Shown here in pieces: positions 1-64,000 of a stretch of 64,000 nucleotides of DNA. This DNA comes from Candidatus Dormiibacterota bacterium (GTDB lineage Bacteria; Acidobacteriota; Polarisedimenticolia; Gp22-AA2). Where the stretch lies: contig DASQAT010000001.1 of assembly GCA_035635555.1 (NCBI GenBank), forward strand, positions 62,001 through 126,000. The letters run 5' to 3'. Both the position numbers and the translations under genes were made by a program. Within the stretch, counting starts at the first letter, position 1, and every line of letters begins with the position of its first letter. The notes beneath the pieces were generated by a model. It searched no databases and had not been told where the DNA came from. It saw only the letters and a list, made by a program, of their open reading frames with translations.

Positions 1-21
1 TTGCCTTGACGAGTATCGAAT

Positions 22-273
22 TCACTTGGTGTTCCTCCTCGGGATGAACTTCTTGAAGCTGATCTTCTGGAGCCGGGGATCGAGGCATCTGGCGAATCGC
101 CTGCAGGCGGAGAAGTTCAGGTCACGGAGCGCCTTGAGCTCCACGGGAGTCAGCTCGGTTCCCGAGCCGATCAGCTCCTGGAGCGCCGCCTCACGCTCCG
201 TCTCGAACCGGCGCCGGAAATCCTCGTCGGTCGCCAGCCGGCCTATCACCTGCTCCACGTTTCGCTGCGACAT
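22..273 (-). CDS. Small RiPP-precursor-like protein (Franean1_4349-like)
   Basis: This 83-residue protein has the layout I recall for the Franean1_4349-type putative RiPP precursors: an N-terminal VEQVIGRLATDEDFRRRF block (residues 6-23), a hydrophilic linker, LTPVELKALRDL (about 41-52) and a closing LDPRL motif. It then adds a basic tail, ISFKKFIPRRNTK, which could be the core or simply an extension. Two Cys residues (about 56 and 62) lie before LDPRL. The ATG at 273 is chosen because GGAGGTGAGG precedes it at good spacing; the frame stays open upstream but that part looks non-coding. No maturation enzyme is visible, but the window begins 21 bases past the stop codon. Family assignment is from memory of the motif; product processing is unknown. 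Confidence 0.72.
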   Translation of the reverse strand: MSQRNVEQVIGRLATDEDFRRRFETEREAALQELIGSGTELTPVELKALRDLNFSACRRFARCLDPRLQKISFKKFIPRRNTK

Positions 274-301
274 CGTCCTCACCTCCAGCGCCTGTTCGTA
301 C

Positions 302-429
302 TTCACGACTCGTGCCAACTCTGCGGAGCACTGAGATCGGGCCGGCAAGAGGCTGTCGGAGCGGCACTTGCGCCGCCGCCCCGAATCGGCCGTGCGCGAA
401 CGGGGACTGCTTGAAATCAGACAGGTGCG
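302..429 (-). promoter_or_regulatory. Bipartite upstream module, copy 1 (before RiPP-like gene)
   Basis: Read on the minus strand, a 15-base block CGCACCTGTCTGATT (429-415) is followed after 96 bases by TTGGCACG-N4-GTGAA (318-302), 29 bases before the start codon of the small protein. The same two blocks with the same 96-base gap lie before the next minus-strand gene. The second block resembles a sigma-54 -24/-12 promoter (TTGGCACG-N4-TTGCA) but has A in place of the -12 C. The first block sits where an enhancer site would be. A sigma-54 activator gene lies at 1819-3939, but the link is inference. Confidence 0.45.
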
Positions 430-478
430 GGAAAACCGTCGGCGAAGCGGGCGCACGGCACCCCCCGAACGTTAGAAA

Positions 479-503
479 CCCCGGGCCGTCGAGCGGCCCG
501 GGG
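479..503 (-). terminator. Perfect 10-bp hairpin, terminator-like
   Basis: CCCCGGGCCG and CGGCCCGGGG form a perfect stem around a TCGAG loop. It lies 22 bases beyond the stop of the minus-strand membrane protein gene. On that strand it is followed by TTTCTAAC, a weak T-tract, so it could end that transcript before the RiPP-like gene. Confidence 0.55.
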
Positions 504-525
504 TCCCTTGCGGAGGGAACTGGCT

Positions 526-1014
526 TCAGTGGCGGGAACTTCTGAGGAGGAGAATGAACGTCACGTAGTGCGTCACCAGGAGCCCGGGCACCCAGAACGC
601 CGGGATCCAGTAGGCCGGGCCCATCGAGACGGGAGCCCCGTAGATGGTCGCCAGCGCGATCGCGACGACCAGGTCGAGCGTCCCGACGATGTTGAAGACC
701 CACACCAGCCGCCGTCCGGCGTTCCAGTCCTTGAGCACCGCGGGAATGGACGCGAAGGCGAGAAGGGCGGTCAAGAGGTCTCCCAGCGCGGCCGGATACG
801 CGAACTGCGGAGGCATGCCCGGGTACACGGCCCCGCGGGTCAGGAACATGAGCCCTAGGTGCCGGAGCGAGTGCACCAGCAGAATCGGGACCATCACGGC
901 GCGCGGAGCGAGGTCTCCGAGGCGCGGCAGCAGGTAGATCCGGGCCGCGACGTAGAACACCAGCGTCGTGCCGATCAGGTTGAGCGTCAGGATCCGGTCG
1001 AGAATGGTCTGCAT
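526..1014 (-). CDS. Conserved membrane protein of unknown function
   Basis: The 162-residue protein has about four to five hydrophobic segments: near residues 10-30, 38-60, 72-95, 103-125 and 138-157. I recognise no catalytic motif. The N-terminus carries no cleavable signal and the chain is almost entirely membrane-embedded. The ATG at 1014 is supported by GAAGAGGAGCC directly upstream. The gene has its own upstream module, shared with the RiPP-like gene downstream, and a hairpin after its stop. The two minus-strand genes therefore look like separately transcribed but co-controlled units. Function not known. Confidence 0.8.
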   Translation of the reverse strand: MQTILDRILTLNLIGTTLVFYVAARIYLLPRLGDLAPRAVMVPILLVHSLRHLGLMFLTRGAVYPGMPPQFAYPAALGDLLTALLAFASIPAVLKDWNAGRRLVWVFNIVGTLDLVVAIALATIYGAPVSMGPAYWIPAFWVPGLLVTHYVTFILLLRSSRH

Positions 1015-1029
1015 GGCTCCTCTTCCTAT

Positions 1030-1157
1030 TTCACACCGCGTGCCAAGCCGCCCGAAATCGAGCGTGAGCGAGACAACGGACTCACATTGCAGAGGTTACG
1101 ATTGGTGCCCGGCAACGGAACGGGCCGGGATGGATTGCGGGGAATCAGACAGGTGCG
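1030..1157 (-). promoter_or_regulatory. Bipartite upstream module, copy 2 (before membrane protein gene)
   Basis: CGCACCTGTCTGATT (1157-1143, minus strand) and TTGGCACG-N4-GTGAA (1046-1030) repeat copy 1 with the identical 96-base spacing. Similarity beyond the first block continues weakly (GCA-R-TCC), and both blocks extend into an imperfect dyad, GACAGG...CCGGTC. The sequence between the blocks is not conserved. If the second block were a -24/-12 promoter, the start point would fall inside the ribosome-binding site of this gene, which weakens a plain sigma-54 reading for this copy. Confidence 0.42.
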
Positions 1158-1223
1158 CGGAACCGGTCAGCGCCAAGATCGGCCAGCCTCTCCGGCGGGT
1201 GCGACCCGGACGGTGATTGGAAC

Positions 1224-1818
1224 TCAGTTTCCGGCGAGCAGCAGCCAGGCCAGCAGGGCGGCGGATTTCTGATCCGCGCCCCAGGGAGCGCCCAGCGGCT
1301 GTCCAAGCGCCCGGACCGCCGTGGCCAGCTGCGCCGGAGTTTTTCGCAGCTTCGAAGCCGCACGGTCGACCAGATCGCGCTGGCGAATCCGGACGACGGC
1401 GAGATTGCATCGCCGGCATCCCTCCGCCAGCGCGTCGCGGAAGTGATTTCCGTCCGCGGTGTGGATCAGGGCGTGCGAAGCGAGAACGGCGGCGAGACTG
1501 TCCCCCTTCCGGCCCGAGGAATCGAGAATCCCCGCCGCCCGGGGCGCGGGCCAGCGCTTGACGGTCTCGTCGATCAAGGCGCGGATCGCCTCGTGCGCCA
1601 TCGACCCGGCGCTGCTGCGGAGGCGCGCCAGACGCTCCTCGGCCTTGTCCACAGGAAGCTCCTCGACCTCGTGATAGGGCTGCTTCGATCCGGGCAGGCG
1701 GGGGTCCGCCATCTCGACGCGGTTGCGTGTCAGGACCAGCGGATTATCGGTGTCCCCGGCGACGATCACGACGGCGGCCCACCCGGAATGCGGTGCGAAT
1801 CCCAGAACGGGCCGAGGA

Positions 1819-1826
<8 letters not shown>
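1224..1826 (-). CDS. Conserved hypothetical protein, translationally coupled to sigma-54 activator
   Basis: A 200-residue soluble protein with no signal peptide or membrane segment. It opens with [17 protein letters not shown], which reads like the first strands of an alpha/beta or actin/RNase-H-like fold, followed by [18 protein letters not shown] remember this second block as recurring in unassigned proteins of soil bacteria, without a known function. A later IRQRDL segment and a C-terminal WLLLAGN close the protein. The GTG at 1826 overlaps the end of the activator gene by 8 bases, so the two are probably one transcript. Its role is unknown. Confidence 0.75.
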
Positions 1827-3939
<2,113 letters not shown>

Positions 3940-3978
3940 GTTAGCTCCATCATAGCACGCAGGAATGTCGATCCCGGA

Positions 3979-4318
3979 TCAAGTCAGCAGCCACAGACCA
4001 CGGGCCATCATCGCGGCCACGAAGACCATCAGCACGACCAGGGCGCCCTCGAGATCGTTGATCCGGGCGAGGAGCGCCACGCGGGCCATTGTGGACGTAG
4101 AAGTCGGTCTCCTTGTCTAATCCCGCGAGGACGCGTGTGAGACCGGTGCCGATCCAGAGAAGCGCCGCGATCCCCCAGACGTTGTCCGCGGCCAGCACCC
4201 TTCGGATCGCGTCACGATCGAACGTCTTCGATCGCAGGGCCCGGCCCCGCAGGAAGACCGATCCCAGCCCGATGCCGAGCGCCAGCAGGTGCAGGGCCGA
4301 AAACAGGGCCGCGATCAA
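3979..4318 (-). pseudogene. DUF2214-type membrane protein gene, internally deleted and frameshifted
   Basis: The first part, from ATG 4318, reads as the start of a DUF2214 membrane protein: ALHLLALGIGLGSVFLRGRAL, then VWGIAALLWIGTGLTRVLAG and DFYVHN. Immediately after DFYVHN the expected Phe-Trp-containing membrane segment and following linker (some 35-40 residues) are missing. The typical C-terminus resumes in a different frame from 4089 (INDLEGALVVLMVFVAAMMARG) and stops at 3979. In the original frame the chain runs on as low-complexity Arg/Gly sequence to 3950. A single deletion not divisible by three explains both facts. DUF2214 assignment is from family memory. Confidence 0.7.
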
Positions 4319-4467
4319 GAGCGCCTCTCCTCGTCAATCCCGGGCGACGGTCCGAGGGCCGCCGCGCGGCATGCCTCTGTCCCGACGCCATCCTACCGTG
4401 ACATCATGGCTGACGTAGGGAGGCGCCCCCGGGTGACAGGTTTTTTCATGAGATTCCGGCTTTTCGC

Positions 4468-4842
4468 ATGAAGGGGCTCCGGGTCGCGGTCATCCTGCTC
4501 GTCGTCCTCGAGGCGGGCTGGATCACCTTCGACGGGGCGCAGGCGCTGAGAACCGGGGGGTATCTGAAGCCCCGCCTCGGCGCCTACGGCGGCAGGGTGG
4601 GCGAGTGGACGAGGGTCGCCTCGGTGCTCGGCGCTCCACCCTCGTCCACCCGGGCCAAATGGACGCTCATCGGGTACGGCATCGCCTGGCTGTGCGCGGC
4701 GTTTGCGTTCGCCCGCGGCGCCGGCTGGGCCTGGTGGGTCCTGTTCGTCTTCGCCGGCGGCGCGCTCTGGTATTCGATCCTGGCTGTGCCTCTGTTCCTG
4801 GCGCAGATGCTCCTGCTGATCGCCGTGCGCCGGGACACCTGA
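4468..4842 (+). CDS. Small membrane protein of unknown function
   Basis: A 124-residue protein with hydrophobic segments at about 5-24, 67-85 and 88-117, the last one possibly two helices. The region between the first two segments (residues 25-65) is hydrophilic and probably extracytoplasmic. No recognisable motif. The ATG at 4468 is the only sensible start but has no clear ribosome-binding site. A strong hairpin follows the stop by 17 bases, so the gene is probably monocistronic. Confidence 0.65.
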   Translation: MKGLRVAVILLVVLEAGWITFDGAQALRTGGYLKPRLGAYGGRVGEWTRVASVLGAPPSSTRAKWTLIGYGIAWLCAAFAFARGAGWAWWVLFVFAGGALWYSILAVPLFLAQMLLLIAVRRDT

Positions 4843-4858
4843 CCGCCCGCGCGCGAAG

Positions 4859-4888
4859 GCGTCCCGCCCTCCCCATCCGGCGGGACGC
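4859..4888 (+). terminator. Perfect 10-bp hairpin after small membrane protein gene
   Basis: GCGTCCCGCC (4859-4868) pairs with GGCGGGACGC (4879-4888) around a ten-base loop. It is followed by ATTGTCC, with no proper T-tract. It separates two same-strand genes and could be a factor-assisted terminator. Confidence 0.45.
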
Positions 4889-4972
4889 ATTGTCCAGTGA
4901 GGCGCTCTTGACCTACCATTCCCGCCGCCCGGGAGGGGCGACGGGCCCCGCTCCGGCAAGGGAGGTGCTGCG

Positions 4973-5533
4973 ATGCCGTTCGGAAGCCTGTGGCTCCCCG
5001 TGATCGTCTCCGCCGTGGTCGTCTTCGTGGCCAGCTCGATCCTCCACATGATGTTGAAGTACCACAAGGCGGACATGAAATCCCTGCCCAACGAGGAAGC
5101 CGTGCGTGAGGTGCTCGCGAAGGGGAACCTCGCGCCGGGTCTCTACCACACGCCGTACTGCGCCGATTTCAAGCAGATGAAGGACCCGGCGTTCATGGCG
5201 AAATTCGAGAAGGGACCGGTCGCGATGATCACCGTCCTGCCGAAAGGGGCTCCGATTCTGCAGAAGCACCTGGCTCTGTGGTTCGGCTTCAGCGTCCTCG
5301 TGAGTTTCGTCGCCGCCTATGTCGCGCGCCACACGCTCCACCCCGGCGACGACGGGATGCTCGTCATGCGGATCACCGGCACGGTCGCCTTCGCCGGCTA
5401 TGCCCTGTCGCAGATGAGCGACTCGATCTGGAAGGGGCAGCCCTGGTCCAACACCGCGCGCGCCCTCCTCGACGGCACGATCTACGCCGTGCTCACCGGG
5501 CTGGTGTTCCGGCTGATGTGGCCGTCCGTGTAG
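4973..5533 (+). CDS. Conserved four-helix membrane protein
   Basis: 186 residues. An N-terminal membrane anchor (about 6-27) ends in SSILHMMLKYHKADMKSLP. A soluble stretch of about 70 residues (PNEEAVREVL, YHTPYCADFKQM, then an MITVLPKG block) is followed by three further membrane segments near 100-120, 130-150 and 163-182. GGGAGGTGCTGCG before the ATG at 4973 fixes the start. The same arrangement occurs in proteins of unknown function in many soil bacteria. It ends 13 bases before a convergent gene. Function not known. Confidence 0.8.
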   Translation: MPFGSLWLPVIVSAVVVFVASSILHMMLKYHKADMKSLPNEEAVREVLAKGNLAPGLYHTPYCADFKQMKDPAFMAKFEKGPVAMITVLPKGAPILQKHLALWFGFSVLVSFVAAYVARHTLHPGDDGMLVMRITGTVAFAGYALSQMSDSIWKGQPWSNTARALLDGTIYAVLTGLVFRLMWPSV

Positions 5534-5546
5534 GCTGAACCGAGTC

Positions 5547-6119
5547 TCAGTGGCGCAGATCCGGATTCCGTCCCCCCTGGGCGGGCTCGGTCTCGACACC
5601 GGTCACGGCGAACCACTTGTCCTCGCTCCCGGCCAGGATGAACACGATCGGAGCCACGCAGGGGTTGGGGAGGACCAGAGTCGCATCGATGTCGGAATTC
5701 CCCCTGACGGTCGCGGGGAATCCCTGAGTGGTGACGTTGGACGTACCGACCGCAGTCTCCGATTCCTCCGTGAGGCAGCTCACGGTCGCCCGGAACGTCG
5801 GCTCGTCGTTTTTCCCGATCTCGCCCGGGGGCGTGCGGGGATCGTTGCCGAAGACCAGCCCGCGCACCCTGAGGTGAAGGAGCCCGTTCACGTCCAGAGT
5901 TCCGTGGACGGAGCCGGCGATGACCCACGGCGCCTCGTCGCCGACGATCCCCCGAATCGGGTTCGCGTCTCCGATGAATGGTCCGTCCACTCCATACATC
6001 CTGTCGAATGCGATGATCCTGGGGACCCGCGAGAGGTCCTCCCGCATGTCCTCCCTTCCCGTGAACGCCAGACTGACAGAGGCCAACAACACGCCGACGA
6101 CGACGGTTCCGCGGTCCAT
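5547..6119 (-). CDS. Secreted hypothetical protein
   Basis: A 190-residue protein with an N-terminal signal peptide (MDRGTVVVGVLLASVSLAFT, cleavage around residue 20-22). The mature part is rich in beta-strand-like sequence (WVIAGSVHGTLDVNG, LHLRVRGLVF, ATVSCLTEES, DIDATLVLPNPC, PIVFILAG). It has two Cys residues about 40 apart that could form a disulfide. The ATG at 6119 is chosen because GGGAGGAAAGCC precedes it; the frame is open further upstream but unlikely to be coding. No family recognised. Confidence 0.75.
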   Translation of the reverse strand: MDRGTVVVGVLLASVSLAFTGREDMREDLSRVPRIIAFDRMYGVDGPFIGDANPIRGIVGDEAPWVIAGSVHGTLDVNGLLHLRVRGLVFGNDPRTPPGEIGKNDEPTFRATVSCLTEESETAVGTSNVTTQGFPATVRGNSDIDATLVLPNPCVAPIVFILAGSEDKWFAVTGVETEPAQGGRNPDLRH

Positions 6120-6210
6120 GGCTTTCCTCCCTTTCTGGGATCGACGGCAGCATCCTAGACCCGGAAATTCCGGCCGGCAAATCACGCCGTGATGCGTGCC
6201 ATCCGCCGGC

Positions 6211-6771
6211 TCACGGCTTCCCCGGGGCGTCCGGCCCGTTCGCCACGCAGCCGATGCGCACCTCGGACCAGTCCTCCGGGACAGCGTCGGGGTCGCTGTC
6301 GTCACCGCCGTCCCAATGCACGCTCACGAAGCACAGCACCTTCTCTCTCTCGTAGCCGAAGGCCGTGCCGTCCGGTCCGTCGGCGTCGTATTCCGGGTTC
6401 TCCTTCCAGCCGCGCTCGACGAACCACGTCCCCAGGCGGACGTCCGGCAGCGGCGTGTTCTTCAGCGCGGCAAACGTCCCGCGCGCGTGGACGCCGCAGC
6501 CCGGCCGTTTCTTCGTGCTGCGCGGATCCTCGACCGGCCCATCCGGCCGATCGACGCTCGCTCCGGGAAACGTCTTCAGGAGCGTTGCCGCGGCGTCGCA
6601 GGCGTCCAGGACGGCAGCGGGGAGAGCGGAGCGCGCGGGAGATTTCGCGGCGCCCTTCGGCGGACGCGGGGCGGACGCCGGAGGGGCCTGCCCGGAGTCG
6701 CCCGCGAGCGTCAACGACACGGCCATGGCGAACATCAGAACGACGTCCGATCCGATCGTTCGAGCATGCAT
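6211..6771 (-). CDS. Secreted hypothetical protein
   Basis: A 186-residue exported protein: signal peptide (about residues 1-24), a Pro/Ala-rich linker (PPASAPRPPKGAAKS), then a compact domain of about 130 residues. That domain contains FAALKNTPLPDVRLGTWFVERGW and a Cys in each of three short motifs (DACDAA, GCGVHA, IGCVAN). GGGAGGAAC lies upstream of adjacent GTG (6774) and ATG (6771) codons; the ATG has the better spacing. Lies 22 bases after the start side of an MFS gene on the same strand, so it may be cotranscribed. No family recognised. Confidence 0.7.
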   Translation of the reverse strand: MHARTIGSDVVLMFAMAVSLTLAGDSGQAPPASAPRPPKGAAKSPARSALPAAVLDACDAAATLLKTFPGASVDRPDGPVEDPRSTKKRPGCGVHARGTFAALKNTPLPDVRLGTWFVERGWKENPEYDADGPDGTAFGYEREKVLCFVSVHWDGGDDSDPDAVPEDWSEVRIGCVANGPDAPGKP

Positions 6772-6793
6772 CACGTTCCTCCCGATTCCATCG

Positions 6794-8053
6794 TCATGGA
6801 GGGCCGGCGGGTCTCGACACGCCGGGCTCCGGCTCCCCGAAGAAGCTGCGGCCTCGCCGCTCCGATCCGAAGAGCAGCACGGCCGTCAGCGAGACGATCA
6901 CCACGAATTCGAACAGAGCGAGGGCCGCCGGATATCCCACTCGTCCGGCCAGGGCGTACTGCAGGCTGTTCGTGGGCGCGGCGAACAGGATGCCGAGCTG
7001 GTAGGCGAGCCCGGGCATCAGCCCGCGGGCCGCGTCGGGGGCGAGCTCGTTGAGGTGGGCGGGGATCACTCCCCACGCCCCCTGCACCCCCACCTGCATC
7101 AGGAAGGCCCCCAGGGCCAGCACGGGCAGGCTGTGCCCGAAGGCCCAGAGCGGGATCACCGCGAGAGACAGCCCGAGGGCGAACATCATGCTCCGCCGGC
7201 GGCCGCTCTCGGAGAAGTGCCCGAAGACGATCGCCCCCAGGACCGCCCCTACACTGAAAAGGATGGCGATGGAGGACACCGTGCCGTCCGCCAGCAGGTG
7301 CGTCGTCTTCAGGAAGTCGGGGTACAGGTCCTGCGTCCCGTGCGAGAGGAACATCATCAGAGTCATGAGCGCGATCAGATAAACGAAGCTCCTGCCGTGC
7401 CCGGCGACCGCGCGCAGGATCGCGCCGACGGTGGGAGCGCGGTTCTGCTGCCACGCCTCGGACTCGGGCACGCGCAGGCGGATGTAGAGGGCGAGCAGGG
7501 CCGGGACACCGCCCAGCCAGAACATCGGACGCCAGCCCCAGGCCGGCAGAACCAGGCGCGCGCAGACCGCGGCCATCAGGTAGCCGATGGAGTAGCCGGA
7601 TTGAAGAATGCCGCTGAGCACACCGCGCCAGCGCCGCGGTGCTATCTCCATCGCCAGCGAGGCTCCCACCCCCCACTCCCCGCCCATGCCGATGCCGTAG
7701 AGCGCGCGCAGCACCAGGAAGACGGTGTAGTTGGGTGCGAAGCCGCAGCCAAACTCGATGAGGGAGAAATAGATGACGTTGGCCATGAGCGGCCGGCGCC
7801 GGCCGTAGCGGTCGGCGAGCATGCCGAAGATGACGGCACCGACCGGGCGCAGGGCCAGCGTCGCGGTCAGTGTGGCCACGATCGCCCCCTTGGTCACGCG
7901 GAACTCGGCGGCCACGCGGTCCATCATGAACACCAGGATGAAGAAGTCGAAGGCGTCGAGCGTCCAACCGAGGAAGCTCGCGGCGAGCGCGTGCCTCTGC
8001 TCGGCGCGGGTGTAGACGCGGGGGCCGGCGGGGCGATCGGGGAGCGTGCTCAT
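6794..8053 (-). CDS. MFS transporter, sialate/lactate:H+ symporter (SHS)-like
   Basis: A 12-helix major facilitator of 419 residues. The block FLGWTLDAFDFFILVF in helix 1 is characteristic of the SHS group (JEN1/sialate and lactate permeases). The MFS loop signature FGMLADRYGRRRPL lies between helices 2 and 3, and GMGGEWGVGASLAMEI is in helix 4-5. It probably imports a small carboxylate with protons; the substrate cannot be read from sequence. The ATG at 8053 begins just before the hydrophobic core; a GTG at 8089 would add 12 polar residues. No convincing ribosome-binding site precedes either. The divergent S9 peptidase gene starts 107 bases away. Confidence 0.87.
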   Translation of the reverse strand: MSTLPDRPAGPRVYTRAEQRHALAASFLGWTLDAFDFFILVFMMDRVAAEFRVTKGAIVATLTATLALRPVGAVIFGMLADRYGRRRPLMANVIYFSLIEFGCGFAPNYTVFLVLRALYGIGMGGEWGVGASLAMEIAPRRWRGVLSGILQSGYSIGYLMAAVCARLVLPAWGWRPMFWLGGVPALLALYIRLRVPESEAWQQNRAPTVGAILRAVAGHGRSFVYLIALMTLMMFLSHGTQDLYPDFLKTTHLLADGTVSSIAILFSVGAVLGAIVFGHFSESGRRRSMMFALGLSLAVIPLWAFGHSLPVLALGAFLMQVGVQGAWGVIPAHLNELAPDAARGLMPGLAYQLGILFAAPTNSLQYALAGRVGYPAALALFEFVVIVSLTAVLLFGSERRGRSFFGEPEPGVSRPAGPP

Positions 8054-8160
8054 ACTCGTATCGTACCCTGAGCGCCCGTGGCCGCTCACGCCGCCGGACG
8101 ATGGCCACTAGGCGTCCGCGCCGTGGTCGGGTAACATGCCGCCCTTCCGAGGAGGAGCAG

Positions 8161-10341
8161 ATGCGGCGACGCACGAGGGTCCTCATCATTGTGCCCTGCC
8201 TGTGGCTCTTGAGCCTCGTCCCGGCTCCGCTGGCCGGCGAGAAGCGACCGATCACGGAGCAGGACCTCTTCCGGTTCGTCTGGATCGCCGACCCGCAGAT
8301 CTCGCCCGACGGCTCGCGCGCGGCGTACGTGCGCGTCACCGTGAACGAGAAGAAGGAGGGTTACGAGACGCAGATCTGGATGGTCTCGACCCGGGGAGAG
8401 GCGCCCGCGCGACTGACGGGCGGCCCTCGAGACGCCGGCCCGCGCTGGTCCCCGGACGGCCGCCGGCTGGTCTTCACGCGCTCGCTCGACGACGGCGGGC
8501 AGCCGCAGCCTCCGCAGCTGTACGTGCTGCCGGCACACGGCGGGGAGGCGTGGCCGCTGACCACCCTGCCGAAGGGGGCCGGCGCTCCCGCCTGGTCGCC
8601 GGACGGCAGCAGGGTGGCGTTCCTGAGCGGCACGACCGACGAGGACATCACCCGTGCCGGGAAGAAGAAGGGATCCGGCGATGCCGAGCGCGAGAGCGAC
8701 GTGCGGGTCGTCACCTTGGCTGTGTACAGGGAGGACGGCGAGGGGTACGCCGACCCGAAGCATCATTCTCATATCTGGACGGTCGCCGTGCCGGCCGAAG
8801 CGGACAATGCCACCGCACCGAAGCGGGTCACCACCGGTCCCTTCGACGAAGGGCCTCCGGCGTGGTCCGTCGACGGGACGCGGATCTATTTCACCTCCGA
8901 TCGCAACCTCGAGCCCTATTACGAGCTGCCGACCTCGGCGCTCTACGCGGTCCCCGCGGCGGGCGGAGAGATCACGCGCGTCGTGGCGATGGAGGGGGTG
9001 GTCGGGCCGTTCCGCCTCGGTCCCGGCGGACGCCAGGTCACGTTCGTCGGGGCGGTGACCCGCCCGCCGCGCTCCTACGATCAGCCCCGGCTGTTCGTGT
9101 CGGACACGACGCCGGACTCCAGGCCGCGGTTGATGGCACCCGATCTCGATCGCGACGCCGGGTCCGGCATCATCGGCGACCAGCACGCCCCGCGTGGAGG
9201 GGCCGGGCCCTCCCCCTTCTGGACGGCGGACGGCCGCTTCATCATCGCGGCCGTGTCGGATCAGGGCACGGCAAATCTGCGACGCTTCGACGTCAAGGAG
9301 GGGCGCACGCGGATGGTCACGAGCGGAGACCAGGAAGTCTCGGGCTGGACCGCCACGCCCGACGGCTCGCACATCGTGGTCCTGGTTTCGACACCCACCA
9401 ACATCGGGGATCTCCACCTCGTCGAGGCCGACGGCACGCTCACACGGCTGACCGACGTCAACCGGGAGCTCTTCTCGGGGCTGAGGCTCGGGGAGCCGGA
9501 GGAGATCCGGTACACGAGCTTCGACGGCAGGACGATCCAGGCCTGGGCGCTTAAACCACCCGACTTCGATCCGCGCAGGAAATACCCTCTGATCCTCGAC
9601 ATCCACGGCGGGCCGCACGCCGCCTATGGGTACAACTTCTTCCACGAGTTCCAGACGATGGCGGCCCGGGGTTACGTCGTCCTCTACCCGAACCCCCGCG
9701 GCAGCACGACGTATGGCCAGGAGTTCGGGAACATCATCCAGTACCGCTATCCGGGAGACGACGCCCGGGATCTGCTGGCGGGCATCGACGAGCTCGTCCG
9801 GCGCGGCTACATCGACGAGACGAAGCTCGGCGTCACGGGCGGGAGCGGCGGAGGCGTCCTGACCAACTGGCTGATCGGACATTCCACCCGCTTCGCCGCC
9901 GCCGTCTCGCAGCGCTCGATCGCCGACTGGTCCGCATGGTGGTACACGGCCGACTTCACGCTGTTCCAGCCCACCTGGTTCCGGGGCGCGCCCTGGGAGC
10001 AGGCCGACGACTTCCACGCCCGTTCGCCGCTGAGCTACGTCAGCGAAATCAGGACACCTCTCATGCTCATCGAAGGCGAGGCCGACTACCGGACGCCGCC
10101 GGCGACCGGGGGTGAAGAGATGTTCCGGGCATTGAAGTATCTGCATCGCCCCGTGGTCATGGTACGCTTCCCCGGCGAGTCGCACGAGCTGTCGCGCTCG
10201 GGCGGCCCCTGGCATCGCGTGGAGCGTCTGCAGCACATCATCAACTGGTTCGACATTTACCTGAAATCCAAGGAACTCCACATCTACGACATCGAGGGTG
10301 CGGAGACGCCTCGGAAAACGGCGGGGCCTGCAGGCGGGTGA
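8161..10341 (+). CDS. Secreted S9 family peptidase (prolyl oligopeptidase/acylaminoacyl-peptidase type)
   Basis: A 726-residue exported serine peptidase. A signal peptide (about 1-24) is followed by a seven-bladed beta-propeller with repeated SPDG turns (about 30-440) and a C-terminal alpha/beta hydrolase domain. The catalytic triad is visible: S562 in GGSGGG, D642 in EGEADYRTPP and H675 in GESHELS. HGGPHAAYGYNF (about 481-492) forms the oxyanion region. It should cleave short peptides in the periplasm or outside the cell. GAGGAGCAG just before the ATG at 8161 decides the start. The transhydrogenase genes follow on the same strand after 50 bases, but a functional link is not evident. Confidence 0.93.
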   Translation: MRRRTRVLIIVPCLWLLSLVPAPLAGEKRPITEQDLFRFVWIADPQISPDGSRAAYVRVTVNEKKEGYETQIWMVSTRGEAPARLTGGPRDAGPRWSPDGRRLVFTRSLDDGGQPQPPQLYVLPAHGGEAWPLTTLPKGAGAPAWSPDGSRVAFLSGTTDEDITRAGKKKGSGDAERESDVRVVTLAVYREDGEGYADPKHHSHIWTVAVPAEADNATAPKRVTTGPFDEGPPAWSVDGTRIYFTSDRNLEPYYELPTSALYAVPAAGGEITRVVAMEGVVGPFRLGPGGRQVTFVGAVTRPPRSYDQPRLFVSDTTPDSRPRLMAPDLDRDAGSGIIGDQHAPRGGAGPSPFWTADGRFIIAAVSDQGTANLRRFDVKEGRTRMVTSGDQEVSGWTATPDGSHIVVLVSTPTNIGDLHLVEADGTLTRLTDVNRELFSGLRLGEPEEIRYTSFDGRTIQAWALKPPDFDPRRKYPLILDIHGGPHAAYGYNFFHEFQTMAARGYVVLYPNPRGSTTYGQEFGNIIQYRYPGDDARDLLAGIDELVRRGYIDETKLGVTGGSGGGVLTNWLIGHSTRFAAAVSQRSIADWSAWWYTADFTLFQPTWFRGAPWEQADDFHARSPLSYVSEIRTPLMLIEGEADYRTPPATGGEEMFRALKYLHRPVVMVRFPGESHELSRSGGPWHRVERLQHIINWFDIYLKSKELHIYDIEGAETPRKTAGPAGG

Positions 10342-10391
10342 GCGTGCATCCCTCGGCCGGCGGGGCCGCGGGCCGAGGCGAGGAGACGGGA

Positions 10392-11546
10392 ATGAGGATC
10401 GCCGTTCCGAAGGAGACGAGACCGGGCGAGCGTCGCGTCGCGCTCGCGCCGGACTCGTGCAAGAAGCTGGTCCAGGCGGGATACGCCATCTCGCTCGAGA
10501 GCGGCGCCGGCGATGCGGCCTTCCTCCCGGATGACGCCTTTCGCGAGGCGGGGGCCGCGGTCGAGACCGACGCGGCGGCGATGGTCGGCTCCGCCGATAT
10601 CGTTCTGCACGTGAACCCGCCCGCGGCCGACGGCGCGGTACGCGATGAGATCCCGTGGATGCGGCCGGGAACGATCCTCCTGGGGTCCCTGATGCCGCTG
10701 CGGAACCCCGAGGTCGTGCGAACCCTGGCGGCCCGCCGGATCACCGCGTTCTCGACCGACGCCGTCCCGCGCACCACGCGCGCGCAGTCCATGGACACGC
10801 TCTCCTCGATGGCCAACATCACCGGCTACAAGGGGGTGTTGCTGGCCGCGACCGAGCTGGGCAAGTACTTCCCGATGTTCATGACCGCCGCGGGGACCGT
10901 CTTCCCCGCCAGGGTCTTCATCATCGGGGCCGCGGTCGCGGGGCTGCAGGCGATCGCGACCGCCAGGCGGCTGGGCGCCAACGTGTTCGCCACCGACGTG
11001 CGGCCCGAGGTGAAGGAGCAGATCGAGAGCCTGGGAGCCAAGTACGTCGGCGTGGAGCTGAAGGAGAGCGCCTCGGCCGGAGGGGGATACGCCCGCGAGC
11101 TCTCGGAGGCGGACAAGGTCCGCCAGCGCGAGCTGCTCGCGGAGCAGTGCGCCCTGGCCGACATCGTGATCACCACGGCGCTGATCGGCGGAGTGACCGC
11201 GCCCAAGCTCATCACGGCGGCCATGGTGAAGAGGATGCGGCCCGGCTCGATCATCGTGGACCTCGGGGCGGACGGCGGAGGCAATTGCGAGGTGTCGCGG
11301 CTCGGGGAGAGCATCCTCGTGAACGGTGTCCGGATCATGGCTCCCCTGAATCTCCCGGCCACCATGCCGACTCACGCCAGTCTCCTCTTCTCGCGCAACC
11401 TGGCCGCCTTCATCCTGACGTTCACGAAGGACAAGTCGTTCGTGCTGGATCTCTCCGACGACATTCAGAAGGCGTCGATCATCACCCGTGAGGGCGAAAT
11501 CCTGCATTCGAGGACGAAAGAGGCCCTGCAGAAGGTCCGCGTCTAG
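10392..11546 (+). CDS. pntAA: NAD(P) transhydrogenase subunit alpha part 1 (NAD(H)-binding, PntAA)
   Basis: 384 residues covering domain I of the proton-translocating Re/Si-specific transhydrogenase. This enzyme passes hydride between NADH and NADP+ using the proton gradient. The N-terminus MRIAVPKETRPGERRVALAP is the AlaDH/PNT signature. The Rossmann fold follows with GAAVAGLQAIATARRLGA and DVRPE (NAD specificity), then the mobile-loop and GADGGGNCE regions. The ATG at 10392 follows GAGGAGACGGGA; the frame is open earlier. The three-gene split (AA, AB, B) is the form common in alphaproteobacteria and many other bacteria. The membrane subunit follows after 41 bases with a strong ribosome-binding site. 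Confidence 0.96.
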   Translation: MRIAVPKETRPGERRVALAPDSCKKLVQAGYAISLESGAGDAAFLPDDAFREAGAAVETDAAAMVGSADIVLHVNPPAADGAVRDEIPWMRPGTILLGSLMPLRNPEVVRTLAARRITAFSTDAVPRTTRAQSMDTLSSMANITGYKGVLLAATELGKYFPMFMTAAGTVFPARVFIIGAAVAGLQAIATARRLGANVFATDVRPEVKEQIESLGAKYVGVELKESASAGGGYARELSEADKVRQRELLAEQCALADIVITTALIGGVTAPKLITAAMVKRMRPGSIIVDLGADGGGNCEVSRLGESILVNGVRIMAPLNLPATMPTHASLLFSRNLAAFILTFTKDKSFVLDLSDDIQKASIITREGEILHSRTKEALQKVRV

Positions 11547-11587
11547 GCCCATTTCACCCAACTGATCTTGAAAGGAGGCGAACACGT

Positions 11588-12013
11588 ATGTCCGGACGGC
11601 AGATCGCAGGGCGGGTCGTTCCGCTGATCGGCGCCGTGGCGGCCACCGTGGCGCTTGCGCAGACGCCGGGTGACCTCCCTCCGCCCGCGACCGCGGGCGC
11701 GCTCCCGGCCGCGGAGTCCGCGTCTCTTGACTACTGGTCGATGCTCTTCGTGTTCATGCTGGCGACCTTCATCGGGGTCGGCGTGATCAGGCGCGTGTCC
11801 CGTCTCCTTCATACACCGCTCATGTCCCTGACCAACGCCATCTCGGCCATCGCGGTGGTGGGCTCGATCATCGTCACAGGGTCCGAGCACCCTCTGCATA
11901 TCCGCATCCTGGGGGCCATCGCGCTGTTCGCCTCGACGACCAACATCGTCAGCGGCTTCCTGATCACCGACCGCATGCTCAAGATGTTCAAGGGAGACGG
12001 GGGCCGGAAATGA
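11588..12013 (+). CDS. pntAB: NAD(P) transhydrogenase subunit alpha part 2 (membrane, PntAB)
   Basis: 141 residues, longer than the usual roughly 100 because of an N-terminal extension with a hydrophobic stretch (about 8-25) and a Pro/Ala linker. The conserved core holds the three membrane helices of domain II: MLFVFMLATFIGVGVI, then RLLHTPLMSLTNAISAIAVVG and LGAIALFASTTNIVSGFLITDRML. The last motif is the family hallmark. AAAGGAGGCGAACACGT precedes the ATG. It overlaps pntB by four bases (ATGA). Confidence 0.95.
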   Translation: MSGRQIAGRVVPLIGAVAATVALAQTPGDLPPPATAGALPAAESASLDYWSMLFVFMLATFIGVGVIRRVSRLLHTPLMSLTNAISAIAVVGSIIVTGSEHPLHIRILGAIALFASTTNIVSGFLITDRMLKMFKGDGGRK

Positions 12014-13422
12014 TTGTCGCCTTCACCCAGCTCTCCTACGTGGTGGCGACGGCGCTGTTCATCCTCGCGCTCCACTGGATGAACGACCCGAAGACGGCCC
12101 GCCGCGGCGTCTACGGCGGCGTGGCGGCCATGTTCCTCGCCATCCTCGCCACCTGGGCGCAGCCCCAGGTGATCGTCCACCACGTCTGGATCGTCATCGC
12201 CATCGCCCTGGGCTTCATCGTGGGGTGGCCGCTGTCGCGCGTTCCCCTGACGGCGGTGCCGCAGCGGACGGCCCTCTCCCACTCGTTCGGCGGGCTCGCC
12301 GCGGGCCTGGTCGGCACGGCGGAATATTTCCTCTGGCTGGGCGAGGCCCCGGTCAACCTCACGCCGTTCCGCATGACCGCCATCATCGCCGAGATCATCC
12401 TCGGCTACCTGACGTTCACCGGCAGCCTGATGGCCGCGGGGAAGCTGCAGGAGATCCGCTGGATCCCCCAGCGGCCCGTGACCTTCCCCCTGCAGAACGC
12501 GCTCAACATAGGCCTCCTGCTCCTGGCCGTCATCGTCGGCGCGGCCCTGGTCCTCAACCCCGCGGCCCCCTGGTCGGCCACGGCGTTCCTGGTCATCATC
12601 GGCCTGGCGCTCCTGTTCGGCGTCCTGCTCATCATCCCGATCGGCGGCGCCGACATGCCGACGGTCATCTCCATCCTGAACGCCTACGCCGGCCTGTCCG
12701 CGGTGGCGATGGGCTTCGTGCTCGACAACAAGCTCCTGATCACGGCGGGGGCGCTGGACGGCTCGAGCGGTCTGATCCTGTCGGTCATCATGTGCAAGGC
12801 GATGAACCGGTCGTTCTTCAACGTCCTGTTCGGCGCCTTCGGCAAGGTCGAGGCCGTGAAGGCCGCCTCCGGTCAGAAGGTCTACAAGACCGAGACGATC
12901 GAGGGGGCGGCGCAGCTTCTCGAGCAGGCCAGCCTCGTCGTGATCGTCCCGGGCTACGGCATGGCGGTCGCCCAGGCCCAGCACAAGGTCCGCGAGCTCT
13001 ACGATCAGCTGAAGAAGCGCGGCATCACCGTCAGGTTCGCCATCCACCCCGTGGCGGGGCGGATGCCGGGCCACATGAACGTGCTGCTCGCCGAGGCGGA
13101 CATTCCCTACACCGACCTGGTGGAGATGGACGAGATCAACCCGGACATGCCGCAGTGCGACGTGGCGCTCGTGGTGGGAGCCAACGACGTCGTGAACCCC
13201 GCGGCGCGCTACGACAAGTCCAGCCCGATCTACGGCATGCCGATCATCGACGCCGACAAGGCCCGGACGGTCCTCGCCATCAAGCGCAGCAAGAATCCCG
13301 GGTTCGCCGGAATCGACAACGAGCTGTATTTCTCGGACAGGACCTGGATGCTGTTCGGAGACGCCAAGGCGGTCGTCGGCGAGCTGGTCAAGCAGCTGTC
13401 GGGCGGCTCAGGGATGCACTGA
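12010..13422 (+). CDS. pntB: NAD(P) transhydrogenase subunit beta (PntB)
   Basis: 470 residues. The N-terminal half has about nine membrane helices that carry protons (domain II). The C-terminal part, from about residue 295, is the NADP(H)-binding domain III, with VVIVPGYGMAVAQAQH (nucleotide-binding loop), AIHPVAGRMPGHMNVLLAEA and VVGANDVVNPAA. The His-containing SHSFGG in helix 3 and the Asn-rich helices expected for proton conduction are present. The start ATG overlaps the pntAB stop. Its stop lies eight bases before the convergent gene, with no terminator visible. Confidence 0.97.
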   Translation: MIVAFTQLSYVVATALFILALHWMNDPKTARRGVYGGVAAMFLAILATWAQPQVIVHHVWIVIAIALGFIVGWPLSRVPLTAVPQRTALSHSFGGLAAGLVGTAEYFLWLGEAPVNLTPFRMTAIIAEIILGYLTFTGSLMAAGKLQEIRWIPQRPVTFPLQNALNIGLLLLAVIVGAALVLNPAAPWSATAFLVIIGLALLFGVLLIIPIGGADMPTVISILNAYAGLSAVAMGFVLDNKLLITAGALDGSSGLILSVIMCKAMNRSFFNVLFGAFGKVEAVKAASGQKVYKTETIEGAAQLLEQASLVVIVPGYGMAVAQAQHKVRELYDQLKKRGITVRFAIHPVAGRMPGHMNVLLAEADIPYTDLVEMDEINPDMPQCDVALVVGANDVVNPAARYDKSSPIYGMPIIDADKARTVLAIKRSKNPGFAGIDNELYFSDRTWMLFGDAKAVVGELVKQLSGGSGMH

Positions 13423-13429
13423 GACCAGC

Positions 13430-14908
13430 CTAGCGCTGGGGCGCGACCGCGTCGATGAACTGGGTGTGGTGCAGGAAGTCCTGGACCAGGGCGTCCCCCG
13501 CCTCGGCGTCCTCGCGCGGCACCGCGAGTGTGACCTCGTGCACGTCGTGGCCGTCCTGGTCGTACAGGAAATAGGCCAGCACGGCGATCTGCTCGCCGGT
13601 CTTCGCCTTCTTCTCGCCGACGTAGCGGAACCCGTGGAATGGCGCCGGGATCTTCCCGTCGTCGACGAGTGTTCTGAACTCCCGCTTCTCCATCTCGGCG
13701 GTGTAGTCGCGGTGGAACTGCTCCTGATCGTCGAGCAGGCTCTGCGGATGGGCGAAGACCGTGAGGCGCGCGCCGGTCCGAGCGTGGGTCCACTGCGAGC
13801 GGGCGTCATGGTTGTCCTTGAAGAACTCCCAGTCGGCCGCCTTGCGGCTGCCGCTCCACGCGCCGTCCGCGGTCGAAACATCGAGATCGCGCTCCAGGCG
13901 CGGACGGGCGGCCGCCGCCAGCGGGAAGGCGCCGGCCACCAGGAGCACCGACAGCACTCCGCCCGCGAGGCCCATCTTGCGCACCCGCTCGCGCCGCCCC
14001 TCAGGCTCCGGGATCGAGCGCGCCCCGAGGACCTGCCCGACGTGGATGCTCTCGATCTTGGTCAGGAAGAGGAACAGCGCACCGATGGCGAGGGCCGGAC
14101 CGATCCCGTCCGACTCGGACGAACCCATGAGCATGGCCAGCCACACGGCGAAGAGCATGGCCTCGCCCAGGAAGTCGAGCGTCCCCAGGAGGGGATAGCC
14201 GAGGTAGAAGAGACCTGCCCCCGGGAAAGCGAGGGACAGCAGGGTCGCGAGCCGCGTCGACCGGAACCGGACGCGGCAGCCGGAGCACGACTCCGGCGCC
14301 GGCGGCACGGCGGCGCCGCACTGCGGGCAGTGCCAGAGCGGCTGAGCCTGCGCGTGCGCGGCCCCCTCGGCAAGGAGCCGCGTCTGCAGCTTGGGAAGCA
14401 GAAGATTCAGGAGCTTCTTGTCGCCGCCGAACCGGATCCTCCATCCCTGCTTCTTCCCCTGCGCCGGGACCGCGGTCAGCTTGCCGAACGACAGCTTGAG
14501 ACCGCCGAGGCCGCGGTACGCGTACGAGCGAATCCGCGTGCCCGGTCCGTTGGCCCGGAAGTTCAGGAGAGCCTCGACGATTCGCTGATCAGTGAAGACG
14601 AGGACGACCTGGTGGTAGGCCAGGACGAAGTGGCCGAGGCCGATGGAGTGCAGGAAGGGCGGGACCTGGGTCGCGTAGACGACATGCAGGATGTGCTCGC
14701 CGGGCTGCAGGAGGCGCTTCACCATCGGGCGGACCGCGTTCCACTGCTCGCGGCGCTTGCGCTGCTGCCGGCCGCTCAGGAACTTCGAGGCGCCGGGGAA
14801 CAGGTCATCGGGGGACGACTTCCCCGCCTGCTCCACCAGAGGCCGGTCACCGAGCGGTCCCAGGAACTCCGGTTCGATTTTGTAATCCCCAGCGCTGCGC
14901 GCATCCAT
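13430..14908 (-). CDS. Zinc-ribbon membrane protein with PH-like N-terminus, unknown function
   Basis: 492 residues in four parts. An N-terminal soluble region (about 60-175) includes GEHILHVVYATQVP and VVLVFTDQRIVEALL, which reads like a bacterial PH domain. A four-Cys zinc ribbon follows (CPQCGAAVPPAPESCSGC, about 204-221). Then comes a membrane region with several helices (about 233-355). The C-terminal part after about residue 365, probably outside the membrane, contains EFFKDNHDARSQW, FHGFRYVGEKKA and YFLYDQDGHDVHEVTL. GCGGAGGTGAGCCG before the ATG fixes the start. I do not know a named family with this combination. Confidence 0.78.
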   Translation of the reverse strand: MDARSAGDYKIEPEFLGPLGDRPLVEQAGKSSPDDLFPGASKFLSGRQQRKRREQWNAVRPMVKRLLQPGEHILHVVYATQVPPFLHSIGLGHFVLAYHQVVLVFTDQRIVEALLNFRANGPGTRIRSYAYRGLGGLKLSFGKLTAVPAQGKKQGWRIRFGGDKKLLNLLLPKLQTRLLAEGAAHAQAQPLWHCPQCGAAVPPAPESCSGCRVRFRSTRLATLLSLAFPGAGLFYLGYPLLGTLDFLGEAMLFAVWLAMLMGSSESDGIGPALAIGALFLFLTKIESIHVGQVLGARSIPEPEGRRERVRKMGLAGGVLSVLLVAGAFPLAAAARPRLERDLDVSTADGAWSGSRKAADWEFFKDNHDARSQWTHARTGARLTVFAHPQSLLDDQEQFHRDYTAEMEKREFRTLVDDGKIPAPFHGFRYVGEKKAKTGEQIAVLAYFLYDQDGHDVHEVTLAVPREDAEAGDALVQDFLHHTQFIDAVAPQR

Positions 14909-15023
14909 CGGCTCACCTCCGCGAACCCAAAGTTATTCCCGGAAGCGGCGCCGTCAACCGCCGCGGGCCCCCGATTTGGACGGAGTGCGCTACAATCCGC
15001 CCGGCCGGCCCGGAGGACGGCCG

Positions 15024-17477
15024 ATGATCCTGAACGAACGCATGACGTCACCCCGACCCGCTGACCATTCCGCACTGGATCGGCAGGATTCTCCGCGGCC
15101 CGCATCAGCGTGGACCGCTCCGCTTGCGGTGGCGGCGCTCGTCCTCCTCACGGCGCTGGTCTTTTACCAGGCGCTGGCCGGGGGAGTGTTCGTCGACTCC
15201 GACTTCAGCCAGGTGTTCGAGCCGCAGCGGTCGGCCCTGCGTCAAGGAATCGAGGCCCGGGGCACGCCGCCCGGCGGGTCGCTCTTGTGGACTTCGCGGT
15301 TCGGAAACGGATCACCGGTCCTCGCCAATCCGCTGCACGCGGCTCTTTATCCGCCCAATATCCTGTTCCGCCTCGCGACTCGTTGGTCGGTCGCGCGCCT
15401 GCTGACGCTTCTGGCGCTCGCCCACATACTCTGGGGAGCGATCGGCGCCTGGTTCCTGGCCCGCCTCTGGAGAATTGAACCGGCGGGCGCCTGGGTGACG
15501 GCGGTCGCTTTCGGTTTCTGCGGGCTCAGTGTGTCGGCCATCGCCTCGCTGGCCATCGCGTGGACAACCGCCTGGCTTCCGTGGCTGGTGCTGGCGGGCG
15601 AGCGGCTGCGCCTCGCGCCGCGCGGGAGAGTCGTGGCGGCGCTGTTCCTGGCCTTCGTGCTCGCGATGATGATTCTGGCGGGGGAGCCGTTCGTCATCCT
15701 GGCGGGCGTGGGACTTCTGGCGATTCTTCAATGCGAGGGCTGGGGGGAGGAGCGGGGCTCACGGCGTCGCGGGTTGGGTGCGCTCCTCGGCGGGGTCGCC
15801 GGGGGCGTCGTCCTGGCCTCGCCGGCTCTGGCCGCCACGCTCCGCTATTTACCCGCCTCGGTGCGCGCCGCCGGTTTCCAGGACGAGGGGATCCTGCAGT
15901 GGTCCTTGCATCCCCTGGAAATCCTCGGGTTCCTCGTGCCTGGAGCCTTCGGCGATCCCACTCTGCGCGGGCTTCCCGGCTTCTGGGGCAAGGCCCTGGT
16001 TCCGGGCAGAGACCACGAGCTGTTCGCCGGACTCTATCTCGGCGGCCTGGTGATCGCCCTGGCCGCCGCGGGAGCGATCGGGTCCAGGCGGCGGGAGCGT
16101 CTGCTTCAACTCTGGATGGGGATCCTCCTCCTCCTGGCGCTGGGACGATACGGGCCGTTCTACCACATCCTCGTGCGTCTGCCCGGCGGCGATGCCCTGC
16201 GTCATCCCGTGAAGTGGCTGGCGCCCGCCATGCTGGGCGTGGCGCTCATGGCGGGGCGGGGGGTGGGGGTGTTCACGGCCGCGCCCGCGTCCGGTGAGCG
16301 GCGCCTCTCGACGGCTGTCGTGTCGATCACGCTCGCCGTCCTGGCGATCGCCGCGCTCGTGGCCTCGGCGGCAACGGCAGGCCTCGACCGTGTCTTCGCG
16401 GGCCTGGCGCTGCTCCCGCCGCAGTATGCGCATGAGATCGACCCGCTGACCCGGCTGGTCCGCACCGCCCTGGTGCAGGGCTCGACCCGCTCGGCCTTGC
16501 CGCTGCTTGGACTCTTCGCGGCCCTCGCGCTTCGCGCTCGGGCGAAATGGGGCGGGCGACCCCGGGCGGCCGCCGTCCTGGGCTGGGTGGCGGCCGTCCT
16601 CGTGACCGCCGACCTGGCGCAGGCGAACCCGCGCCTGGCTCCGGTCGCCCCGGAGAGCTTCTATCGCGTGGTCCCTGCCGCGGCGCGCGCGGTGCTGGAC
16701 GATCCGGAGGGGCACAATCGTCTGTACATCGAAGAGCCCTGGAGTGTCGACGACGTATTCGTCGATCCGCCGCTCACCGCGATCGATTTTTTCCAGTGGC
16801 AGCGACAGACTCTTCAGGTGTATGCGGCCGCGAGCTACAGCATCGATCTGGCGTTCAACATCGACATCGAGGTCTTCACCACCCTCCATTACGCCCGGCT
16901 CGGTTACCTGCTCGACAAAGCGCCGCTGCGGGAGAAGCTGATGCTCCTCGGCGCCGCCGGCGCCACGCACCTGGCCACGCACAGACCGTTGAGCGACGCG
17001 CGCCTGCGTGCGGTCGCGGTCCAGCCGGGACGCATGGAACGCCCCCTGCGCGTGTTCCGGAACCTCCTGGCCGTTCCCCGGGCCCGCGTCGTGCCGGCCG
17101 CCACCGTATACCGCGACAACGCCGGCTTCATCGAGGCGGTCCGGCGCGGTCCCGATGACCTGTTCTTCCGCACGACGCTGATCGAGCAGGCCGACGCAAT
17201 CCCGGCGGCGTCTCCGGGACCAGCCGCCGGCGAAGCCGGGCCCGGCTCCCCTGCCGGGGCGCGCACGGCCATCATCCACAGAGACACGGGGAGCGAGCTG
17301 GCGATCCATGTGACCGGCGCGGGCGGATACCTGGTGCTGAACGACGCCCTGGTTCCCGGATGGTCCGCGACGGTGGACGGCCGGGCGGCGCCGATCATAA
17401 GGGCCGATTACGCCTTCCGCGCGGTCCCCGTTCCCGCCGGCGACCACGATGTGATGATGAGATATTTCCCGTGGTAG
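15024..17477 (+). CDS. YfhO-like large integral membrane protein
   Basis: 817 residues with about eleven to thirteen membrane helices, then a periplasmic beta-rich tail from about residue 545. The first periplasmic loop after helix 1 contains VFVDSDFSQVFEPQR, with the acidic pair typical of YfhO/GT-C-like proteins, and NPLHAALYPPNILF follows. The tail includes GGYLVLNDALVPGWSATVDG, a signature of the YfhO C-terminal domain. YfhO in Bacillus is linked to glycosylation of lipoteichoic acid; here the acceptor is unknown. GGAGGACGGCCG before the ATG at 15024 decides the start. TACAAT at 14991-14996 is a plausible -10 element. Confidence 0.83.
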   Translation: MILNERMTSPRPADHSALDRQDSPRPASAWTAPLAVAALVLLTALVFYQALAGGVFVDSDFSQVFEPQRSALRQGIEARGTPPGGSLLWTSRFGNGSPVLANPLHAALYPPNILFRLATRWSVARLLTLLALAHILWGAIGAWFLARLWRIEPAGAWVTAVAFGFCGLSVSAIASLAIAWTTAWLPWLVLAGERLRLAPRGRVVAALFLAFVLAMMILAGEPFVILAGVGLLAILQCEGWGEERGSRRRGLGALLGGVAGGVVLASPALAATLRYLPASVRAAGFQDEGILQWSLHPLEILGFLVPGAFGDPTLRGLPGFWGKALVPGRDHELFAGLYLGGLVIALAAAGAIGSRRRERLLQLWMGILLLLALGRYGPFYHILVRLPGGDALRHPVKWLAPAMLGVALMAGRGVGVFTAAPASGERRLSTAVVSITLAVLAIAALVASAATAGLDRVFAGLALLPPQYAHEIDPLTRLVRTALVQGSTRSALPLLGLFAALALRARAKWGGRPRAAAVLGWVAAVLVTADLAQANPRLAPVAPESFYRVVPAAARAVLDDPEGHNRLYIEEPWSVDDVFVDPPLTAIDFFQWQRQTLQVYAAASYSIDLAFNIDIEVFTTLHYARLGYLLDKAPLREKLMLLGAAGATHLATHRPLSDARLRAVAVQPGRMERPLRVFRNLLAVPRARVVPAATVYRDNAGFIEAVRRGPDDLFFRTTLIEQADAIPAASPGPAAGEAGPGSPAGARTAIIHRDTGSELAIHVTGAGGYLVLNDALVPGWSATVDGRAAPIIRADYAFRAVPVPAGDHDVMMRYFPW

Positions 17478-17523
17478 CAGCGTTGACGGGTGCCGGGCCG
17501 AAGAGGACGGCGAGCGGACCTCT

Positions 17524-17769
17524 TCACAGGTAGAGCACGAACAGTCTCCGGAACCCTTGCCTCTGGAACGCTGCCGGGGCGTCCTTCCACAGATCGGCAT
17601 TCCCGTACATCGGATGGTCGCAGAGACAGTGCGCGCAGTGCGGACACATCTTCGACAGGTGGGAAGAACCGAGGTGGTTGCACCAGGCAGCTGCGAACAG
17701 ATCGAACACGCCGTGGCAGTAGATGCACCCTACGCGGTGATCCTGCAATGCGGGATCATAATGGTTCAT
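17524..17769 (-). CDS. Small Cys/His-rich protein, probably metal-binding
   Basis: An 81-residue soluble protein with seven Cys and many His residues: GCIYCHG, AAWCNHLGSSH, and KMCPHCAHCLCDHP. The spacing suggests one or two zinc sites. The CIYCH motif formally fits a c-type haem site, but there is no export signal, so zinc is more likely. The ATG at 17769 has no good ribosome-binding site; a GTG at 17799 after GGGGG would add ten residues (PPLTDRAHA). The region upstream (17800-17960) holds the palindrome ATCCGGAT but nothing I can name. No family name recalled. Confidence 0.65.
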   Translation of the reverse strand: MNHYDPALQDHRVGCIYCHGVFDLFAAAWCNHLGSSHLSKMCPHCAHCLCDHPMYGNADLWKDAPAAFQRQGFRRLFVLYL

Positions 17770-17960
17770 TGCGTGCGCCCTGTCCGTCAAAGGCGGCACC
17801 CCCGATGCGCATCCTGTTTACCTCTCTGGCGCTACCCGGCAAATCCGGATTGATCCGCAGTTTCTGGGGAAATCCCATGTAGGAGGGAGAGCCGGAGGGA
17901 GCGGGCTGCGCTGCGGCGGCGGGACGGATCAGGGAGCGGCGGGCCCTCGGACGCGGAGGA

Positions 17961-18614
17961 TCAGGGCTCCGCCAGGTGGTTGCGGATCGCGTAGCGGACG
18001 AGCCCGCTGAGGCTGTCGAGGCGGAGCTTGCGCATGATATTGGCGCGATGCGTCTCCGCCGTCTTCTTGCTGATGTTGAGGCGGCCCGCGACCTCCTTGT
18101 TGGTCTTGCCGTCCGCAAGGAGCAGCACGACCTCGCGCTCGCGATCGGTCAGCTCGCGGACCGCCGCGGGTCGCCCGTCCTTCGGCGCCGACTGCAGGAA
18201 CGAGTCCAGAACCAATTCCGCGATCCGGGAGGTGAGAAACGGCTTGTGCCGGGCGACGGACTCGACGGCGTTCACCAGGTCGCGCCCCGCGTCCGATTTC
18301 AGGATGTAGCCCCGCGCTCCTGCAGACAGGACCTCTCGCGCGAGGTCCTCGGAGGTATGCATGGTCAGGACGAGCACCTCGGTCTTCGGCGCCACATTCC
18401 GGATCTGGCGGGTCGCGTCGAGGCCGTTCAATCCGGGCATCGTAACGTCGAGGACGACCACATCGGGCTGGAGCTCCTTCGCCTTAAGGACCGCCTCCCG
18501 GCCGTCCCCCGTCTCGCCGCACACCCGCCAGTCGGGATGGCTCTCGATCAAAGCCTTCACACCGCGTCGGACGACCTCGTGGTCGTCCACGACAAGGATG
18601 CGAAGAGATCCCAC
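17961..18614 (-). CDS. NarL/LuxR-type response regulator
   Basis: 217 residues: receiver domain (about 4-120) with the phosphoacceptor Asp in DVVVLDVTMPG and Lys in YILKSD, then a LuxR helix-turn-helix (about 150-210; REREVVLLLADGKTNKEVAGRLNIS). It lies directly downstream of the CheB-CheR-kinase gene and is its likely partner. A GTG at 18644 overlapping the kinase stop (GTGA) would add ten residues. The GTG at 18614 has AGGAAGGAG six bases ahead and is preferred here. Confidence 0.92.
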   Translation of the reverse strand: MGSLRILVVDDHEVVRRGVKALIESHPDWRVCGETGDGREAVLKAKELQPDVVVLDVTMPGLNGLDATRQIRNVAPKTEVLVLTMHTSEDLAREVLSAGARGYILKSDAGRDLVNAVESVARHKPFLTSRIAELVLDSFLQSAPKDGRPAAVRELTDREREVVLLLADGKTNKEVAGRLNISKKTAETHRANIMRKLRLDSLSGLVRYAIRNHLAEP

Positions 18615-18640
18615 CTCACGCTCCTTCCTGACGGACGGGG

Positions 18641-21600
18641 TCACGAGGCGTCCGCCGTCAGCGGAATACGCACCTTGACGGTGGTGCCCCCTGGCCCGGA
18701 CGCGATGTCGAGCACCCCCCCGACCTGTCTCACACGCTCCTGCATTCCGATGATGCCCACGCCGGCCGGCATCGAATCGACGGAATGCCCCTGATCCTGG
18801 ATACCGCGGCCCTCATCACGCACCGACACCTCGACGCCGAAGGGAACGCGCTCGATCCGGACCCACGCGCTCGAGCTCCCCGAGTGCCTCTGGATGTTGG
18901 TCAGGCTCTCCTGGACGATGCGGAACAGCGTCGTTCTGATCTCGATCGGCAGCATCCCCGGCTCGATCGAGCTCTCGAGTTTCACCTGGATGCCGGTGCG
19001 CCGGGCGAAAGTGTCCGCGAACCACTTCACGGCCGAGAGCAGGCCGATTTCGTCCAGGAGCGGCGGGTGAAGGAGGGCGGCGAGATCATGAAGCTCGCGC
19101 GCGCACCCTTCCGCCAGGGACCGGCTCTCCGCGAGCGCCGCGCGCGCCTGCGGCGGCAGGTCCTCGGAGTATTTCTCCGCCAGCGCCAGGTTCATCGCCA
19201 GGGCCGACAGGCTCTGGGCGGTGCTGTCGTGCAGCTCCCGGGCGATCCGCCGCTGCTCCTCGTCGCGCAGCTGCAGGAGTCGTCCGGACAGCTCCTTCAC
19301 GATCAGCTCGGTCCGCTTGCGCCGGCTGATGTCCCGTACGGCGAGAAGCATCGTGTTCGTCAGGTCGCCGCCCCGTTCGACTCCGCGGGCGGAGATCACC
19401 ACCGTCTTTCGCCCGAGACCGGGGAACTCGGCCGTCATTTCGAGATCTTCGAACCCGGTGTTGGCGACGGTCACGCCCCGGAGCTTCTCGAGGACGTGGG
19501 GTATGTTCCATTGGCCCCGCCCCAGCTCGTGGAGGTGACGGCCCTCGGTCTCGCCGGCCGGGACCTGGAACATCTCGTAGAACGTCCGGTTGGCCATTTT
19601 CACCCGGAGGTCCCGGTCGAGGACCAGGAGCCCCTCACGGACCGTCTCGACGATCGCCTGGGCGAGATTCTCGGACTCCTGAATCCTTTGCAGGCTGCGT
19701 TCCAGGTCGTCGATGTCCACGAACGCCAGAACGGCGCCGTGGATCCTGTTGTCGGTTGTCTTGTAGGGACGGATGCGCAACGAGTACCAGCGTCCCTCGC
19801 GGTCCTGCACGGCGCGCTCGCGGACGCTGACCGAATCCATGACTTCGACGATCAAACCTTCAAGGTCGGGTACGGCGACGTTTGGCTTGATGTCGGTGAT
19901 CCGCCGCCCCACGTCGCCGGGGATCAGGTTCAACATCTTCTCGGCCATGGGGGTGAAGCGGCGGATCCGGAGGTCGGGCCCCAGTATCACCATGGCGATG
20001 TTGACGCTGTTGAGCACGTTGGTCAGGTCGTTGTTGGTCTGGCCCAGCTCCGTGTTTCTGTTCTGCAGCTCCTCGTTGAGCGTGCTGAGCTCTTCGTTCG
20101 CCGATTGGATCTCTTCCTTCGAGGTCTGCAGCTCCTCGTTCGTGCTCTGCAGCTCCTCGTTGGCGGAGAGGATTTCCTCATTGGCGGATTTCAGTTCCTC
20201 GTTGGTGGCCTCCTGCTCTTCGATGATCGCCTGGAGGTAGTCACGGGCGGCCGCCAGTTCCCTCCTGAGACGTGCCGCCCCGCGATCCTGGGCTGACCTC
20301 GTCTCCCGGGGCGCCTTCTTGACGATCCCCGCCGGCCTCGACCCCGGCGCCTCTTCGAAGGTCACCAGGAAGAAGCGTTGCGCCGACGGCTGGAGCTTGA
20401 GCGGGATCACCTCGATGCCGATCGTTCTGGACTTCCCGTCTCTCCGGAGGGCGATCCCCTCGATGCGAGTCGGCTCGTCCCGCTTCCTGGCCTTCTGAAC
20501 CGCGGCGCGGAGGTGGAGCGCCAGACCCTCGCGGGCCATGCGCAGGAGATTGAGGCTCGCCTGGCCGGGCGCCGGATCCAGATAGCCACCCGTCTGGCCT
20601 CGAAACTGCAGGATGTCCAGGTTCTCGTTGATCAGGACGCTCGCCGGGGCATACCGGGCCATCACCACCCGATCGGCCTCCCGGAACAGGTCCGGGCCCC
20701 GGCCGGCGCGCGCGACGGCCTCGCCGGTGTCCGCCTTGACGAGGGCGTATTCGTTGGAGACGAAGCTCAAGTTCAGGCGCGAGGGGGTCGCCCTCCTGGC
20801 GTAGATCCGGTGCCTGTGATCCACGGGGGTGAACAGCTCGGCGAAGCTGCCGATGGACTCCGAGCTCCCGAGCCAGAGAAACCCGGTCGGCTTCAGGGCA
20901 TAGTGAAAGATCGGCATCACCTGCTTCTGCAGCTCCGTCTGGAGGTAGATGAGCACGTTGCGGCAGCTGATGAGGTCGAGCCTGGAGAAGGGCGGGTCCC
21001 GGGTCAGATCCTGTCTCGCGAAGATGCACAGGTCACGGATCGACTTGCTGACCTGATAGCCGCGATCCACCTTCGTGAAGAAGCGACGCAGGCGATCGGG
21101 CGGCACGTCCGTGAGAATGTTCTCCCGATAGATCCCGGAGCGGGCCGCCTCGATCGCCGATTCGCTCACGTCGGTGGCGAAGATTTGGACCGCGACACCG
21201 GGCATCCTGTCGCCAAGGAAATCCGTCAGGCCGATGGCGATGGAGTACGCCTCCTCTCCGGTCGAGCATCCCGGCACCCAGGCGCGTATAGACTCTTCCT
21301 CCGTCCGGGACCTGAGGATGTTGGGGAAGACTATGGTCTTGAGGGCCTCGAACGCCTCCGGATCCCTGAAGAAGCCGGTCACGTCGATGAGGAGATCCTC
21401 GTAGAGCTCCTGGACCTCCTGGGGTTTGTCTTTCATGAACGACAGATAGTCCTCCAGCCGCTCCATCCGGTGCAGGACCATCCGCCTCTTGATACGGCGC
21501 TGGATGGTGTTCTTCTTGTAGAGCGCGAAATTGACGCCGGACGCGCGGCGCAGGGCGAGGAAGATGCGGTCGAGGACGCCCTTGTTCTCCTCGAGCAAAT

Positions 21601-22318
21601 CCTCCCCCACCGGCGCTGTGGCACGCACGTACGGATGGCGCACGATACGCGAAAGCTCCAGGGCGATGCGCTCGGGGGGCATAATGAAATCGACGGCTCC
21701 CGCGGCGACCGCGCTGTGCGGCATGCCGCCGTGCCGTGCCGAGTCCTCGCTCTGGGCGAACGTGATCCCTCCCTCGGCCTTGATTTCCCTCATCCCGGCC
21801 GCGCCGTCCGAGGCCGTCCCGGAGAGGATGATCCCGATCGCCCTGCTCTTCTGGTCCCGGGCCAGTGAGCGCAGGAAGCCATCGACGGGCATGTGCTGGC
21901 CGCGGACCTCGCTGCGGGGCTTGAGGCGCAGAATGCCTGCCGATATCGTCATGTCCACGTTGGGAGGGATCACGTAGACGTGGTTCGGCTGGACGATGCT
22001 GCCCTCGGTGACCTGGACCACCGGCATCGTGGTTGTCTTGGCGAGCAACGCGCCGAGAAGGCTCTCGTGCGTCGGGTCCAGGTGCTGGACGAACACGAAG
22101 GCCATGCCGGTGTCGGTCGGGAGGTGCCTGAGGAGCTCGGTGACCGCCTCGAGCCCACCCGCCGACGCCCCGATGCCGACGATCGGAAATGGCTCTCGCG
22201 CCGGATCGGGCGTCGCGTCGGCCGCCTGGGCCCTCAGGGGCGACGACGGCCTCGGGTTCCGGCGCGACGTCCGGCGTTTTCGATGTTCGCCGCTCCTGCC
22301 GGGCTCCGTCTCGTTCAT
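18641..22318 (-). CDS. CheB-CheR-PAS-histidine kinase fusion
   Basis: A 1225-residue soluble sensor. CheB methylesterase domain (about 43-230) with catalytic S52 (GASAGG), H79 (QHLDP) and D171 (SGTASDG), but no receiver domain in front. CheR methyltransferase domain (about 245-505) with SAM motif VPGCSTGEEAYS. A long coiled coil of repeated NEEL/SANEE heptads (about 700-760) leads to two or three PAS domains (about 760-1000). A HisKA_3 module (phosphoacceptor His in IARELHDS) and HATPase follow. Such hybrids couple methyl chemistry to phosphorelay; the targets are unknown. The NarL regulator follows and completes the pair. Start ATG at 22318. Confidence 0.94.
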   Translation of the reverse strand: MNETEPGRSGEHRKRRTSRRNPRPSSPLRAQAADATPDPAREPFPIVGIGASAGGLEAVTELLRHLPTDTGMAFVFVQHLDPTHESLLGALLAKTTTMPVVQVTEGSIVQPNHVYVIPPNVDMTISAGILRLKPRSEVRGQHMPVDGFLRSLARDQKSRAIGIILSGTASDGAAGMREIKAEGGITFAQSEDSARHGGMPHSAVAAGAVDFIMPPERIALELSRIVRHPYVRATAPVGEDLLEENKGVLDRIFLALRRASGVNFALYKKNTIQRRIKRRMVLHRMERLEDYLSFMKDKPQEVQELYEDLLIDVTGFFRDPEAFEALKTIVFPNILRSRTEEESIRAWVPGCSTGEEAYSIAIGLTDFLGDRMPGVAVQIFATDVSESAIEAARSGIYRENILTDVPPDRLRRFFTKVDRGYQVSKSIRDLCIFARQDLTRDPPFSRLDLISCRNVLIYLQTELQKQVMPIFHYALKPTGFLWLGSSESIGSFAELFTPVDHRHRIYARRATPSRLNLSFVSNEYALVKADTGEAVARAGRGPDLFREADRVVMARYAPASVLINENLDILQFRGQTGGYLDPAPGQASLNLLRMAREGLALHLRAAVQKARKRDEPTRIEGIALRRDGKSRTIGIEVIPLKLQPSAQRFFLVTFEEAPGSRPAGIVKKAPRETRSAQDRGAARLRRELAAARDYLQAIIEEQEATNEELKSANEEILSANEELQSTNEELQTSKEEIQSANEELSTLNEELQNRNTELGQTNNDLTNVLNSVNIAMVILGPDLRIRRFTPMAEKMLNLIPGDVGRRITDIKPNVAVPDLEGLIVEVMDSVSVRERAVQDREGRWYSLRIRPYKTTDNRIHGAVLAFVDIDDLERSLQRIQESENLAQAIVETVREGLLVLDRDLRVKMANRTFYEMFQVPAGETEGRHLHELGRGQWNIPHVLEKLRGVTVANTGFEDLEMTAEFPGLGRKTVVISARGVERGGDLTNTMLLAVRDISRRKRTELIVKELSGRLLQLRDEEQRRIARELHDSTAQSLSALAMNLALAEKYSEDLPPQARAALAESRSLAEGCARELHDLAALLHPPLLDEIGLLSAVKWFADTFARRTGIQVKLESSIEPGMLPIEIRTTLFRIVQESLTNIQRHSGSSSAWVRIERVPFGVEVSVRDEGRGIQDQGHSVDSMPAGVGIIGMQERVRQVGGVLDIASGPGGTTVKVRIPLTADAS

Positions 22319-22547
22319 GGGTCGCCTGTTTATAGGAGTGACGCTATACCGATGCGCCCGTCGTCGTCAAGACGAGGGGCGAAGGTTTGAGGGCGATGGT
22401 GGCAACGAGGATGGCGCTCCGGTGGACGATGTAGGGCTTTTGCTCCGCCCGTCTCAGGTGATGATCCGATGGCTGCGCAGCAGGTATTCGTATATTTTCC
22501 TCTGATGGGCCTCGATGGCCGCCACCTGCGCCCGAAAGGGGTGCACG

Positions 22548-23180
22548 ATGCCGATCCAGGTTCTTCTCGCTGACGACCATCAAATGGTGCGTCAGGGTTT
22601 GAGGGCGATGCTGGAGAACGAGGGGTTCAGGATCGTGGGCGAGGCCGGCGACGGGCTCGAGGCGGTCCGCGTAGCCGGGCGGGTCCATCCCGACGTCGCG
22701 ATCCTCGACCTGGTGATGCCGGGCCTCAACGGGCTGGACGCTGCGCGTGAGATCCGCCGGGCATCTCCCCGGACCAGGGTGATCCTCCTCACCATGCACA
22801 CGGAAGACGCGTTTGTCCTGGAGGCTTTGCGGAACGGGATCAGCGGCTACGTCCTGAAGATCCAGGCGGCCCTCGATCTCATCCAGGCGATCCGAGAGGT
22901 CGCGCGCGGGGCGGTCTATCTGAGCCCCGGCGTGTCGCGGGTCGTCGTCGAGGCCTACCTCACCAATGCGGACTTACCTCCCGATCCCCTGAGCCCGCGC
23001 GAGCGCCAAGTCCTGCAGCTCGTCGCCGAAGGGAAGACCACGAAGGACATCGCCGTCCTTCTGGGGGTGAGCCCGAAGACCGCCGAGTCGCACCGGACGC
23101 AGATCATGTCGAAGCTCGACATCCACCATGCCGCCGGACTCGTCCGCTACGCCATCCGCCGCGGCCTGATCGACGTATAA
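22548..23180 (+). CDS. NarL/LuxR-type response regulator
   Basis: 210 residues: receiver with DVAILDLVMPG and a C-terminal LuxR helix-turn-helix (SPRERQVLQLVAEGKTTKDIA). The expected Lys is in SGYVLKIQ. The ATG at 22548 begins the receiver strand MPIQVLLADDH and follows AAAGGGG. It is divergent from the CheB-CheR-kinase across 229 bases, and may share that kinase with the other NarL regulator. Those 229 bases contain a 15-base copy of a segment of this gene (22384-22398 equals 22596-22610). Confidence 0.92.
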   Translation: MPIQVLLADDHQMVRQGLRAMLENEGFRIVGEAGDGLEAVRVAGRVHPDVAILDLVMPGLNGLDAAREIRRASPRTRVILLTMHTEDAFVLEALRNGISGYVLKIQAALDLIQAIREVARGAVYLSPGVSRVVVEAYLTNADLPPDPLSPRERQVLQLVAEGKTTKDIAVLLGVSPKTAESHRTQIMSKLDIHHAAGLVRYAIRRGLIDV

Positions 23181-23252
23181 GAGAGCGACAGGTGCTCCCA
23201 GGTCGTGCACGGCGGCGGCGCCGATCCGAGCCGACCCGCTCAGGCGTCTGCG

Positions 23253-23627
23253 TCAGCCCTGTCTCCGAGATTTGCCCCATGCGGCGACCTGCACGATGCC
23301 TCCGCGCTCGCTTCGGGTATCCCCACGCGGCTGGATCGCCGTCTCTCGGCCGGGGAGATGCGCGATCACGGTGAGTTCGCGCCGCTCGCGACAGCCGCAC
23401 GACAGATTCTCCCGTGAGTTGACGCAGCCATTCTCCTGGCCGCACGCGTCGCACACCACAAACTCGTGCGGTTTCAGGGTGAGCGTCCATTCACCGGGGT
23501 CGAAGTCCAGACGCAGGTAGCAGCGTCGCCGCAGTGAATCGTCCATGGACTCGAGCAGCAACTCGTACCGGCGGGGGGAATCGGCCTCGATTAAGACGCT
23601 TCCCCACGGCAGGGAGATACGCTTCAT
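23253..23627 (-). CDS. Small Cys-rich hypothetical protein
   Basis: 124 residues, soluble. After a beta-rich N-terminus (SVLIEADSPRRYELLLESMDD, then LRLDFDPGEWTLTLKPHEFVVC) come CDACGQENGC and SCGC, a five-Cys set that could bind zinc. The C-terminal 30 residues look disordered. GGAGGAAGGGC before the ATG at 23627 supports the start. No family recognised and neighbours give no hint. Confidence 0.6.
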   Translation of the reverse strand: MKRISLPWGSVLIEADSPRRYELLLESMDDSLRRRCYLRLDFDPGEWTLTLKPHEFVVCDACGQENGCVNSRENLSCGCRERRELTVIAHLPGRETAIQPRGDTRSERGGIVQVAAWGKSRRQG

Positions 23628-23821
23628 GCCCTTCCTCCAACCAAGTGGGTTCTGTTCGTTGTCGGTGACGCGGCGGATCCTAAGAGGCGCGAAGCGGGAT
23701 GGCCATCCGGGGAAGCATGTAGGGATGGAAGAAAACGACCCTACGCGTGCCGGCCCGCCCTGCTCTTTCCGTTAAGGCCCCGTTCAGGCTCGACGATTAG
23801 ATTCCATCCTGCTGTCGGGCG

Positions 23822-25114
23822 ATGTGCGGCCCGCGCATCCCCGCGCAGCACACCACCTGTAAGGAGTCCATCCTGATCACGAGGCGACCGGCACGGTGCG
23901 GGACAATCCTCCTGGCGGCGGCGATCCAGATGGTGCTCGAAATGCCCGGGACTTTGACCGTTGCCGACGACCAGGCCGCACGCTCCGTCACGCTCCAGGA
24001 GGCGGTCGCCAGCGCCGACGGGGCACCGGAGATCATCGCGGCGCGCGCCGGCGAGGCGGCCGCCGAGGCGGCGGTCCGCGTGGCGCGCACGATTCCCGAT
24101 CTCGAGCTCTCGATGACCACCAACTCGATCACCGCCCGGGAATCCGCCTCGGTCCTGGTCCCCCTGCCGTGGCCCGGGAGGGGGCCGAGGATCGAAGCTG
24201 CGACGGCGCGCCTGCGCACCGCCGGGCGGAGTCGCGACGAGGCGCTGTCGACCGCACGTCGGGAGCTGCGGGCGGCCTGGTTCAGCCTCGCCGCGGCCCG
24301 GCAGCGCGCCGCGGCGGCGGCGGATAGAGAAACCCGCGCACACCGCAATGCCGATGCCGTCGCGGCTCTCTATAGCGAAGGGCGCGTCGCGCGCCTCGAG
24401 CAGGTCCGCGCGGACGCCGAGGCGGCGCTCGCGGTCTCCGACCGCACGTCCGCCGATGAGGGGCTCCGGACCGCGGGCTCGACTCTGGCCACGCTGATGG
24501 GCCTCCCGCCCGGTTCCACGGCGACGACATCGGGACCCCTTCCCGAGCCGGAGCCGGAGACATCGCTCGAGGAGGCCGTGGCGCGCGCGCGCGAGGGCGC
24601 TCCCGAGGTCCGGGTCCAGGCGGCCGCGGCGGAGGCCGCTGCCGCTCAATGGAAGCTGGCGCGCCGTCTGCGTGCGCCGAGTCTCGGCCTCAACGTCGGG
24701 GCCGACTGGAGCGACCCGACGCAGGAGGGGACCAACACCTTCGCGGGGGTGAGCCTCGCCATCCCGATCGCAGGCTCCGCATCCGCGGCCGTCGCCGCCG
24801 GCGAGCGCGACCAACAGGCCGCGCTCCTGGAGCAGGCGCGGCGCCTTGCCGCAGTCGCCGCCGAGACCGCCTGGGGGGCGACGCGCGCGGCGCGGCTGCG
24901 GTTCGAAGCGATCGATCACGACGTCCTGCCCGCGGCGCGCCAGGCCGCCGATCTGACACGGCTCGCCTATCGCGAGGGGAAGGTGGACGTCTTCCGTCTG
25001 CTGGATGCCGAGCGCCTCCTCTCCGACACCGAGGCGGCCCGGGCGGACGCCTACGAGGCTTGGGGCACGGCCCACGCCGATCTCCTGCGTGCGACCGCAC
25101 GGGACGGCCCGTGA
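23822..25114 (+). CDS. TolC-family outer membrane efflux protein
   Basis: An outer membrane factor, about 413-430 residues. The mature chain is two repeats of long Ala-rich helices typical of TolC/CusC: LQEAVASADGAPEIIAARAGEAAAEA and later LEEAVARAREGAPEVRVQAAAAEAAAAQW. Strand segments include SLGLNVGADW and FAGVSLAIPI. A signal peptide lies in the first 45 residues. The start is unclear: ATG 23822 lacks a ribosome-binding site, while AAGGAG at 23861 sits six bases ahead of an in-frame CTG (23873) that opens the apparent signal sequence. First gene of a five-gene efflux operon; the adaptor starts inside its stop (GTGA). Confidence 0.88.
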   Translation: MCGPRIPAQHTTCKESILITRRPARCGTILLAAAIQMVLEMPGTLTVADDQAARSVTLQEAVASADGAPEIIAARAGEAAAEAAVRVARTIPDLELSMTTNSITARESASVLVPLPWPGRGPRIEAATARLRTAGRSRDEALSTARRELRAAWFSLAAARQRAAAAADRETRAHRNADAVAALYSEGRVARLEQVRADAEAALAVSDRTSADEGLRTAGSTLATLMGLPPGSTATTSGPLPEPEPETSLEEAVARAREGAPEVRVQAAAAEAAAAQWKLARRLRAPSLGLNVGADWSDPTQEGTNTFAGVSLAIPIAGSASAAVAAGERDQQAALLEQARRLAAVAAETAWGATRAARLRFEAIDHDVLPAARQAADLTRLAYREGKVDVFRLLDAERLLSDTEAARADAYEAWGTAHADLLRATARDGP

Positions 25115-26190
25115 GACCGACCCCGGCCGCCGCGGCGCTGGTCCCCCTGCTCGGTCTGATCGCCTGCGCGCGGGAGACGGAGCCTCCCGCCGACCGCGCC
25201 GCATTCGTCAGGACGGCGCGCGCCGAGACCGGCACGATCACCGATTGGATCCGGCTGTACGGGCGCATCGTCCCGCCCCCGGACCGGGACGCGACGCTCG
25301 CCCCCCTGGTCGCCGGCGCCCTGCTGGTCGTCCCGGTGCGCGAGGGGCAGAGCGTCAAGGCCGGCACTGTCGTGGCGCGTGTCGAGCCCGCTTCCCTGGA
25401 CGACGTCGTGCGCGCCGCCGAAGCGGCGCAGCGCCGGGCGGAGGCGGAGGCCGCGTACCGGAAGAGCGCCGCGGCGCGCACGCTGTCGCTCGTGGACAAG
25501 GGGGTCGCCTCCCGTCAGGACGCCGAGGCCGACCAGTCGGCCGCGGTGTCCGCCGACGCCGCGCTCGCCGAGGCGTCCTCCCTCCTGGCGACCGCCCGCC
25601 GGCGGCGCGGGTGGGCGGACCTGCTCGCCCCGTTCGACGGGGTGGTCGTGCACGTCTTCCGCAGGCCCGGAGACTCCGTCGACGGAACGCCGTCGACGCC
25701 GGTCGTCCAGGTCGCGTCCGCCCTGGGCGCGCAGGTCGCCGCGGAAGCGACGGGGGATTCGCTGTCCAGGATCCAGGCGGACGAGCCCGCGGAGGTCGTG
25801 GCCACGGGCTCGCCGGACAGAGCGATCCCGGCCCATGTGCTCCGCGTCGCCCGTGCCGTGGAGGCCACGACCGGCTCGGGGGAGATCCGGCTTGCCTTCG
25901 ACGGCGCCGCTCCCTCCCTTCCACTCGGCCTGGGCGTCGAGGTGCGTATCGCGGTCGGCCGCCACGAGCGCGCCACGACCGTGCCGGCGCGCGCGCTCCG
26001 ACGCGGGGAAGGACAGGCCGCCGAGGTGGTCGTCGCGCTGAACGGAAAGGCGGTGGTGCGCAAGGTGACGACCGGCTTCTCCGACAAGGACCGGGTCGAG
26101 ATCCTCTCCGGTCTGTCCCCCGACGAGACGGTCGTCGTGGACGATCCGGTCGGGCTCGCCGACGGCATGGACCTGAAGGAACGTCCGTGA
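25111..26190 (+). CDS. RND efflux periplasmic adaptor (membrane fusion lipoprotein)
   Basis: 359 residues. A GTG start overlaps the outer membrane factor stop. The signal ends in the lipobox LIAC (Cys 19), so the protein should be lipid-anchored. The order is typical of HlyD/MexA adaptors: first half-lipoyl (VAGALLVVPVREGQSVKAG), an alpha-hairpin (about 95-165), second half-lipoyl (ADLLAPFDGVVVHVFRRPGDSV), beta-barrel and membrane-proximal domain (IAVGRHERATTVPARAL). It bridges the inner membrane pump and the outer membrane channel. The pump gene overlaps its stop by four bases. Confidence 0.93.
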   Translation: MRPTPAAAALVPLLGLIACARETEPPADRAAFVRTARAETGTITDWIRLYGRIVPPPDRDATLAPLVAGALLVVPVREGQSVKAGTVVARVEPASLDDVVRAAEAAQRRAEAEAAYRKSAAARTLSLVDKGVASRQDAEADQSAAVSADAALAEASSLLATARRRRGWADLLAPFDGVVVHVFRRPGDSVDGTPSTPVVQVASALGAQVAAEATGDSLSRIQADEPAEVVATGSPDRAIPAHVLRVARAVEATTGSGEIRLAFDGAAPSLPLGLGVEVRIAVGRHERATTVPARALRRGEGQAAEVVVALNGKAVVRKVTTGFSDKDRVEILSGLSPDETVVVDDPVGLADGMDLKERP

Positions 26191-29100
26191 GCGGCGGCGA
26201 TCTCTACTCGGGACTCGATCGATACCGGACGCTCACCCTGACGCTGACGATCGGGCTGATGTTCGCGGGAGGCCTGTCGCTCTGGGGCCTCGGCTCGGGC
26301 ATCTATCCCGAGGTCGAATTCCCCCGCATCGTCGTGGTGGCCCGCTCGGGGGACATGCCCCCCGAGCAGATGCAGGCGTCCGTGGTGCGGCCGCTCGAGC
26401 AGTCCCTCGCGACGGTGATAGGCGTGCGGCGGATCCGCACGCGGATCATCCGGGGCGCCGCCGAGATCGCCCTGCAGTTCGCGGAGGGGACGGACATGTG
26501 GCGTTCCCTCCAGCTCGCCGACGCCGCCATCAGCGAGGCGCGCAGCCAGATCCCGCCCGACACCGAAATCGAGTCCCAGAAGATCACTCCGGCCGACTTC
26601 CCGATCCTCTCGTTCAATCTGATCGGCGGCACCGCCACCAGCCGCCGGGAGGCGGCCGATTTCATCGTGCGCCCGGCCTTCTCGCGCGCCCCCGGCGTGG
26701 GCAGGGTCGAGGTCGTCGGCGGCGATCCGCGCGAAGTCGAGGTGGTCGTGGACCCCGCCCGCCTCGCGACCCTCCGCTTGCGACCGTCCCTCCTGGCGCA
26801 GCGGGTGGGGAACGCCATCGTGCGGCGGGCCGTGGGGCGATTCGACCAGGACCGGCAGCTGGTGACGATCGTGGCCGAGACCCGGGTGTCGGACCCCGCC
26901 GACCTGAGCCGCATTCCGGTGGCCGCCGGTCCCAACGGATCCGTCGCCCTTGGAGAAGTGGCGCAGGTCTTCGACGGCGCCCCGGACCGGACGCTCGCGG
27001 TCCACGCCCCCGAGGGGGACGCCGTCCAGATCAGCGTCTCCCGCGTGGTCGGAGCGTCGGCCCCGGACGTCGTGCGCGAGGTCCAGGAGATCGCCGCGGC
27101 GCTCCGCCTGCCCGAGGCGATCCGCCTGGTGCAGGTCTACAACCAGGGGGAGCTGATTCGCGAATCGATCCTCGGCATCCGCGACGCCATCGTGATCGGC
27201 ATTCTCCTCACCATCGGCGTCCTGGCCTTCTTTCTGCGGAATGTCCGAGCGGGAATCCTGGCGGCGCTCTCCGTCCCCGTGACGCTTCTCGTGACCTTCC
27301 TCGCCATCCGGCTCACCGGGCAGACGCTGAACCTCATGTCCCTGGGCGGGATGGCGGTCGCGATCGGCCTGGTGATCGACGACGCCATCGTGGTCGTGGA
27401 GGCGATCACGCGCCGGATCGACGAGGGGGAGGCCCCTGAACTCGCCGTCCGCGGCGGCCTGCGGGAGATGACCGCCCCCGTGGTCGGGACGACCGTGACG
27501 ACGGTCGTCGTCTTCGTTCCCCTGGCCTTCCTGTCGGGCATCGTCGGGAGCTTCTTCGCGGCGCTGGCTCTGACGCTCGTCTCGGCCGTGCTGATCTCGC
27601 TCTTCTTCGCCGTGTTCGTGCTGCCCCTCATCGCCGGCCATTTCCTGCGCCCGCGCCCGGCGGCGCGCGCGGTGTCCGGCAGGGGGCTCGGCGCCCGGTA
27701 CGCCAGGACCCTGCGCCGGGCCCTCCACCGTCCCGCGGCGATGGCCGCCGGCGCCTGCGCCCTGGTCCTCCTGGGCGCTTTCATCGCCACACGGATCCCG
27801 TCGGGCTTCCTGCCGGAGATGGACGAGGGGGCCTTCGTCCTGGACTACTTCCTGCCCGCCGGAACCTCCCTCGAGGCCACCGACGCCGCGGCCCTGCGCA
27901 TCGAGTCGATCCTCGGCCAGACGCCCGGCATATCAAACTGGAGCCGCAGGACGGGAGCCGAGCTCGGTCCCGTGACCGCCACGCAGCTCAACCGCGGCGA
28001 CATCGCGGTCCTTCTCAAACCGCGCGGGATGCGTTCTCCCGCCGAGGACGTGATGGACGAGGTGCGCGGACGCGTCGAGCACGAGCTGCCCGGCGTGCGC
28101 GTCGAGTTCGTGCAGATCCTCGAGGACGTCCTGAACGATCTCGCGGGGAACCCGCGCCCTCTCGAGGTCCGGATCGTGGGTCAGGATCAGTCCGTCCTGT
28201 CGCGATTCGCCGACGAGGTCGAGCGACGCCTCCAGGACACGCCGCACCTCGTGGACTACTACCGCGGCGTCGAGGGGGAGGTGCCGGTCCTGCGCTATGC
28301 CCTGCAGGGGGATGCCGCGCAGCGCGCCGGGTTGAGTCCCGCGGAGGTCGGCGAGGACCTGGCCACCGCCCTGCGCGGGTCCGAGGTCGGGTCGGTGCCG
28401 CGTCTGGATCGGCTCGTCCCGGTGCGCGTCCGGTTCCCCGACGCCGTGCGCTTCCGCGCCGAGGCCCTGGCCACGTGGCCCCTGGCGCTCGGACCGTCCG
28501 CGGCGCCGATCTCCTCCCTCGCCCGCGTGGTCGAGGACAAGGGGGCGAGCGTCCTGCTGCGGGAGAACCTGAGCCCCGCCGCCGTGGCGACGGGGGACGT
28601 GGAAGGGGGGGACCTGGGAGGGCTCGTGAAGGAGGTCCGAAGACGGCTTCACGACATGGTCCTCCCTCCCGGCTACCGGATCGAGGTCGGTGGCCGGGCG
28701 GAGAGCCAGGCCCGCGCGTTCCAGCAGCTGGTGGTCGTCCTGGTCCTCGGCATCCTCGCCGTCTTCGCCGTCCTCGTGGCGCAGTTCCGCGCCGGTCGCG
28801 CGGCGCTCCTGGTGCTGCTGGCGGTCCCCCCGGCCCTCGCGGGAGGGCTTCTGTTCCTGGCGGTCGCGGGGGTCCCGCTTAACGTATCCTCTTTGATGGG
28901 TCTCGTGCTCCTGGTCGGCCTGGTCGTCAAAAACGGGGTCCTCTTGATCGACATCGCGCTTGAGCGTCTCAGGGATGGTCTGCCGCTGCCGGTGGCGCTC
29001 TCGGGGGCGGGACGACGCAGGCTGCGGCCCATCCTGATGACGACGCTCTGCACCATCTTCGGGCTCCTGCCGCTGGCGCTGTCGCTCGGGGCGGGTTCCG

Positions 29101-29240
29101 AGCTGCAGCGGCCGCTGGCGGTCGCCGTCATCGGCGGACTCCTGTTCTCGACCATCGCCACCCTGTACATGCTGCCTGCCCTGGCCGGGTTCTTCCTGCG
29201 ACACATCGGGGAGCAGGCGCCGGGCTCCGGCGCTCCATGA
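26187..29240 (+). CDS. RND efflux pump permease (AcrB/HAE-1-like)
   Basis: A 1017-residue inner membrane pump with twelve helices and two large periplasmic loops. The proton-relay acidic pair is present in helix 4 (AIGLVIDDAIVVVEAI), and the matching Lys is in helix 10 (VGLVVKNGVLLIDIA). The DD pair argues for organic-substrate (HAE-type) rather than heavy-metal pumps of CusA type. The docking and porter domains are complete. GTG start overlapping the adaptor stop. Substrate unknown; the attached two-component genes suggest induction by the substrate or by envelope stress. Confidence 0.95.
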   Translation: MSGGDLYSGLDRYRTLTLTLTIGLMFAGGLSLWGLGSGIYPEVEFPRIVVVARSGDMPPEQMQASVVRPLEQSLATVIGVRRIRTRIIRGAAEIALQFAEGTDMWRSLQLADAAISEARSQIPPDTEIESQKITPADFPILSFNLIGGTATSRREAADFIVRPAFSRAPGVGRVEVVGGDPREVEVVVDPARLATLRLRPSLLAQRVGNAIVRRAVGRFDQDRQLVTIVAETRVSDPADLSRIPVAAGPNGSVALGEVAQVFDGAPDRTLAVHAPEGDAVQISVSRVVGASAPDVVREVQEIAAALRLPEAIRLVQVYNQGELIRESILGIRDAIVIGILLTIGVLAFFLRNVRAGILAALSVPVTLLVTFLAIRLTGQTLNLMSLGGMAVAIGLVIDDAIVVVEAITRRIDEGEAPELAVRGGLREMTAPVVGTTVTTVVVFVPLAFLSGIVGSFFAALALTLVSAVLISLFFAVFVLPLIAGHFLRPRPAARAVSGRGLGARYARTLRRALHRPAAMAAGACALVLLGAFIATRIPSGFLPEMDEGAFVLDYFLPAGTSLEATDAAALRIESILGQTPGISNWSRRTGAELGPVTATQLNRGDIAVLLKPRGMRSPAEDVMDEVRGRVEHELPGVRVEFVQILEDVLNDLAGNPRPLEVRIVGQDQSVLSRFADEVERRLQDTPHLVDYYRGVEGEVPVLRYALQGDAAQRAGLSPAEVGEDLATALRGSEVGSVPRLDRLVPVRVRFPDAVRFRAEALATWPLALGPSAAPISSLARVVEDKGASVLLRENLSPAAVATGDVEGGDLGGLVKEVRRRLHDMVLPPGYRIEVGGRAESQARAFQQLVVVLVLGILAVFAVLVAQFRAGRAALLVLLAVPPALAGGLLFLAVAGVPLNVSSLMGLVLLVGLVVKNGVLLIDIALERLRDGLPLPVALSGAGRRRLRPILMTTLCTIFGLLPLALSLGAGSELQRPLAVAVIGGLLFSTIATLYMLPALAGFFLRHIGEQAPGSGAP

Positions 29241-29947
29241 GCCCCGGAGGCGGGCGGCGCATCCTGCTCGTCGAAGACGACGCCGAGACACGCGAGGCCG
29301 TGGGGCGGGTCCTCGCCGACGATGGCCACCACGTGACGAGCGTCGATCGCGGCGAGGCCGGGACCCGTGCCCTCGCGGGCGGCGAAATCGCCGCCGTGGT
29401 CCTCGACGTCGGGCTGCCGGACGGGAGCGGATTCGATCTGTGCCGCGCCTGGCGCGCCGCCGGCGTGCGCGTCCCTGTCCTGATGCTGACGGCGCGCACG
29501 GACGTCTCGTCTCGCGTCAAGGGACTCGACGCGGGGGCGGACGATTATCTCGGGAAGCCGTTCGCCCTGTCGGAGCTGCGCGCGCGTCTGCGGGCGCTCC
29601 TGCGCCGTGGGGCCGACCCGGAGCGGCGGCAGGTGCTGCGGCTGGGCCCGGTGACTCTCGACTTCGGCCGCCGCCAGGCCTTCGTCGGGAAGACCGAGGT
29701 CCCGCTGACGCGGCGCGAGATCGACGTGCTCGAGAGGCTCGCCTGGGCCCGCGGTCACGCCGTGTCGCGCGCCGATCTCCTGGAGGAGATCTGGGGAGAG
29801 TCCACGCCGGAGACGGCGGCGAGCCTGGAGGTGATCGTCGCCCGCGTGCGCCGGAAGCTCGAGCGGGGGGACAAGGAGTCCCTCATCCGCACGGTTCGCG
29901 GCTTCGGCTACGCCTTGGCCGGCGGTCCCGGGGGAAAGACGACATGA
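29237..29947 (+). CDS. OmpR/PhoB-type response regulator of the efflux operon
   Basis: 236 residues: receiver (about 8-120; VVLDVGLPDGSG phosphoacceptor, DDYLGKPF with the conserved Lys) and winged-helix DNA-binding domain (about 140-225; LTRREIDVLERLAW, RKLERGDKESLIRTVRGFGYAL). It overlaps the pump stop and the kinase start by four bases each. Position makes it the likely autoregulator of the efflux operon. Confidence 0.95.
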   Translation: MSPGGGRRILLVEDDAETREAVGRVLADDGHHVTSVDRGEAGTRALAGGEIAAVVLDVGLPDGSGFDLCRAWRAAGVRVPVLMLTARTDVSSRVKGLDAGADDYLGKPFALSELRARLRALLRRGADPERRQVLRLGPVTLDFGRRQAFVGKTEVPLTRREIDVLERLAWARGHAVSRADLLEEIWGESTPETAASLEVIVARVRRKLERGDKESLIRTVRGFGYALAGGPGGKTT

Positions 29948-31296
29948 GCGCCCGCTCGCTGACCACGCGCGTGCTGCGGGGGACCGTATTCGTGGCGCTG
30001 GCCACCGCCCTGGCCGGGGCCGCCACGGCGACTCTGATCGCCCGGGGTCTCTGGGAGGCGCACGAGCGCGGCGCGCTGCGCGATCTGGCGGCCGGACTGG
30101 CGGGGGCGGTCGAGCGCGAGTCGGCCGAGGAAGGGGGCACGCTGGACGCGGCGGTCGCGGAGGCGCTCCGGGAGAGCGTGACCGCGGGGCAGCGCGCGGA
30201 AGTCTGGCGCGGGTCGGTCCTGGTCGCATCGAGCCCTCCGGGATCTCCGCTCGGTCCTCCCGCAGGATCCGGCGCGACGGCGCGCGAGGCGTGGCTCGTC
30301 GAGACCCGCTCGCTCTCGGGCGGTCTGATCCTTCTCGTGGCCGCGCCGCGCGAGCGGCTCGCTGAGGGGCTCCGCATCTTCGGCTGGTCGCTGCTTCTCT
30401 CCGCCCCGGTCTGCGTGGTGCTCGCGCTGCTCACCGGCCGCGTCGTCGGGCGGCGCGCCGCGCGTCCGCTCCTCGAGTTCCGGGATCGCATCGCCGCGGC
30501 GCGGCCGTTCGATCCCCTGCCGCAGGGCCCGCCGCCGGATGTCCTGGAGGTGGCCCAGCTGGAGGCCTCGTTCCGCGGTCTGTGGGAGCGGCTGCGCCGG
30601 GCAATGGCGCGCGAGGTGGAGTTCGCGGCGAACGCCGCGCACGAGCTGCGCACGCCCTTGACCCGGATCCGGCTGCACGCCGAGCGAGCCTGCGCCGAAG
30701 CCGGCGCCGCGTCCGCGGAGCTGCGCGATCTGACCGAGGAGATCGACCGGGTGGTGCGGCTCGTCGACTCGCTCCTGGTCCTGGCGCGGGATGCCGCCTC
30801 CGGGATCCCGGCCGGCGAGGCGGTGAACGTTTCGGATGTGGCCGCGGTCGCGGCGCGGCGCGTGTTCGCGGGGACGGCGCCGCCTCTGATCGAGGCCCCG
30901 GACGAATCCCTCGTGCGGGGGGACGAGGCGCTGCTCGGGATCGCCGTGGAGAACCTGCTCGACAACGCGCGCAAGTTCTCTCAGCCCGGCCGGGCCCCGC
31001 GAGTCGTGGTCAATGGAGACGGCGCTTCGGTCCGGCTGACGGTCACCAGCCCGGGGACCCGGATCCCGCGCGGCGAGGCGGAACATCTGTTCGAGCGTTT
31101 CTACCGCGGCCCCGAGGCCCGGGTCGCGTTCGCCGGGCACGGGCTCGGGCTTCCCCTCGCCCGTCACATCGCCCGTTTGCACGGCGGCGACGTCCGCTGC
31201 GTGTCGGGGCCCGACGAGGAAGCGTGCTTCGAGCTGACGTTGCCGGGCTGGCATCCGCTGGAGAGCGAGCGGCCGTCGAGCGAAGAGCGGTCCTGA
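29944..31296 (+). CDS. Sensor histidine kinase of the efflux operon
   Basis: 450 residues. Two membrane helices (about 10-33 and 140-165) enclose a periplasmic sensor of about 105 residues. A HAMP linker follows, then HisKA with the phosphoacceptor in AANAAHELRTPL and HATPase with LLDNARKFS (N box) and HGLGLPLARHI (G2 box). The G1 box (usually DxGxG) is degenerate (TSPGTRIP), which may lower ATP binding. ATG overlaps the regulator stop. Last gene of the efflux operon; its stop lies three bases before a convergent gene. Confidence 0.92.
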   Translation: MSARSLTTRVLRGTVFVALATALAGAATATLIARGLWEAHERGALRDLAAGLAGAVERESAEEGGTLDAAVAEALRESVTAGQRAEVWRGSVLVASSPPGSPLGPPAGSGATAREAWLVETRSLSGGLILLVAAPRERLAEGLRIFGWSLLLSAPVCVVLALLTGRVVGRRAARPLLEFRDRIAAARPFDPLPQGPPPDVLEVAQLEASFRGLWERLRRAMAREVEFAANAAHELRTPLTRIRLHAERACAEAGAASAELRDLTEEIDRVVRLVDSLLVLARDAASGIPAGEAVNVSDVAAVAARRVFAGTAPPLIEAPDESLVRGDEALLGIAVENLLDNARKFSQPGRAPRVVVNGDGASVRLTVTSPGTRIPRGEAEHLFERFYRGPEARVAFAGHGLGLPLARHIARLHGGDVRCVSGPDEEACFELTLPGWHPLESERPSSEERS

Positions 31297-31299
31297 TCC

Positions 31300-32358
31300 C
31301 TAGCCGGCCGGACGGACCACGAGGATCTTCCCCTCCGGCCCGTCCGCGACGTACGCGACCCCTTCGTCGGTGACGACGGCGTTGCGCGCTCCCTTGGCGG
31401 TCGGGCTCGAGGAGATCCGCAGCAGCGTGCCTTCTTCGTCCAGACGGGCGACGGTGAGCGTCGCCGCGCCGGCCGCCGCGGCGTACACCGTCCTTTGCGC
31501 CGGCAGGAAGTCGAGATTGTCGACGCCCGCCCCCGTCTCCACTCTCGAGAGGATGCGACCATCCGCCGAGGCGGCCAGGGCCTCGACATGGTCGGTGCAG
31601 GCCACCATGAGGAAGCGGCCGTCCTCGGAAAGGGCGAGGCCCCTCGGTCCTTCCTCGCCGCAGGCCGGCATCCAGGTCGCAGTCACCTTGCGCGTCTGGG
31701 TCGAGATCCGCAGGGTTCGATCCTTGTCCTCGAGGTTCGTGTAGAAGAACCCGTGAGCGTCGTCCACGGCATAGCCTTCCGGATCGCCGTCCAGCGTGAT
31801 GCGGCCGGCGGTCTTCGGCGCGCCGGGGGTCTTCACATCGAGGATGACGATCGATTGATCCCGGGGGGTCGTGACCCAGACCTCCTTCGTGGCGGCGACG
31901 AACGCCACACCGTCGGGCATCGAGGCGAGAGTCGCGCAGCCGCGGCGCTCCAGCGTCACCGCGTCTACCGCGCACACGCTCGAATCGGCGCGGTCCCCCA
32001 CGTACACGACACCATCCCCCACCGTCGCCGAGCTGGGTCCAACCTTGCGCTTCTTCCCGTTGCGCTCCACATCCGCGACCGGGAATTTCTCGACCCGGCT
32101 GATCGCCTGCGTGCGCGTGTCGATCACGTCGGCGCTGCCGGTCCCGCCCGCGGGGACCCAGACGCGGTGCCGGGCCCGATCCACGACCAGGTAGTCGAGG
32201 GCGACGCCATCCGCCGGAGCGCCGGGGAGGAGGAGAGACGTCACCGCTGCCGACGTCGCGACCGGCGGCGCGGGAGCGGGCGGCGGGGGCGCAGCGAGGG
32301 CGGCGGTCACGACGAACAGGGTGACGAGCGGAAAACGTCCTCCTCTCAGCACATGCAT
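31300..32358 (-). CDS. Secreted YncE-like beta-propeller protein
   Basis: 352 residues: signal peptide and Pro/Ala-rich linker (1-40), then about six to seven WD40/YVTN-like blades, for example VVDRARHRVWVPAGGTGSADVID, VGDRADSSVCAVDAVT, FVAATKEVWVTT, and GLALSEDGRFLMVACTD. Such propellers act as binding scaffolds in the periplasm; no active site is evident. GGGAGGTCTGTC before the ATG fixes the start. With the peroxiredoxin and oxidoreductase genes upstream (gaps of 30 and 34 bases) it probably forms a three-gene transcript. Confidence 0.85.
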   Translation of the reverse strand: MHVLRGGRFPLVTLFVVTAALAAPPPPAPAPPVATSAAVTSLLLPGAPADGVALDYLVVDRARHRVWVPAGGTGSADVIDTRTQAISRVEKFPVADVERNGKKRKVGPSSATVGDGVVYVGDRADSSVCAVDAVTLERRGCATLASMPDGVAFVAATKEVWVTTPRDQSIVILDVKTPGAPKTAGRITLDGDPEGYAVDDAHGFFYTNLEDKDRTLRISTQTRKVTATWMPACGEEGPRGLALSEDGRFLMVACTDHVEALAASADGRILSRVETGAGVDNLDFLPAQRTVYAAAAGAATLTVARLDEEGTLLRISSSPTAKGARNAVVTDEGVAYVADGPEGKILVVRPAG

Positions 32359-32388
32359 GACAGACCTCCCGTCTGGATCAGGGTCACA

Positions 32389-32934
32389 TCAGTGCTTCTG
32401 CAGGCCGGCGAGCGCCGCGAGCACCTCGTCGCTGTGCGCGGCGGGGTCCACCTGGGTGTACACCTTGGCGATCTTCCCCTCCGGATCGATGATGAACGTG
32501 TTCCGCGCCGCCAGCTTCGAGCCCTTGTACTCCATCGCCGAGCCGTACGCCGCCGTGACCTTCGCGTCCGGGTCCGAGAGCAGCGTGAAGTTGAGACCCT
32601 CCTTGGCGCAGAACCCCTTGTGCGAATCGGCGCTGTCGACGCTGACGCCGAGGATCACGGCTCCGGTCTGTTCGTACTTCGCCAGGTCGCGCTGAAAGTT
32701 GTGCGCCTCGAGCGTGCAGCCGCTCGTGAAGTCCTTGGGGTAGAAGTAGAGCACGACCCACTTTCCACGGTAGTCCTTCAGGCTCGTCTGCTTTCCTTCA
32801 TTCGTGGTGAGAGTGAAGTCGGGAGCGGGCGTCCCGGCCGCCGGGAGCCCGGCGGCGGGGCCTGCCGGTGCGGCCGCCGCGAGCGCGACGGCGCCGGCGA
32901 CGAGAGCGACGGACGAAAGCAATCTTCTGATCAT
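32389..32934 (-). CDS. Exported peroxiredoxin (AhpC/TSA, Bcp-like)
   Basis: 181 residues: signal peptide (about 1-28), then a thioredoxin-fold peroxiredoxin with PAPDFTLTTNEGKQTSLKDYRGK and VVLYFYPKDFTSGCTLEA. The peroxidatic Cys lies in SGCTLEA, where Bcp-type enzymes have PGCT. A second Cys (GFCAKEG) about 35 residues later could resolve it. The catalytic Arg may be in AARNTFIIDP. It should reduce peroxides in the periplasm with an electron donor not seen here. The weak GAGGTCACG lies before the ATG. Confidence 0.9.
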   Translation of the reverse strand: MIRRLLSSVALVAGAVALAAAAPAGPAAGLPAAGTPAPDFTLTTNEGKQTSLKDYRGKWVVLYFYPKDFTSGCTLEAHNFQRDLAKYEQTGAVILGVSVDSADSHKGFCAKEGLNFTLLSDPDAKVTAAYGSAMEYKGSKLAARNTFIIDPEGKIAKVYTQVDPAAHSDEVLAALAGLQKH

Positions 32935-32968
32935 CGTGACCTCGACTCCTTCGTGAAAGGCGGCGCGG

Positions 32969-33610
32969 TCATTTGCGCAGCAGCTTGAAAGCGTGCGTCC
33001 AGTCGTTCCGCAGGAAACCGGGGACGCACCAGAGGATGCACAGCGGCTCGATGGCGCGGGCGGCCTCGGCCTTCCCCATGTCGGCCGTCTCCCAGCCGAA
33101 CTGCTCCAGAATGCCGGTGACGGTCTTCTTCGCCCCCGCGTCGTTGCCGCAGATGAACATGGTCGGGGGGCCGCCCTTGAACTCGGGATTGACCATGCAG
33201 GCGCTGCCCACCGAGTTGAACGCCTTGACGAGCTTCGCGCCTGCGAACTCGCGCTGCAGCCTCTCCATGAGCGATTCGTCGAGACTGGTGAAGAGCTTCA
33301 GGACGCCGTTCGTCGGAGGCGCATCGGCGATCGGGTTCGTCACGTCGACGACCGTCTTGCCCGACAGATTCGAAGCACCCGCCGCGCGCAGCGCCTCGGC
33401 GCTCGCCGTCCCCTTCACCGCCAGGACGACCATCTCGCCGGTCTTCGCCGCCTCGGCGAACGAACCGACCCGGCCCTTCGGATTCTTTCCCGTCCACTCC
33501 TTCAGCTTCGCCGGCTCGCGCGTCCCCATCACGACTTCGTGGCCATGCTTCAGGAATCCGCTCGCCAGAGTCTTCGCAACGTCGCCCGAACCGAGCACTC
33601 CGACTCTCAT
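32969..33610 (-). CDS. NADP/F420-dependent oxidoreductase-like protein
   Basis: 213 residues: N-terminal Rossmann fold with GVLGSGDVAKTLASGFLKHGHEVVMGTR, the NADP-binding start of the F420H2:NADP+ oxidoreductase (Fno-like) family. It continues with DVTNPI and KAFNSVGSACMVNP. Many bacterial members reduce other substrates and do not use F420; the substrate cannot be told. The ATG at 33610 is preferred because GGAGGAGGCC lies directly upstream; an ATG four codons earlier is itself part of that site. Confidence 0.85.
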   Translation of the reverse strand: MRVGVLGSGDVAKTLASGFLKHGHEVVMGTREPAKLKEWTGKNPKGRVGSFAEAAKTGEMVVLAVKGTASAEALRAAGASNLSGKTVVDVTNPIADAPPTNGVLKLFTSLDESLMERLQREFAGAKLVKAFNSVGSACMVNPEFKGGPPTMFICGNDAGAKKTVTGILEQFGWETADMGKAEAARAIEPLCILWCVPGFLRNDWTHAFKLLRK

Positions 33611-33694
33611 GGCCTCCTCCATCGTGGGATAGGAGGACTATACGCCACCCGGGCGGGCGCGGCGACCCGCTCATCCCCTCTGTCCCGCCTCACC

Positions 33695-33985
33695 TCAATG
33701 AAAGACCTGGTCCTTGGGCTCGATCAACCTCACATCGCCAAAGTTCGCCTCATAACGTTTGAGATTGTCCTCGAGCGCACCGATGATTCTCTTGAGGTGT
33801 CCCGGGGTCACGACGACCCGGGCCACGAGGTGCGTCCCCGCGGGAGAGTTCAGGAGCCAGTCGATGATGAATTCCTCCGGCGTGTGGGACACCAGCATGT
33901 TGTTGCTGTACCGCCCACGGGACATCTCGTCGCCCGTGACGACTTGAATCATTCCCTGCGGTGGTGCTTTCGGTTCGTTCGCCAT
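33695..33985 (-). CDS. DUF3467 family protein
   Basis: 96 residues, soluble. The pattern YSNNMLVSHTPEEFIIDWLL followed by ARVVVTPGHLKRIIGALEDNLKRYE matches DUF3467, small proteins found widely and of unknown function. Some members are found near genes for gas vesicles or signalling, but nothing of that kind is near here. The ATG at 33985 is the natural family start. Confidence 0.9.
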   Translation of the reverse strand: MANEPKAPPQGMIQVVTGDEMSRGRYSNNMLVSHTPEEFIIDWLLNSPAGTHLVARVVVTPGHLKRIIGALEDNLKRYEANFGDVRLIEPKDQVFH

Positions 33986-34068
33986 GGTCAGGACTCCCTG
34001 TGTGTTGTGTTACAGGACCGACATGATACCGTGAGGGGCTGGCGGTCGAGGACCTTTGACCGCTCGGC

Positions 34069-36435
34069 TCAATTCACCGGCCGCCGACGACCCCCTCCGG
34101 GAGAGCCCCCGGCTCCGGCGACCTTCAGCGTCACGGTGACCGAACGGCTCAGCGGGACAAGGCTGAGAAGGTCCGTCGCGGTGATCTGGAACTGCGCGGT
34201 CGTGTTCCCCGACTCGATCGGAGCCGTCATGCCGGCGGAAAGCAGTGCCGTATCACCGCTCCCCAGGCCGTTGATCCGGCTCGTCGACAACCGGACCGGC
34301 CAGGGGCCCGACGCCGACACCTGGTAGTTTTGACTGTCCGGGCTCATGTTGATCAGCCCCAGCGTGATGGCGCCCGTCGCACCGGGTGTCAGAGAAATCG
34401 TGGATGCCTGCGCCGCCAGCTCCATGTCGTCGCTGCCGCCATTGAGCGCCTCGGCGATGTCCTTGGCATTGCCTAAATCACCGCGACTGGCTTTCGGATC
34501 GCAGACCGTGAGCTCGATCCGGCTGAGGGCCTCATTGACGGTGCTGGCGCTGGTCAGGCGGGGGAGATCGAGAGGCCGTCCTCGCGTCAGACGACCCGTC
34601 TCGAGATTGAGCCAGACATCGAGGAGCGTCAGCGCGGCTCTCGCCCTGATATCGTTCCGGGGCAGCCGCGGCTGGAGGGCATCGCAACTGATCGAAGCGC
34701 ATTCCGGGAAGACGCTCGAACTCTTCCCTACCTCCGCGAACAAAGCTTGAAGGTCCGACGGACCGATCTGGTGAAAACCGTCATCGCTGCACTGGTGCGC
34801 CCAGAAACCGGCGCCCCGGGGCTGGGAGAGCTCGAAGGCGCCGACATCGCAGCCTGGTCCCTGCGGCCTGGGTACCCCTCGCTGATCGGTCGTGATGGGA
34901 AGGCCCTGCTCGTCCGTGCAGGCAGCCGCGGGAACGTGGTCGACGGCACGACCGCCAGGCAGCAGGGCCACGGTGTAGGTGGGCCCGAGGTTGTCGGCCA
35001 GCAGCGGAATCGGAGTGCCATAGTAGGGCTGGCTCTCCAGGAACTGCGTCCAATCGATTCCAACCACATCACCACTCAGGCCATCGCTCATTCCCTGGCA
35101 GTTTTGGTTTTCGCCCAGGATGCTGCCGCCGAGCGAGGTGATGCTCCCCTCACAATCATCGGGCAATAGCGCTGCATCCGTGAAGTTCCCGGCGATGATG
35201 CTGTTTTTGAGAAGGAGCATCCCGGCCGATGGGAAACGGACCCCGCCCCTGACGTTGCCCGCAATCGTGCTGCTCGCCGCGATCGTCGTCGCCCCAGGGG
35301 CGGCATATGCGCCGCCGAGTCCACCCGCCCCCATGAAGCCTTCGTTCCGGCCAATTGTGCTGTCGACGATCCTCAGCGTTCCGGCACCGTTTGCCGCGCC
35401 TCCGTTGCCTTCCCCCTGGTTACCAGAGACCGTCGATCTGATCAGTGTCAGGGAACCTCGATTTGTGATCCCACCGCCAAAGCCGTATTGCTGCCCACCC
35501 GCTCCGGTCCAGTTGGCCATCACCGTGCTCTGCAGAACCGTCGCCGTGCCTTCATTGTTCAGGCCGCCGCCCCGCCAGTACCCGTTCCCACCGACTATCG
35601 TGCGTGTCAGCGTCAAGGTACCCAGATTGTGAATGGCCTGTGAGGCGCCGGAGGAATTGCCGGTAACCTGCCCGTCCTCGACAGCCATCGTCCCGGAAGT
35701 GTCGTTGAACAGGGCGATCCCTTGCAGGCCGTGGGCCCTGTCACCGTGGCCGGAATTACCGGAAATCGTCGTCCCGACCATCGTGACCTGCCCGTTGCTG
35801 TAGATACCCCCGCCGTATGCGTCCTCGCCATCAGCCTGGTTTTGCTCGATGGCGCTGTTGTTCAGCACGAGAGTGCCGCTGTTGAAGATCCCGCCACCCT
35901 TGACGGAGTCGTTACGGAATCTGTAGGAGCAAAAATTATTCTCATCACAGGTCTTGCCACTGACCTTGTTGGACCGCACGGTCGAGTCGTTCAGCGTGAG
36001 CGTGCCGTTGTTGTAGATTCCGCCCCCCTCCTCAATAATCGGCTTGCCATATGGCCAGGGGACGATCGTCGGTTGCAACAAGCCGTTTCTGACCGTCAGC
36101 ATCGAGATCGTCACGACCGCCGGCGAGGCGACATTGAATACACGGCCTGTGAGGTTGCCATCGACGATCGTCTGATCCCGGCCCAGGCCCGTGATCGTGA
36201 GGTCCTTGTCGATCATCAATTCGCCCGCGGTCAAGACGATCGGCAGCCCGGCCAGAGCGGCGTCAAATTGAATCTCGTCCCCCCGCGAGGCGACCGTGAT
36301 GGCATCCCGGAAGGATCCCGGCCCGCTGTCGTTGGGGTTGGTCACACGAATGGTCGCGGCCTGCAGCCCCGGAGCCAGAACCGCCAGCGCCCCCAGGAGC
36401 GCGCCCAACAGCTCAGCGAATGGCCTCGTCCTCAT
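34069..36435 (-). CDS. Large secreted parallel beta-helix protein
   Basis: 788 residues. Signal peptide (about 1-26), then IRVTNPNDSGPGSFRDAI, the start typical of right-handed beta-helix surface proteins. Repeated coils run to about residue 470, each ending in motifs such as GGGIYNNGTLTLNDSTVRSN, GGGIFNSGTLVLNNS and GGGITNRGSLTLIRSTVSGNQ. The block DVGAFELSQPRG closes the helix. The C-terminal 250 residues look like a Cys-containing helical segment plus an Ig-like sandwich. It is probably surface-exposed or released. No enzymatic residues can be named. Confidence 0.85.
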   Translation of the reverse strand: MRTRPFAELLGALLGALAVLAPGLQAATIRVTNPNDSGPGSFRDAITVASRGDEIQFDAALAGLPIVLTAGELMIDKDLTITGLGRDQTIVDGNLTGRVFNVASPAVVTISMLTVRNGLLQPTIVPWPYGKPIIEEGGGIYNNGTLTLNDSTVRSNKVSGKTCDENNFCSYRFRNDSVKGGGIFNSGTLVLNNSAIEQNQADGEDAYGGGIYSNGQVTMVGTTISGNSGHGDRAHGLQGIALFNDTSGTMAVEDGQVTGNSSGASQAIHNLGTLTLTRTIVGGNGYWRGGGLNNEGTATVLQSTVMANWTGAGGQQYGFGGGITNRGSLTLIRSTVSGNQGEGNGGAANGAGTLRIVDSTIGRNEGFMGAGGLGGAYAAPGATTIAASSTIAGNVRGGVRFPSAGMLLLKNSIIAGNFTDAALLPDDCEGSITSLGGSILGENQNCQGMSDGLSGDVVGIDWTQFLESQPYYGTPIPLLADNLGPTYTVALLPGGRAVDHVPAAACTDEQGLPITTDQRGVPRPQGPGCDVGAFELSQPRGAGFWAHQCSDDGFHQIGPSDLQALFAEVGKSSSVFPECASISCDALQPRLPRNDIRARAALTLLDVWLNLETGRLTRGRPLDLPRLTSASTVNEALSRIELTVCDPKASRGDLGNAKDIAEALNGGSDDMELAAQASTISLTPGATGAITLGLINMSPDSQNYQVSASGPWPVRLSTSRINGLGSGDTALLSAGMTAPIESGNTTAQFQITATDLLSLVPLSRSVTVTLKVAGAGGSPGGGRRRPVN

Positions 36436-36528
36436 TGCTGGTACCGTGAGAGATTTGCATCATTATTGATCCAAGCCGCAATCTCTCGCAAGGGGATGGA
36501 TGATGTGCGCCGGCAGGAGGACTGAGGG

Positions 36529-36560
36529 GGGGTGCCGGCTCAGAGTTCGGCCGGCACCCC
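36529..36560 (-). terminator. Perfect 11-bp hairpin downstream of secreted OB-like gene
   Basis: GGGGTGCCGGC (36529-36539) pairs with GCCGGCACCCC (36550-36560) around a ten-base loop. It lies 23 bases past the stop of the minus-strand gene starting at 36913 and before the promoter-proximal part of nothing on that strand except the beta-helix gene. No T-tract follows. Confidence 0.5.
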
Positions 36561-36583
36561 TGATGTAGCGGGATCCCGAACTG

Positions 36584-36913
36584 CTACTTCTTCTTCTTGG
36601 ACGTCTTCGTGGCCTTGGCCACCTTGATGGCGCTCACGCCTTCGTGATCCCCATTGTCGTTGTCCTGGCAGGTCAACGTCACCTTCTGCCCTGCCTTGAG
36701 TGTTTTCAGCGAGCCCACGGCCTGGTCGAGGACCGGCACGGTCATGTCCGTGCCGGTGTCGTCCTTGAACGTGATTTTCTTGCCTTCCGGGTCGACCGAG
36801 ACGACCGTGCCGGCCATGTTGTGGGTCTTACCTGACGCGAGCACAGGGCTGCGGTGAGCCAGGACCGAAGTGGTCACGAACACGGCGAAGACCAACAGAA
36901 GCACTCTTTTCAT
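36584..36913 (-). CDS. Small secreted protein with OB-like domain and Lys-rich tail
   Basis: 109 residues: signal peptide (about 1-26), then a beta-rich domain (MAGTVVSVDPEGKKITFKDDTG, VGSLKTLKAGQKVTLTCQDND). This resembles the OB-fold-like DUF5666/YgiW type of periplasmic protein. It ends in TKTSKKKK. Function unknown. GGGAGGGATA before the ATG supports the start. Confidence 0.75.
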   Translation of the reverse strand: MKRVLLLVFAVFVTTSVLAHRSPVLASGKTHNMAGTVVSVDPEGKKITFKDDTGTDMTVPVLDQAVGSLKTLKAGQKVTLTCQDNDNGDHEGVSAIKVAKATKTSKKKK

Positions 36914-37127
36914 TATCCCTCCCCGGGAGCGTTATGGTTTGCCCCGATGTGGCGCGATGCTACCACACTCGCATTCGCCGGGACCCGGCGCGCGATTCAG
37001 CGCATTGAAGATGATACCGTCCAGAAATCTGGACAGGCCCTGGAGTTCCGTGTGCCCTGCCCTTCCCGCCGCCTGGACCCTATATTGCCGCGGATGACGA
37101 ACGTCAACGGCTGAGGAGGGAAGCGAC

Positions 37128-37592
37128 ATGCACGCATTGATCTCCTTCGTCAAGAAACATCCGGTGATCGGCGGGGTCTTCTTCGCAATCTTCGGCGTCT
37201 TCATGGTCTACGTGAGCATCGACGGCGCGAAGCGATTTCGTCTCTATGAGAACGCCAAGGAGCTCACGGGCCAGGTTCTGTCCATCAGGGAAGCGAGCCG
37301 CGTCCCACCCCGCTTCGATCTCACGGTCTCCTGGTCCGACGGTCCATCAGCAGAGCAGACCGTCATCCGGACCGGACCAAAAGCGGCGGACGACCTCAAG
37401 GAAGGCGATTCGGTTCAGATCCTCGTGAGCAAGGTCAATGGCGCCGTTATTCTCGCGTCCCAGCGCCCCGAGGACAGCCCGCTCAACCTGGCCGGATTCG
37501 AGGCGACGCCTATCATTTTCTTCGGGATCGGCGCTTCGCTGTTCGGAATCCTGCTGGCGCTGTACGGAAAGCGGTGGCTGCAGAGCGTCTAA
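37128..37592 (+). CDS. DUF3592-like two-helix membrane protein
   Basis: 154 residues. Membrane helix near 14-30, a beta-rich extracytoplasmic domain (TGQVLSIREASRVPPRFDLTVSWSDG, then DSVQILVSKVNGAVILASQ), and a second helix near 125-146. This order is that of DUF3592 proteins, function unknown. GGAGGGAAGCGAC before the ATG fixes the start. Confidence 0.72.
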   Translation: MHALISFVKKHPVIGGVFFAIFGVFMVYVSIDGAKRFRLYENAKELTGQVLSIREASRVPPRFDLTVSWSDGPSAEQTVIRTGPKAADDLKEGDSVQILVSKVNGAVILASQRPEDSPLNLAGFEATPIIFFGIGASLFGILLALYGKRWLQSV

Positions 37593-37716
37593 CCCGCTGA
37601 GCAGACTCCGCGGCGGTACCCGCAAGTTCCTTGCGCCCAGGTGAGCCTTGACCGCACATTTCCATAAAGGCCACTGCGGCCACCCTGACAAAATTCAGGA
37701 CCCGTGAGGGCGAACC

Positions 37717-38733
37717 GTGAACAGTCTGCGAGCCTCTTCCGTGCTATTTCTCACTCTTGCGAACGTCGCAACTGCGGCACAGCTGCGGTCCGACATCAAG
37801 TTGTCACCGGGCGGGCCCGTCGGCACCTGGGACGGCTCCTTGGGGGCCGAGCTGATCCTGACGGACAACGCGCATGACCTCGTTGAGCAGTGGAATTTGA
37901 TCAGGCAACAGCCGGTTGCTCCAGCTTCAGAAGGATGGCCACGATTTGTTCTCATCTATCGCGACAGCAGCACCGCCAAACGGGGAATCCCCCTGCAGGC
38001 GGGGGTATTCTTCACGGGCTGCGCCTCCGGCGGGGACGGCCGCTGCGACGCAGTGGTCCGCTACGCCGTCGAGGCGCCCGGCGGACGCAGCTGGATTGAG
38101 CCGCTGACGAACACCCTGTGGGCCCGGCCGGCACCCACCGGGGAGAGAGCGACTGAATTCGGGGAAGGGACGCTCGACATCGTCATCGGCCCGGACGACC
38201 CCCTCGGCGCTTATACCCTGCAGGCCGAAGTGCTCGACCAGATTTCCGGCAGAAGGGCGTCCCTGTCTCGAACGTTCACCGCCATCGAAGCGGGCGCCGC
38301 GGAACTGGACGGAATCAAAGCCGGCGCCCGCGCCGTCCTGGCAGGGGCGGATCGTCTCGAGCTGCTCTCTCTCGATCCCGAAGCCCCTCTGAGGTCATCG
38401 TCGAAGGGCTTCCACGGATTCAAGATCCTCGGAAAGACGGTGATCACTTCGGAGGATGACCGGCGGCGTCTCTTCTTCGCATTGAACAAGGGAGAGGCCG
38501 AGACATCCGGGATGCTGGCTTCTTGCTTCAACCCGCGCCATGGAATCCGCGCGTCGAAACATGGCCAGATGGTCGACCTCGTGATCTGTTTCGAGTGTCT
38601 TCAGGTCGTGGCTTATCTGAACAACGACAAGGCGGGCGGCTTCCTCACCAGCAAATCGCCTCAGCCCGTGTTCGACAGCCTGCTTTCCAAGGCCGGGGTC
38701 CGCTTCGCCGACAAGAAAACCAACGGCAGTTGA
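37717..38733 (+). CDS. Secreted protein with CFNPRHGI-type C-terminal domain
   Basis: 338 residues. Signal peptide (about 1-20); an Ig-like middle part (GAELILTDNAHDLVEQW, LDIVIGPDDPLGAYTLQAEVLDQISGRR). The C-terminal domain of about 110 residues has GFKILGKTVITSEDDRRRLFFAL, SCFNPRHGIRAS and DLVICFECLQV. I remember that domain from several Acidobacteria and Planctomycetes as a conserved unknown with paired Cys. The GTG at 37717 follows GAGGGCGAACC. A bidirectional hairpin follows the stop. Confidence 0.75.
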   Translation: MNSLRASSVLFLTLANVATAAQLRSDIKLSPGGPVGTWDGSLGAELILTDNAHDLVEQWNLIRQQPVAPASEGWPRFVLIYRDSSTAKRGIPLQAGVFFTGCASGGDGRCDAVVRYAVEAPGGRSWIEPLTNTLWARPAPTGERATEFGEGTLDIVIGPDDPLGAYTLQAEVLDQISGRRASLSRTFTAIEAGAAELDGIKAGARAVLAGADRLELLSLDPEAPLRSSSKGFHGFKILGKTVITSEDDRRRLFFALNKGEAETSGMLASCFNPRHGIRASKHGQMVDLVICFECLQVVAYLNNDKAGGFLTSKSPQPVFDSLLSKAGVRFADKKTNGS

Positions 38734-38751
38734 GAACGTTCGTCGGACACC

Positions 38752-38786
38752 CCCCGGCCGGCTCGCCGTGATCGGGCCGGCCGGGG
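38752..38786. terminator. Bidirectional hairpin between convergent genes
   Basis: CCCCGGCCGGC (38752-38762) pairs perfectly with GCCGGCCGGGG (38776-38786), with a 13-base loop. It sits between two convergent stops (38733 and 38805), so it can serve both transcripts. No T-tracts. Confidence 0.6.
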
Positions 38787-38804
38787 AGGCCGGGACAAGG
38801 TGCC

Positions 38805-41800
38805 TTACTTCCTGCCTATGGTCACGGTCGCCGTGCCCGCGGGGGAGACGCAGCCCGCGGCCGAGATCTCGGTCACCGAGAGCGTGACACTTCCTTTGGT
38901 GCCCGCCGTGAACCTGATCCGGCTGGTGCCCTGGCCGGCGGTGATCGTGCCGTTCGAGATGCTCCAGTTGTAGCGGCTGCCCGAATGGCTCGCCACCGAG
39001 GCGATCAGCCCCGACTGATTGGGTCTTGCTGTCGAGGGGGCCGTGATGACCGGCGCTGCGGGAGGGGCCGCGACCGAGACCAGCGCCTGCGCCGTCTTGC
39101 TGCCCACGGCGTCGCGCGAGCAGGTGACTTGAAGCGTCGCCGAGTAATCGCCGGCGGTCCCGTAGGCGTGGGTCGTGGTCGGCGAAGACTGCGTCACGGG
39201 CGCGCTTCCGTCGCCGAAGTCGAACCGGTAGGAGACGATCGCGTCGCCGTCCGGATCGTACGATTGCGATCCATCGAAGGTGACCGACAGCGGCGCGCAG
39301 CCGGTGTTCGGAGTCGCCTGGAGCACCGCCACCGGCGGGCCTTCCGGGCTGCAGGCCTGATTGGTCCGCACTGTGTACGTGCCGGTGAACGCCAGGCTGT
39401 CGGGCATCTGATCGTAGAGCGCCGTCGCGCCGGCGCCGATGTTCGCGGGGTCGCTGCTCTGCGACACTCCCGAGACGAAGCCGCTGATCGTGTCCCCGGG
39501 GTTCAGGCCCAGATCGCTCGCCTTGACGACGATGACGACCCTGCTGAAGGGCGAAGCATAGCTGCTGCTCGCCTCGGCAGGTCTGGCTGTTCCGGGGGTC
39601 ACGAAGCGACCGTCGATTCCACCGCCGGAGTTCGGGCCCGGGGTGTAGGACTGGAAGACCGGCGTCGGCCCTGGCCAGGCCATGTGCACGCCCCTGTAAT
39701 GAAAGGTCGTGGCCGGGGCGGGGTCGGGTATCTTCATCGCGACGTACCAGGCCGAGCCCGCAGGCTGCGGCGATTCTCCCGCGTCGGTGTTGATGGTGAA
39801 GGCCAGCCTGACGACTCCGTCCGTGGAATAGGGCTGCGAGATCTGGAACGACAGCAGGTCCGACCCGGGCGGGGCCGGCGTCGTCGTGATCCCCACCACG
39901 GCGCTGGTGTCCCCCGAGGGGTCGGTGAGCCTGGTGAGGCCCGGCAGGGCGCAGACGTTCTCCGGCGGTGGCGGGATCGCCACGGTCAGGTTGACCTCGT
40001 CACTCGAGCCGCCGGCGCCGACCGCGTTCTGCGCCTTGACCACGTAGTAGTAGTGTGCGACCGAGGGATCGGCCGTCGCATCGTCGAAGGTGGTCTTGAC
40101 GTTGCCGGTCTGTCCAAGGAAGACCTCGCTCCCGGGCGAGGTCCCGCGGAAGATCTGGTAGTCGACGATGTCGGAGCCGCCGTTGTCCGGCGCCTTCCAG
40201 CTCAGATGCGAGCCGGCCGCATCGCGTGTTCCGGACAGACACGGGGGCTTTGGAGCCACCGGCTCGACCGTGTCGTTGGCGGCGAACAGCCCCTTGCCGC
40301 CCGACTGCCGCGCCACGCGCATGAAGGCGGTGAAATCGTTCTCCGCCGTGCCGGCGACGCATCCCGGGCTCACGCAACCGTCGCTGTAGCCGTACAGGAC
40401 GCGGCCCTTGTCGTCCACGGTGATTTCATTGAAGTCCAGCAGGTTACGGTCCTGGTGGCTGCCACCCTGCTGCCACACCCCGGTCGTGCTCTGGACCGGA
40501 TCGTTGGGCGTGGCGTTGACCGTGACCCAGGTCCTGCCGCCGTCATAGGTCGTGGCGATGAACGCGTACCAGATCCCCGGGAAACTGTTCGCCTGGTAGT
40601 CGCCGGCCACATTCGAGCCGATGAAGCCGCAGGCGGCACGGCCCGGGCTGCCGCCGATCGCCTCGGTGTGCACGGCGTTCTTGATCCCGTGCGACGCGCC
40701 GATGTCGAAGTCATTGATCCAGGTCAGGCCGCCGTCATGGCTGACCTTGACGTGGACATGCCCTTCGGGCGGATTGCCGGCCGGCACCGGCTCGTTGTTG
40801 ACGTAGCAGTAATAAGCGGTGCTGTCGCTGTCGATCGCCACGGAGGGATCGGCCCCCTGGGGCTGGGACAGGCTCCCGCCGACCACGAATTCGGTCCAGG
40901 TCGTGCCCGCATCGGTGCTCGTCACCCCTCCCTGTCTGCCGTTGCACTGCCTGACCGGCAGCCAGGCCGTGCCGTTCGGCGCAACGTGCACGTGGCCGTG
41001 CAGACCGCCGCAGCCCTGGGGACCGCTCCCCGTATAGGCCGGCACGCCGGGGCCCCAGGTCATGCCGAGGTCGAGGCTGCGCTGGCACATCGCCGGGCCG
41101 ACGACGTCCTGCGAGCAGTACAGCGTGTTCTCGCCCTGGTTCAGCGGTGTGCCCAGAACGGACAGGGACGCGGGGAACGGTCCGGTCCCGATCGTCTCGT
41201 GATCGGCGCCGCCGTCGGGCGGGCCAGCGCCGACCTCGATCCACAAATCCCCATCGTTGTCGCTATAGGCGTAGACCGCGTTGGCTCCAGCAGTCGAGTT
41301 CGAGGCGAAGGTGCGTCCGCTCTTCTGATCCGTGAACAGGATCGGGTCGAGCCCCAGGTTGGTGGTGAGAGTCGATCGGTCCTCCCAGAGAGCCTCGCAG
41401 CATTCCGGCAGGGCCGGGGTCAACAGCTCCGCCGGCGTGAGGCGCCAGATCGGCCCGAGATTCATCGTCAGGATGCGCCCGCTGTGCGGGTTGAACCCGA
41501 TGTTGAACTCCCCTTGCGAGCCGTTCTCGGCCGAGGTCCCCTCCGGCGCGTAGAAATTCCGGTAGCGCGGCACGCCCGGCGCCGTCGGATCCGGGCCGCC
41601 GAAGCCGCTGCCACCGCCCCCCGATCCCGAGAGCAACTCAATCTTCACGCTGACGCTCTCGCCGGTCGGCGTGTACGGCACGACCTTCACGGTGAATGTC
41701 CTCGTGCCATCGGCGACCGGGCTGATGGTCGCGACCTCGGGATTCGCGCTGCTGGCCGACTGGTAATCGGCCGTCTGGCTGCCGTCCGTGTTGATGACGG

Positions 41801-42146
41801 TCCCCTTATAGATGTAGAGGTCGTAGTCCGACTTGCCGCTGCCGGCATCGATCCAGCTCATCGTCACCTTGATCGCGGCGTTCGGATGCGCGGCGGCATA
41901 ACCCGACGGCAGCGTCACCGTCAGGGCGAAATCATCGCAAGGCTGGACGGGATTGAGGCATTCGGGGCCGCTGTCCACAAAGAGCACCGGGGTCGGATTG
42001 ACGCCGGTGAATGGACCGGACGTGTAATTGACGGGACCGGACGCGTCCGTAAGGGTCCCCGACGGCGGCGTGGCGGCCAAAAGCCATGCGCAGATCGGGA
42101 GAATCCAGGAAATGGCCGCGAGCAGCACCAAGGTTCGGCTCTTCAT
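38805..42146 (-). CDS. Very large secreted multidomain protein (sialidase-like propeller, fibronectin III, PKD)
   Basis: 1113 residues. A signal peptide (about 1-25) is followed by a beta-sandwich with the DxDLYIYKG motif of subtilase pre-peptidase C-terminal-type domains (about 75-175). A large region (about 190-625) has BNR-like turns (VKVSHDGGLTWINDFD, TYDGGRTWVTVN, STDAGTTW). A fibronectin III domain follows (about 640-735; PPCLSGTRDAAGSHLSWKAP, VAHYYYVVKAQN), then a beta-sandwich, a PKD domain (about 945-1025; VTFDGSQSYDPDGDAIVSYRFDFGDG) and an Ig-like end. It is probably a surface or extracellular glycan- or protein-binding protein; catalytic residues cannot be named. GGAGGGGGGAAA precedes the ATG. 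Confidence 0.85.
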   Translation of the reverse strand: MKSRTLVLLAAISWILPICAWLLAATPPSGTLTDASGPVNYTSGPFTGVNPTPVLFVDSGPECLNPVQPCDDFALTVTLPSGYAAAHPNAAIKVTMSWIDAGSGKSDYDLYIYKGTVINTDGSQTADYQSASSANPEVATISPVADGTRTFTVKVVPYTPTGESVSVKIELLSGSGGGGSGFGGPDPTAPGVPRYRNFYAPEGTSAENGSQGEFNIGFNPHSGRILTMNLGPIWRLTPAELLTPALPECCEALWEDRSTLTTNLGLDPILFTDQKSGRTFASNSTAGANAVYAYSDNDGDLWIEVGAGPPDGGADHETIGTGPFPASLSVLGTPLNQGENTLYCSQDVVGPAMCQRSLDLGMTWGPGVPAYTGSGPQGCGGLHGHVHVAPNGTAWLPVRQCNGRQGGVTSTDAGTTWTEFVVGGSLSQPQGADPSVAIDSDSTAYYCYVNNEPVPAGNPPEGHVHVKVSHDGGLTWINDFDIGASHGIKNAVHTEAIGGSPGRAACGFIGSNVAGDYQANSFPGIWYAFIATTYDGGRTWVTVNATPNDPVQSTTGVWQQGGSHQDRNLLDFNEITVDDKGRVLYGYSDGCVSPGCVAGTAENDFTAFMRVARQSGGKGLFAANDTVEPVAPKPPCLSGTRDAAGSHLSWKAPDNGGSDIVDYQIFRGTSPGSEVFLGQTGNVKTTFDDATADPSVAHYYYVVKAQNAVGAGGSSDEVNLTVAIPPPPENVCALPGLTRLTDPSGDTSAVVGITTTPAPPGSDLLSFQISQPYSTDGVVRLAFTINTDAGESPQPAGSAWYVAMKIPDPAPATTFHYRGVHMAWPGPTPVFQSYTPGPNSGGGIDGRFVTPGTARPAEASSSYASPFSRVVIVVKASDLGLNPGDTISGFVSGVSQSSDPANIGAGATALYDQMPDSLAFTGTYTVRTNQACSPEGPPVAVLQATPNTGCAPLSVTFDGSQSYDPDGDAIVSYRFDFGDGSAPVTQSSPTTTHAYGTAGDYSATLQVTCSRDAVGSKTAQALVSVAAPPAAPVITAPSTARPNQSGLIASVASHSGSRYNWSISNGTITAGQGTSRIRFTAGTKGSVTLSVTEISAAGCVSPAGTATVTIGRK

Positions 42147-42316
42147 TTTCCCCCCTCCATGGACGGGAGTCTTCGGGCTCGGTTGTTTCCCTTAAGGCGG
42201 GCGGAAACTACGTCACAATCGAGACGGGGGCTATCAGGTGATTACTGGATAGGCTCGCGTGAATACTACTGCAGGGCGTGTCGGGGGAATACCTGACGCG
42301 GAGATTGGACGCTCCC

Positions 42317-43579
42317 TCACCCGTCCTTCGCGGTGCCGGCGGACCTGCGGGCCGCCCGGGCGTCGAGCACCTCGCGCACCTTGCGGGCCAGAAAGTCCGC
42401 GGTGAACGGTTTCTGAAGGTAGGCCACACCATCGTCGAGCACGCCGTGATGGGCGATCACGCCATCCGTGTACCCGGACATGTAGAGCACGCGGATCCCG
42501 GGTTGGATGTCGGCGACGCTCTCGGCCAGCTGGCGGCCGCTCATCTGCGGCATGACGACGTCGGTGAGGAGGAGATGGATGGGATGATCGTGGCCGCGGA
42601 CGAGATCGAGCGCCTCGCGGCCGTTGCGCGCCTGGAGAACATTGTAGCCGTTGATCCGCAGCATTTCACCGGCCAGCAACCGCACGGTTCGATCGTCTTC
42701 GACGAGGAGCACTGTCTCTGAGCCGCTCGGAAGCGGCGGGGTCGTCTCAGCGGCCTCCTCCGGGGAGACCTCCCCATCCACGCGCGGCAGGTAAATCTTG
42801 AAGGTGGAACCCATCCTGGGTTCGCTGTAGACCCAGATGTAGCCGTCGCTCTGCTTGACGATCCCGTAGACGGTCGCCAGACCGAGCCCCGTCCCCTTGC
42901 CGAGCTGCTTGGTCGTGAAGAACGGCTCGAAGATGCGCGCCTGGGTCGCCAGATCCATGCCGCTGCCTGTATCGCTCACGGCGAGCATGACGTAGCTCCC
43001 CGGCCGGGTGGGGACGTGCTTCTTCGCGAAGGTCTCATCGAGATCGGCGTTCGACGTCTCGACGACGACCCGGCCGCCGTGCGGCATTGAGTCACGCGCG
43101 TTCACGACCAGGTTCATGATGATCTGCTCGACCTGGCTGGGGTCCGCCTCGACGTGTCCCAGGTCCGGCTGGAGCGCCGGGTTCAGCTCGATGGTCTCGC
43201 CGATCAGGCGTCGGAGCATGGGAATCATCTTGGTGACGCTCGAGTTCAGGTCGAGCACCTGGGGCTTCAGGACCTGCCTGCGGCTATAGGCGAGGAGCTG
43301 CCGGGTGAGGCCCGCCGCCCGCTCGCCGGCGATGCGGATTTCCTCGATGCCGGTCCTGGAGGGCTCCTCCACGGGAAGACGCCTGAGCAGGAGTTCGCAT
43401 TGACCGAGAATCGCAGTGAGCAGGTTGTTGAAGTCGTGCGCCAGGCCGCTCGCGAGCCTGCCGATCGTCTCCATCCTCTGAGCCAGGCGGACCTGCTCTG
43501 CGCGCGTGACTGCCTTCGACGAGGCGGGACCAGCGCGTGCTCGGCGTTTGGGCGGCCGCCGCCTGGCGATGACCCTCAT
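42317..43579 (-). CDS. Soluble hybrid histidine kinase with C-terminal receiver
   Basis: 420 residues without membrane or sensor domain. HisKA starts at about residue 30 with the phosphoacceptor H48 in GLAHDFNNLLTAI. HATPase follows (about 145-265; NLVVNARDSMPHGG, DTGSGMD, GKGTGLGLATVYGIV). A receiver ends the chain (about 290-410) with LLLTDVVMP and QKPF. The basic start RRRPPKRRARA could bind DNA or be an artefact of a too-early ATG. The chain is a typical PAS-kinase lacking its PAS part. It is divergent from the ComX-like gene across 286 bases, but there is no sign of a partner. Confidence 0.85.
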   Translation of the reverse strand: MRVIARRRPPKRRARAGPASSKAVTRAEQVRLAQRMETIGRLASGLAHDFNNLLTAILGQCELLLRRLPVEEPSRTGIEEIRIAGERAAGLTRQLLAYSRRQVLKPQVLDLNSSVTKMIPMLRRLIGETIELNPALQPDLGHVEADPSQVEQIIMNLVVNARDSMPHGGRVVVETSNADLDETFAKKHVPTRPGSYVMLAVSDTGSGMDLATQARIFEPFFTTKQLGKGTGLGLATVYGIVKQSDGYIWVYSEPRMGSTFKIYLPRVDGEVSPEEAAETTPPLPSGSETVLLVEDDRTVRLLAGEMLRINGYNVLQARNGREALDLVRGHDHPIHLLLTDVVMPQMSGRQLAESVADIQPGIRVLYMSGYTDGVIAHHGVLDDGVAYLQKPFTADFLARKVREVLDARAARRSAGTAKDG

Positions 43580-43717
43580 CCCCGGGTCATGACCATCGGG
43601 CGCGTAGACGGCGGTGCCGCCACGCGGGGAACTCGTGTCTCATCAGCGTGTCACCTTCCAGGTTCGAGATGTTTTAGTACGCACGCACGGGCGAAGTCAT
43701 CCGTGGATCCGGGGGGG

Positions 43718-43729
43718 CCACGTACGTGG
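43718..43729. promoter_or_regulatory. Perfect 12-bp palindrome CCACGTACGTGG
   Basis: A perfect palindrome in the divergent region between the hybrid kinase and the ComX-like gene, 136 bases before the latter's start. It may be an operator; no bound factor can be named. Confidence 0.35.
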
Positions 43730-43768
43730 AAATTCTGCCGAGGAAACCACCCCCTTCCCGCGAAAGCG

Positions 43769-43788
43769 CGTCCGTGCAATCACGGACG
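43769..43788. promoter_or_regulatory. 8-4-8 inverted repeat, candidate ComA-type regulator box
   Basis: CGTCCGTG-CAAT-CACGGACG, perfect eight-base arms with a four-base spacer, ends 77 bases before the ATG of the ComX-like gene. The Bacillus ComA box (TTGCGG-N4-CCGCAA) has the same spacer and a similar distance, and NarL-family regulators bind such dyads. A binding role for the regulator at 47236 is inference. Confidence 0.5.
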
Positions 43789-43865
43789 GTGGTCGGGAGC
43801 CACCCCCGATGCCTTCCGGGGCGCGGATCTGCACACTACCCTCGACGACACAGGGAGGGCCTTCC

Positions 43866-44060
43866 ATGCAAGTCACAGCACTCGCCGAAGCGGTCATGGG
43901 CTCACGACGATCCAATGGCTCCATTTCTCTTCACGATCTCGAGGTCCGGCTTTCCCGCGCCGGGCTCGAGGAGTTGGCTCGCGCCGTGGCTTCTCTGCGG
44001 CAACGCGCGAGAATAATGAAAGAGGACGGACCCAGTGTCGGCCCGCATCCTTGGATCTGA
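43866..44060 (+). CDS. ComX-like pheromone precursor candidate
   Basis: A 64-residue protein with GGGAGGGCCTTCC before its ATG. There is no signal peptide, as in ComX. The middle reads SNGSISLHDLEVRLSRAGLE (residues 16-35). The NG-x-x-SL turn followed by L-S-x-x-x-L-E-E-L resembles the ComX leader region. The tail ends MKEDGPSVGPHPWI, with Trp 63 the only Trp and one residue from the end. In ComX a Trp near the C-terminus is prenylated by ComQ and the tail is released. It overlaps the transferase gene by 26 bases. Identification rests on length, Trp position and neighbours; sequence identity to Bacillus ComX is low by eye. Confidence 0.72.
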   Translation: MQVTALAEAVMGSRRSNGSISLHDLEVRLSRAGLEELARAVASLRQRARIMKEDGPSVGPHPWI

Positions 44061-45006
44061 CGCCCTTCTAGGACCCCTGCGCGGGCAAATCCGGGACGTG
44101 ATCGCGGCGCGGATCGCGACGACGCTCCACGAGGCTCTTCTGAAGTTGCTCGGTCGGCCCGGATACGTTCTCCACCCAGACGCATCGTGCCGGGCCGGCA
44201 CGCTCGCGCTCATGGTTCTCGAAACAGTGAGCCGCGAGCCGATCGGGAGGACAGCGCTTCTGGCCGCCGCGGCGGTGGAGCTCCAGATGGAGGCGGCGTT
44301 CGTCTTCGACGAAGTGGCCGACGCGACGCCTGGTGCGAACCGGAGCGAGGATCTTGGCCTGGCGATCGCCCTCCTGACTGCGGGAGCGGCCGCGGCGGTG
44401 GAGGCGGCCGCCGACTCTCCCGATCGAGGCGCCGCGATGGATCACTTCTGCCGGGCGTACAGCGAGGCGTGCGCGGGCCAGTTCCTCGACGCCGCGCTCC
44501 AGGGACGGGCAGGAGCGACCCTCGAGGAGGCACTTCAGATGACGCGCTTGAAGTCCGGGGGCCTCGGGAGGTTCGTCACCGGGTTTGCGGCCCGCATCAC
44601 CGGAACGGACCGACACGCTGTCGCACTCTTCGAGCGGTTTGGCGATCACACCTTCACGCTCGCGCAGATCGTCGATGACCTGCGCGACGCGTGCGCTCCG
44701 GGTGAGACATCCGATCTGGCGCAGCGGAAAGCGACCCTGCCGGTCGTCTTCTACGGCCGGGTGATTGACTCTCCGGCGGCCGCCGATGGTATGCTATCCT
44801 GCGATATTCGCGATACTTACGAGTCCTCGGGCGCCCCGCTCTACGCCGCAATCCTCGCCCATGCGTACTTGAGCCGGGCCAAAGAGGATCTGACATTGCT
44901 GGCGCGGCGTGGATATGCGGTCGGAGGGCTCGTCGCTTTTCTCGAGAGCGTGGACTCGGGCGCTGGGGCTACTCTCAGCGCCGCACGGAGCAGTCTGGTC
45001 GCCTGA
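44035..45006 (+). CDS. ComQ-like isoprenyl transferase
   Basis: 323 residues of the trans-isoprenyl diphosphate synthase fold. The first Asp-rich motif is FDEVAD (D92-E93-x-x-D96, with Glu for the second Asp). The second is DDLRD (D214, D215, D218), followed by DLAQRKATLPVVF (228-239), a block I associate with ComQ rather than with chain-elongating synthases. GQFLDAAL and RLKSGGLGRFVTGF complete the substrate helices. The GKRxRP start of housekeeping synthases is missing. The GTG at 44035 follows GAGGAC at eight bases and overlaps the peptide gene. It should prenylate the Trp of the peptide with a farnesyl or geranyl donor. It could alternatively be an unrelated short-chain synthase. Confidence 0.8.
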   Translation: MSARILGSDALLGPLRGQIRDVIAARIATTLHEALLKLLGRPGYVLHPDASCRAGTLALMVLETVSREPIGRTALLAAAAVELQMEAAFVFDEVADATPGANRSEDLGLAIALLTAGAAAAVEAAADSPDRGAAMDHFCRAYSEACAGQFLDAALQGRAGATLEEALQMTRLKSGGLGRFVTGFAARITGTDRHAVALFERFGDHTFTLAQIVDDLRDACAPGETSDLAQRKATLPVVFYGRVIDSPAAADGMLSCDIRDTYESSGAPLYAAILAHAYLSRAKEDLTLLARRGYAVGGLVAFLESVDSGAGATLSAARSSLVA

Positions 45007-47239
45007 CGGGTCACGGCTGGGAGCCTCCGCAATCCTCCTGACCTTTTTTCTGGTCGTGGCGTTCGCAAGCGTCGCGATCCAAACTCCGGGAAGGCTCGGT
45101 CTCAGGTTGGGACCGTGCGGGGACAATGTATGCGTCGACTGGGTGATGCCGGCTGGACTTGCCTGGTACGACGGCGCCCGCCCCGGCATGCGGGTCATCG
45201 CGCTCGACGGTCTGGACGCCCACGCCGCGGCCGGTTTCCATCCTCTGCGGGAGGTCGCGCTGCTGGCTCCGGGAGGCCGGAGCGTTCTGGCTCGCGTGAC
45301 GTTCGAGGCCATGAACGTGCCTTTCTGGGCTAGTGCCTCCCTTTGGCTCACCGGGGCTCTATTCGCTCTTCTTGGCTCGGTCGTCCTGGTGCGGCGACCT
45401 GATGCGCCAGTCGCCCGTCTCTTCGCGCTCTTCGCAGGGCTCACGGGAGTCGCGCTTGGAGTGTCGCCGGCCTCCGGCGGCCCTCATCCCGTGTGGGCGC
45501 TCGTGGTGCAGTTTGTGAGCCTCCTGGGGGTGGCGACAGCCCTGCCGGCGTTCGCCACCGCCTTCGTGGGGGAGTGGAGCGGACCCCGGACCGTCCTCCG
45601 GCTTTTCTGGCTGGCCGGCGGCCTGCTCCTGACCGGCTACCTGGTCTCCATTTTCATTCTTCCCTCTTTCTACAGCCAGGTGCGGGTCGCCTTCGCCATT
45701 TACTTCGTGGGGAGTATCCTCGCCGCTCTCATCGTGCTCGCGCGAAGGACGTTGTCCCACCCCCCCACACGGTCAGCGCGCGACGCCCGCCTCGCACTGG
45801 CCGGTATCGCCTGCGGCACGCTTCCCTTCGTCGGTCTCACCCTGATTCCGCAAAACACCGTGCACAGCGAGATCGCACCGGGATACGTGACCGCGATTCT
45901 GTGGGGCGTCATCCCCCTGACCTTCGCGTACGCCATCCTCCGCCACCAGGTCCTCGGCATCCGCCGTCTCGTGCACCGCGGCATGGTCCATGGCATCACG
46001 GCGACGATCACCCTGGCTGTCGTCTTCCTCATCGTCGTCGCGATCGACTCCCGCGGCGACGGGGTTCTCCGGGCTGCGCACCCCGCGTGGTCGACCGCCG
46101 CGCTCGTCGCGCTCGGGGCTCTTCTCTTTCACGTCCTGTCCCGGGGCGTGCGCGTCCTGGTCGACCGACTCTTCTATCACGACGAAGTCGACTCGGGGAC
46201 CTTGCTGGCGGCCATGCGCAATGATCTTGTCGGAAGCGCGCACGTCGAGGAAGTCGTGGCCGCCATGGTGAAGAAACTGCGGGAGTCGCTGCGGCTGGAG
46301 GCCGTTCTCCTGTTCCTGGGGACGACCGCCGAGACGGTGCGCGTGGCTGCGTCGGCCGGAACGCGCGCGGACGAGAGCATCGAATATATCCGGCCGCGCC
46401 TTCTCGCGATGGATCTTGACGAGCACGGAATGTCCGAGACACGATGGGACTCCGACGTGCTGCTCATCGCCCGGCTTGAGACCGGGGTCCACACGCTGGG
46501 TTTCCTGGTACTCGGGCCGAAGGAGAGGGGCGAGGTCTTCCTCCGCGAGGAGCGGCGTCTGGTCGAGACCGTCACCCCGATCCTCGCGCTCGCGATTCGC
46601 GAAACGAGCCTTCTCGCGGAGCTGCGCGAAGTGAACGAGCGCCTGACGGACGCGCAGGAGGCCGAGCGCGGGCGAATCGCGCGCGACCTCCATGACGGAC
46701 CGCTGCAGAAGGCGATTCTGCTCGGCGGCGGCGCCGACGTGGCGCTTCGCGACAGGAACGGTGTGGCCCGCGAGCTTGCGGCGGAATTGCGCGAGGTGTG
46801 CGCCCGCCTCCGGCCGGCCATCCTCGACGATCTGGGCCTCGTCCCGGCCCTCGAGTGGCTGTTGGAGCAGACCGCCCAGGGATTCACCGTGACGCCGCGC
46901 TTGACGCTGCGCGGCATGACGGAAGACGATCGCCTGGCGCCGAATACCGAGCTGGCGCTCTTCCGCGTCACCCAGGAGGCCGTGAGCAACGCCCTGAAGC
47001 ACGGTCACGCCAGGTCGATCCACGTCTCGCTGTCCAGGACGATCAACGGCGTCGAGCTGTCCGTCACCGATGACGGCAACGGCGCCGCGTTTGCCGGCGA
47101 TTCGATGCGCGGCCTCGGCATCCCGGGGATGCGCGAGCGCCTCCGTCAGGTCGGGGGGAGCGTCTCGATACTGTCCGACGGAAGAACGGGGACCATGGTC
47201 TCGGCCCGCATTCCGTACGTGGTTCACGGAGAACAATGA
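44915..47239 (+). CDS. ComP-like membrane sensor histidine kinase
   Basis: 774 residues. A first helix (about 37-55) is followed by a periplasmic PDZ-like segment (about 58-133; VMPAGLAWYDGARPGMRVIALDG). Nine or so more helices run to about residue 410, then comes a GAF-like cytoplasmic part (425-565). The HisKA_3 phosphoacceptor is H593 in IARDLHDGPLQ. The HATPase has ALKHGHA, DDGNG and GLGIPGMRERL. This PDZ-plus-many-helices order is that of Bacillus ComP. The start (ATG 44915 or GTG 44909) overlaps the transferase gene by about 92-98 bases. No usable start other than CTG lies after the transferase stop until inside the first helix. It overlaps the regulator gene by four bases. Confidence 0.88.
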   Translation: MRSEGSSLFSRAWTRALGLLSAPHGAVWSPDGSRLGASAILLTFFLVVAFASVAIQTPGRLGLRLGPCGDNVCVDWVMPAGLAWYDGARPGMRVIALDGLDAHAAAGFHPLREVALLAPGGRSVLARVTFEAMNVPFWASASLWLTGALFALLGSVVLVRRPDAPVARLFALFAGLTGVALGVSPASGGPHPVWALVVQFVSLLGVATALPAFATAFVGEWSGPRTVLRLFWLAGGLLLTGYLVSIFILPSFYSQVRVAFAIYFVGSILAALIVLARRTLSHPPTRSARDARLALAGIACGTLPFVGLTLIPQNTVHSEIAPGYVTAILWGVIPLTFAYAILRHQVLGIRRLVHRGMVHGITATITLAVVFLIVVAIDSRGDGVLRAAHPAWSTAALVALGALLFHVLSRGVRVLVDRLFYHDEVDSGTLLAAMRNDLVGSAHVEEVVAAMVKKLRESLRLEAVLLFLGTTAETVRVAASAGTRADESIEYIRPRLLAMDLDEHGMSETRWDSDVLLIARLETGVHTLGFLVLGPKERGEVFLREERRLVETVTPILALAIRETSLLAELREVNERLTDAQEAERGRIARDLHDGPLQKAILLGGGADVALRDRNGVARELAAELREVCARLRPAILDDLGLVPALEWLLEQTAQGFTVTPRLTLRGMTEDDRLAPNTELALFRVTQEAVSNALKHGHARSIHVSLSRTINGVELSVTDDGNGAAFAGDSMRGLGIPGMRERLRQVGGSVSILSDGRTGTMVSARIPYVVHGEQ

Positions 47240-47886
47240 ATCCAGCGATCAAGGTCCTCCTCGTCGATGATCACCTCATGTTCCGCGAGGGAATCCGGAA
47301 CCGGCTGGCCCGTCACAGCCGGTTCAAGGTCGTCGGGGAAGCCGCCAGCGCCGAGGAGGCGATCAAGATCCTGCAGCAGACCGCTCCTTCCATCGTGATT
47401 CTCGACATCCGGATGCAGGGGCCCTCCGGCATCGACCTGGCCCGGCGTCTGCGTCGCGAGTGGCCGGACGTCAAGATTCTCGTCCTCAGCGGGTATGACT
47501 TCGACCAGTATGTCCGCGCCCTTGCCCGCATCGGCATCCACGGATATCTGTTGAAGGACTGCCCCCAGGAGGATCTCATCGAAGCCCTCGACGAGATCGC
47601 CCGGGGCGGGGTCGTGCTTCCGCCGCGCATCGCGTCGAAGATCATGCGCAGCTACGCCTCGGATTCGGTGAACGAGGGCCGAAACTCAAGATGGGACCTG
47701 ACCGTCCGGGAGATCGAGGTCCTGGAATGTCTTCACGAAGGACTGCGAAACGCCGATATCGCCTCCCGCCTGGATATCTCTCCCCGCACGGTCGAAACGC
47801 ACGTGAGCAGCATCATTTCGAAGCTCGGCGCGCACAGCCGAACCGAAGCGGTGCGCAGGGCGGTCCAGGAGAGTCTGATCCGCTAG
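47236..47886 (+). CDS. ComA-like NarL/FixJ response regulator
   Basis: 216 residues. Receiver with VLLVDDHLMFREGI, phosphoacceptor Asp in IVILDIRMQGPSG and Lys in YLLKDC. LuxR helix-turn-helix at about 150-210 (LTVREIEVLECLHEGLRNADIASRL, RTVETHVSSIISKL). ATG overlaps the kinase stop (ATGA), making the pair a unit. As ComA does, it would bind a dyad such as that at 43769-43788 and switch on target genes, perhaps including its own operon. Confidence 0.93.
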   Translation: MNPAIKVLLVDDHLMFREGIRNRLARHSRFKVVGEAASAEEAIKILQQTAPSIVILDIRMQGPSGIDLARRLRREWPDVKILVLSGYDFDQYVRALARIGIHGYLLKDCPQEDLIEALDEIARGGVVLPPRIASKIMRSYASDSVNEGRNSRWDLTVREIEVLECLHEGLRNADIASRLDISPRTVETHVSSIISKLGAHSRTEAVRRAVQESLIR

Positions 47887-47919
47887 GAATCCGCGCACGC
47901 ATCGCACGGCCCTCCACGC

Positions 47920-48195
47920 TCAACCCGCCGCTCTGGGCCGCACCAGATGCAACGTGACCACGAACAGCGCGGCGCCGATGATCGACCAGACGACTGGGAA
48001 TGACCCGTCGCCTATGTGAAGGGCCAGCAGCTCGCGGACGCCGAGGGCGCCTGCCAGCCACGAACCGAGCAGAGCGCCCACGAATCCCAGGGCGATCGAC
48101 GTCAGCCAGCCGCGGTGCGAGTACCCGACGAGCGTCTGGGCCACGCTGCCGCAAACTCCGGCCACCAGCAGCAGCAGGAGAAAATTGAGAGACAT
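47920..48195 (-). CDS. GlsB/YeaQ/YmgE family stress-type membrane protein
   Basis: 91 residues, three membrane helices. GFVGALLGSWLAGALG is the transglycosylase-associated (GlsB/YeaQ/YmgE) signature. These proteins are linked to stress responses, mechanism unknown. ATG 48195 follows GAGGTGCGGCC. Confidence 0.85.
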   Translation of the reverse strand: MSLNFLLLLLVAGVCGSVAQTLVGYSHRGWLTSIALGFVGALLGSWLAGALGVRELLALHIGDGSFPVVWSIIGAALFVVTLHLVRPRAAG

Positions 48196-48264
48196 GGCCG
48201 CACCTCTGGCTTCGAGGCACGGACATTGCTCGAGGACGGGTCGAAGGAGTATCGTGGGGCTTAC

Positions 48265-48486
48265 ATGAGCCGAACCAGGATATTCGCCATCGTATTGATC
48301 GCGGCCGGTGTATTGGCGCTGCTGTACGGCGGGTTCACCTACACCAAGGAGTCGCACGATCTCAAGATAGGCTCGCTCGAGGTGTCGGTGAAGGACAAGG
48401 AAACCGTCAACGTCCCGACCTGGTGCGGCGTGGGGGCGATTGTGGTCGGGACCGTCCTGCTGGTGGCGCGCCGTCAGCGCGCCTGA
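48265..48486 (+). CDS. Small two-helix membrane protein
   Basis: 73 residues. Helix near 5-24 ending LLYGGFTYTKESHDLKIGSLEVSV, then a short polar loop with KDKETV, and a second helix 51-69. I recall this YGGFTYTK pattern from widespread small proteins of unknown function, often near stress genes. ATG 48265 follows GTGGGGCTTAC. It is divergent from the GlsB-like gene by 69 bases. Confidence 0.75.
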   Translation: MSRTRIFAIVLIAAGVLALLYGGFTYTKESHDLKIGSLEVSVKDKETVNVPTWCGVGAIVVGTVLLVARRQRA

Positions 48487-48507
48487 GGCGCCCCCACCTT
48501 CCGTTCC

Positions 48508-49386
48508 ATGGTCTCCCGCTCACCTGCGCGCGCGTCCAGGGGCCGGCCACGCTGGAGACGCGCGCGTTGGATCCGGAAGGGGACCGCGCGGCGCCTCGCG
48601 CGGTGGGGCCGGCGCCTGGTCCGGTCCGCGCGACGCTTCATCAGGGCCCTGCGGACCGCGCCGCCTTCTGTCAGGGTCCTCGCGACCGCGATCGTTCTCG
48701 TCGCGGTGTGGGCCGTGGCCAACTGGGCGTATCAGGCGATCCGCAAGCCGACCGAGCTGTTCTTTCCCGTCAGCGGCGCTCTCGCAAAATCTCCCGCCGA
48801 GACGTGGCAGAGCTACGCGCCGCTCTTCAACGAGCATGCGACCGCCGTCATCACCCCCGCGCTCCTGGCCGCGCTCGCCCAGATCGAAGGGGCGGGCAAC
48901 CCCCTGGCGCGGACGTACTGGCGGTGGCGTCCGGCCCGGAATCCGTTCAAGGTGTACCAGCCGGCGTCGAGCGCGGTCGGCATGTACCAGATGACGGACG
49001 CGACGTTCAGCGAAGGGAAGCGCTACTGCATCCACGACCACGTGGTCGTCGAGGTCGGCGGGTGGCTCGACGCGAAATCGTGCTGGTTCAACGTCCTCTA
49101 CAGCCGCGTCGTGCCGAGTCATGCGATCGAGATGACGTCGGCCCTCCTGGATCGCGGTGTCGCCGTCGCGATCGAGCGCCATCGTGTCGCCGGCGTCACC
49201 CCCGAGCGGCAGCAGGATCTGGCCGCCGTGATCCACCTGTGCGGGCCGACGGCGGGGGACGCCTATGTGGCGCGCGGCTTCCGCCTGGCCGCCCACCAGC
49301 GCTGCGGCGACCACGACGTCGGCGCCTACCTGGCGCAAGTCAACGCGATGAAACGGCAGTTCGCCCGGATGGCGGCTGCCGGATAG
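48508..49386 (+). CDS. Membrane-anchored lytic transglycosylase-like protein
   Basis: 292 residues. A very basic N-terminus (about 1-50) precedes one membrane helix (about 54-74). The periplasmic part carries a goose-type/SLT-like domain: LLAALAQIEGAGNPLA with the likely catalytic Glu, then SSAVGMYQMTDATF. CIHDHV and a later HLCGPTAGDAY may form the wall. It should cleave peptidoglycan. The ATG at 48508 has no clear ribosome-binding site, so a later start is possible. Gap to the previous gene is 21 bases. Confidence 0.82.
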   Translation: MVSRSPARASRGRPRWRRARWIRKGTARRLARWGRRLVRSARRFIRALRTAPPSVRVLATAIVLVAVWAVANWAYQAIRKPTELFFPVSGALAKSPAETWQSYAPLFNEHATAVITPALLAALAQIEGAGNPLARTYWRWRPARNPFKVYQPASSAVGMYQMTDATFSEGKRYCIHDHVVVEVGGWLDAKSCWFNVLYSRVVPSHAIEMTSALLDRGVAVAIERHRVAGVTPERQQDLAAVIHLCGPTAGDAYVARGFRLAAHQRCGDHDVGAYLAQVNAMKRQFARMAAAG

Positions 49387-49409
49387 AAGTTCCCGCCACC
49401 CGGTCCGGG

Positions 49410-49664
49410 CTACTTGGGAATGGAGAACTGTCGAAGGCGACGTCGCTGCTGAAGGGAGGGCCGGCGGGCGGCCGGAGCTCGTATCGCGTCAAGGCGCAGG
49501 CCTTGACCCCGTCGACCAGCAGGTCCCTGACCTCCATCGAGCCGATCATGGAGTAGAAGCGCTTCGTCGCATCCAGGTACGCCGCTCGTCCACTGACGCG
49601 CTTGATGGGGCTGATGTAGCTGGTGAAGTTCAGGTCAACCCAGTATCGTGTCTCCTGTTGCCAT
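49410..49664 (-). pseudogene. SnoaL-like (NTF2-fold) gene remnant
   Basis: Read on the minus strand, the frame gives VDLNFTSYISPIKRVSGR, then AAYLDATKRFYSMIGSMEVR and DLLVDGVKACALTRYELR, the middle of a SnoaL-like protein. After FSSDVA the expected strand of about 16 residues (usual pattern E-x-F-x-V-x-x-G-K-I) is absent, and FDSSPFP follows directly. The last codons are one base out of frame with the expected stop (TAG at 49410-49412). The N-terminal 20 or so residues are missing or out of frame near 49640-49664. At least three lesions, so it is non-functional. It abuts the stop of dps. Confidence 0.65.
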
Positions 49665-50147
49665 TCAGCGCTCCGACTGGGCGTGAGACTCGACGAACCA
49701 GAGGTCCTTGTCGACGTTGCGCGAAATCTCCGTGAAGATGTCGGCGGTGTCCTTGTCGCCGATCTCGTCGGCCCGGTCGATTCCCTGGCGCACCACCGAT
49801 CCGAAGTAGGCGAGGCTGCGCGACAGACATTCGACGTGCTCCTTGCCGCTGGCGATCGTCAGGGGATATTCGGGAAGCTGCGATTGCTTCACCACGGCGC
49901 GGACCGTCCCTTCCGCCGTGCCGCCGAGCTGCAGGATGCGCTCGGCGAGCAGATCGGCGTAATCCCCCGCATGCTCGTACACCTTGTCGAACAGCTCGTG
50001 GAGCGCGATGAAATTCGGCCCCTTGACGTTCCAGTGCGCCTGCTTGGCGTGCGTCACGAGATCCACCGCATCCGACAGACGCTCCTGGAGGAGGCTCGCC
50101 ACCTGAACGCGGACTTTCTCGGGAATGTCATTCTTGGTCTTGTGCAT
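49665..50147 (-). CDS. dps: DNA starvation/stationary phase protection protein Dps
   Basis: 160 residues, one ferritin-like four-helix bundle of usual length. The ferroxidase residues shared across the dimer interface are present in AKQAHWNVKGPNFIALHELFD (H38, H50, D54) and YEHAGDYADLLAERI (D65 and E69 region). The dodecamer stores iron and consumes hydrogen peroxide to shield DNA. ATG at 50147 after GGAGACGAAGC. Flanked on both sides by pseudogenes. Confidence 0.95.
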   Translation of the reverse strand: MHKTKNDIPEKVRVQVASLLQERLSDAVDLVTHAKQAHWNVKGPNFIALHELFDKVYEHAGDYADLLAERILQLGGTAEGTVRAVVKQSQLPEYPLTIASGKEHVECLSRSLAYFGSVVRQGIDRADEIGDKDTADIFTEISRNVDKDLWFVESHAQSER

Positions 50148-50165
50148 GCTTCGTCTCCGTAAGAA

Positions 50166-50307
50166 TCAGCCCTTGATAAAGGAAATCAGCTCCTCGTTCA
50201 CCATGTACTTGAGAGTCGTGCACATTCCGTGCGGGGCGGACGACGGGCTGCCCCGTGCCCCAGTCCTTGTAGATCTGCGTTCCGTCCTTGGTCGTGATGG
50301 TGTTCAT
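50166..50307 (-). pseudogene. Alpha/beta hydrolase (non-haem chloroperoxidase type) reduced to its two ends
   Basis: The start, after AGGAGGGCGTCCC, reads MNTITTKDGTQIYKDWGTGQPVV, the first 23 residues of a chloroperoxidase-like hydrolase. The next codons are out of frame, but in another frame the family C-terminus follows directly: GMCTTLKYMVNEELISFIKG and a stop at 50166. Some 220-230 residues with the whole catalytic core are missing between them. A single internal deletion explains this. It lies 18 bases upstream of dps on the same strand. Confidence 0.72.
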
Positions 50308-50470
50308 GGGACGCCCTCCTGTGTCGCGCGACTCCCGCGCCGAGGGATGGACTCGATTCCTGACTCGCCCGATGCGAAGGAGTATAATCCTGGCCGACCC
50401 GTTCTGCCCAGGTTTTCAGGATGCTTCGACCCGGCGTCGGAACCGCGACGGCGGGCACGGTGACGGACGA

Positions 50471-52117
50471 ATGGCTGAGATGACCCCGGCCGAGATTGAG
50501 GCCTTCCCCACCCTGACCGCGGGGCAGATCGCGCGGATCGCCCCCTTCGCGCGCGAGCGCGATCTCGTCGACGACGAAAGCCTGTGGGAGGCGGGGGATC
50601 GCAACAGGCCGATGTACGTGATCGTCCGGGGCGAGGTCGAGATCCTGTCAGGGGCCGATCACGTGGTGACCGTGCACAACGCCGGTGCGTTCACGGGGGA
50701 CGTCGACCTCCTGTCCGGCCGTCCGGTGGTGGTGCGGGCGCGCGCCCGGGGCGCCGCGCGCGTGCTCGAGCTGCCTCCGGCCCGGCTGCGCTCGATGATC
50801 CAGACGGACGCGGAGCTGAGCGAAATCTTCCTGCGCGCGTTCATGCTGCGCCGCCTGGCGCTGATGGCCCAGGGCGGGGGGAATATCGTCCTCATCGGCT
50901 CGCGCCATTGCGCGGGCACGCTCGCGCTGCGGGAGTTCCTGACCCGCAACAGCCAGCCGCACGGATATCTCGACCTGGAGGGGGACCCGGCGGTCCAGGA
51001 GACGCTCGACAAGTTCGGGGTCGGTGTCGACGACGTGCCGGTCCTCATCTGCCGGGGGACCCGGGTGCTGCGCAAACCGACGATCGAAGACGTGGCCGAC
51101 TGTCTCGGGTTGAACGATCTCAACGAGGCGGTCGTGCGCGATGTCGCGGTCATCGGGGCCGGGCCGGCGGGTCTGTCGACCGCCGTCTACGCGGCGTCCG
51201 AGGGGCTCGATGTCCTGGTGCTCGAGGCCCGGTCGCCGGGCGGGCAGGCCGGCTCGAGCTCCAGGATCGAGAACTACCTGGGCTTCCCGACGGGAGTCAC
51301 GGGGCAGATCCTCGCCAGCAGCGCCCTCGTCCAGGCCGAGAAGTTCGGGGCGGAGCTCGCGGTGGCCCGCACCGTGTCGCGGCTCGGGTGCGATCGCCCC
51401 TATCGCGTGGAGCTCGGCGCAGGCGTCGTCGTCCAGGCCCGCTCGATCGTCATCGCGACCGGGGCCAAGTACCGCAAGCCGGACCTGCCGAACCTGTCGC
51501 GTTTCGAGGGGGTCGGCGTCTATTATGGAGCGACGCAGGTCGAGGCGCTCTTCTGCCGCGGTGAGGACGTCATCGTCATCGGGGGCGGCAATTCCGCCGG
51601 CCAGGCCGCGGTCTTCCTCTCGGAGACGGGCCGCCACGTGACCATGATGGTCCGCGGCGCGGGGCTCGCGCAGAGCATGTCGCGTTACCTGATCCACCGC
51701 ATCCAGGAGACGCCCAAAATCACGCTGCTCACGAACACGCGCATCGTGGCGCTGGCGGGGGACTCGCGGCTGGAGAAGGTGACCTGGCGCGATGGAAACG
51801 GGACCGAGACGACGGCGGACATCCGGCACGTCTTCATGATGACCGGCGCCGACCCGAACACCGCGTGGCTGCAGGACTGCGTCGCCCTCGACGATCGGGG
51901 ATACGTGAAGACGGGTCCGGATCTCGACGCGGGGGCCCTGGCCGCGGCTCGCTGGCCGTTCGCGCGCCCGCCGATGCTTTTCGAGACCAGCCGGCCCGGC
52001 GTGTTCGCGATCGGCGACGTCCGGGCCAACAGCGTCAAGCGCGTCGCCGCCGCGGTGGGCGAGGGCTCGGTCTGCGTCCAGCTGGTGCACAAGGTGCTCT
52101 CCGAGTCGGTGGCCTAG
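50471..52117 (+). CDS. Cyclic-nucleotide-binding domain fused to thioredoxin-reductase-like flavoprotein
   Basis: 548 residues. A cNMP-binding-type beta-roll (about 15-130; GEVEILSGADHVVTVHNAGAFTGDVDLLSGRP) precedes a thioredoxin-fold-like segment (about 138-215; LREFLTRNSQPHGYLDLEGD). The flavoprotein part has the FAD motif VIGAGPAGLS and the NADPH motif VIGGGNSAGQAA, and ends in FAIGDVRANSVKRVAAAVGEG. Where thioredoxin reductase has its CxxC, this protein has YYGATQ, so it cannot use the standard disulfide. A single Cys lies nearby in ALFCRGED. It may be a regulated oxidoreductase; partners unknown. The zinc-finger gene follows after nine bases. Confidence 0.9.
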   Translation: MAEMTPAEIEAFPTLTAGQIARIAPFARERDLVDDESLWEAGDRNRPMYVIVRGEVEILSGADHVVTVHNAGAFTGDVDLLSGRPVVVRARARGAARVLELPPARLRSMIQTDAELSEIFLRAFMLRRLALMAQGGGNIVLIGSRHCAGTLALREFLTRNSQPHGYLDLEGDPAVQETLDKFGVGVDDVPVLICRGTRVLRKPTIEDVADCLGLNDLNEAVVRDVAVIGAGPAGLSTAVYAASEGLDVLVLEARSPGGQAGSSSRIENYLGFPTGVTGQILASSALVQAEKFGAELAVARTVSRLGCDRPYRVELGAGVVVQARSIVIATGAKYRKPDLPNLSRFEGVGVYYGATQVEALFCRGEDVIVIGGGNSAGQAAVFLSETGRHVTMMVRGAGLAQSMSRYLIHRIQETPKITLLTNTRIVALAGDSRLEKVTWRDGNGTETTADIRHVFMMTGADPNTAWLQDCVALDDRGYVKTGPDLDAGALAAARWPFARPPMLFETSRPGVFAIGDVRANSVKRVAAAVGEGSVCVQLVHKVLSESVA

Positions 52118-52126
52118 GAGGACGCG

Positions 52127-52420
52127 ATGCCGAAACGATGCACGCACCTGGATCAGGTTCGCGACGTGGCCCCGCGAACCCCCGACGGCTGCGAAGAGTG
52201 TCTGGCGATGGGAAGTGAATGGGTTCACCTCCGCCTGTGCCTGTCGTGCGGTCATGTGGGTTGCTGCGACGACTCGCCCAACAAGCACGCCACCAAGCAC
52301 TTCAGGAAGATCCATCATCCGATCATCCGGAGCTTCGAGCCGGGCGAGGACTGGGGCTGGTGCTTCATCGATGAGGTCGTCATGGAGCCGGCGCCCGGCG
52401 CCGTAGGGCGGTCCCGATGA
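52127..52420 (+). CDS. UBP-type zinc finger protein
   Basis: 97 residues, essentially one ZnF-UBP domain: CTHLDQV, CEECLAMG, LRLCLSCGHVGCCDDSPNKHATKHFRK, HHPIIRSFEPGEDWGWCFID. All zinc ligands of the eukaryotic ubiquitin-tail-binding fold are present. Bacterial members are often next to flavoproteins like the preceding gene; what they bind is unknown. GGAGGACGCG precedes the ATG. It overlaps the next gene by four bases. Confidence 0.92.
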   Translation: MPKRCTHLDQVRDVAPRTPDGCEECLAMGSEWVHLRLCLSCGHVGCCDDSPNKHATKHFRKIHHPIIRSFEPGEDWGWCFIDEVVMEPAPGAVGRSR

Positions 52421-53370
52421 TCCATGAGGCGTGGCCTCCCCTCCCGCTGGATCAGTGGGAGGACACCTGCAACACCCTGCAGCTCTGGACGCAGATCGTC
52501 GGCAAGACCCGGCTCGCGCTCGCGCCGATGCAGAACCACTGGTGGCAGGTCGCGTTGTACATCACGGCGCGCGGCCTCGGGACTTCCCCCATGCCTGACG
52601 GCGAGCGCACGTTCGAGGTCGACTTCGATTTCGTCGATCATCGGCTGCTCGTCCGCACGAGCGACGGCCGGACGGAATCGCTCCCGCTCGTGCCGCGAAC
52701 CGTGGCGGACTTCCACGCTCGCTACCTCGAGGCGCTGCGATCGCTCGGCATCGAACCGAAGATCCGTCCCGTGCCGAACGAGGTCGCGAACCCCCTGCCG
52801 TTCGACAAGGACGACGTGCACCGTTCCTACGACCCCGACGCCGCCTGGCGGTGCTGGAGAGTTCTCGTTCAAGCCGATCGGGTCCTGAAGGAATTCCGCG
52901 GACGCTTCCTGGGCAAGAGCAGTCCAGTTCATTTCTGGTGGGGGAGCTTCGACCTGGCGTGCACGCGGTTTTCCGGACGAACGGCGCCGCCGCACCCCGG
53001 GGGCCTGCCGGGCCTGCCCGACTGGGTGACGCGGGAGGCCTACTCGCACGAGTGCATCAGCGCCGGCTGGTGGCCGGGAAACGGCGGCGGGCCGGTGCGC
53101 GAGGCGTCGTTCTACGCCTACGCCTATCCCGAGCCTCCGGGTTGCTCCCAGGCGACGATCCGGCCCGCGGAGGCGTCCTACCACCCCGTGGTGCGCGAGT
53201 GGATCCTCCCCTACGCCGCGGTCGTTCGGGCGACTTCCCCCGACGCTCTCGTCCTCGACTTCCTGGTCAGCACCTACGAGACCGCGGCGCGGCTCGGAGA
53301 CTGGAACCGGGCGGCCCTGGAAAGAGCGGTGCTGCCCGGCGCGACCTCTAGACCGCCTCGGCCAGGGTGA
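52417..53370 (+). CDS. DUF5996 family protein
   Basis: 317 residues, soluble. WPPLPLDQWEDTCNTLQLWTQIVGKTRLAL and NHWWQVALYITARGL are the DUF5996 start; HFWWGSFDLACTRFSG and HECISAGWWPG follow. Function unknown. The ATG overlaps the zinc-finger stop, so the three genes 50471-53370 are probably one operon. Its end overlaps the convergent egtD by 23 bases. Confidence 0.9.
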   Translation: MIHEAWPPLPLDQWEDTCNTLQLWTQIVGKTRLALAPMQNHWWQVALYITARGLGTSPMPDGERTFEVDFDFVDHRLLVRTSDGRTESLPLVPRTVADFHARYLEALRSLGIEPKIRPVPNEVANPLPFDKDDVHRSYDPDAAWRCWRVLVQADRVLKEFRGRFLGKSSPVHFWWGSFDLACTRFSGRTAPPHPGGLPGLPDWVTREAYSHECISAGWWPGNGGGPVREASFYAYAYPEPPGCSQATIRPAEASYHPVVREWILPYAAVVRATSPDALVLDFLVSTYETAARLGDWNRAALERAVLPGATSRPPRPG

Positions 53371-54325
53371 GCGCGAACCGATCGACGCTGTCGATCCATT
53401 GCGCCCGGACGCTGAAGCCCGAGCGCTCCAGCATCGAGACGACTTCGGGGGCGTCGTACTTGTACGAGCTCTCCGTCCAGATCATCTCCCCCTCGCCCAT
53501 CACGAATTCCAGGTCGGCACCGCGGATGCCGATGCGCTGCCTTCGAGCGCTGCGCAAGTGCATCTCGATGCGCGAGTGCTTCTCGTTCCACAGCGCGCGA
53601 TGGGTGAAGCCGTCGAGATCGAAGTCGCCCTGCAGCTCGCGATTGATCCGGGACAGCAAATTGAGATTGAACGCCGCGGTGACGCCGAGAGGATCGTCGT
53701 AGGCGAGAAGCAGATCCCGCTCGGGCTTGACAAGGTCGACGCCCAGGAGGAGAGCGTCGCGCGGATTGAGAGACGCCCGCACTGTCCTGAGGAACGCGTC
53801 GCGCCCCGGTGGATCGAAATTGCCGATATTCGACCCGAGGAACAGCGCCAGCCGGCGCCCCTTGACCGACTTCGCGTGCCCGAACTCCTCGAGTCCGGCC
53901 TCGTACGTTGTCTCGTGGGGCATGAAACGGACGTTCTTGAAGCCTTCGAGCGCCCGGCTCGCCTGGGCGAGCGCGCTTCTGGACACGTCGACGATGTGCA
54001 GATCGAGAGGACCCCGGCCGGACCCGGCCCCGGCAATCAACGCGGACAATTTAGCCCCGCTCCCGGCGCCCAGCTCGATGACGGTCGTGACGCCGGCGTC
54101 CAGGATCTCGCGGGCGTGCGCCTCGAGCAGGCGCAGCTCGGCGCGGGTCAGCGAGTACCAGGGCAGCCGGCAGATGGCCTCGAAGAGCGCGGAGCCCAGC
54201 TCGTCGTAGAGGTAGTGCGACGGGAGCTGCCGCGGCTGCAGCGTCAGGAAGTCCCGCACGTCGTCCGCGAACCGGCATCTCGAAGCCGGGGTCGTCGTGA
54301 AGAGCGTCGTCAGCGTCGGCGTCAT
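53348..54325 (-). CDS. egtD: L-histidine N-alpha-methyltransferase EgtD
   Basis: 325 residues. It trimethylates histidine to hercynine, the first step of ergothioneine synthesis. PSHYLYDELGSALFEAICRLPWYSLTRAE is the EgtD start with its Tyr/Asn pocket. VIELGAGSGAKLSALI is the SAM site, LFLGSNIGNFDP follows and the C-terminus carries GEGEMIWTESSYKYD, which holds the histidine carboxylate side. ATG 54325 overlaps the egtB stop. Confidence 0.95.
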   Translation of the reverse strand: MTPTLTTLFTTTPASRCRFADDVRDFLTLQPRQLPSHYLYDELGSALFEAICRLPWYSLTRAELRLLEAHAREILDAGVTTVIELGAGSGAKLSALIAGAGSGRGPLDLHIVDVSRSALAQASRALEGFKNVRFMPHETTYEAGLEEFGHAKSVKGRRLALFLGSNIGNFDPPGRDAFLRTVRASLNPRDALLLGVDLVKPERDLLLAYDDPLGVTAAFNLNLLSRINRELQGDFDLDGFTHRALWNEKHSRIEMHLRSARRQRIGIRGADLEFVMGEGEMIWTESSYKYDAPEVVSMLERSGFSVRAQWIDSVDRFALTLAEAV

Positions 54326-55704
54326 GCGAGGTCCCTCACGCACCTGAACTTTGCATAGACGTAGGGGTACCGCGCCCGGAACCAGTTGCGGAAACTGGGA
54401 CGCAGAAGCTCACGCGCCGTCGCCGACGAGGCCCCCTTCATCACGAAATGATCGCCGTCGAAGAAATCGGCCGAGTACTCCGGGTATGCCGCCATGGCGC
54501 GAAACCCCGGGAATGGAGCGAATGGCGTGCTCGTCCACTCCCATCCATTGCCCACGAGGTCATCGACGCCCCAGGCGCTGCGTCCGTCGGGATGGCTCCC
54601 GGTGGGCGCGGGGTCCCAGCCCGTGAAGTCGAAGACGCCGTGGCGAGGGTCCGCGGGGGCCTCCCCCCAGGGAAACGGGCGCTCATCCCCCTCGGGCGTG
54701 CCGTACGCCGCGCGCTGGAACTCCGCCTCGGTCGGAAGTCTCACGCCCCGCCAGCGGGCATAGGCTTCGGCCTCCGCGTGACTGACGTAGACCGGCCAGG
54801 CGAGCGGGAGGGGGATCGGCTCGAACATGCCGCGCCAGGTCCACCCTTCCGATCGACGCTCCCAGAACAGCGGGTGCCGGAGGTCCGCCTGCCGCACCCA
54901 GTTCCAATCGTCCGGACGCCAGAAGCGCCGCTCCTGATAGCCGCCGGCGGCGACGAAATCCAGGAAGGCCGCGTTGGTCACATTGCCGCGCTCTATCGCG
55001 AAGGCGCGCACCTCCTCGGAATAACGCGGACACTCGTTGTCCCACGCGAACGACACCGAAGCGCGATCGACTCCCATCGTGGCCCGGCCCGGAGGGATCT
55101 CGATCCACTCGCGCGACGGCGAAGCGTCTCCGATGCGCGGCCGGTAGCCGGAAGGACATCGTTTCTGATCCCACGGCAGTCGATGCAGCATGTAGTGCAG
55201 GGTCTCCTGGTGCATCGCTTCGTGCTCGAGGATCACGAGGACCGCCTCGGAGCGATCGAGCAGCGGATGACCGGGCCGGTCGATGTCGGCATGAGTCAGG
55301 GCGTCGATCACCCGCTCGTCGGCTTCCCGCGCGAAACGGTCGACGACCGTCCGGCCGGGCCAGCGCTCGCGGTTGCTCCCGGGATCGCGCGCCGGCTCCT
55401 GGTCCGTGGGCGGATCGATGCCGCGCGCGAACAGCGACTCGAGCTCGGGGTCGATGCTGGCCCCTCCGAGGGCGGTCTTCACCAGCGTATTGAAGCTGAA
55501 CGCCGGCACGTGTCCTTCGTAGAAGACGATGGGATGTCGAAGGGGGATCGGTTCGCCGTAGCGGGCGTTCTCGTCGGTCAGGAGATCGAACAGGGCGCGG
55601 GATCGCTCCCTGTTGCGGCGGTACCAGGAGATGAGATCTGCGCGCTCGATCGAGCTCGATCTCTCCGGACGGCGCGCCTGCTCGGTAAGCGAAGGACGCA
55701 GCAT
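54322..55704 (-). CDS. egtB: Ergothioneine biosynthesis protein EgtB
   Basis: 460 residues. A DinB-like N-terminal domain carries the iron ligands: H161 and H165 in HEAMHQE, and probably H65 in YEGH. The C-terminal formylglycine-generating-enzyme fold (about 205-455) includes NVTNAAFLDFV, SHAEAEAYARWRG, NGWEWTSTPF and FVMKGASSATA. It joins hercynine to a thiol by sulfoxide formation. No egtA, egtC or egtE is present here, so whether it uses gamma-glutamylcysteine or cysteine is open. AGGAGGGGGGGCCCC precedes ATG 55704. Confidence 0.94.
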   Translation of the reverse strand: MLRPSLTEQARRPERSSSIERADLISWYRRNRERSRALFDLLTDENARYGEPIPLRHPIVFYEGHVPAFSFNTLVKTALGGASIDPELESLFARGIDPPTDQEPARDPGSNRERWPGRTVVDRFAREADERVIDALTHADIDRPGHPLLDRSEAVLVILEHEAMHQETLHYMLHRLPWDQKRCPSGYRPRIGDASPSREWIEIPPGRATMGVDRASVSFAWDNECPRYSEEVRAFAIERGNVTNAAFLDFVAAGGYQERRFWRPDDWNWVRQADLRHPLFWERRSEGWTWRGMFEPIPLPLAWPVYVSHAEAEAYARWRGVRLPTEAEFQRAAYGTPEGDERPFPWGEAPADPRHGVFDFTGWDPAPTGSHPDGRSAWGVDDLVGNGWEWTSTPFAPFPGFRAMAAYPEYSADFFDGDHFVMKGASSATARELLRPSFRNWFRARYPYVYAKFRCVRDLA

Positions 55705-55840
55705 CGGGGCCCCCCCTCCTGCACAGGGTGCGCGGGCAACCGCAATTCTTCGTGTGGCTCGACCGGAAGGGTACCACCGATCGGTTCCGAAGGGAAATGG
55801 CTGACCTGTGGCGGACGGGGCTTTGCGGCCGCCCGGGTCG

Positions 55841-57358
55841 TCACGAGTCGGGCCGTAGCCGCAGCCCCTTCGGAATGACCAGCCTGCCGAGGCCCGCAAA
55901 CAGGGCCTGGACCAGAAGGGCGAGAAGAGCGGCAGGCACGGCCCCCTCGAGAATCAGCTCCAGGTCGTCGAGCCGGATGCCGGTGAGGATCGGCTGGCCC
56001 AGGCCTCCCGCCCCGATCAACGCACCGAGGGTCGCGGTCCCGACGTTGATGACGGCGGAGGTCTGGATGCCGGCCATGATCGCCGGCGAAGCGAGCGGAA
56101 GCTCCACCTTCAAGAGTCTCGCCGCGGCAGAAAGGCCCAGAACGTCCGCCGACTCGAGCAGGGCGGCCGGAATGGCGGCCAGACCGGTGACCGTGTTCCT
56201 GACGATGGGGAGAACGCTGTAGAAGAAAAGCGCGGCCACGGCCGGGGGCGTTCCGATGCCGAGCAGCGGAATCATGAGGACCAGGAGCGCCAGCGACGGG
56301 ATGGTCTGGATGACGCCGGCCACCGCCAGGATGGCCGCCCCCAGCCTCCTTCGGCGGGCGGCGGCGACACCCAGGGGCAGTGCGACCAGGATCGCGGCGC
56401 TCAGGGAGGCCGCCACGAGCGCGATGTGCTCGACGACGTACCGGCCGACCCGCCGCGCCCTCCCCTCGCCCCCCGCCTCCCCTTCCATTCCGAGAGCCGA
56501 GGCGAGAAAATCGACCGCCACGACCCGCTCGGGGGTGCGCTCCAGCTTGACGCGCGCGTTGAGGCGCTGCATGTCGCTGGCGGCGATGCGCCCTTCGAGG
56601 ACCGTCAGCGACGCCAGGGCCGACGCCGCGCGCGAGGGGAGATCGAGTCGATAAAGGATGACGGCGCGGTACCTCGGAAAATGTCCCAGATCGTCGTCCA
56701 GAACCCTGAGATGGTAATAAGGGATCTCGGCGTCCGTCGTGTAGAGATCGATGGCGTCGACGTCGCCTGCCGCCAGGGCGCGGTAGGCCAGGTCATGATC
56801 GAGCGATCGCACCTCGGTCTGCGGCAACCCGTAACGCTTCTTGAGGGTCGGCCAGCCGTCGCGCCGGTTCAGAAACTCCTCGCTGAAGGCAAGCCGGAGC
56901 CGCGGGAGTCCGCGCAGATCGGAGATGCGCGTCACCCCCAGCCGGGAGGCGTCTTTCTCGCTCATCCCGAGCGCGTAACTGTCCTCGAACCCGAGAGAGC
57001 CGGTCATCCCGACCCCGCGCGCGGCGAGGGCGCTCCTCAGGGACTCATCGCTTCCATCGGGCGGCGCGTCCCGCACGATGTCTTCGCGGATCGTCCCGGT
57101 GTACTCGGGATACAGGTCGATCTCTCCCGCGAGCAGCGCGTGCCAGAGCACCTGGGTGCCCCCGAGCTGCGCCCGGTGCTCGGCGCGCGTGCCGGTGCTG
57201 CGCATCACCTGTGTGATGACCTCACCGAGCACGACCGATTCGGTGAACTTCTTTGAGCCGACGCGCACTTCGGGCGGGGCGCCGCGGCAGGATGCGCCCC
57301 ACAGCGCGACGGCGAGAGCCGGAGACAGGACGACAAGACCGCGTAACGGGCGAGTCAT
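55841..57358 (-). CDS. Glycine betaine/choline-type ABC importer: fused binding protein and permease
   Basis: 505 residues. An N-terminal signal or lipid anchor (LWGASC lipobox-like, Cys about 24) precedes a substrate-binding domain of the OpuC/OsmF type (about 30-285; VRVGSKKFTESVVLGE, AGEIDLYPEYTGT, AGDVDAIDLYTTDAEI). The permease domain (about 320-500) has five or six helices and the coupling motif region AARLLKVELPLASPAIMAGI. Fusion of the two is known in some OpuA/OpuC-type systems, usually with the permease first. Here the binding domain is first. ATG overlaps the ATPase stop. Confidence 0.9.
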   Translation of the reverse strand: MTRPLRGLVVLSPALAVALWGASCRGAPPEVRVGSKKFTESVVLGEVITQVMRSTGTRAEHRAQLGGTQVLWHALLAGEIDLYPEYTGTIREDIVRDAPPDGSDESLRSALAARGVGMTGSLGFEDSYALGMSEKDASRLGVTRISDLRGLPRLRLAFSEEFLNRRDGWPTLKKRYGLPQTEVRSLDHDLAYRALAAGDVDAIDLYTTDAEIPYYHLRVLDDDLGHFPRYRAVILYRLDLPSRAASALASLTVLEGRIAASDMQRLNARVKLERTPERVVAVDFLASALGMEGEAGGEGRARRVGRYVVEHIALVAASLSAAILVALPLGVAAARRRRLGAAILAVAGVIQTIPSLALLVLMIPLLGIGTPPAVAALFFYSVLPIVRNTVTGLAAIPAALLESADVLGLSAAARLLKVELPLASPAIMAGIQTSAVINVGTATLGALIGAGGLGQPILTGIRLDDLELILEGAVPAALLALLVQALFAGLGRLVIPKGLRLRPDS

Positions 57359-58140
57359 CGGACCGCACCGGGCCGGCTCTGTGCATGGATGAACCGGGTG
57401 ACGAACGGCTCGGCCGGGTGCTCGACGAGGTCCCGCAGGGGACCCTGCTGGACGACGTCTCCATCCCGCAGGAGGACGACGCGGTCGGCGAAGAACTCGG
57501 CCTCGACGAGATCGTGCGTGACGAGCACCACCGTCTGTCCAAGCACCTTGAAGATTTCCCGGAGGTCCGTCCGCAGCTCCGCTCGAATCATCGGGTCGAG
57601 CGCTCCGAGCGGCTCGTCGAGGAAGAGCAGCTCGGGTCCGAGCATCAGGGCCCGCATCAGGCTGACCCGCTGGCGCTGCCCACCCGAGAGCTGTGCGGGA
57701 AAGCGATTCATCCCGTCGCGCGGAAAGTGGGTGAGTTCGATCAACTCCTCGAGCCGGCGCTGGATGCGTCCGGCGTCCCAGCCGAAGTAGCGCGCCGCGA
57801 GCGTGACGTTCGCCGCCGCGGTCATGTGCGGGAAGAGTCCGCCTTCCTGGATCACGTACCCCATGCGCCGCCGCAGCGTTCCCATCGTTTTTGGAGCGAG
57901 GGGCTGCCCCCACAGGAGCACTTCCCCCTCGCTCGGCCGCGACAGTCCGGTCAAAAGACGCAGAAGCGTCGACTTCCCGGAGCCGGTGGGGCCGAGCAGG
58001 ACATTGACGCCGGCGCCCAGCGACAGTGTCGTCCTCTTCAAGGCCTCGTTGTCGCCGTAGCGCTTCGCGACACCACGCAGCTCGATGATGGGGGCGTCGA
58101 AGGGGGGAGTCAAAGTGTCGATAATTCTATCATCAGGCAC
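57355..58140 (-). CDS. ABC transporter ATP-binding protein (quaternary amine importer type)
   Basis: 261 residues. Walker A GPTGSGKST, Q-loop IQEGGLFPHMT, signature LSGGQRQRVSLMRAL, Walker B LLFLDEPLGALDP and H-loop VLVTHDLVEAEFFADR are all present. There is no CBS-type regulatory extension, unlike OpuCA. It pairs with the fused binding protein-permease gene that overlaps it. The GTG at 58140 is the best start; no ribosome-binding site is clear and a TTG ten codons later is an alternative. Confidence 0.9.
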   Translation of the reverse strand: MPDDRIIDTLTPPFDAPIIELRGVAKRYGDNEALKRTTLSLGAGVNVLLGPTGSGKSTLLRLLTGLSRPSEGEVLLWGQPLAPKTMGTLRRRMGYVIQEGGLFPHMTAAANVTLAARYFGWDAGRIQRRLEELIELTHFPRDGMNRFPAQLSGGQRQRVSLMRALMLGPELLFLDEPLGALDPMIRAELRTDLREIFKVLGQTVVLVTHDLVEAEFFADRVVLLRDGDVVQQGPLRDLVEHPAEPFVTRFIHAQSRPGAVR

Positions 58141-58285
58141 AGGCAGGCGAACCCGGGGTTGGAGGTTCCGTCGCCTCGATGGACCGGCGCTCGCTGAAGA
58201 CCGCCAGGATCTACGACGGCCGCCCGTTGAGCAGGCTCCCTCCGGCCTCGGGGCCTCACGCTGCGTCCGCGGGACCGTTTTGTGC

Positions 58286-58314
58286 TTGCGATCCGCCCGC
58301 CTTCGGCGTACACA
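58286..58314 (+). promoter_or_regulatory. Candidate sigma-70 promoter of cytochrome/propeller gene
   Basis: TTGCGA (58286-58291), 17 bases, then TACACA (58309-58314). Transcription would begin within a few bases of the ATG at 58324, giving a near-leaderless transcript, or about 50 bases before the ATG at 58369. Confidence 0.35.
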
Positions 58315-58323
58315 TTCGGGTCG

Positions 58324-61300
58324 ATGGAGGCCGATTTGTACGCACGGAGCGGGCGTTCCTTCAGAGCGATGACTTTCGTGGCCCTCCTCGGATTCGCGCA
58401 CGCCGTCGCGCTGGCCGCCGGGGCCCGCTCGTTCAAGAGCGGAACGATCCAGATCACCGCCGACGGCTCGACCGTGTGGGTCGTCAACCCGGACCATGAC
58501 TCGGTGTCCCGCATCGACACCGCCACCGACACGGTCGTCGAGTTCCCCCTGCCGCAGCCGGGCGGACCGCCGATACGGCACAATCCGTCGGGTCTCTCGG
58601 TCATGGAGGACGGCAGCGAGGTGTGGGTCGCCTGCCATGACTCGGATCGGATCTACGTCCTGAGGGGACCGGACGGAGCCGTGCTCGCGCGCATCGATCT
58701 TCCCTGGGGTAGCGGACCGTATGGCGTGGCGCTGTCCCGCGATCAGACCCGGGTGCTGGTCACGCTCCTCCGCGGCAGCCGCGTCGGGCTGATTGACCGC
58801 GCCACGCGGCAGGTCATCTCGTTGCTGGACACGTTCCGCAGTCCGCTCGGCATCGCCTGGATGGAGGACGGCGTCTCCGCCTGGATCACCCACCGGCATG
58901 TTCTCGATCGGCTGCCGCGCGTGAGTCGCGTCGATGTTTCCCCTCCCGGGCCGCGGGTGACGACCCAGGAGCGCACCGACGGCGCGGGACCTCAGGACAA
59001 CGCGGCCCTTCACGACGCCGATCCGACCCACAACTTCGCCGAGGGCGGGTACCTGAACTTCCGCGGTCATCTGGCGCAGCGTCCCTCCACGACGCGAGTC
59101 TGGGTGCCGACCCAGTACGACAACCGCAACCAGACCGTCATCACCCCGGACTCCATCCTCCAGGCGACGCTGCGGCAGATCGATCTGACGACGCGGCGCA
59201 TCCCGAACACGATCAACGACAAGATCATCCTGTCGGCCCGGCAGGTGCACGATCCCCAGACCTCGATCTGGCTCGGGCCGGGCTGGGATCTGGGCGTCGC
59301 TGGACCGGACGACCTCGCTTTCTCGAGCGACGGCGCGACCGTCTACGTGGTGGGAGAGCTCAGCGAGAACCTGGTGGTGATGCCGGCCGCGACGCCTCCC
59401 TATCGTGATGGCGTCGCCCCCAGTCCCGTGCTCGTGAGCGTCGGACAGCGTCCGCAGGGAGTCGCCGTCTCTCCGGTCGCCCTCGGCGGCCGCCAGATCG
59501 CCTATGTCGCCAACATCCTCTCGCGTGACGTGTCCAAGGTCGACGTCACCAGCTGGTCCGGCTCCTTCGAGCTCGCCCGGATCCCCGTGACACCCTCGAC
59601 CCCCGAGCCGAGGTCGTCCTCCTTCCTGAGAGGAGATCGTCTGTTCCATTCCTCGGTGGACCCGCGTGTCTCCTCGAACCACAAGGTGGCTTGCGGATCG
59701 TGCCACATCGACGGTGAGCAGGACGGGCGGGCCTGGGACCTGCAACATCTCCCGGGAGCGCACGGCCCCCGTCAGACCCAGTCGATCCTCGGGCTCGGTC
59801 TGTCGATGGGCCCGCCCGACCCGGTCACGGGGCTCGGCCAGCTCCACCGGTCCGGCGACCGTGACGAGGTGCAGGACTTCGATCACACCTTCCGCGGCCC
59901 GCAGATGGGAGGCACCGGGTTCATCTCCGCGCCCCTGCTTCAACCGGACCTCGGCCCGCCCAACGCCGGACGCGATCCCGACCTCGACGATGTCGCGCTG
60001 TACGCGCTGACCCTGCCGCCTCTCATGCGGAGCCCGCACCGAAATCCCGACGGCACCCTGTCGGAGGCAGCCGTCCGCGGGGCGACCTTCTTCGTGGGCG
60101 GCGGGACACGGCCGGCCGACGCGAGGTGCGCCTCGTGCCACGTCCCGGAGACGGGATTCGTCGATTTCGCCTTTCACGATGTGGGCGAGCGGCACGATGC
60201 CGGAGAGGCCGAGCTGAACACGCGGCCGCCGCTGTGGGGCGTGAACACAGCGTCCCTGGTCGGCGCCTGGGACTCTCCGCCGTACGTCGGCGCCGCGCAG
60301 GCCAAGGATCCCGAGACTCTCGTCGAGGAGATCCTCGACTTCCGCAGAGCGGGGCGCTCGGCGCCCCATGGCACGGTCTCCGGCCTCACCGGTCGTCAGG
60401 TGCAGGACCTCGCGGAGTTCCTCGCGTCCATCGACGGCGGCACCGCCGCCGCAGAAGTGCGCGGTGTGGCCGACCACTCTCCGCCGCGCGTGGTGCGAGT
60501 CGAGGCGGCCTCGTTGACGCGGGTCGATGCCTGGTTCAGCGAGAGCGTGTCGCCGTCTGCCGCCGTCCCCGCCGCCTGGACGCTGCACGCGGTGGGCGGG
60601 GCCGACGCCCCGATCCTCGCCGCCGCGCTCGATCCGCAGAACGGCGACCGGGTGACCTTCACCGTCGGGCCGCTCCACCATGACTGCGGTCCGGTGACTT
60701 ACGCGCTCGTCCCGCTCGGGCCGATCTTCGATCTCGCCGACTCGGCCGGCGGCGGCACCGCCAACGCCCTCGACGTCGCCGATCCGTCCAACAGCCGCAC
60801 GTTCGTCATCGGCGACACGCTCACCGTATCGTTCGGGGCCTCGGGGTACGAGAACTTCACGATCCCGGTGCACGACTCCGGCACGGTCTACGGGAGCCCC
60901 GCCGGAGCCAACGGCTCGGTCTGGCTGCGCTCCAACAACGGCGGGACCCAGCGCAACACGGATTTCCTGCGCTTTGAGTGGGAGGCGGCCTTCGCGACGA
61001 CCGGGACAGCTTCGCCCGGCAGCATCGTCGATGCGTCGTTCTCCATTCTGCCCACCTTCGGAGACGCGCAGGTGATCGAGGCGCGCCGTGTCCTTCAAAG
61101 ATGGTGGGACTACGGGGGCGGCGATCAGACGCAGAACCCGGTCAATCCCGTCAATGGCCATGGCGGGCCCACCTACAGCTACAGCGAGTTCAACGTGAAA
61201 AGCTGGAACGCTCCCAATGCGGGCTCCAGGACCACCGGGGTCAACGGCCAAGCGGTCTCCGATTATCTCGGCACTCGCGACACGGCGTTCGACCCGGATG

Positions 61301-61863
61301 TCGTCGTGAGCATGAGCGGCCTGGGTCAGCGGGCCGTGTTCGGCGGAGCGGGAGTCCTCGACGCCTTTCGCTTCTGGTTCCAGAACCCGTCTCTGGACCA
61401 GGGGTACGCGCTGCAGCTGACGAGCGCGGCGAAGCAGGAGACCCGCTTCCACGCCGGTGAAGAGGAGGTTCGGCATTACGGTCCCGTGATGTCGCTCACC
61501 TACGTTCTCCCGGCGACCACCGGCCCGCCTCCGCCGGAGGTCTCCTCATCGGGCTCGGGGGCGCCTCTCATAATGGACCGGGGAGCGGGCGGTGACCTCT
61601 TGATCTCGTTCCAGGATCTGGGAGGCACCGTTGGCGGGTACAACATCTATGAAGGGACGCTCGGGGGCGGCTACACGCACGTCCCCAAAGCGTGCGCTGT
61701 CGCAACCACCCGGGTCAACGGCCTGCGGCAGGCTCGCGTGACACCGGCCGCCGGTAACACCTACTACCTGGTGACCGCCTCCGATCCATGCCAGGAGGGG
61801 ATCAGCGGCACCGACTCATCCGGCGCGCCGCAACCCGGCACCAATCTCACCTGCCCGCCGTGA
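58324..61863 (+). CDS. Large secreted beta-propeller protein with di-haem cytochrome c peroxidase-like domain
   Basis: 1179 residues. After a signal (VALLGFAHAVALAAG) comes a YVTN-type propeller (about 30-440; GTIQITADGSTVWVVNPDHDS, GVALSRDQTRVLVTLL). Next is a cytochrome-type domain (about 445-715) with two haem sites, CGSCHIDG and CASCHVPE. The second is followed by LNTRPPLWGV as in MauG/di-haem peroxidases. The C-terminal 450 residues are beta-sandwiches, ending in a fibronectin-like TYYLVTASDPC. It probably performs electron transfer or oxidation at the cell surface. An ATG at 58369 is an alternative start just before the signal. Confidence 0.88.
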   Translation: MEADLYARSGRSFRAMTFVALLGFAHAVALAAGARSFKSGTIQITADGSTVWVVNPDHDSVSRIDTATDTVVEFPLPQPGGPPIRHNPSGLSVMEDGSEVWVACHDSDRIYVLRGPDGAVLARIDLPWGSGPYGVALSRDQTRVLVTLLRGSRVGLIDRATRQVISLLDTFRSPLGIAWMEDGVSAWITHRHVLDRLPRVSRVDVSPPGPRVTTQERTDGAGPQDNAALHDADPTHNFAEGGYLNFRGHLAQRPSTTRVWVPTQYDNRNQTVITPDSILQATLRQIDLTTRRIPNTINDKIILSARQVHDPQTSIWLGPGWDLGVAGPDDLAFSSDGATVYVVGELSENLVVMPAATPPYRDGVAPSPVLVSVGQRPQGVAVSPVALGGRQIAYVANILSRDVSKVDVTSWSGSFELARIPVTPSTPEPRSSSFLRGDRLFHSSVDPRVSSNHKVACGSCHIDGEQDGRAWDLQHLPGAHGPRQTQSILGLGLSMGPPDPVTGLGQLHRSGDRDEVQDFDHTFRGPQMGGTGFISAPLLQPDLGPPNAGRDPDLDDVALYALTLPPLMRSPHRNPDGTLSEAAVRGATFFVGGGTRPADARCASCHVPETGFVDFAFHDVGERHDAGEAELNTRPPLWGVNTASLVGAWDSPPYVGAAQAKDPETLVEEILDFRRAGRSAPHGTVSGLTGRQVQDLAEFLASIDGGTAAAEVRGVADHSPPRVVRVEAASLTRVDAWFSESVSPSAAVPAAWTLHAVGGADAPILAAALDPQNGDRVTFTVGPLHHDCGPVTYALVPLGPIFDLADSAGGGTANALDVADPSNSRTFVIGDTLTVSFGASGYENFTIPVHDSGTVYGSPAGANGSVWLRSNNGGTQRNTDFLRFEWEAAFATTGTASPGSIVDASFSILPTFGDAQVIEARRVLQRWWDYGGGDQTQNPVNPVNGHGGPTYSYSEFNVKSWNAPNAGSRTTGVNGQAVSDYLGTRDTAFDPDVVVSMSGLGQRAVFGGAGVLDAFRFWFQNPSLDQGYALQLTSAAKQETRFHAGEEEVRHYGPVMSLTYVLPATTGPPPPEVSSSGSGAPLIMDRGAGGDLLISFQDLGGTVGGYNIYEGTLGGGYTHVPKACAVATTRVNGLRQARVTPAAGNTYYLVTASDPCQEGISGTDSSGAPQPGTNLTCPP

Positions 61864-61923
61864 CGAGCGAACCAGGACCATCCCCCGTGCGCGCCGCTGC
61901 CCCGGCCGCCACCGCCGCCGGGC

Positions 61924-62877
61924 TCAGCTTCCAGGCCGCCGGACGGGGCGGGGGACGAAGGGTGGCGCCTGGAGACGCCGCCCCTTGTATGCTCTGACCT
62001 CTCCAAAGCGGCGTCCGGCCTCCCAGTCCTCGCGCGCGGCGACCATCTCTTCGGTTGTCCGCGCCACGAAGTTCCACCACATCAGGATTGTTTCGCCGAA
62101 CGGCGCACCTCCCAGGAGCAGCGCCCGCGCCGGATCGCCTTCGCAGGAGAGTACCAGCTCCCGTCGCCCGCAGCCCAGGTAGTAGAGAGTGTCGATCGAG
62201 AGCGGCTGGCCATCGAGACGGCACGTCCCCGCGAGGGGCACGAGGGCGTGCTCGTACTCGTGGTTCATAGGGAGGGCGAGCCGGTTGTCGGCCAGCACCG
62301 AAACCTCCGCGGCCACCAGGGGCGAGAAGGTGCGCGCGGGCGAGCGCACGCCGTCCAACCGGCCCATGATGACCGTCGCGCCGCCACCCTCCGACTCGAC
62401 GACAGGAAGTGAGCGATGCTGCTCGAAGGCCGGCGCGGTCTCTCGCGCCTCATTGGGAAGGGCCACCCAGAGCTGAATGCCTCTGAGGTGCCCGCCGTTC
62501 TCGGTCGACGTCTCCTCCGCGTGCGCGATCCCCCGCCCCGCCGTCATCAAGTTAAGCACCCCGGGGATGGCCAATCCCTCGAGGCCGAGGCTGTCGTGGT
62601 GAAGCAGATCACCTTCGAGCAGCCAGGAGACGGTCTGGAGGCCGATATGGGGATGAGGCGGAACATCCATCGGCTTTCCGGATGAGAAGGAAACGGGGCC
62701 GTAGGAATCCAGGAAGCACCAGGGGCCGACCGTCCGTCGCTGACTCCGGGGAAGGAGACGTCGGATCGGGAGACCGCCGAGATCGGTCAGGCGTCCGGGT
62801 AGCACCTGAAGCGTCGGCCTGGCGGCCGGTTCGCTGACGCACAATTCGACTTCGGTCGTCGGCAGGAGATTGCTCAT
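61924..62877 (-). CDS. Pirin family protein
   Basis: 317 residues, two cupin domains. The N-terminal one holds the metal ligands in PHPHIGLQTVSWLLEGDLLHHDSLG and HAEE (three His and one Glu expected for iron). The motif LNLMTAGRGIAHAEE is the pirin hallmark. The C-terminal cupin has NHEYEHALVPLAG and MWWNFVART. Some pirins have quercetin dioxygenase activity; others are regulators. ATG 62877 follows GAGGTGCCGCG. Confidence 0.93.
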   Translation of the reverse strand: MSNLLPTTEVELCVSEPAARPTLQVLPGRLTDLGGLPIRRLLPRSQRRTVGPWCFLDSYGPVSFSSGKPMDVPPHPHIGLQTVSWLLEGDLLHHDSLGLEGLAIPGVLNLMTAGRGIAHAEETSTENGGHLRGIQLWVALPNEARETAPAFEQHRSLPVVESEGGGATVIMGRLDGVRSPARTFSPLVAAEVSVLADNRLALPMNHEYEHALVPLAGTCRLDGQPLSIDTLYYLGCGRRELVLSCEGDPARALLLGGAPFGETILMWWNFVARTTEEMVAAREDWEAGRRFGEVRAYKGRRLQAPPFVPRPVRRPGS

Positions 62878-62932
62878 CGCGGCACCTCGTCGAACATGGA
62901 TGATACACCCGGCGTTTCTGCGACAATGAAGG

Positions 62933-64000
62933 ATGCGCATTCGAGAAATCGACCGATTCCTGAGCAGGGCCAGAGCGGCGGGCGCGCTGGGGGCGGTGCT
63001 GCTCGCTGGCTGGGCTGGTTGTTCGGACCGCCCCTCCCTTGCGCAGGAAGAGACGGGCGGCAAGCCGCCTACGACGCTCGAATCGGCCGCCCCCGCCGCC
63101 CCGGCCCCCGCACTCGCGATGCCACCCCGCCCGGTGAGGGCCCGGTTCGGCCTGGCGCTGAGCGGCGGCGGCGCACGTGGCCTGGCTCACATCGGCGTAC
63201 TCAAGGCTCTGGAGGAGCTGCGGGTCCCGGTCGACGTCATCACCGGTACCAGCATGGGGGCGGTCGTCGGGGGCCTCTATGCCTGCGGGATGTCTCCCGA
63301 CGAGATCGCCCGGGTGGTGGAGCGGGTCGACTGGGCCTCCCTCTTCGACGACCGTCCGCCACGGCCCGACCTGCCCTACCGACGGAAACAGGACGAGAGC
63401 AGCGCCTTCATCGACTTCGAGCTCGGCCTCAAGAGCGGCAGGATCCTCCTGCCCCGGGGCCTCATCGCCGGGCAGAAGATCGGGTTCCTGTTCAAGTCTC
63501 TGACCACCCGCGCGGCCTTCATCGACGACTTCGACCACCTGCCGATCCCGTTCCGGGCGGTCGCGACGGATCTCGCCGACGGCTCGATGGTCGTGCTCTC
63601 CCGGGGCGACCTCGCCGACGCCCTGCGCGCCAGCATGAGTCTCCCCGGCACCCTCGCGCCCGCCGAGATCGACGGCCGCCATCTCGTCGACGGCGGCCTC
63701 GTCCGCAACCTCCCGGTGGACGTGGCGCGCGACGCGGGCGCCGACATCGTCATCGCGGTCGACGTGACCACTCCGTTCGATCCGGTGGAGTCGCTGAAGA
63801 CTCTGGCGGACGTGACGCGGCAGGTCGCCGACATGGTGACCCAGGACAATGTGGCGGGGCAGATCCTGAGCGCCGACGTCTTGATCCGGCCCGACCTGGC
63901 GGCGATCTCGGCGTCCAATTTTGCGGCCGGCGCGGAGGCGCTCCGGCGCGGGGAGGAAGCGACCCGCGCCCAGGCGGCCGCATTGAGCCACTACTCCCTG
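62933..64000 (+). CDS. Patatin-like phospholipase, probable lipoprotein (cut by window end)
   Basis: The first 356 residues; the frame is still open at base 64000. A hydrophobic start ends in a possible lipobox (GWAGC, Cys 30), followed by a Pro/Ala linker. The catalytic domain starts at about residue 70: oxyanion motif SGGGARG (77-83), nucleophile S107 in GTSMG, and the Asp partner D253 in LVDGGLV. It belongs to the RssA/NTE type of esterases. The ATG at 62933 has only GAAGG almost touching it, so the start is uncertain; TGATACA upstream could be a -10 element of a short-leader transcript. Confidence 0.9.
   Translation, partial: MRIREIDRFLSRARAAGALGAVLLAGWAGCSDRPSLAQEETGGKPPTTLESAAPAAPAPALAMPPRPVRARFGLALSGGGARGLAHIGVLKALEELRVPVDVITGTSMGAVVGGLYACGMSPDEIARVVERVDWASLFDDRPPRPDLPYRRKQDESSAFIDFELGLKSGRILLPRGLIAGQKIGFLFKSLTTRAAFIDDFDHLPIPFRAVATDLADGSMVVLSRGDLADALRASMSLPGTLAPAEIDGRHLVDGGLVRNLPVDVARDAGADIVIAVDVTTPFDPVESLKTLADVTRQVADMVTQDNVAGQILSADVLIRPDLAAISASNFAAGAEALRRGEEATRAQAAALSHYSL

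Follow-up and report, generated by a model that had tools for sequence, protein, structure and literature searches.

A putative ComQXPA-like signalling operon with a tryptophan-bearing precursor peptide in a soil bacterium of the phylum Acidobacteriota

The stretch of DNA analysed here (64,000 nucleotides, hereafter the window) belongs to an Acidobacteriota soil bacterium of subgroup 22, the assembly of which comprises 4.28 Mb and is 99% complete. Analysis of the open reading frames confirmed four genes on the plus strand between positions 43866 and 47886. The first gene, X (43866-44060), encodes a putative precursor peptide of 64 amino acids and is followed by Q (44035-45006), which encodes a ComQ-like prenyltransferase of the trans-IDS type with 323 residues. 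The third gene, P (44915-47239), specifies a membrane sensor kinase of 774 residues and the last, A (47236-47886), a response regulator of the NarL/LuxR family with 216 residues. The start of P was set at the ATG at 44915, which corresponds to the ATG in the relatives, while the mechanical open reading frame begins at 44909. The genes overlap by 26 nt (X/Q, if Q starts with the GTG at 44035), 92 nt (Q/P) and 4 nt (P/A). Four overlapping genes in this place had been proposed by an initial annotation, and frames, domains and conservation in sister genomes all bear this out. Its list of parts (a Trp-ending peptide, a ComQ-like enzyme, a kinase with PDZ and multi-helix domains and a NarL-type regulator) holds as well, as does its assignment to a Gram-negative host, related records being named Acidobacteria. 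A search of the window against Rfam gave no match, and the X-Q-P-A cluster contains no gene for an exporter, a protease or an immunity protein.

Of the other four genomes of the genus, three contain Q with 77-79% identity, and the remaining one (G002, 75% complete) gave no match. The survey of related genomes suggested by the initial annotation recovered the order X-Q-P-A wherever the locus occurs in the genus (four genomes, the contig of G004 stopping inside P), and X directly precedes Q in all three sister genomes. Among 396 genomes of the phylum, a search at E 1e-9 returned only these four copies of Q, apart from two ordinary synthases. The weaker matches that were aligned had been considered as further relatives of Q and turned out to be ordinary synthases, too. 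A scan of GTDB species genomes, which reaches close kin only, yielded just two relatives of the same genus, gp22 AA4 and gp22 AA3, and in a search of plasmids Q gave only weak Streptomyces matches and the sensor none. Full-length P (E 1e-40, 60 relatives) was likewise present only in the four genomes with X and Q, such that Q and full-length P are confined to the same set. The sample for the locus consists of four assemblies, at least two of which are MAGs.

Peptide X ends with GPHPWI in the window genome and with DKHPWF, EHPWF and DHPWIS in the other three. The HPW motif is invariant and followed by one or two residues. Across the four genomes, the leader (residues 1-44) is under purifying selection (dN 0.07-0.13 versus dS 0.18-1.2), and the tail, i.e. 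the last ~20 residues, is hypervariable (dN 0.33-0.61) and also differs in length, with all length changes in frame and confined to this part. In each of the four genomes, X is preceded by a GGAGG ribosome site. With its conserved leader, its variable tail and a single fixed Trp close to the C-terminus, X has the layout of a ribosomal peptide that is modified on this residue. Purifying selection on the leader, the GGAGG site ahead of every X and the restriction of in-frame length changes to the tail lead us to conclude that X is a coding gene with the pattern of a peptide precursor and a putative modified Trp. The frame with its ribosome site and the operon are kept in the three sister genomes, which together with selection and the invariant HPW places the locus beyond chance. 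The stop of X lies near the start of Q in all four cases and no family model recognises X, as might be expected if the 64-residue frame were not a gene or merely a leader, the translation of which is coupled to that of Q. Pure coupling, however, would not conserve the protein sequence, and the strong selection on the amino acids of the leader, the GGAGG sites, the exclusive occurrence of in-frame indels and the invariance of HPW render this explanation highly improbable. Loss of the frame and its Trp from relatives, an outcome that the initial annotation had set against its own reading, was not seen: both are conserved in all genomes that keep the enzyme and the kinase.

A Trp close to the C-terminus of a short and variable precursor is a feature of ComX, and in X it appears as HPWI, HPWF, HPWF and HPWIS. 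Its distance from the end is two or three residues, compared with two to four in four Firmicutes ComX proteins. Similarity of sequence was not detected. X did not match the ComX model PF05952 at E<=1, a model with which known ComX proteins score 25-72 bits, and a profile comparison between X and ComX detected nothing. A remote relationship of X to ComX was considered and rejected, since in addition to the missing profile match the shuffled pair scores were uneven across four ComX proteins (p 0.035-0.044 with one and 0.4-0.96 with the other three).

The second protein, Q, matches the polyprenyl synthetase family of Pfam (PF00348, 42.6 bits), and two ordinary polyprenyl synthases are encoded in the genome besides it. 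Motifs were compared in an alignment that contained, besides the Q copies and these two synthases, twelve further ones from the phylum and four ComQ proteins of Firmicutes. The first Asp-rich motif (FARM) of Q is DEVAD and is acidic in all copies (DEVAD or DDVAD), and the second (SARM), DDLRD, is part of a stretch QxVDDLRD that is intact in all four, unlike in ComQ, where the second motif is degenerate. Motifs of the GGKxxR and RRG types, i.e. the residues serving isopentenyl diphosphate, are present in the two own-genome and the twelve other ordinary synthases and are absent from Q as well as from ComQ. The LGKPxx stretch that follows the second Asp-rich motif is likewise missing from both Q and ComQ. 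Q thus lacks the full set of a housekeeping synthase (GGKxxR, DDxxD, RRG, DDxxD) and resembles ComQ as a member of the trans-IDS family that has an acidic first motif and has lost the isopentenyl diphosphate motifs. Judged from these motifs, Q is a divergent relative of trans-prenyl diphosphate synthases that is set apart from the two ordinary synthases of its genome. Trp is the target of every trans-IDS-like prenyltransferase that has been characterised, and its recognition has been tied to a Gln that precedes the second motif (PMC13290415). This Gln is kept in Q but also in the ordinary synthases aligned and is thus not discriminating. The AlphaFold model of Q (pLDDT 39) was too poor for use.

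Profile comparison (hhalign) related Q to ComQ with an E-value of 6e-9. In one tree, Q, ComQ and a cyanobacterial protein from Acaryochloris were split from all ordinary synthases with a support of 98/98, a value that carries a long-branch warning. The transferase hence does not group firmly with housekeeping synthases, which the initial annotation had named as the result that would speak against it. When the two longest rows were left out, AU tests did not reject trees in which Q falls with some of the ordinary synthases (p 0.13, 0.14 and 0.46). These findings bear on the proposal that Q synthesises or alters a small isoprenoid (a diphosphate, a terpene or a free Trp derivative) that is sensed by P, and that X stays unmodified, for example as an accessory protein or a leader. 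Q is recognised as a polyprenyl synthetase and its second DDxxD motif is intact, so that an ordinary diphosphate acceptor is conceivable; kinship with ordinary synthases is compatible with the AU tests, and a related enzyme, Ord1, farnesylates free Trp (PMC13290415). On the other hand, the loss of GGKxxR and RRG speaks against isopentenyl diphosphate as the acceptor, and it would otherwise be hard to explain why a peptide that is hypervariable and encoded beside the enzyme gene has an invariant Trp. We therefore give little credence to the small-isoprenoid proposal.

The Firmicutes reference loci were found with a ComQ probe, and only the annotated records that it retrieved entered the comparisons. 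Two further observations concern other replicons. The Acaryochloris marina protein is encoded on plasmid pREC3 (L027, 4333-5280); it is a polyprenyl-synthase-like protein without GGKxxR that falls near ComQ on a long branch. Its gene adjoins that of a DUF4157 protein, and no obvious Trp-ending precursor is located close by. Furthermore, two plasmids filed as Stenotrophomonas rhizophila (CP065518.1 and CP031730.1) carry a ComQ gene with 31% identity to the ComQ probe; it scores much like a match on a Lysinibacillus plasmid and the host name may be wrong.

In the sensor P, a single transmembrane helix is followed by a PDZ-like segment, a multi-helix membrane domain and a GAF-like domain, and these in turn by HisKA_3 and HATPase_c. 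Pfam recognised HisKA_3 and HATPase_c and, weakly, GAF; it found no PDZ domain in P. The PDZ-like segment nevertheless matches solved PDZ domains (scribble, best E 2.8e-4) and can be aligned with unambiguous PDZ segments in related sensors, and in Anoxybacillus ComP a sub-threshold Pfam PDZ match lies at the corresponding position. An AlphaFold model of the segment was too poor (pLDDT 41), and Foldseek returned nothing significant with it. P contains all elements by which ComP is recognised (transmembrane segment, PDZ, multi-helix membrane domain, HisKA_3 and HATPase_c), and its alignment with Firmicutes ComP spans the membrane domain and the kinase core. Sensors with the same PDZ-multi-helix-GAF layout occur without X or Q in at least eight other Acidobacteriota genomes (L050, L052-L056, L058 and L060), but they have other outputs, by inspection HisKA kinases or SpoIIE-type phosphatases. 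Their layout also corresponds to that of the ComP sensor, and the phylum survey found no Q relative outside the genus of the window. The profile match between P and these acidobacterial proteins extends over 365 columns, and P scores 98-106 bits against them, while Firmicutes ComP proteins reach 49 and 15 bits against the same sensors. With a support of 68/66, the sensor tree places P firmly neither with ComP nor with the other PDZ-multi-helix sensors. A grouping of P with the acidobacterial sensors in this tree was withdrawn, because the starred fork comprises the ComP branch alone. The occurrence of the layout in other Acidobacteriota and the nearer profile scores indicate that the receptor type is at home in the phylum. 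Since such sensors are common there in the absence of X and Q, their ligand need not be a prenylated peptide, and independent assembly of the locus from native parts is possible.

Regulator A consists of Response_reg and GerE domains and is 33% identical to Anoxybacillus ComA, a value that any NarL-type regulator might reach. The gap between the operon and a divergently transcribed gene for a hybrid histidine kinase (42317-43579, minus strand; HisKA, HATPase_c and a C-terminal Response_reg domain) amounts to 286 nt. This kinase gene is found in the same place in three sister contigs (L018, L019 and L020) and shares its control region with X; it is possibly an extra component of the system. Upstream of X, a perfect dyad, CGTCCGTG-N4-CACGGACG (43769-43788), forms a candidate operator. 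The genome contains no other exact copy of its inner 16 bp, and the dyad is largely kept in the sister genomes. With one mismatch allowed, 15 sites were found genome-wide versus 3 in the control, and the one-mismatch search is accordingly too loose for naming a regulon. Farther upstream lies a composite element, CATCCGT-N15-ACGTACGT (43694-43729, plus strand), which includes the palindrome CCACGTACGTGG and is a candidate promoter or operator element. It precedes X in all four genomes, and the control pattern gave 0 hits. We consider the dyad and the composite element candidate sites for A. A further exact copy of CATCCGT-N15-ACGTACGT is located on contig C6 (188-218; L062 / L070), about 100 nt upstream of the gene of a TPR protein that is secreted or lipoprotein-like and possibly co-regulated. 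Elsewhere in the window, a frame at 50288-52117 (plus strand) fuses a cyclic-nucleotide-binding domain to a pyridine-nucleotide-disulphide oxidoreductase, and a frame of 1373 residues at 57355-61476 (minus strand) contains an ABC-transporter ATPase domain close to its C-terminus.

Taken as a whole, the locus parallels the ComQXPA system of Firmicutes (PMC4008528) in having genes of the same four kinds next to each other on one strand, in a short precursor with Trp near the C-terminus and the tail as its most variable part, in a trans-IDS-like enzyme without isopentenyl diphosphate motifs, in a DegS-type membrane kinase with PDZ and multi-helix sensor and in a NarL-type regulator. It differs by the order X-Q-P-A instead of Q-X-P-A in all four genomes, by an X that has no detectable similarity to ComX, by the intact DDLRD motif of Q and the 92-nt overlap of Q and P, and by an acidobacterial host with an outer membrane. 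Formal membership in ComQXPA fails on ComX sequence and on gene order. The initial statement that all four Bacillus parts are present is consequently supported as to the kinds of parts but not as to descent, X being without detectable similarity to ComX. For Q and P, the trees leave room for descent from the Bacillus parts as well as for other origins: AU tests did not reject the joining of Q to some ordinary synthases, and PDZ-multi-helix sensors without X or Q are widespread in Acidobacteriota. In the comparisons proposed initially, X failed to match ComX, whereas Q was related to ComQ, P aligned with ComP and A showed the noted identity to ComA.

Prenylation of Trp in ribosomal peptides is also known outside the Bacillus pheromone system. 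PalQ and PalX of Paenibacillus alvei (PMC10853753) likewise pair a trans-IDS-like enzyme with a ribosomal peptide that is encoded alongside and has a C-terminal Trp. PalX carries an NHLP leader and ends with Trp; the leader of X is, by eye, unlike it, and in X the Trp is followed by one or two residues. Moreover, the operon described here includes a kinase-regulator pair. ChrPC, NctPC and cyanobactin prenyltransferases such as KgpF also act on Trp of ribosomal peptides, but ChrPC and NctPC carry a fused cyclase domain, the cyanobactin enzymes and NctPC have an ABBA-barrel fold, and no quorum-sensing pair has been described for any of them (PMC13290415). Such precedents raise the possibility that X and Q yield a prenylated-Trp peptide with a mainly non-signalling role, for example in antibiosis or membrane action, the production of which is controlled by P and A in response to the peptide or to envelope stress. 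The other known prenylated ribosomal peptides are natural products and not pheromones (PMC10853753, PMC13290415), PalQ sets a precedent for a trans-IDS-like Trp prenyltransferase outside quorum sensing, and P resembles acidobacterial PDZ-multi-helix sensors. The absence of an immunity or export gene from the cluster argues against such a role, as do the tight overlap of X, Q, P and A and the species-specific tail with its invariant Trp, which look more like a pherotype than a conserved bioactive core. We consider a mainly non-signalling peptide unlikely.

In our judgement, the operon is probably a cell-cell signalling circuit that acts like ComQXPA, with a prenylated-Trp peptide as pheromone in a diderm phylum. 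From sequence, we infer prenylation of X, export, sensing and autoregulation. X would be a ribosomally made precursor with a conserved leader to which Q binds. Q would use an allylic diphosphate to attach an isoprenoid group, e.g. geranyl or farnesyl, to the invariant Trp in the His-Pro-Trp motif near the C-terminus. The variable C-terminal part would be freed and exported by cell proteases and transporters encoded elsewhere, as in Bacillus. The PDZ/multi-helix sensor P would detect the prenylated peptide outside the cytoplasmic membrane and phosphorylate A, which may bind the conserved sites upstream of X and possibly others elsewhere.

In a census from 2014, ComQXPA-like loci were confined to Firmicutes (Dogsa et al., 2014, PMC4008528), and an analysis from 2022 reported the full pathway in clostridia and only the kinase-regulator pair in Chloroflexi (PMC8895600). 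No literature linking the ComX pheromone and ComP to Acidobacteriota was found among non-subscription papers. The initial annotation knew of prenylated-Trp pheromones only in Firmicutes. Prenylation of Trp in peptides as such is not confined to them, since cyanobacterial enzymes also carry it out (PMC13290415); its coupling to a two-component pair has apparently not been reported outside Firmicutes and appears to be what is new here. With regard to origin, independent assembly from native parts may be extended to a compound proposal, namely that prenylated-Trp signalling arose separately in Acidobacteriota from a native sensor and a re-purposed synthase and that PDZ-multi-helix sensors of the phylum detect prenylated or lipid-like signals, both of which together we regard as rather unlikely. 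Either origin would be of interest, be it transfer across phyla or a second invention using native parts.

Peptide pheromones that are sensed by a membrane kinase are viewed as a Gram-positive habit, and Acidobacteriota are abundant but poorly known soil bacteria. If the signalling reading is true, ComX-type signalling would be extended to a Gram-negative phylum without an earlier report, and the system would provide a Trp prenyltransferase whose acceptor motif, HPW, is short. It would also raise the questions of how a lipidated peptide crosses the outer membrane, whether the system spread between phyla or evolved twice, and which signals are detected by the many related PDZ-multi-helix sensors of the phylum.
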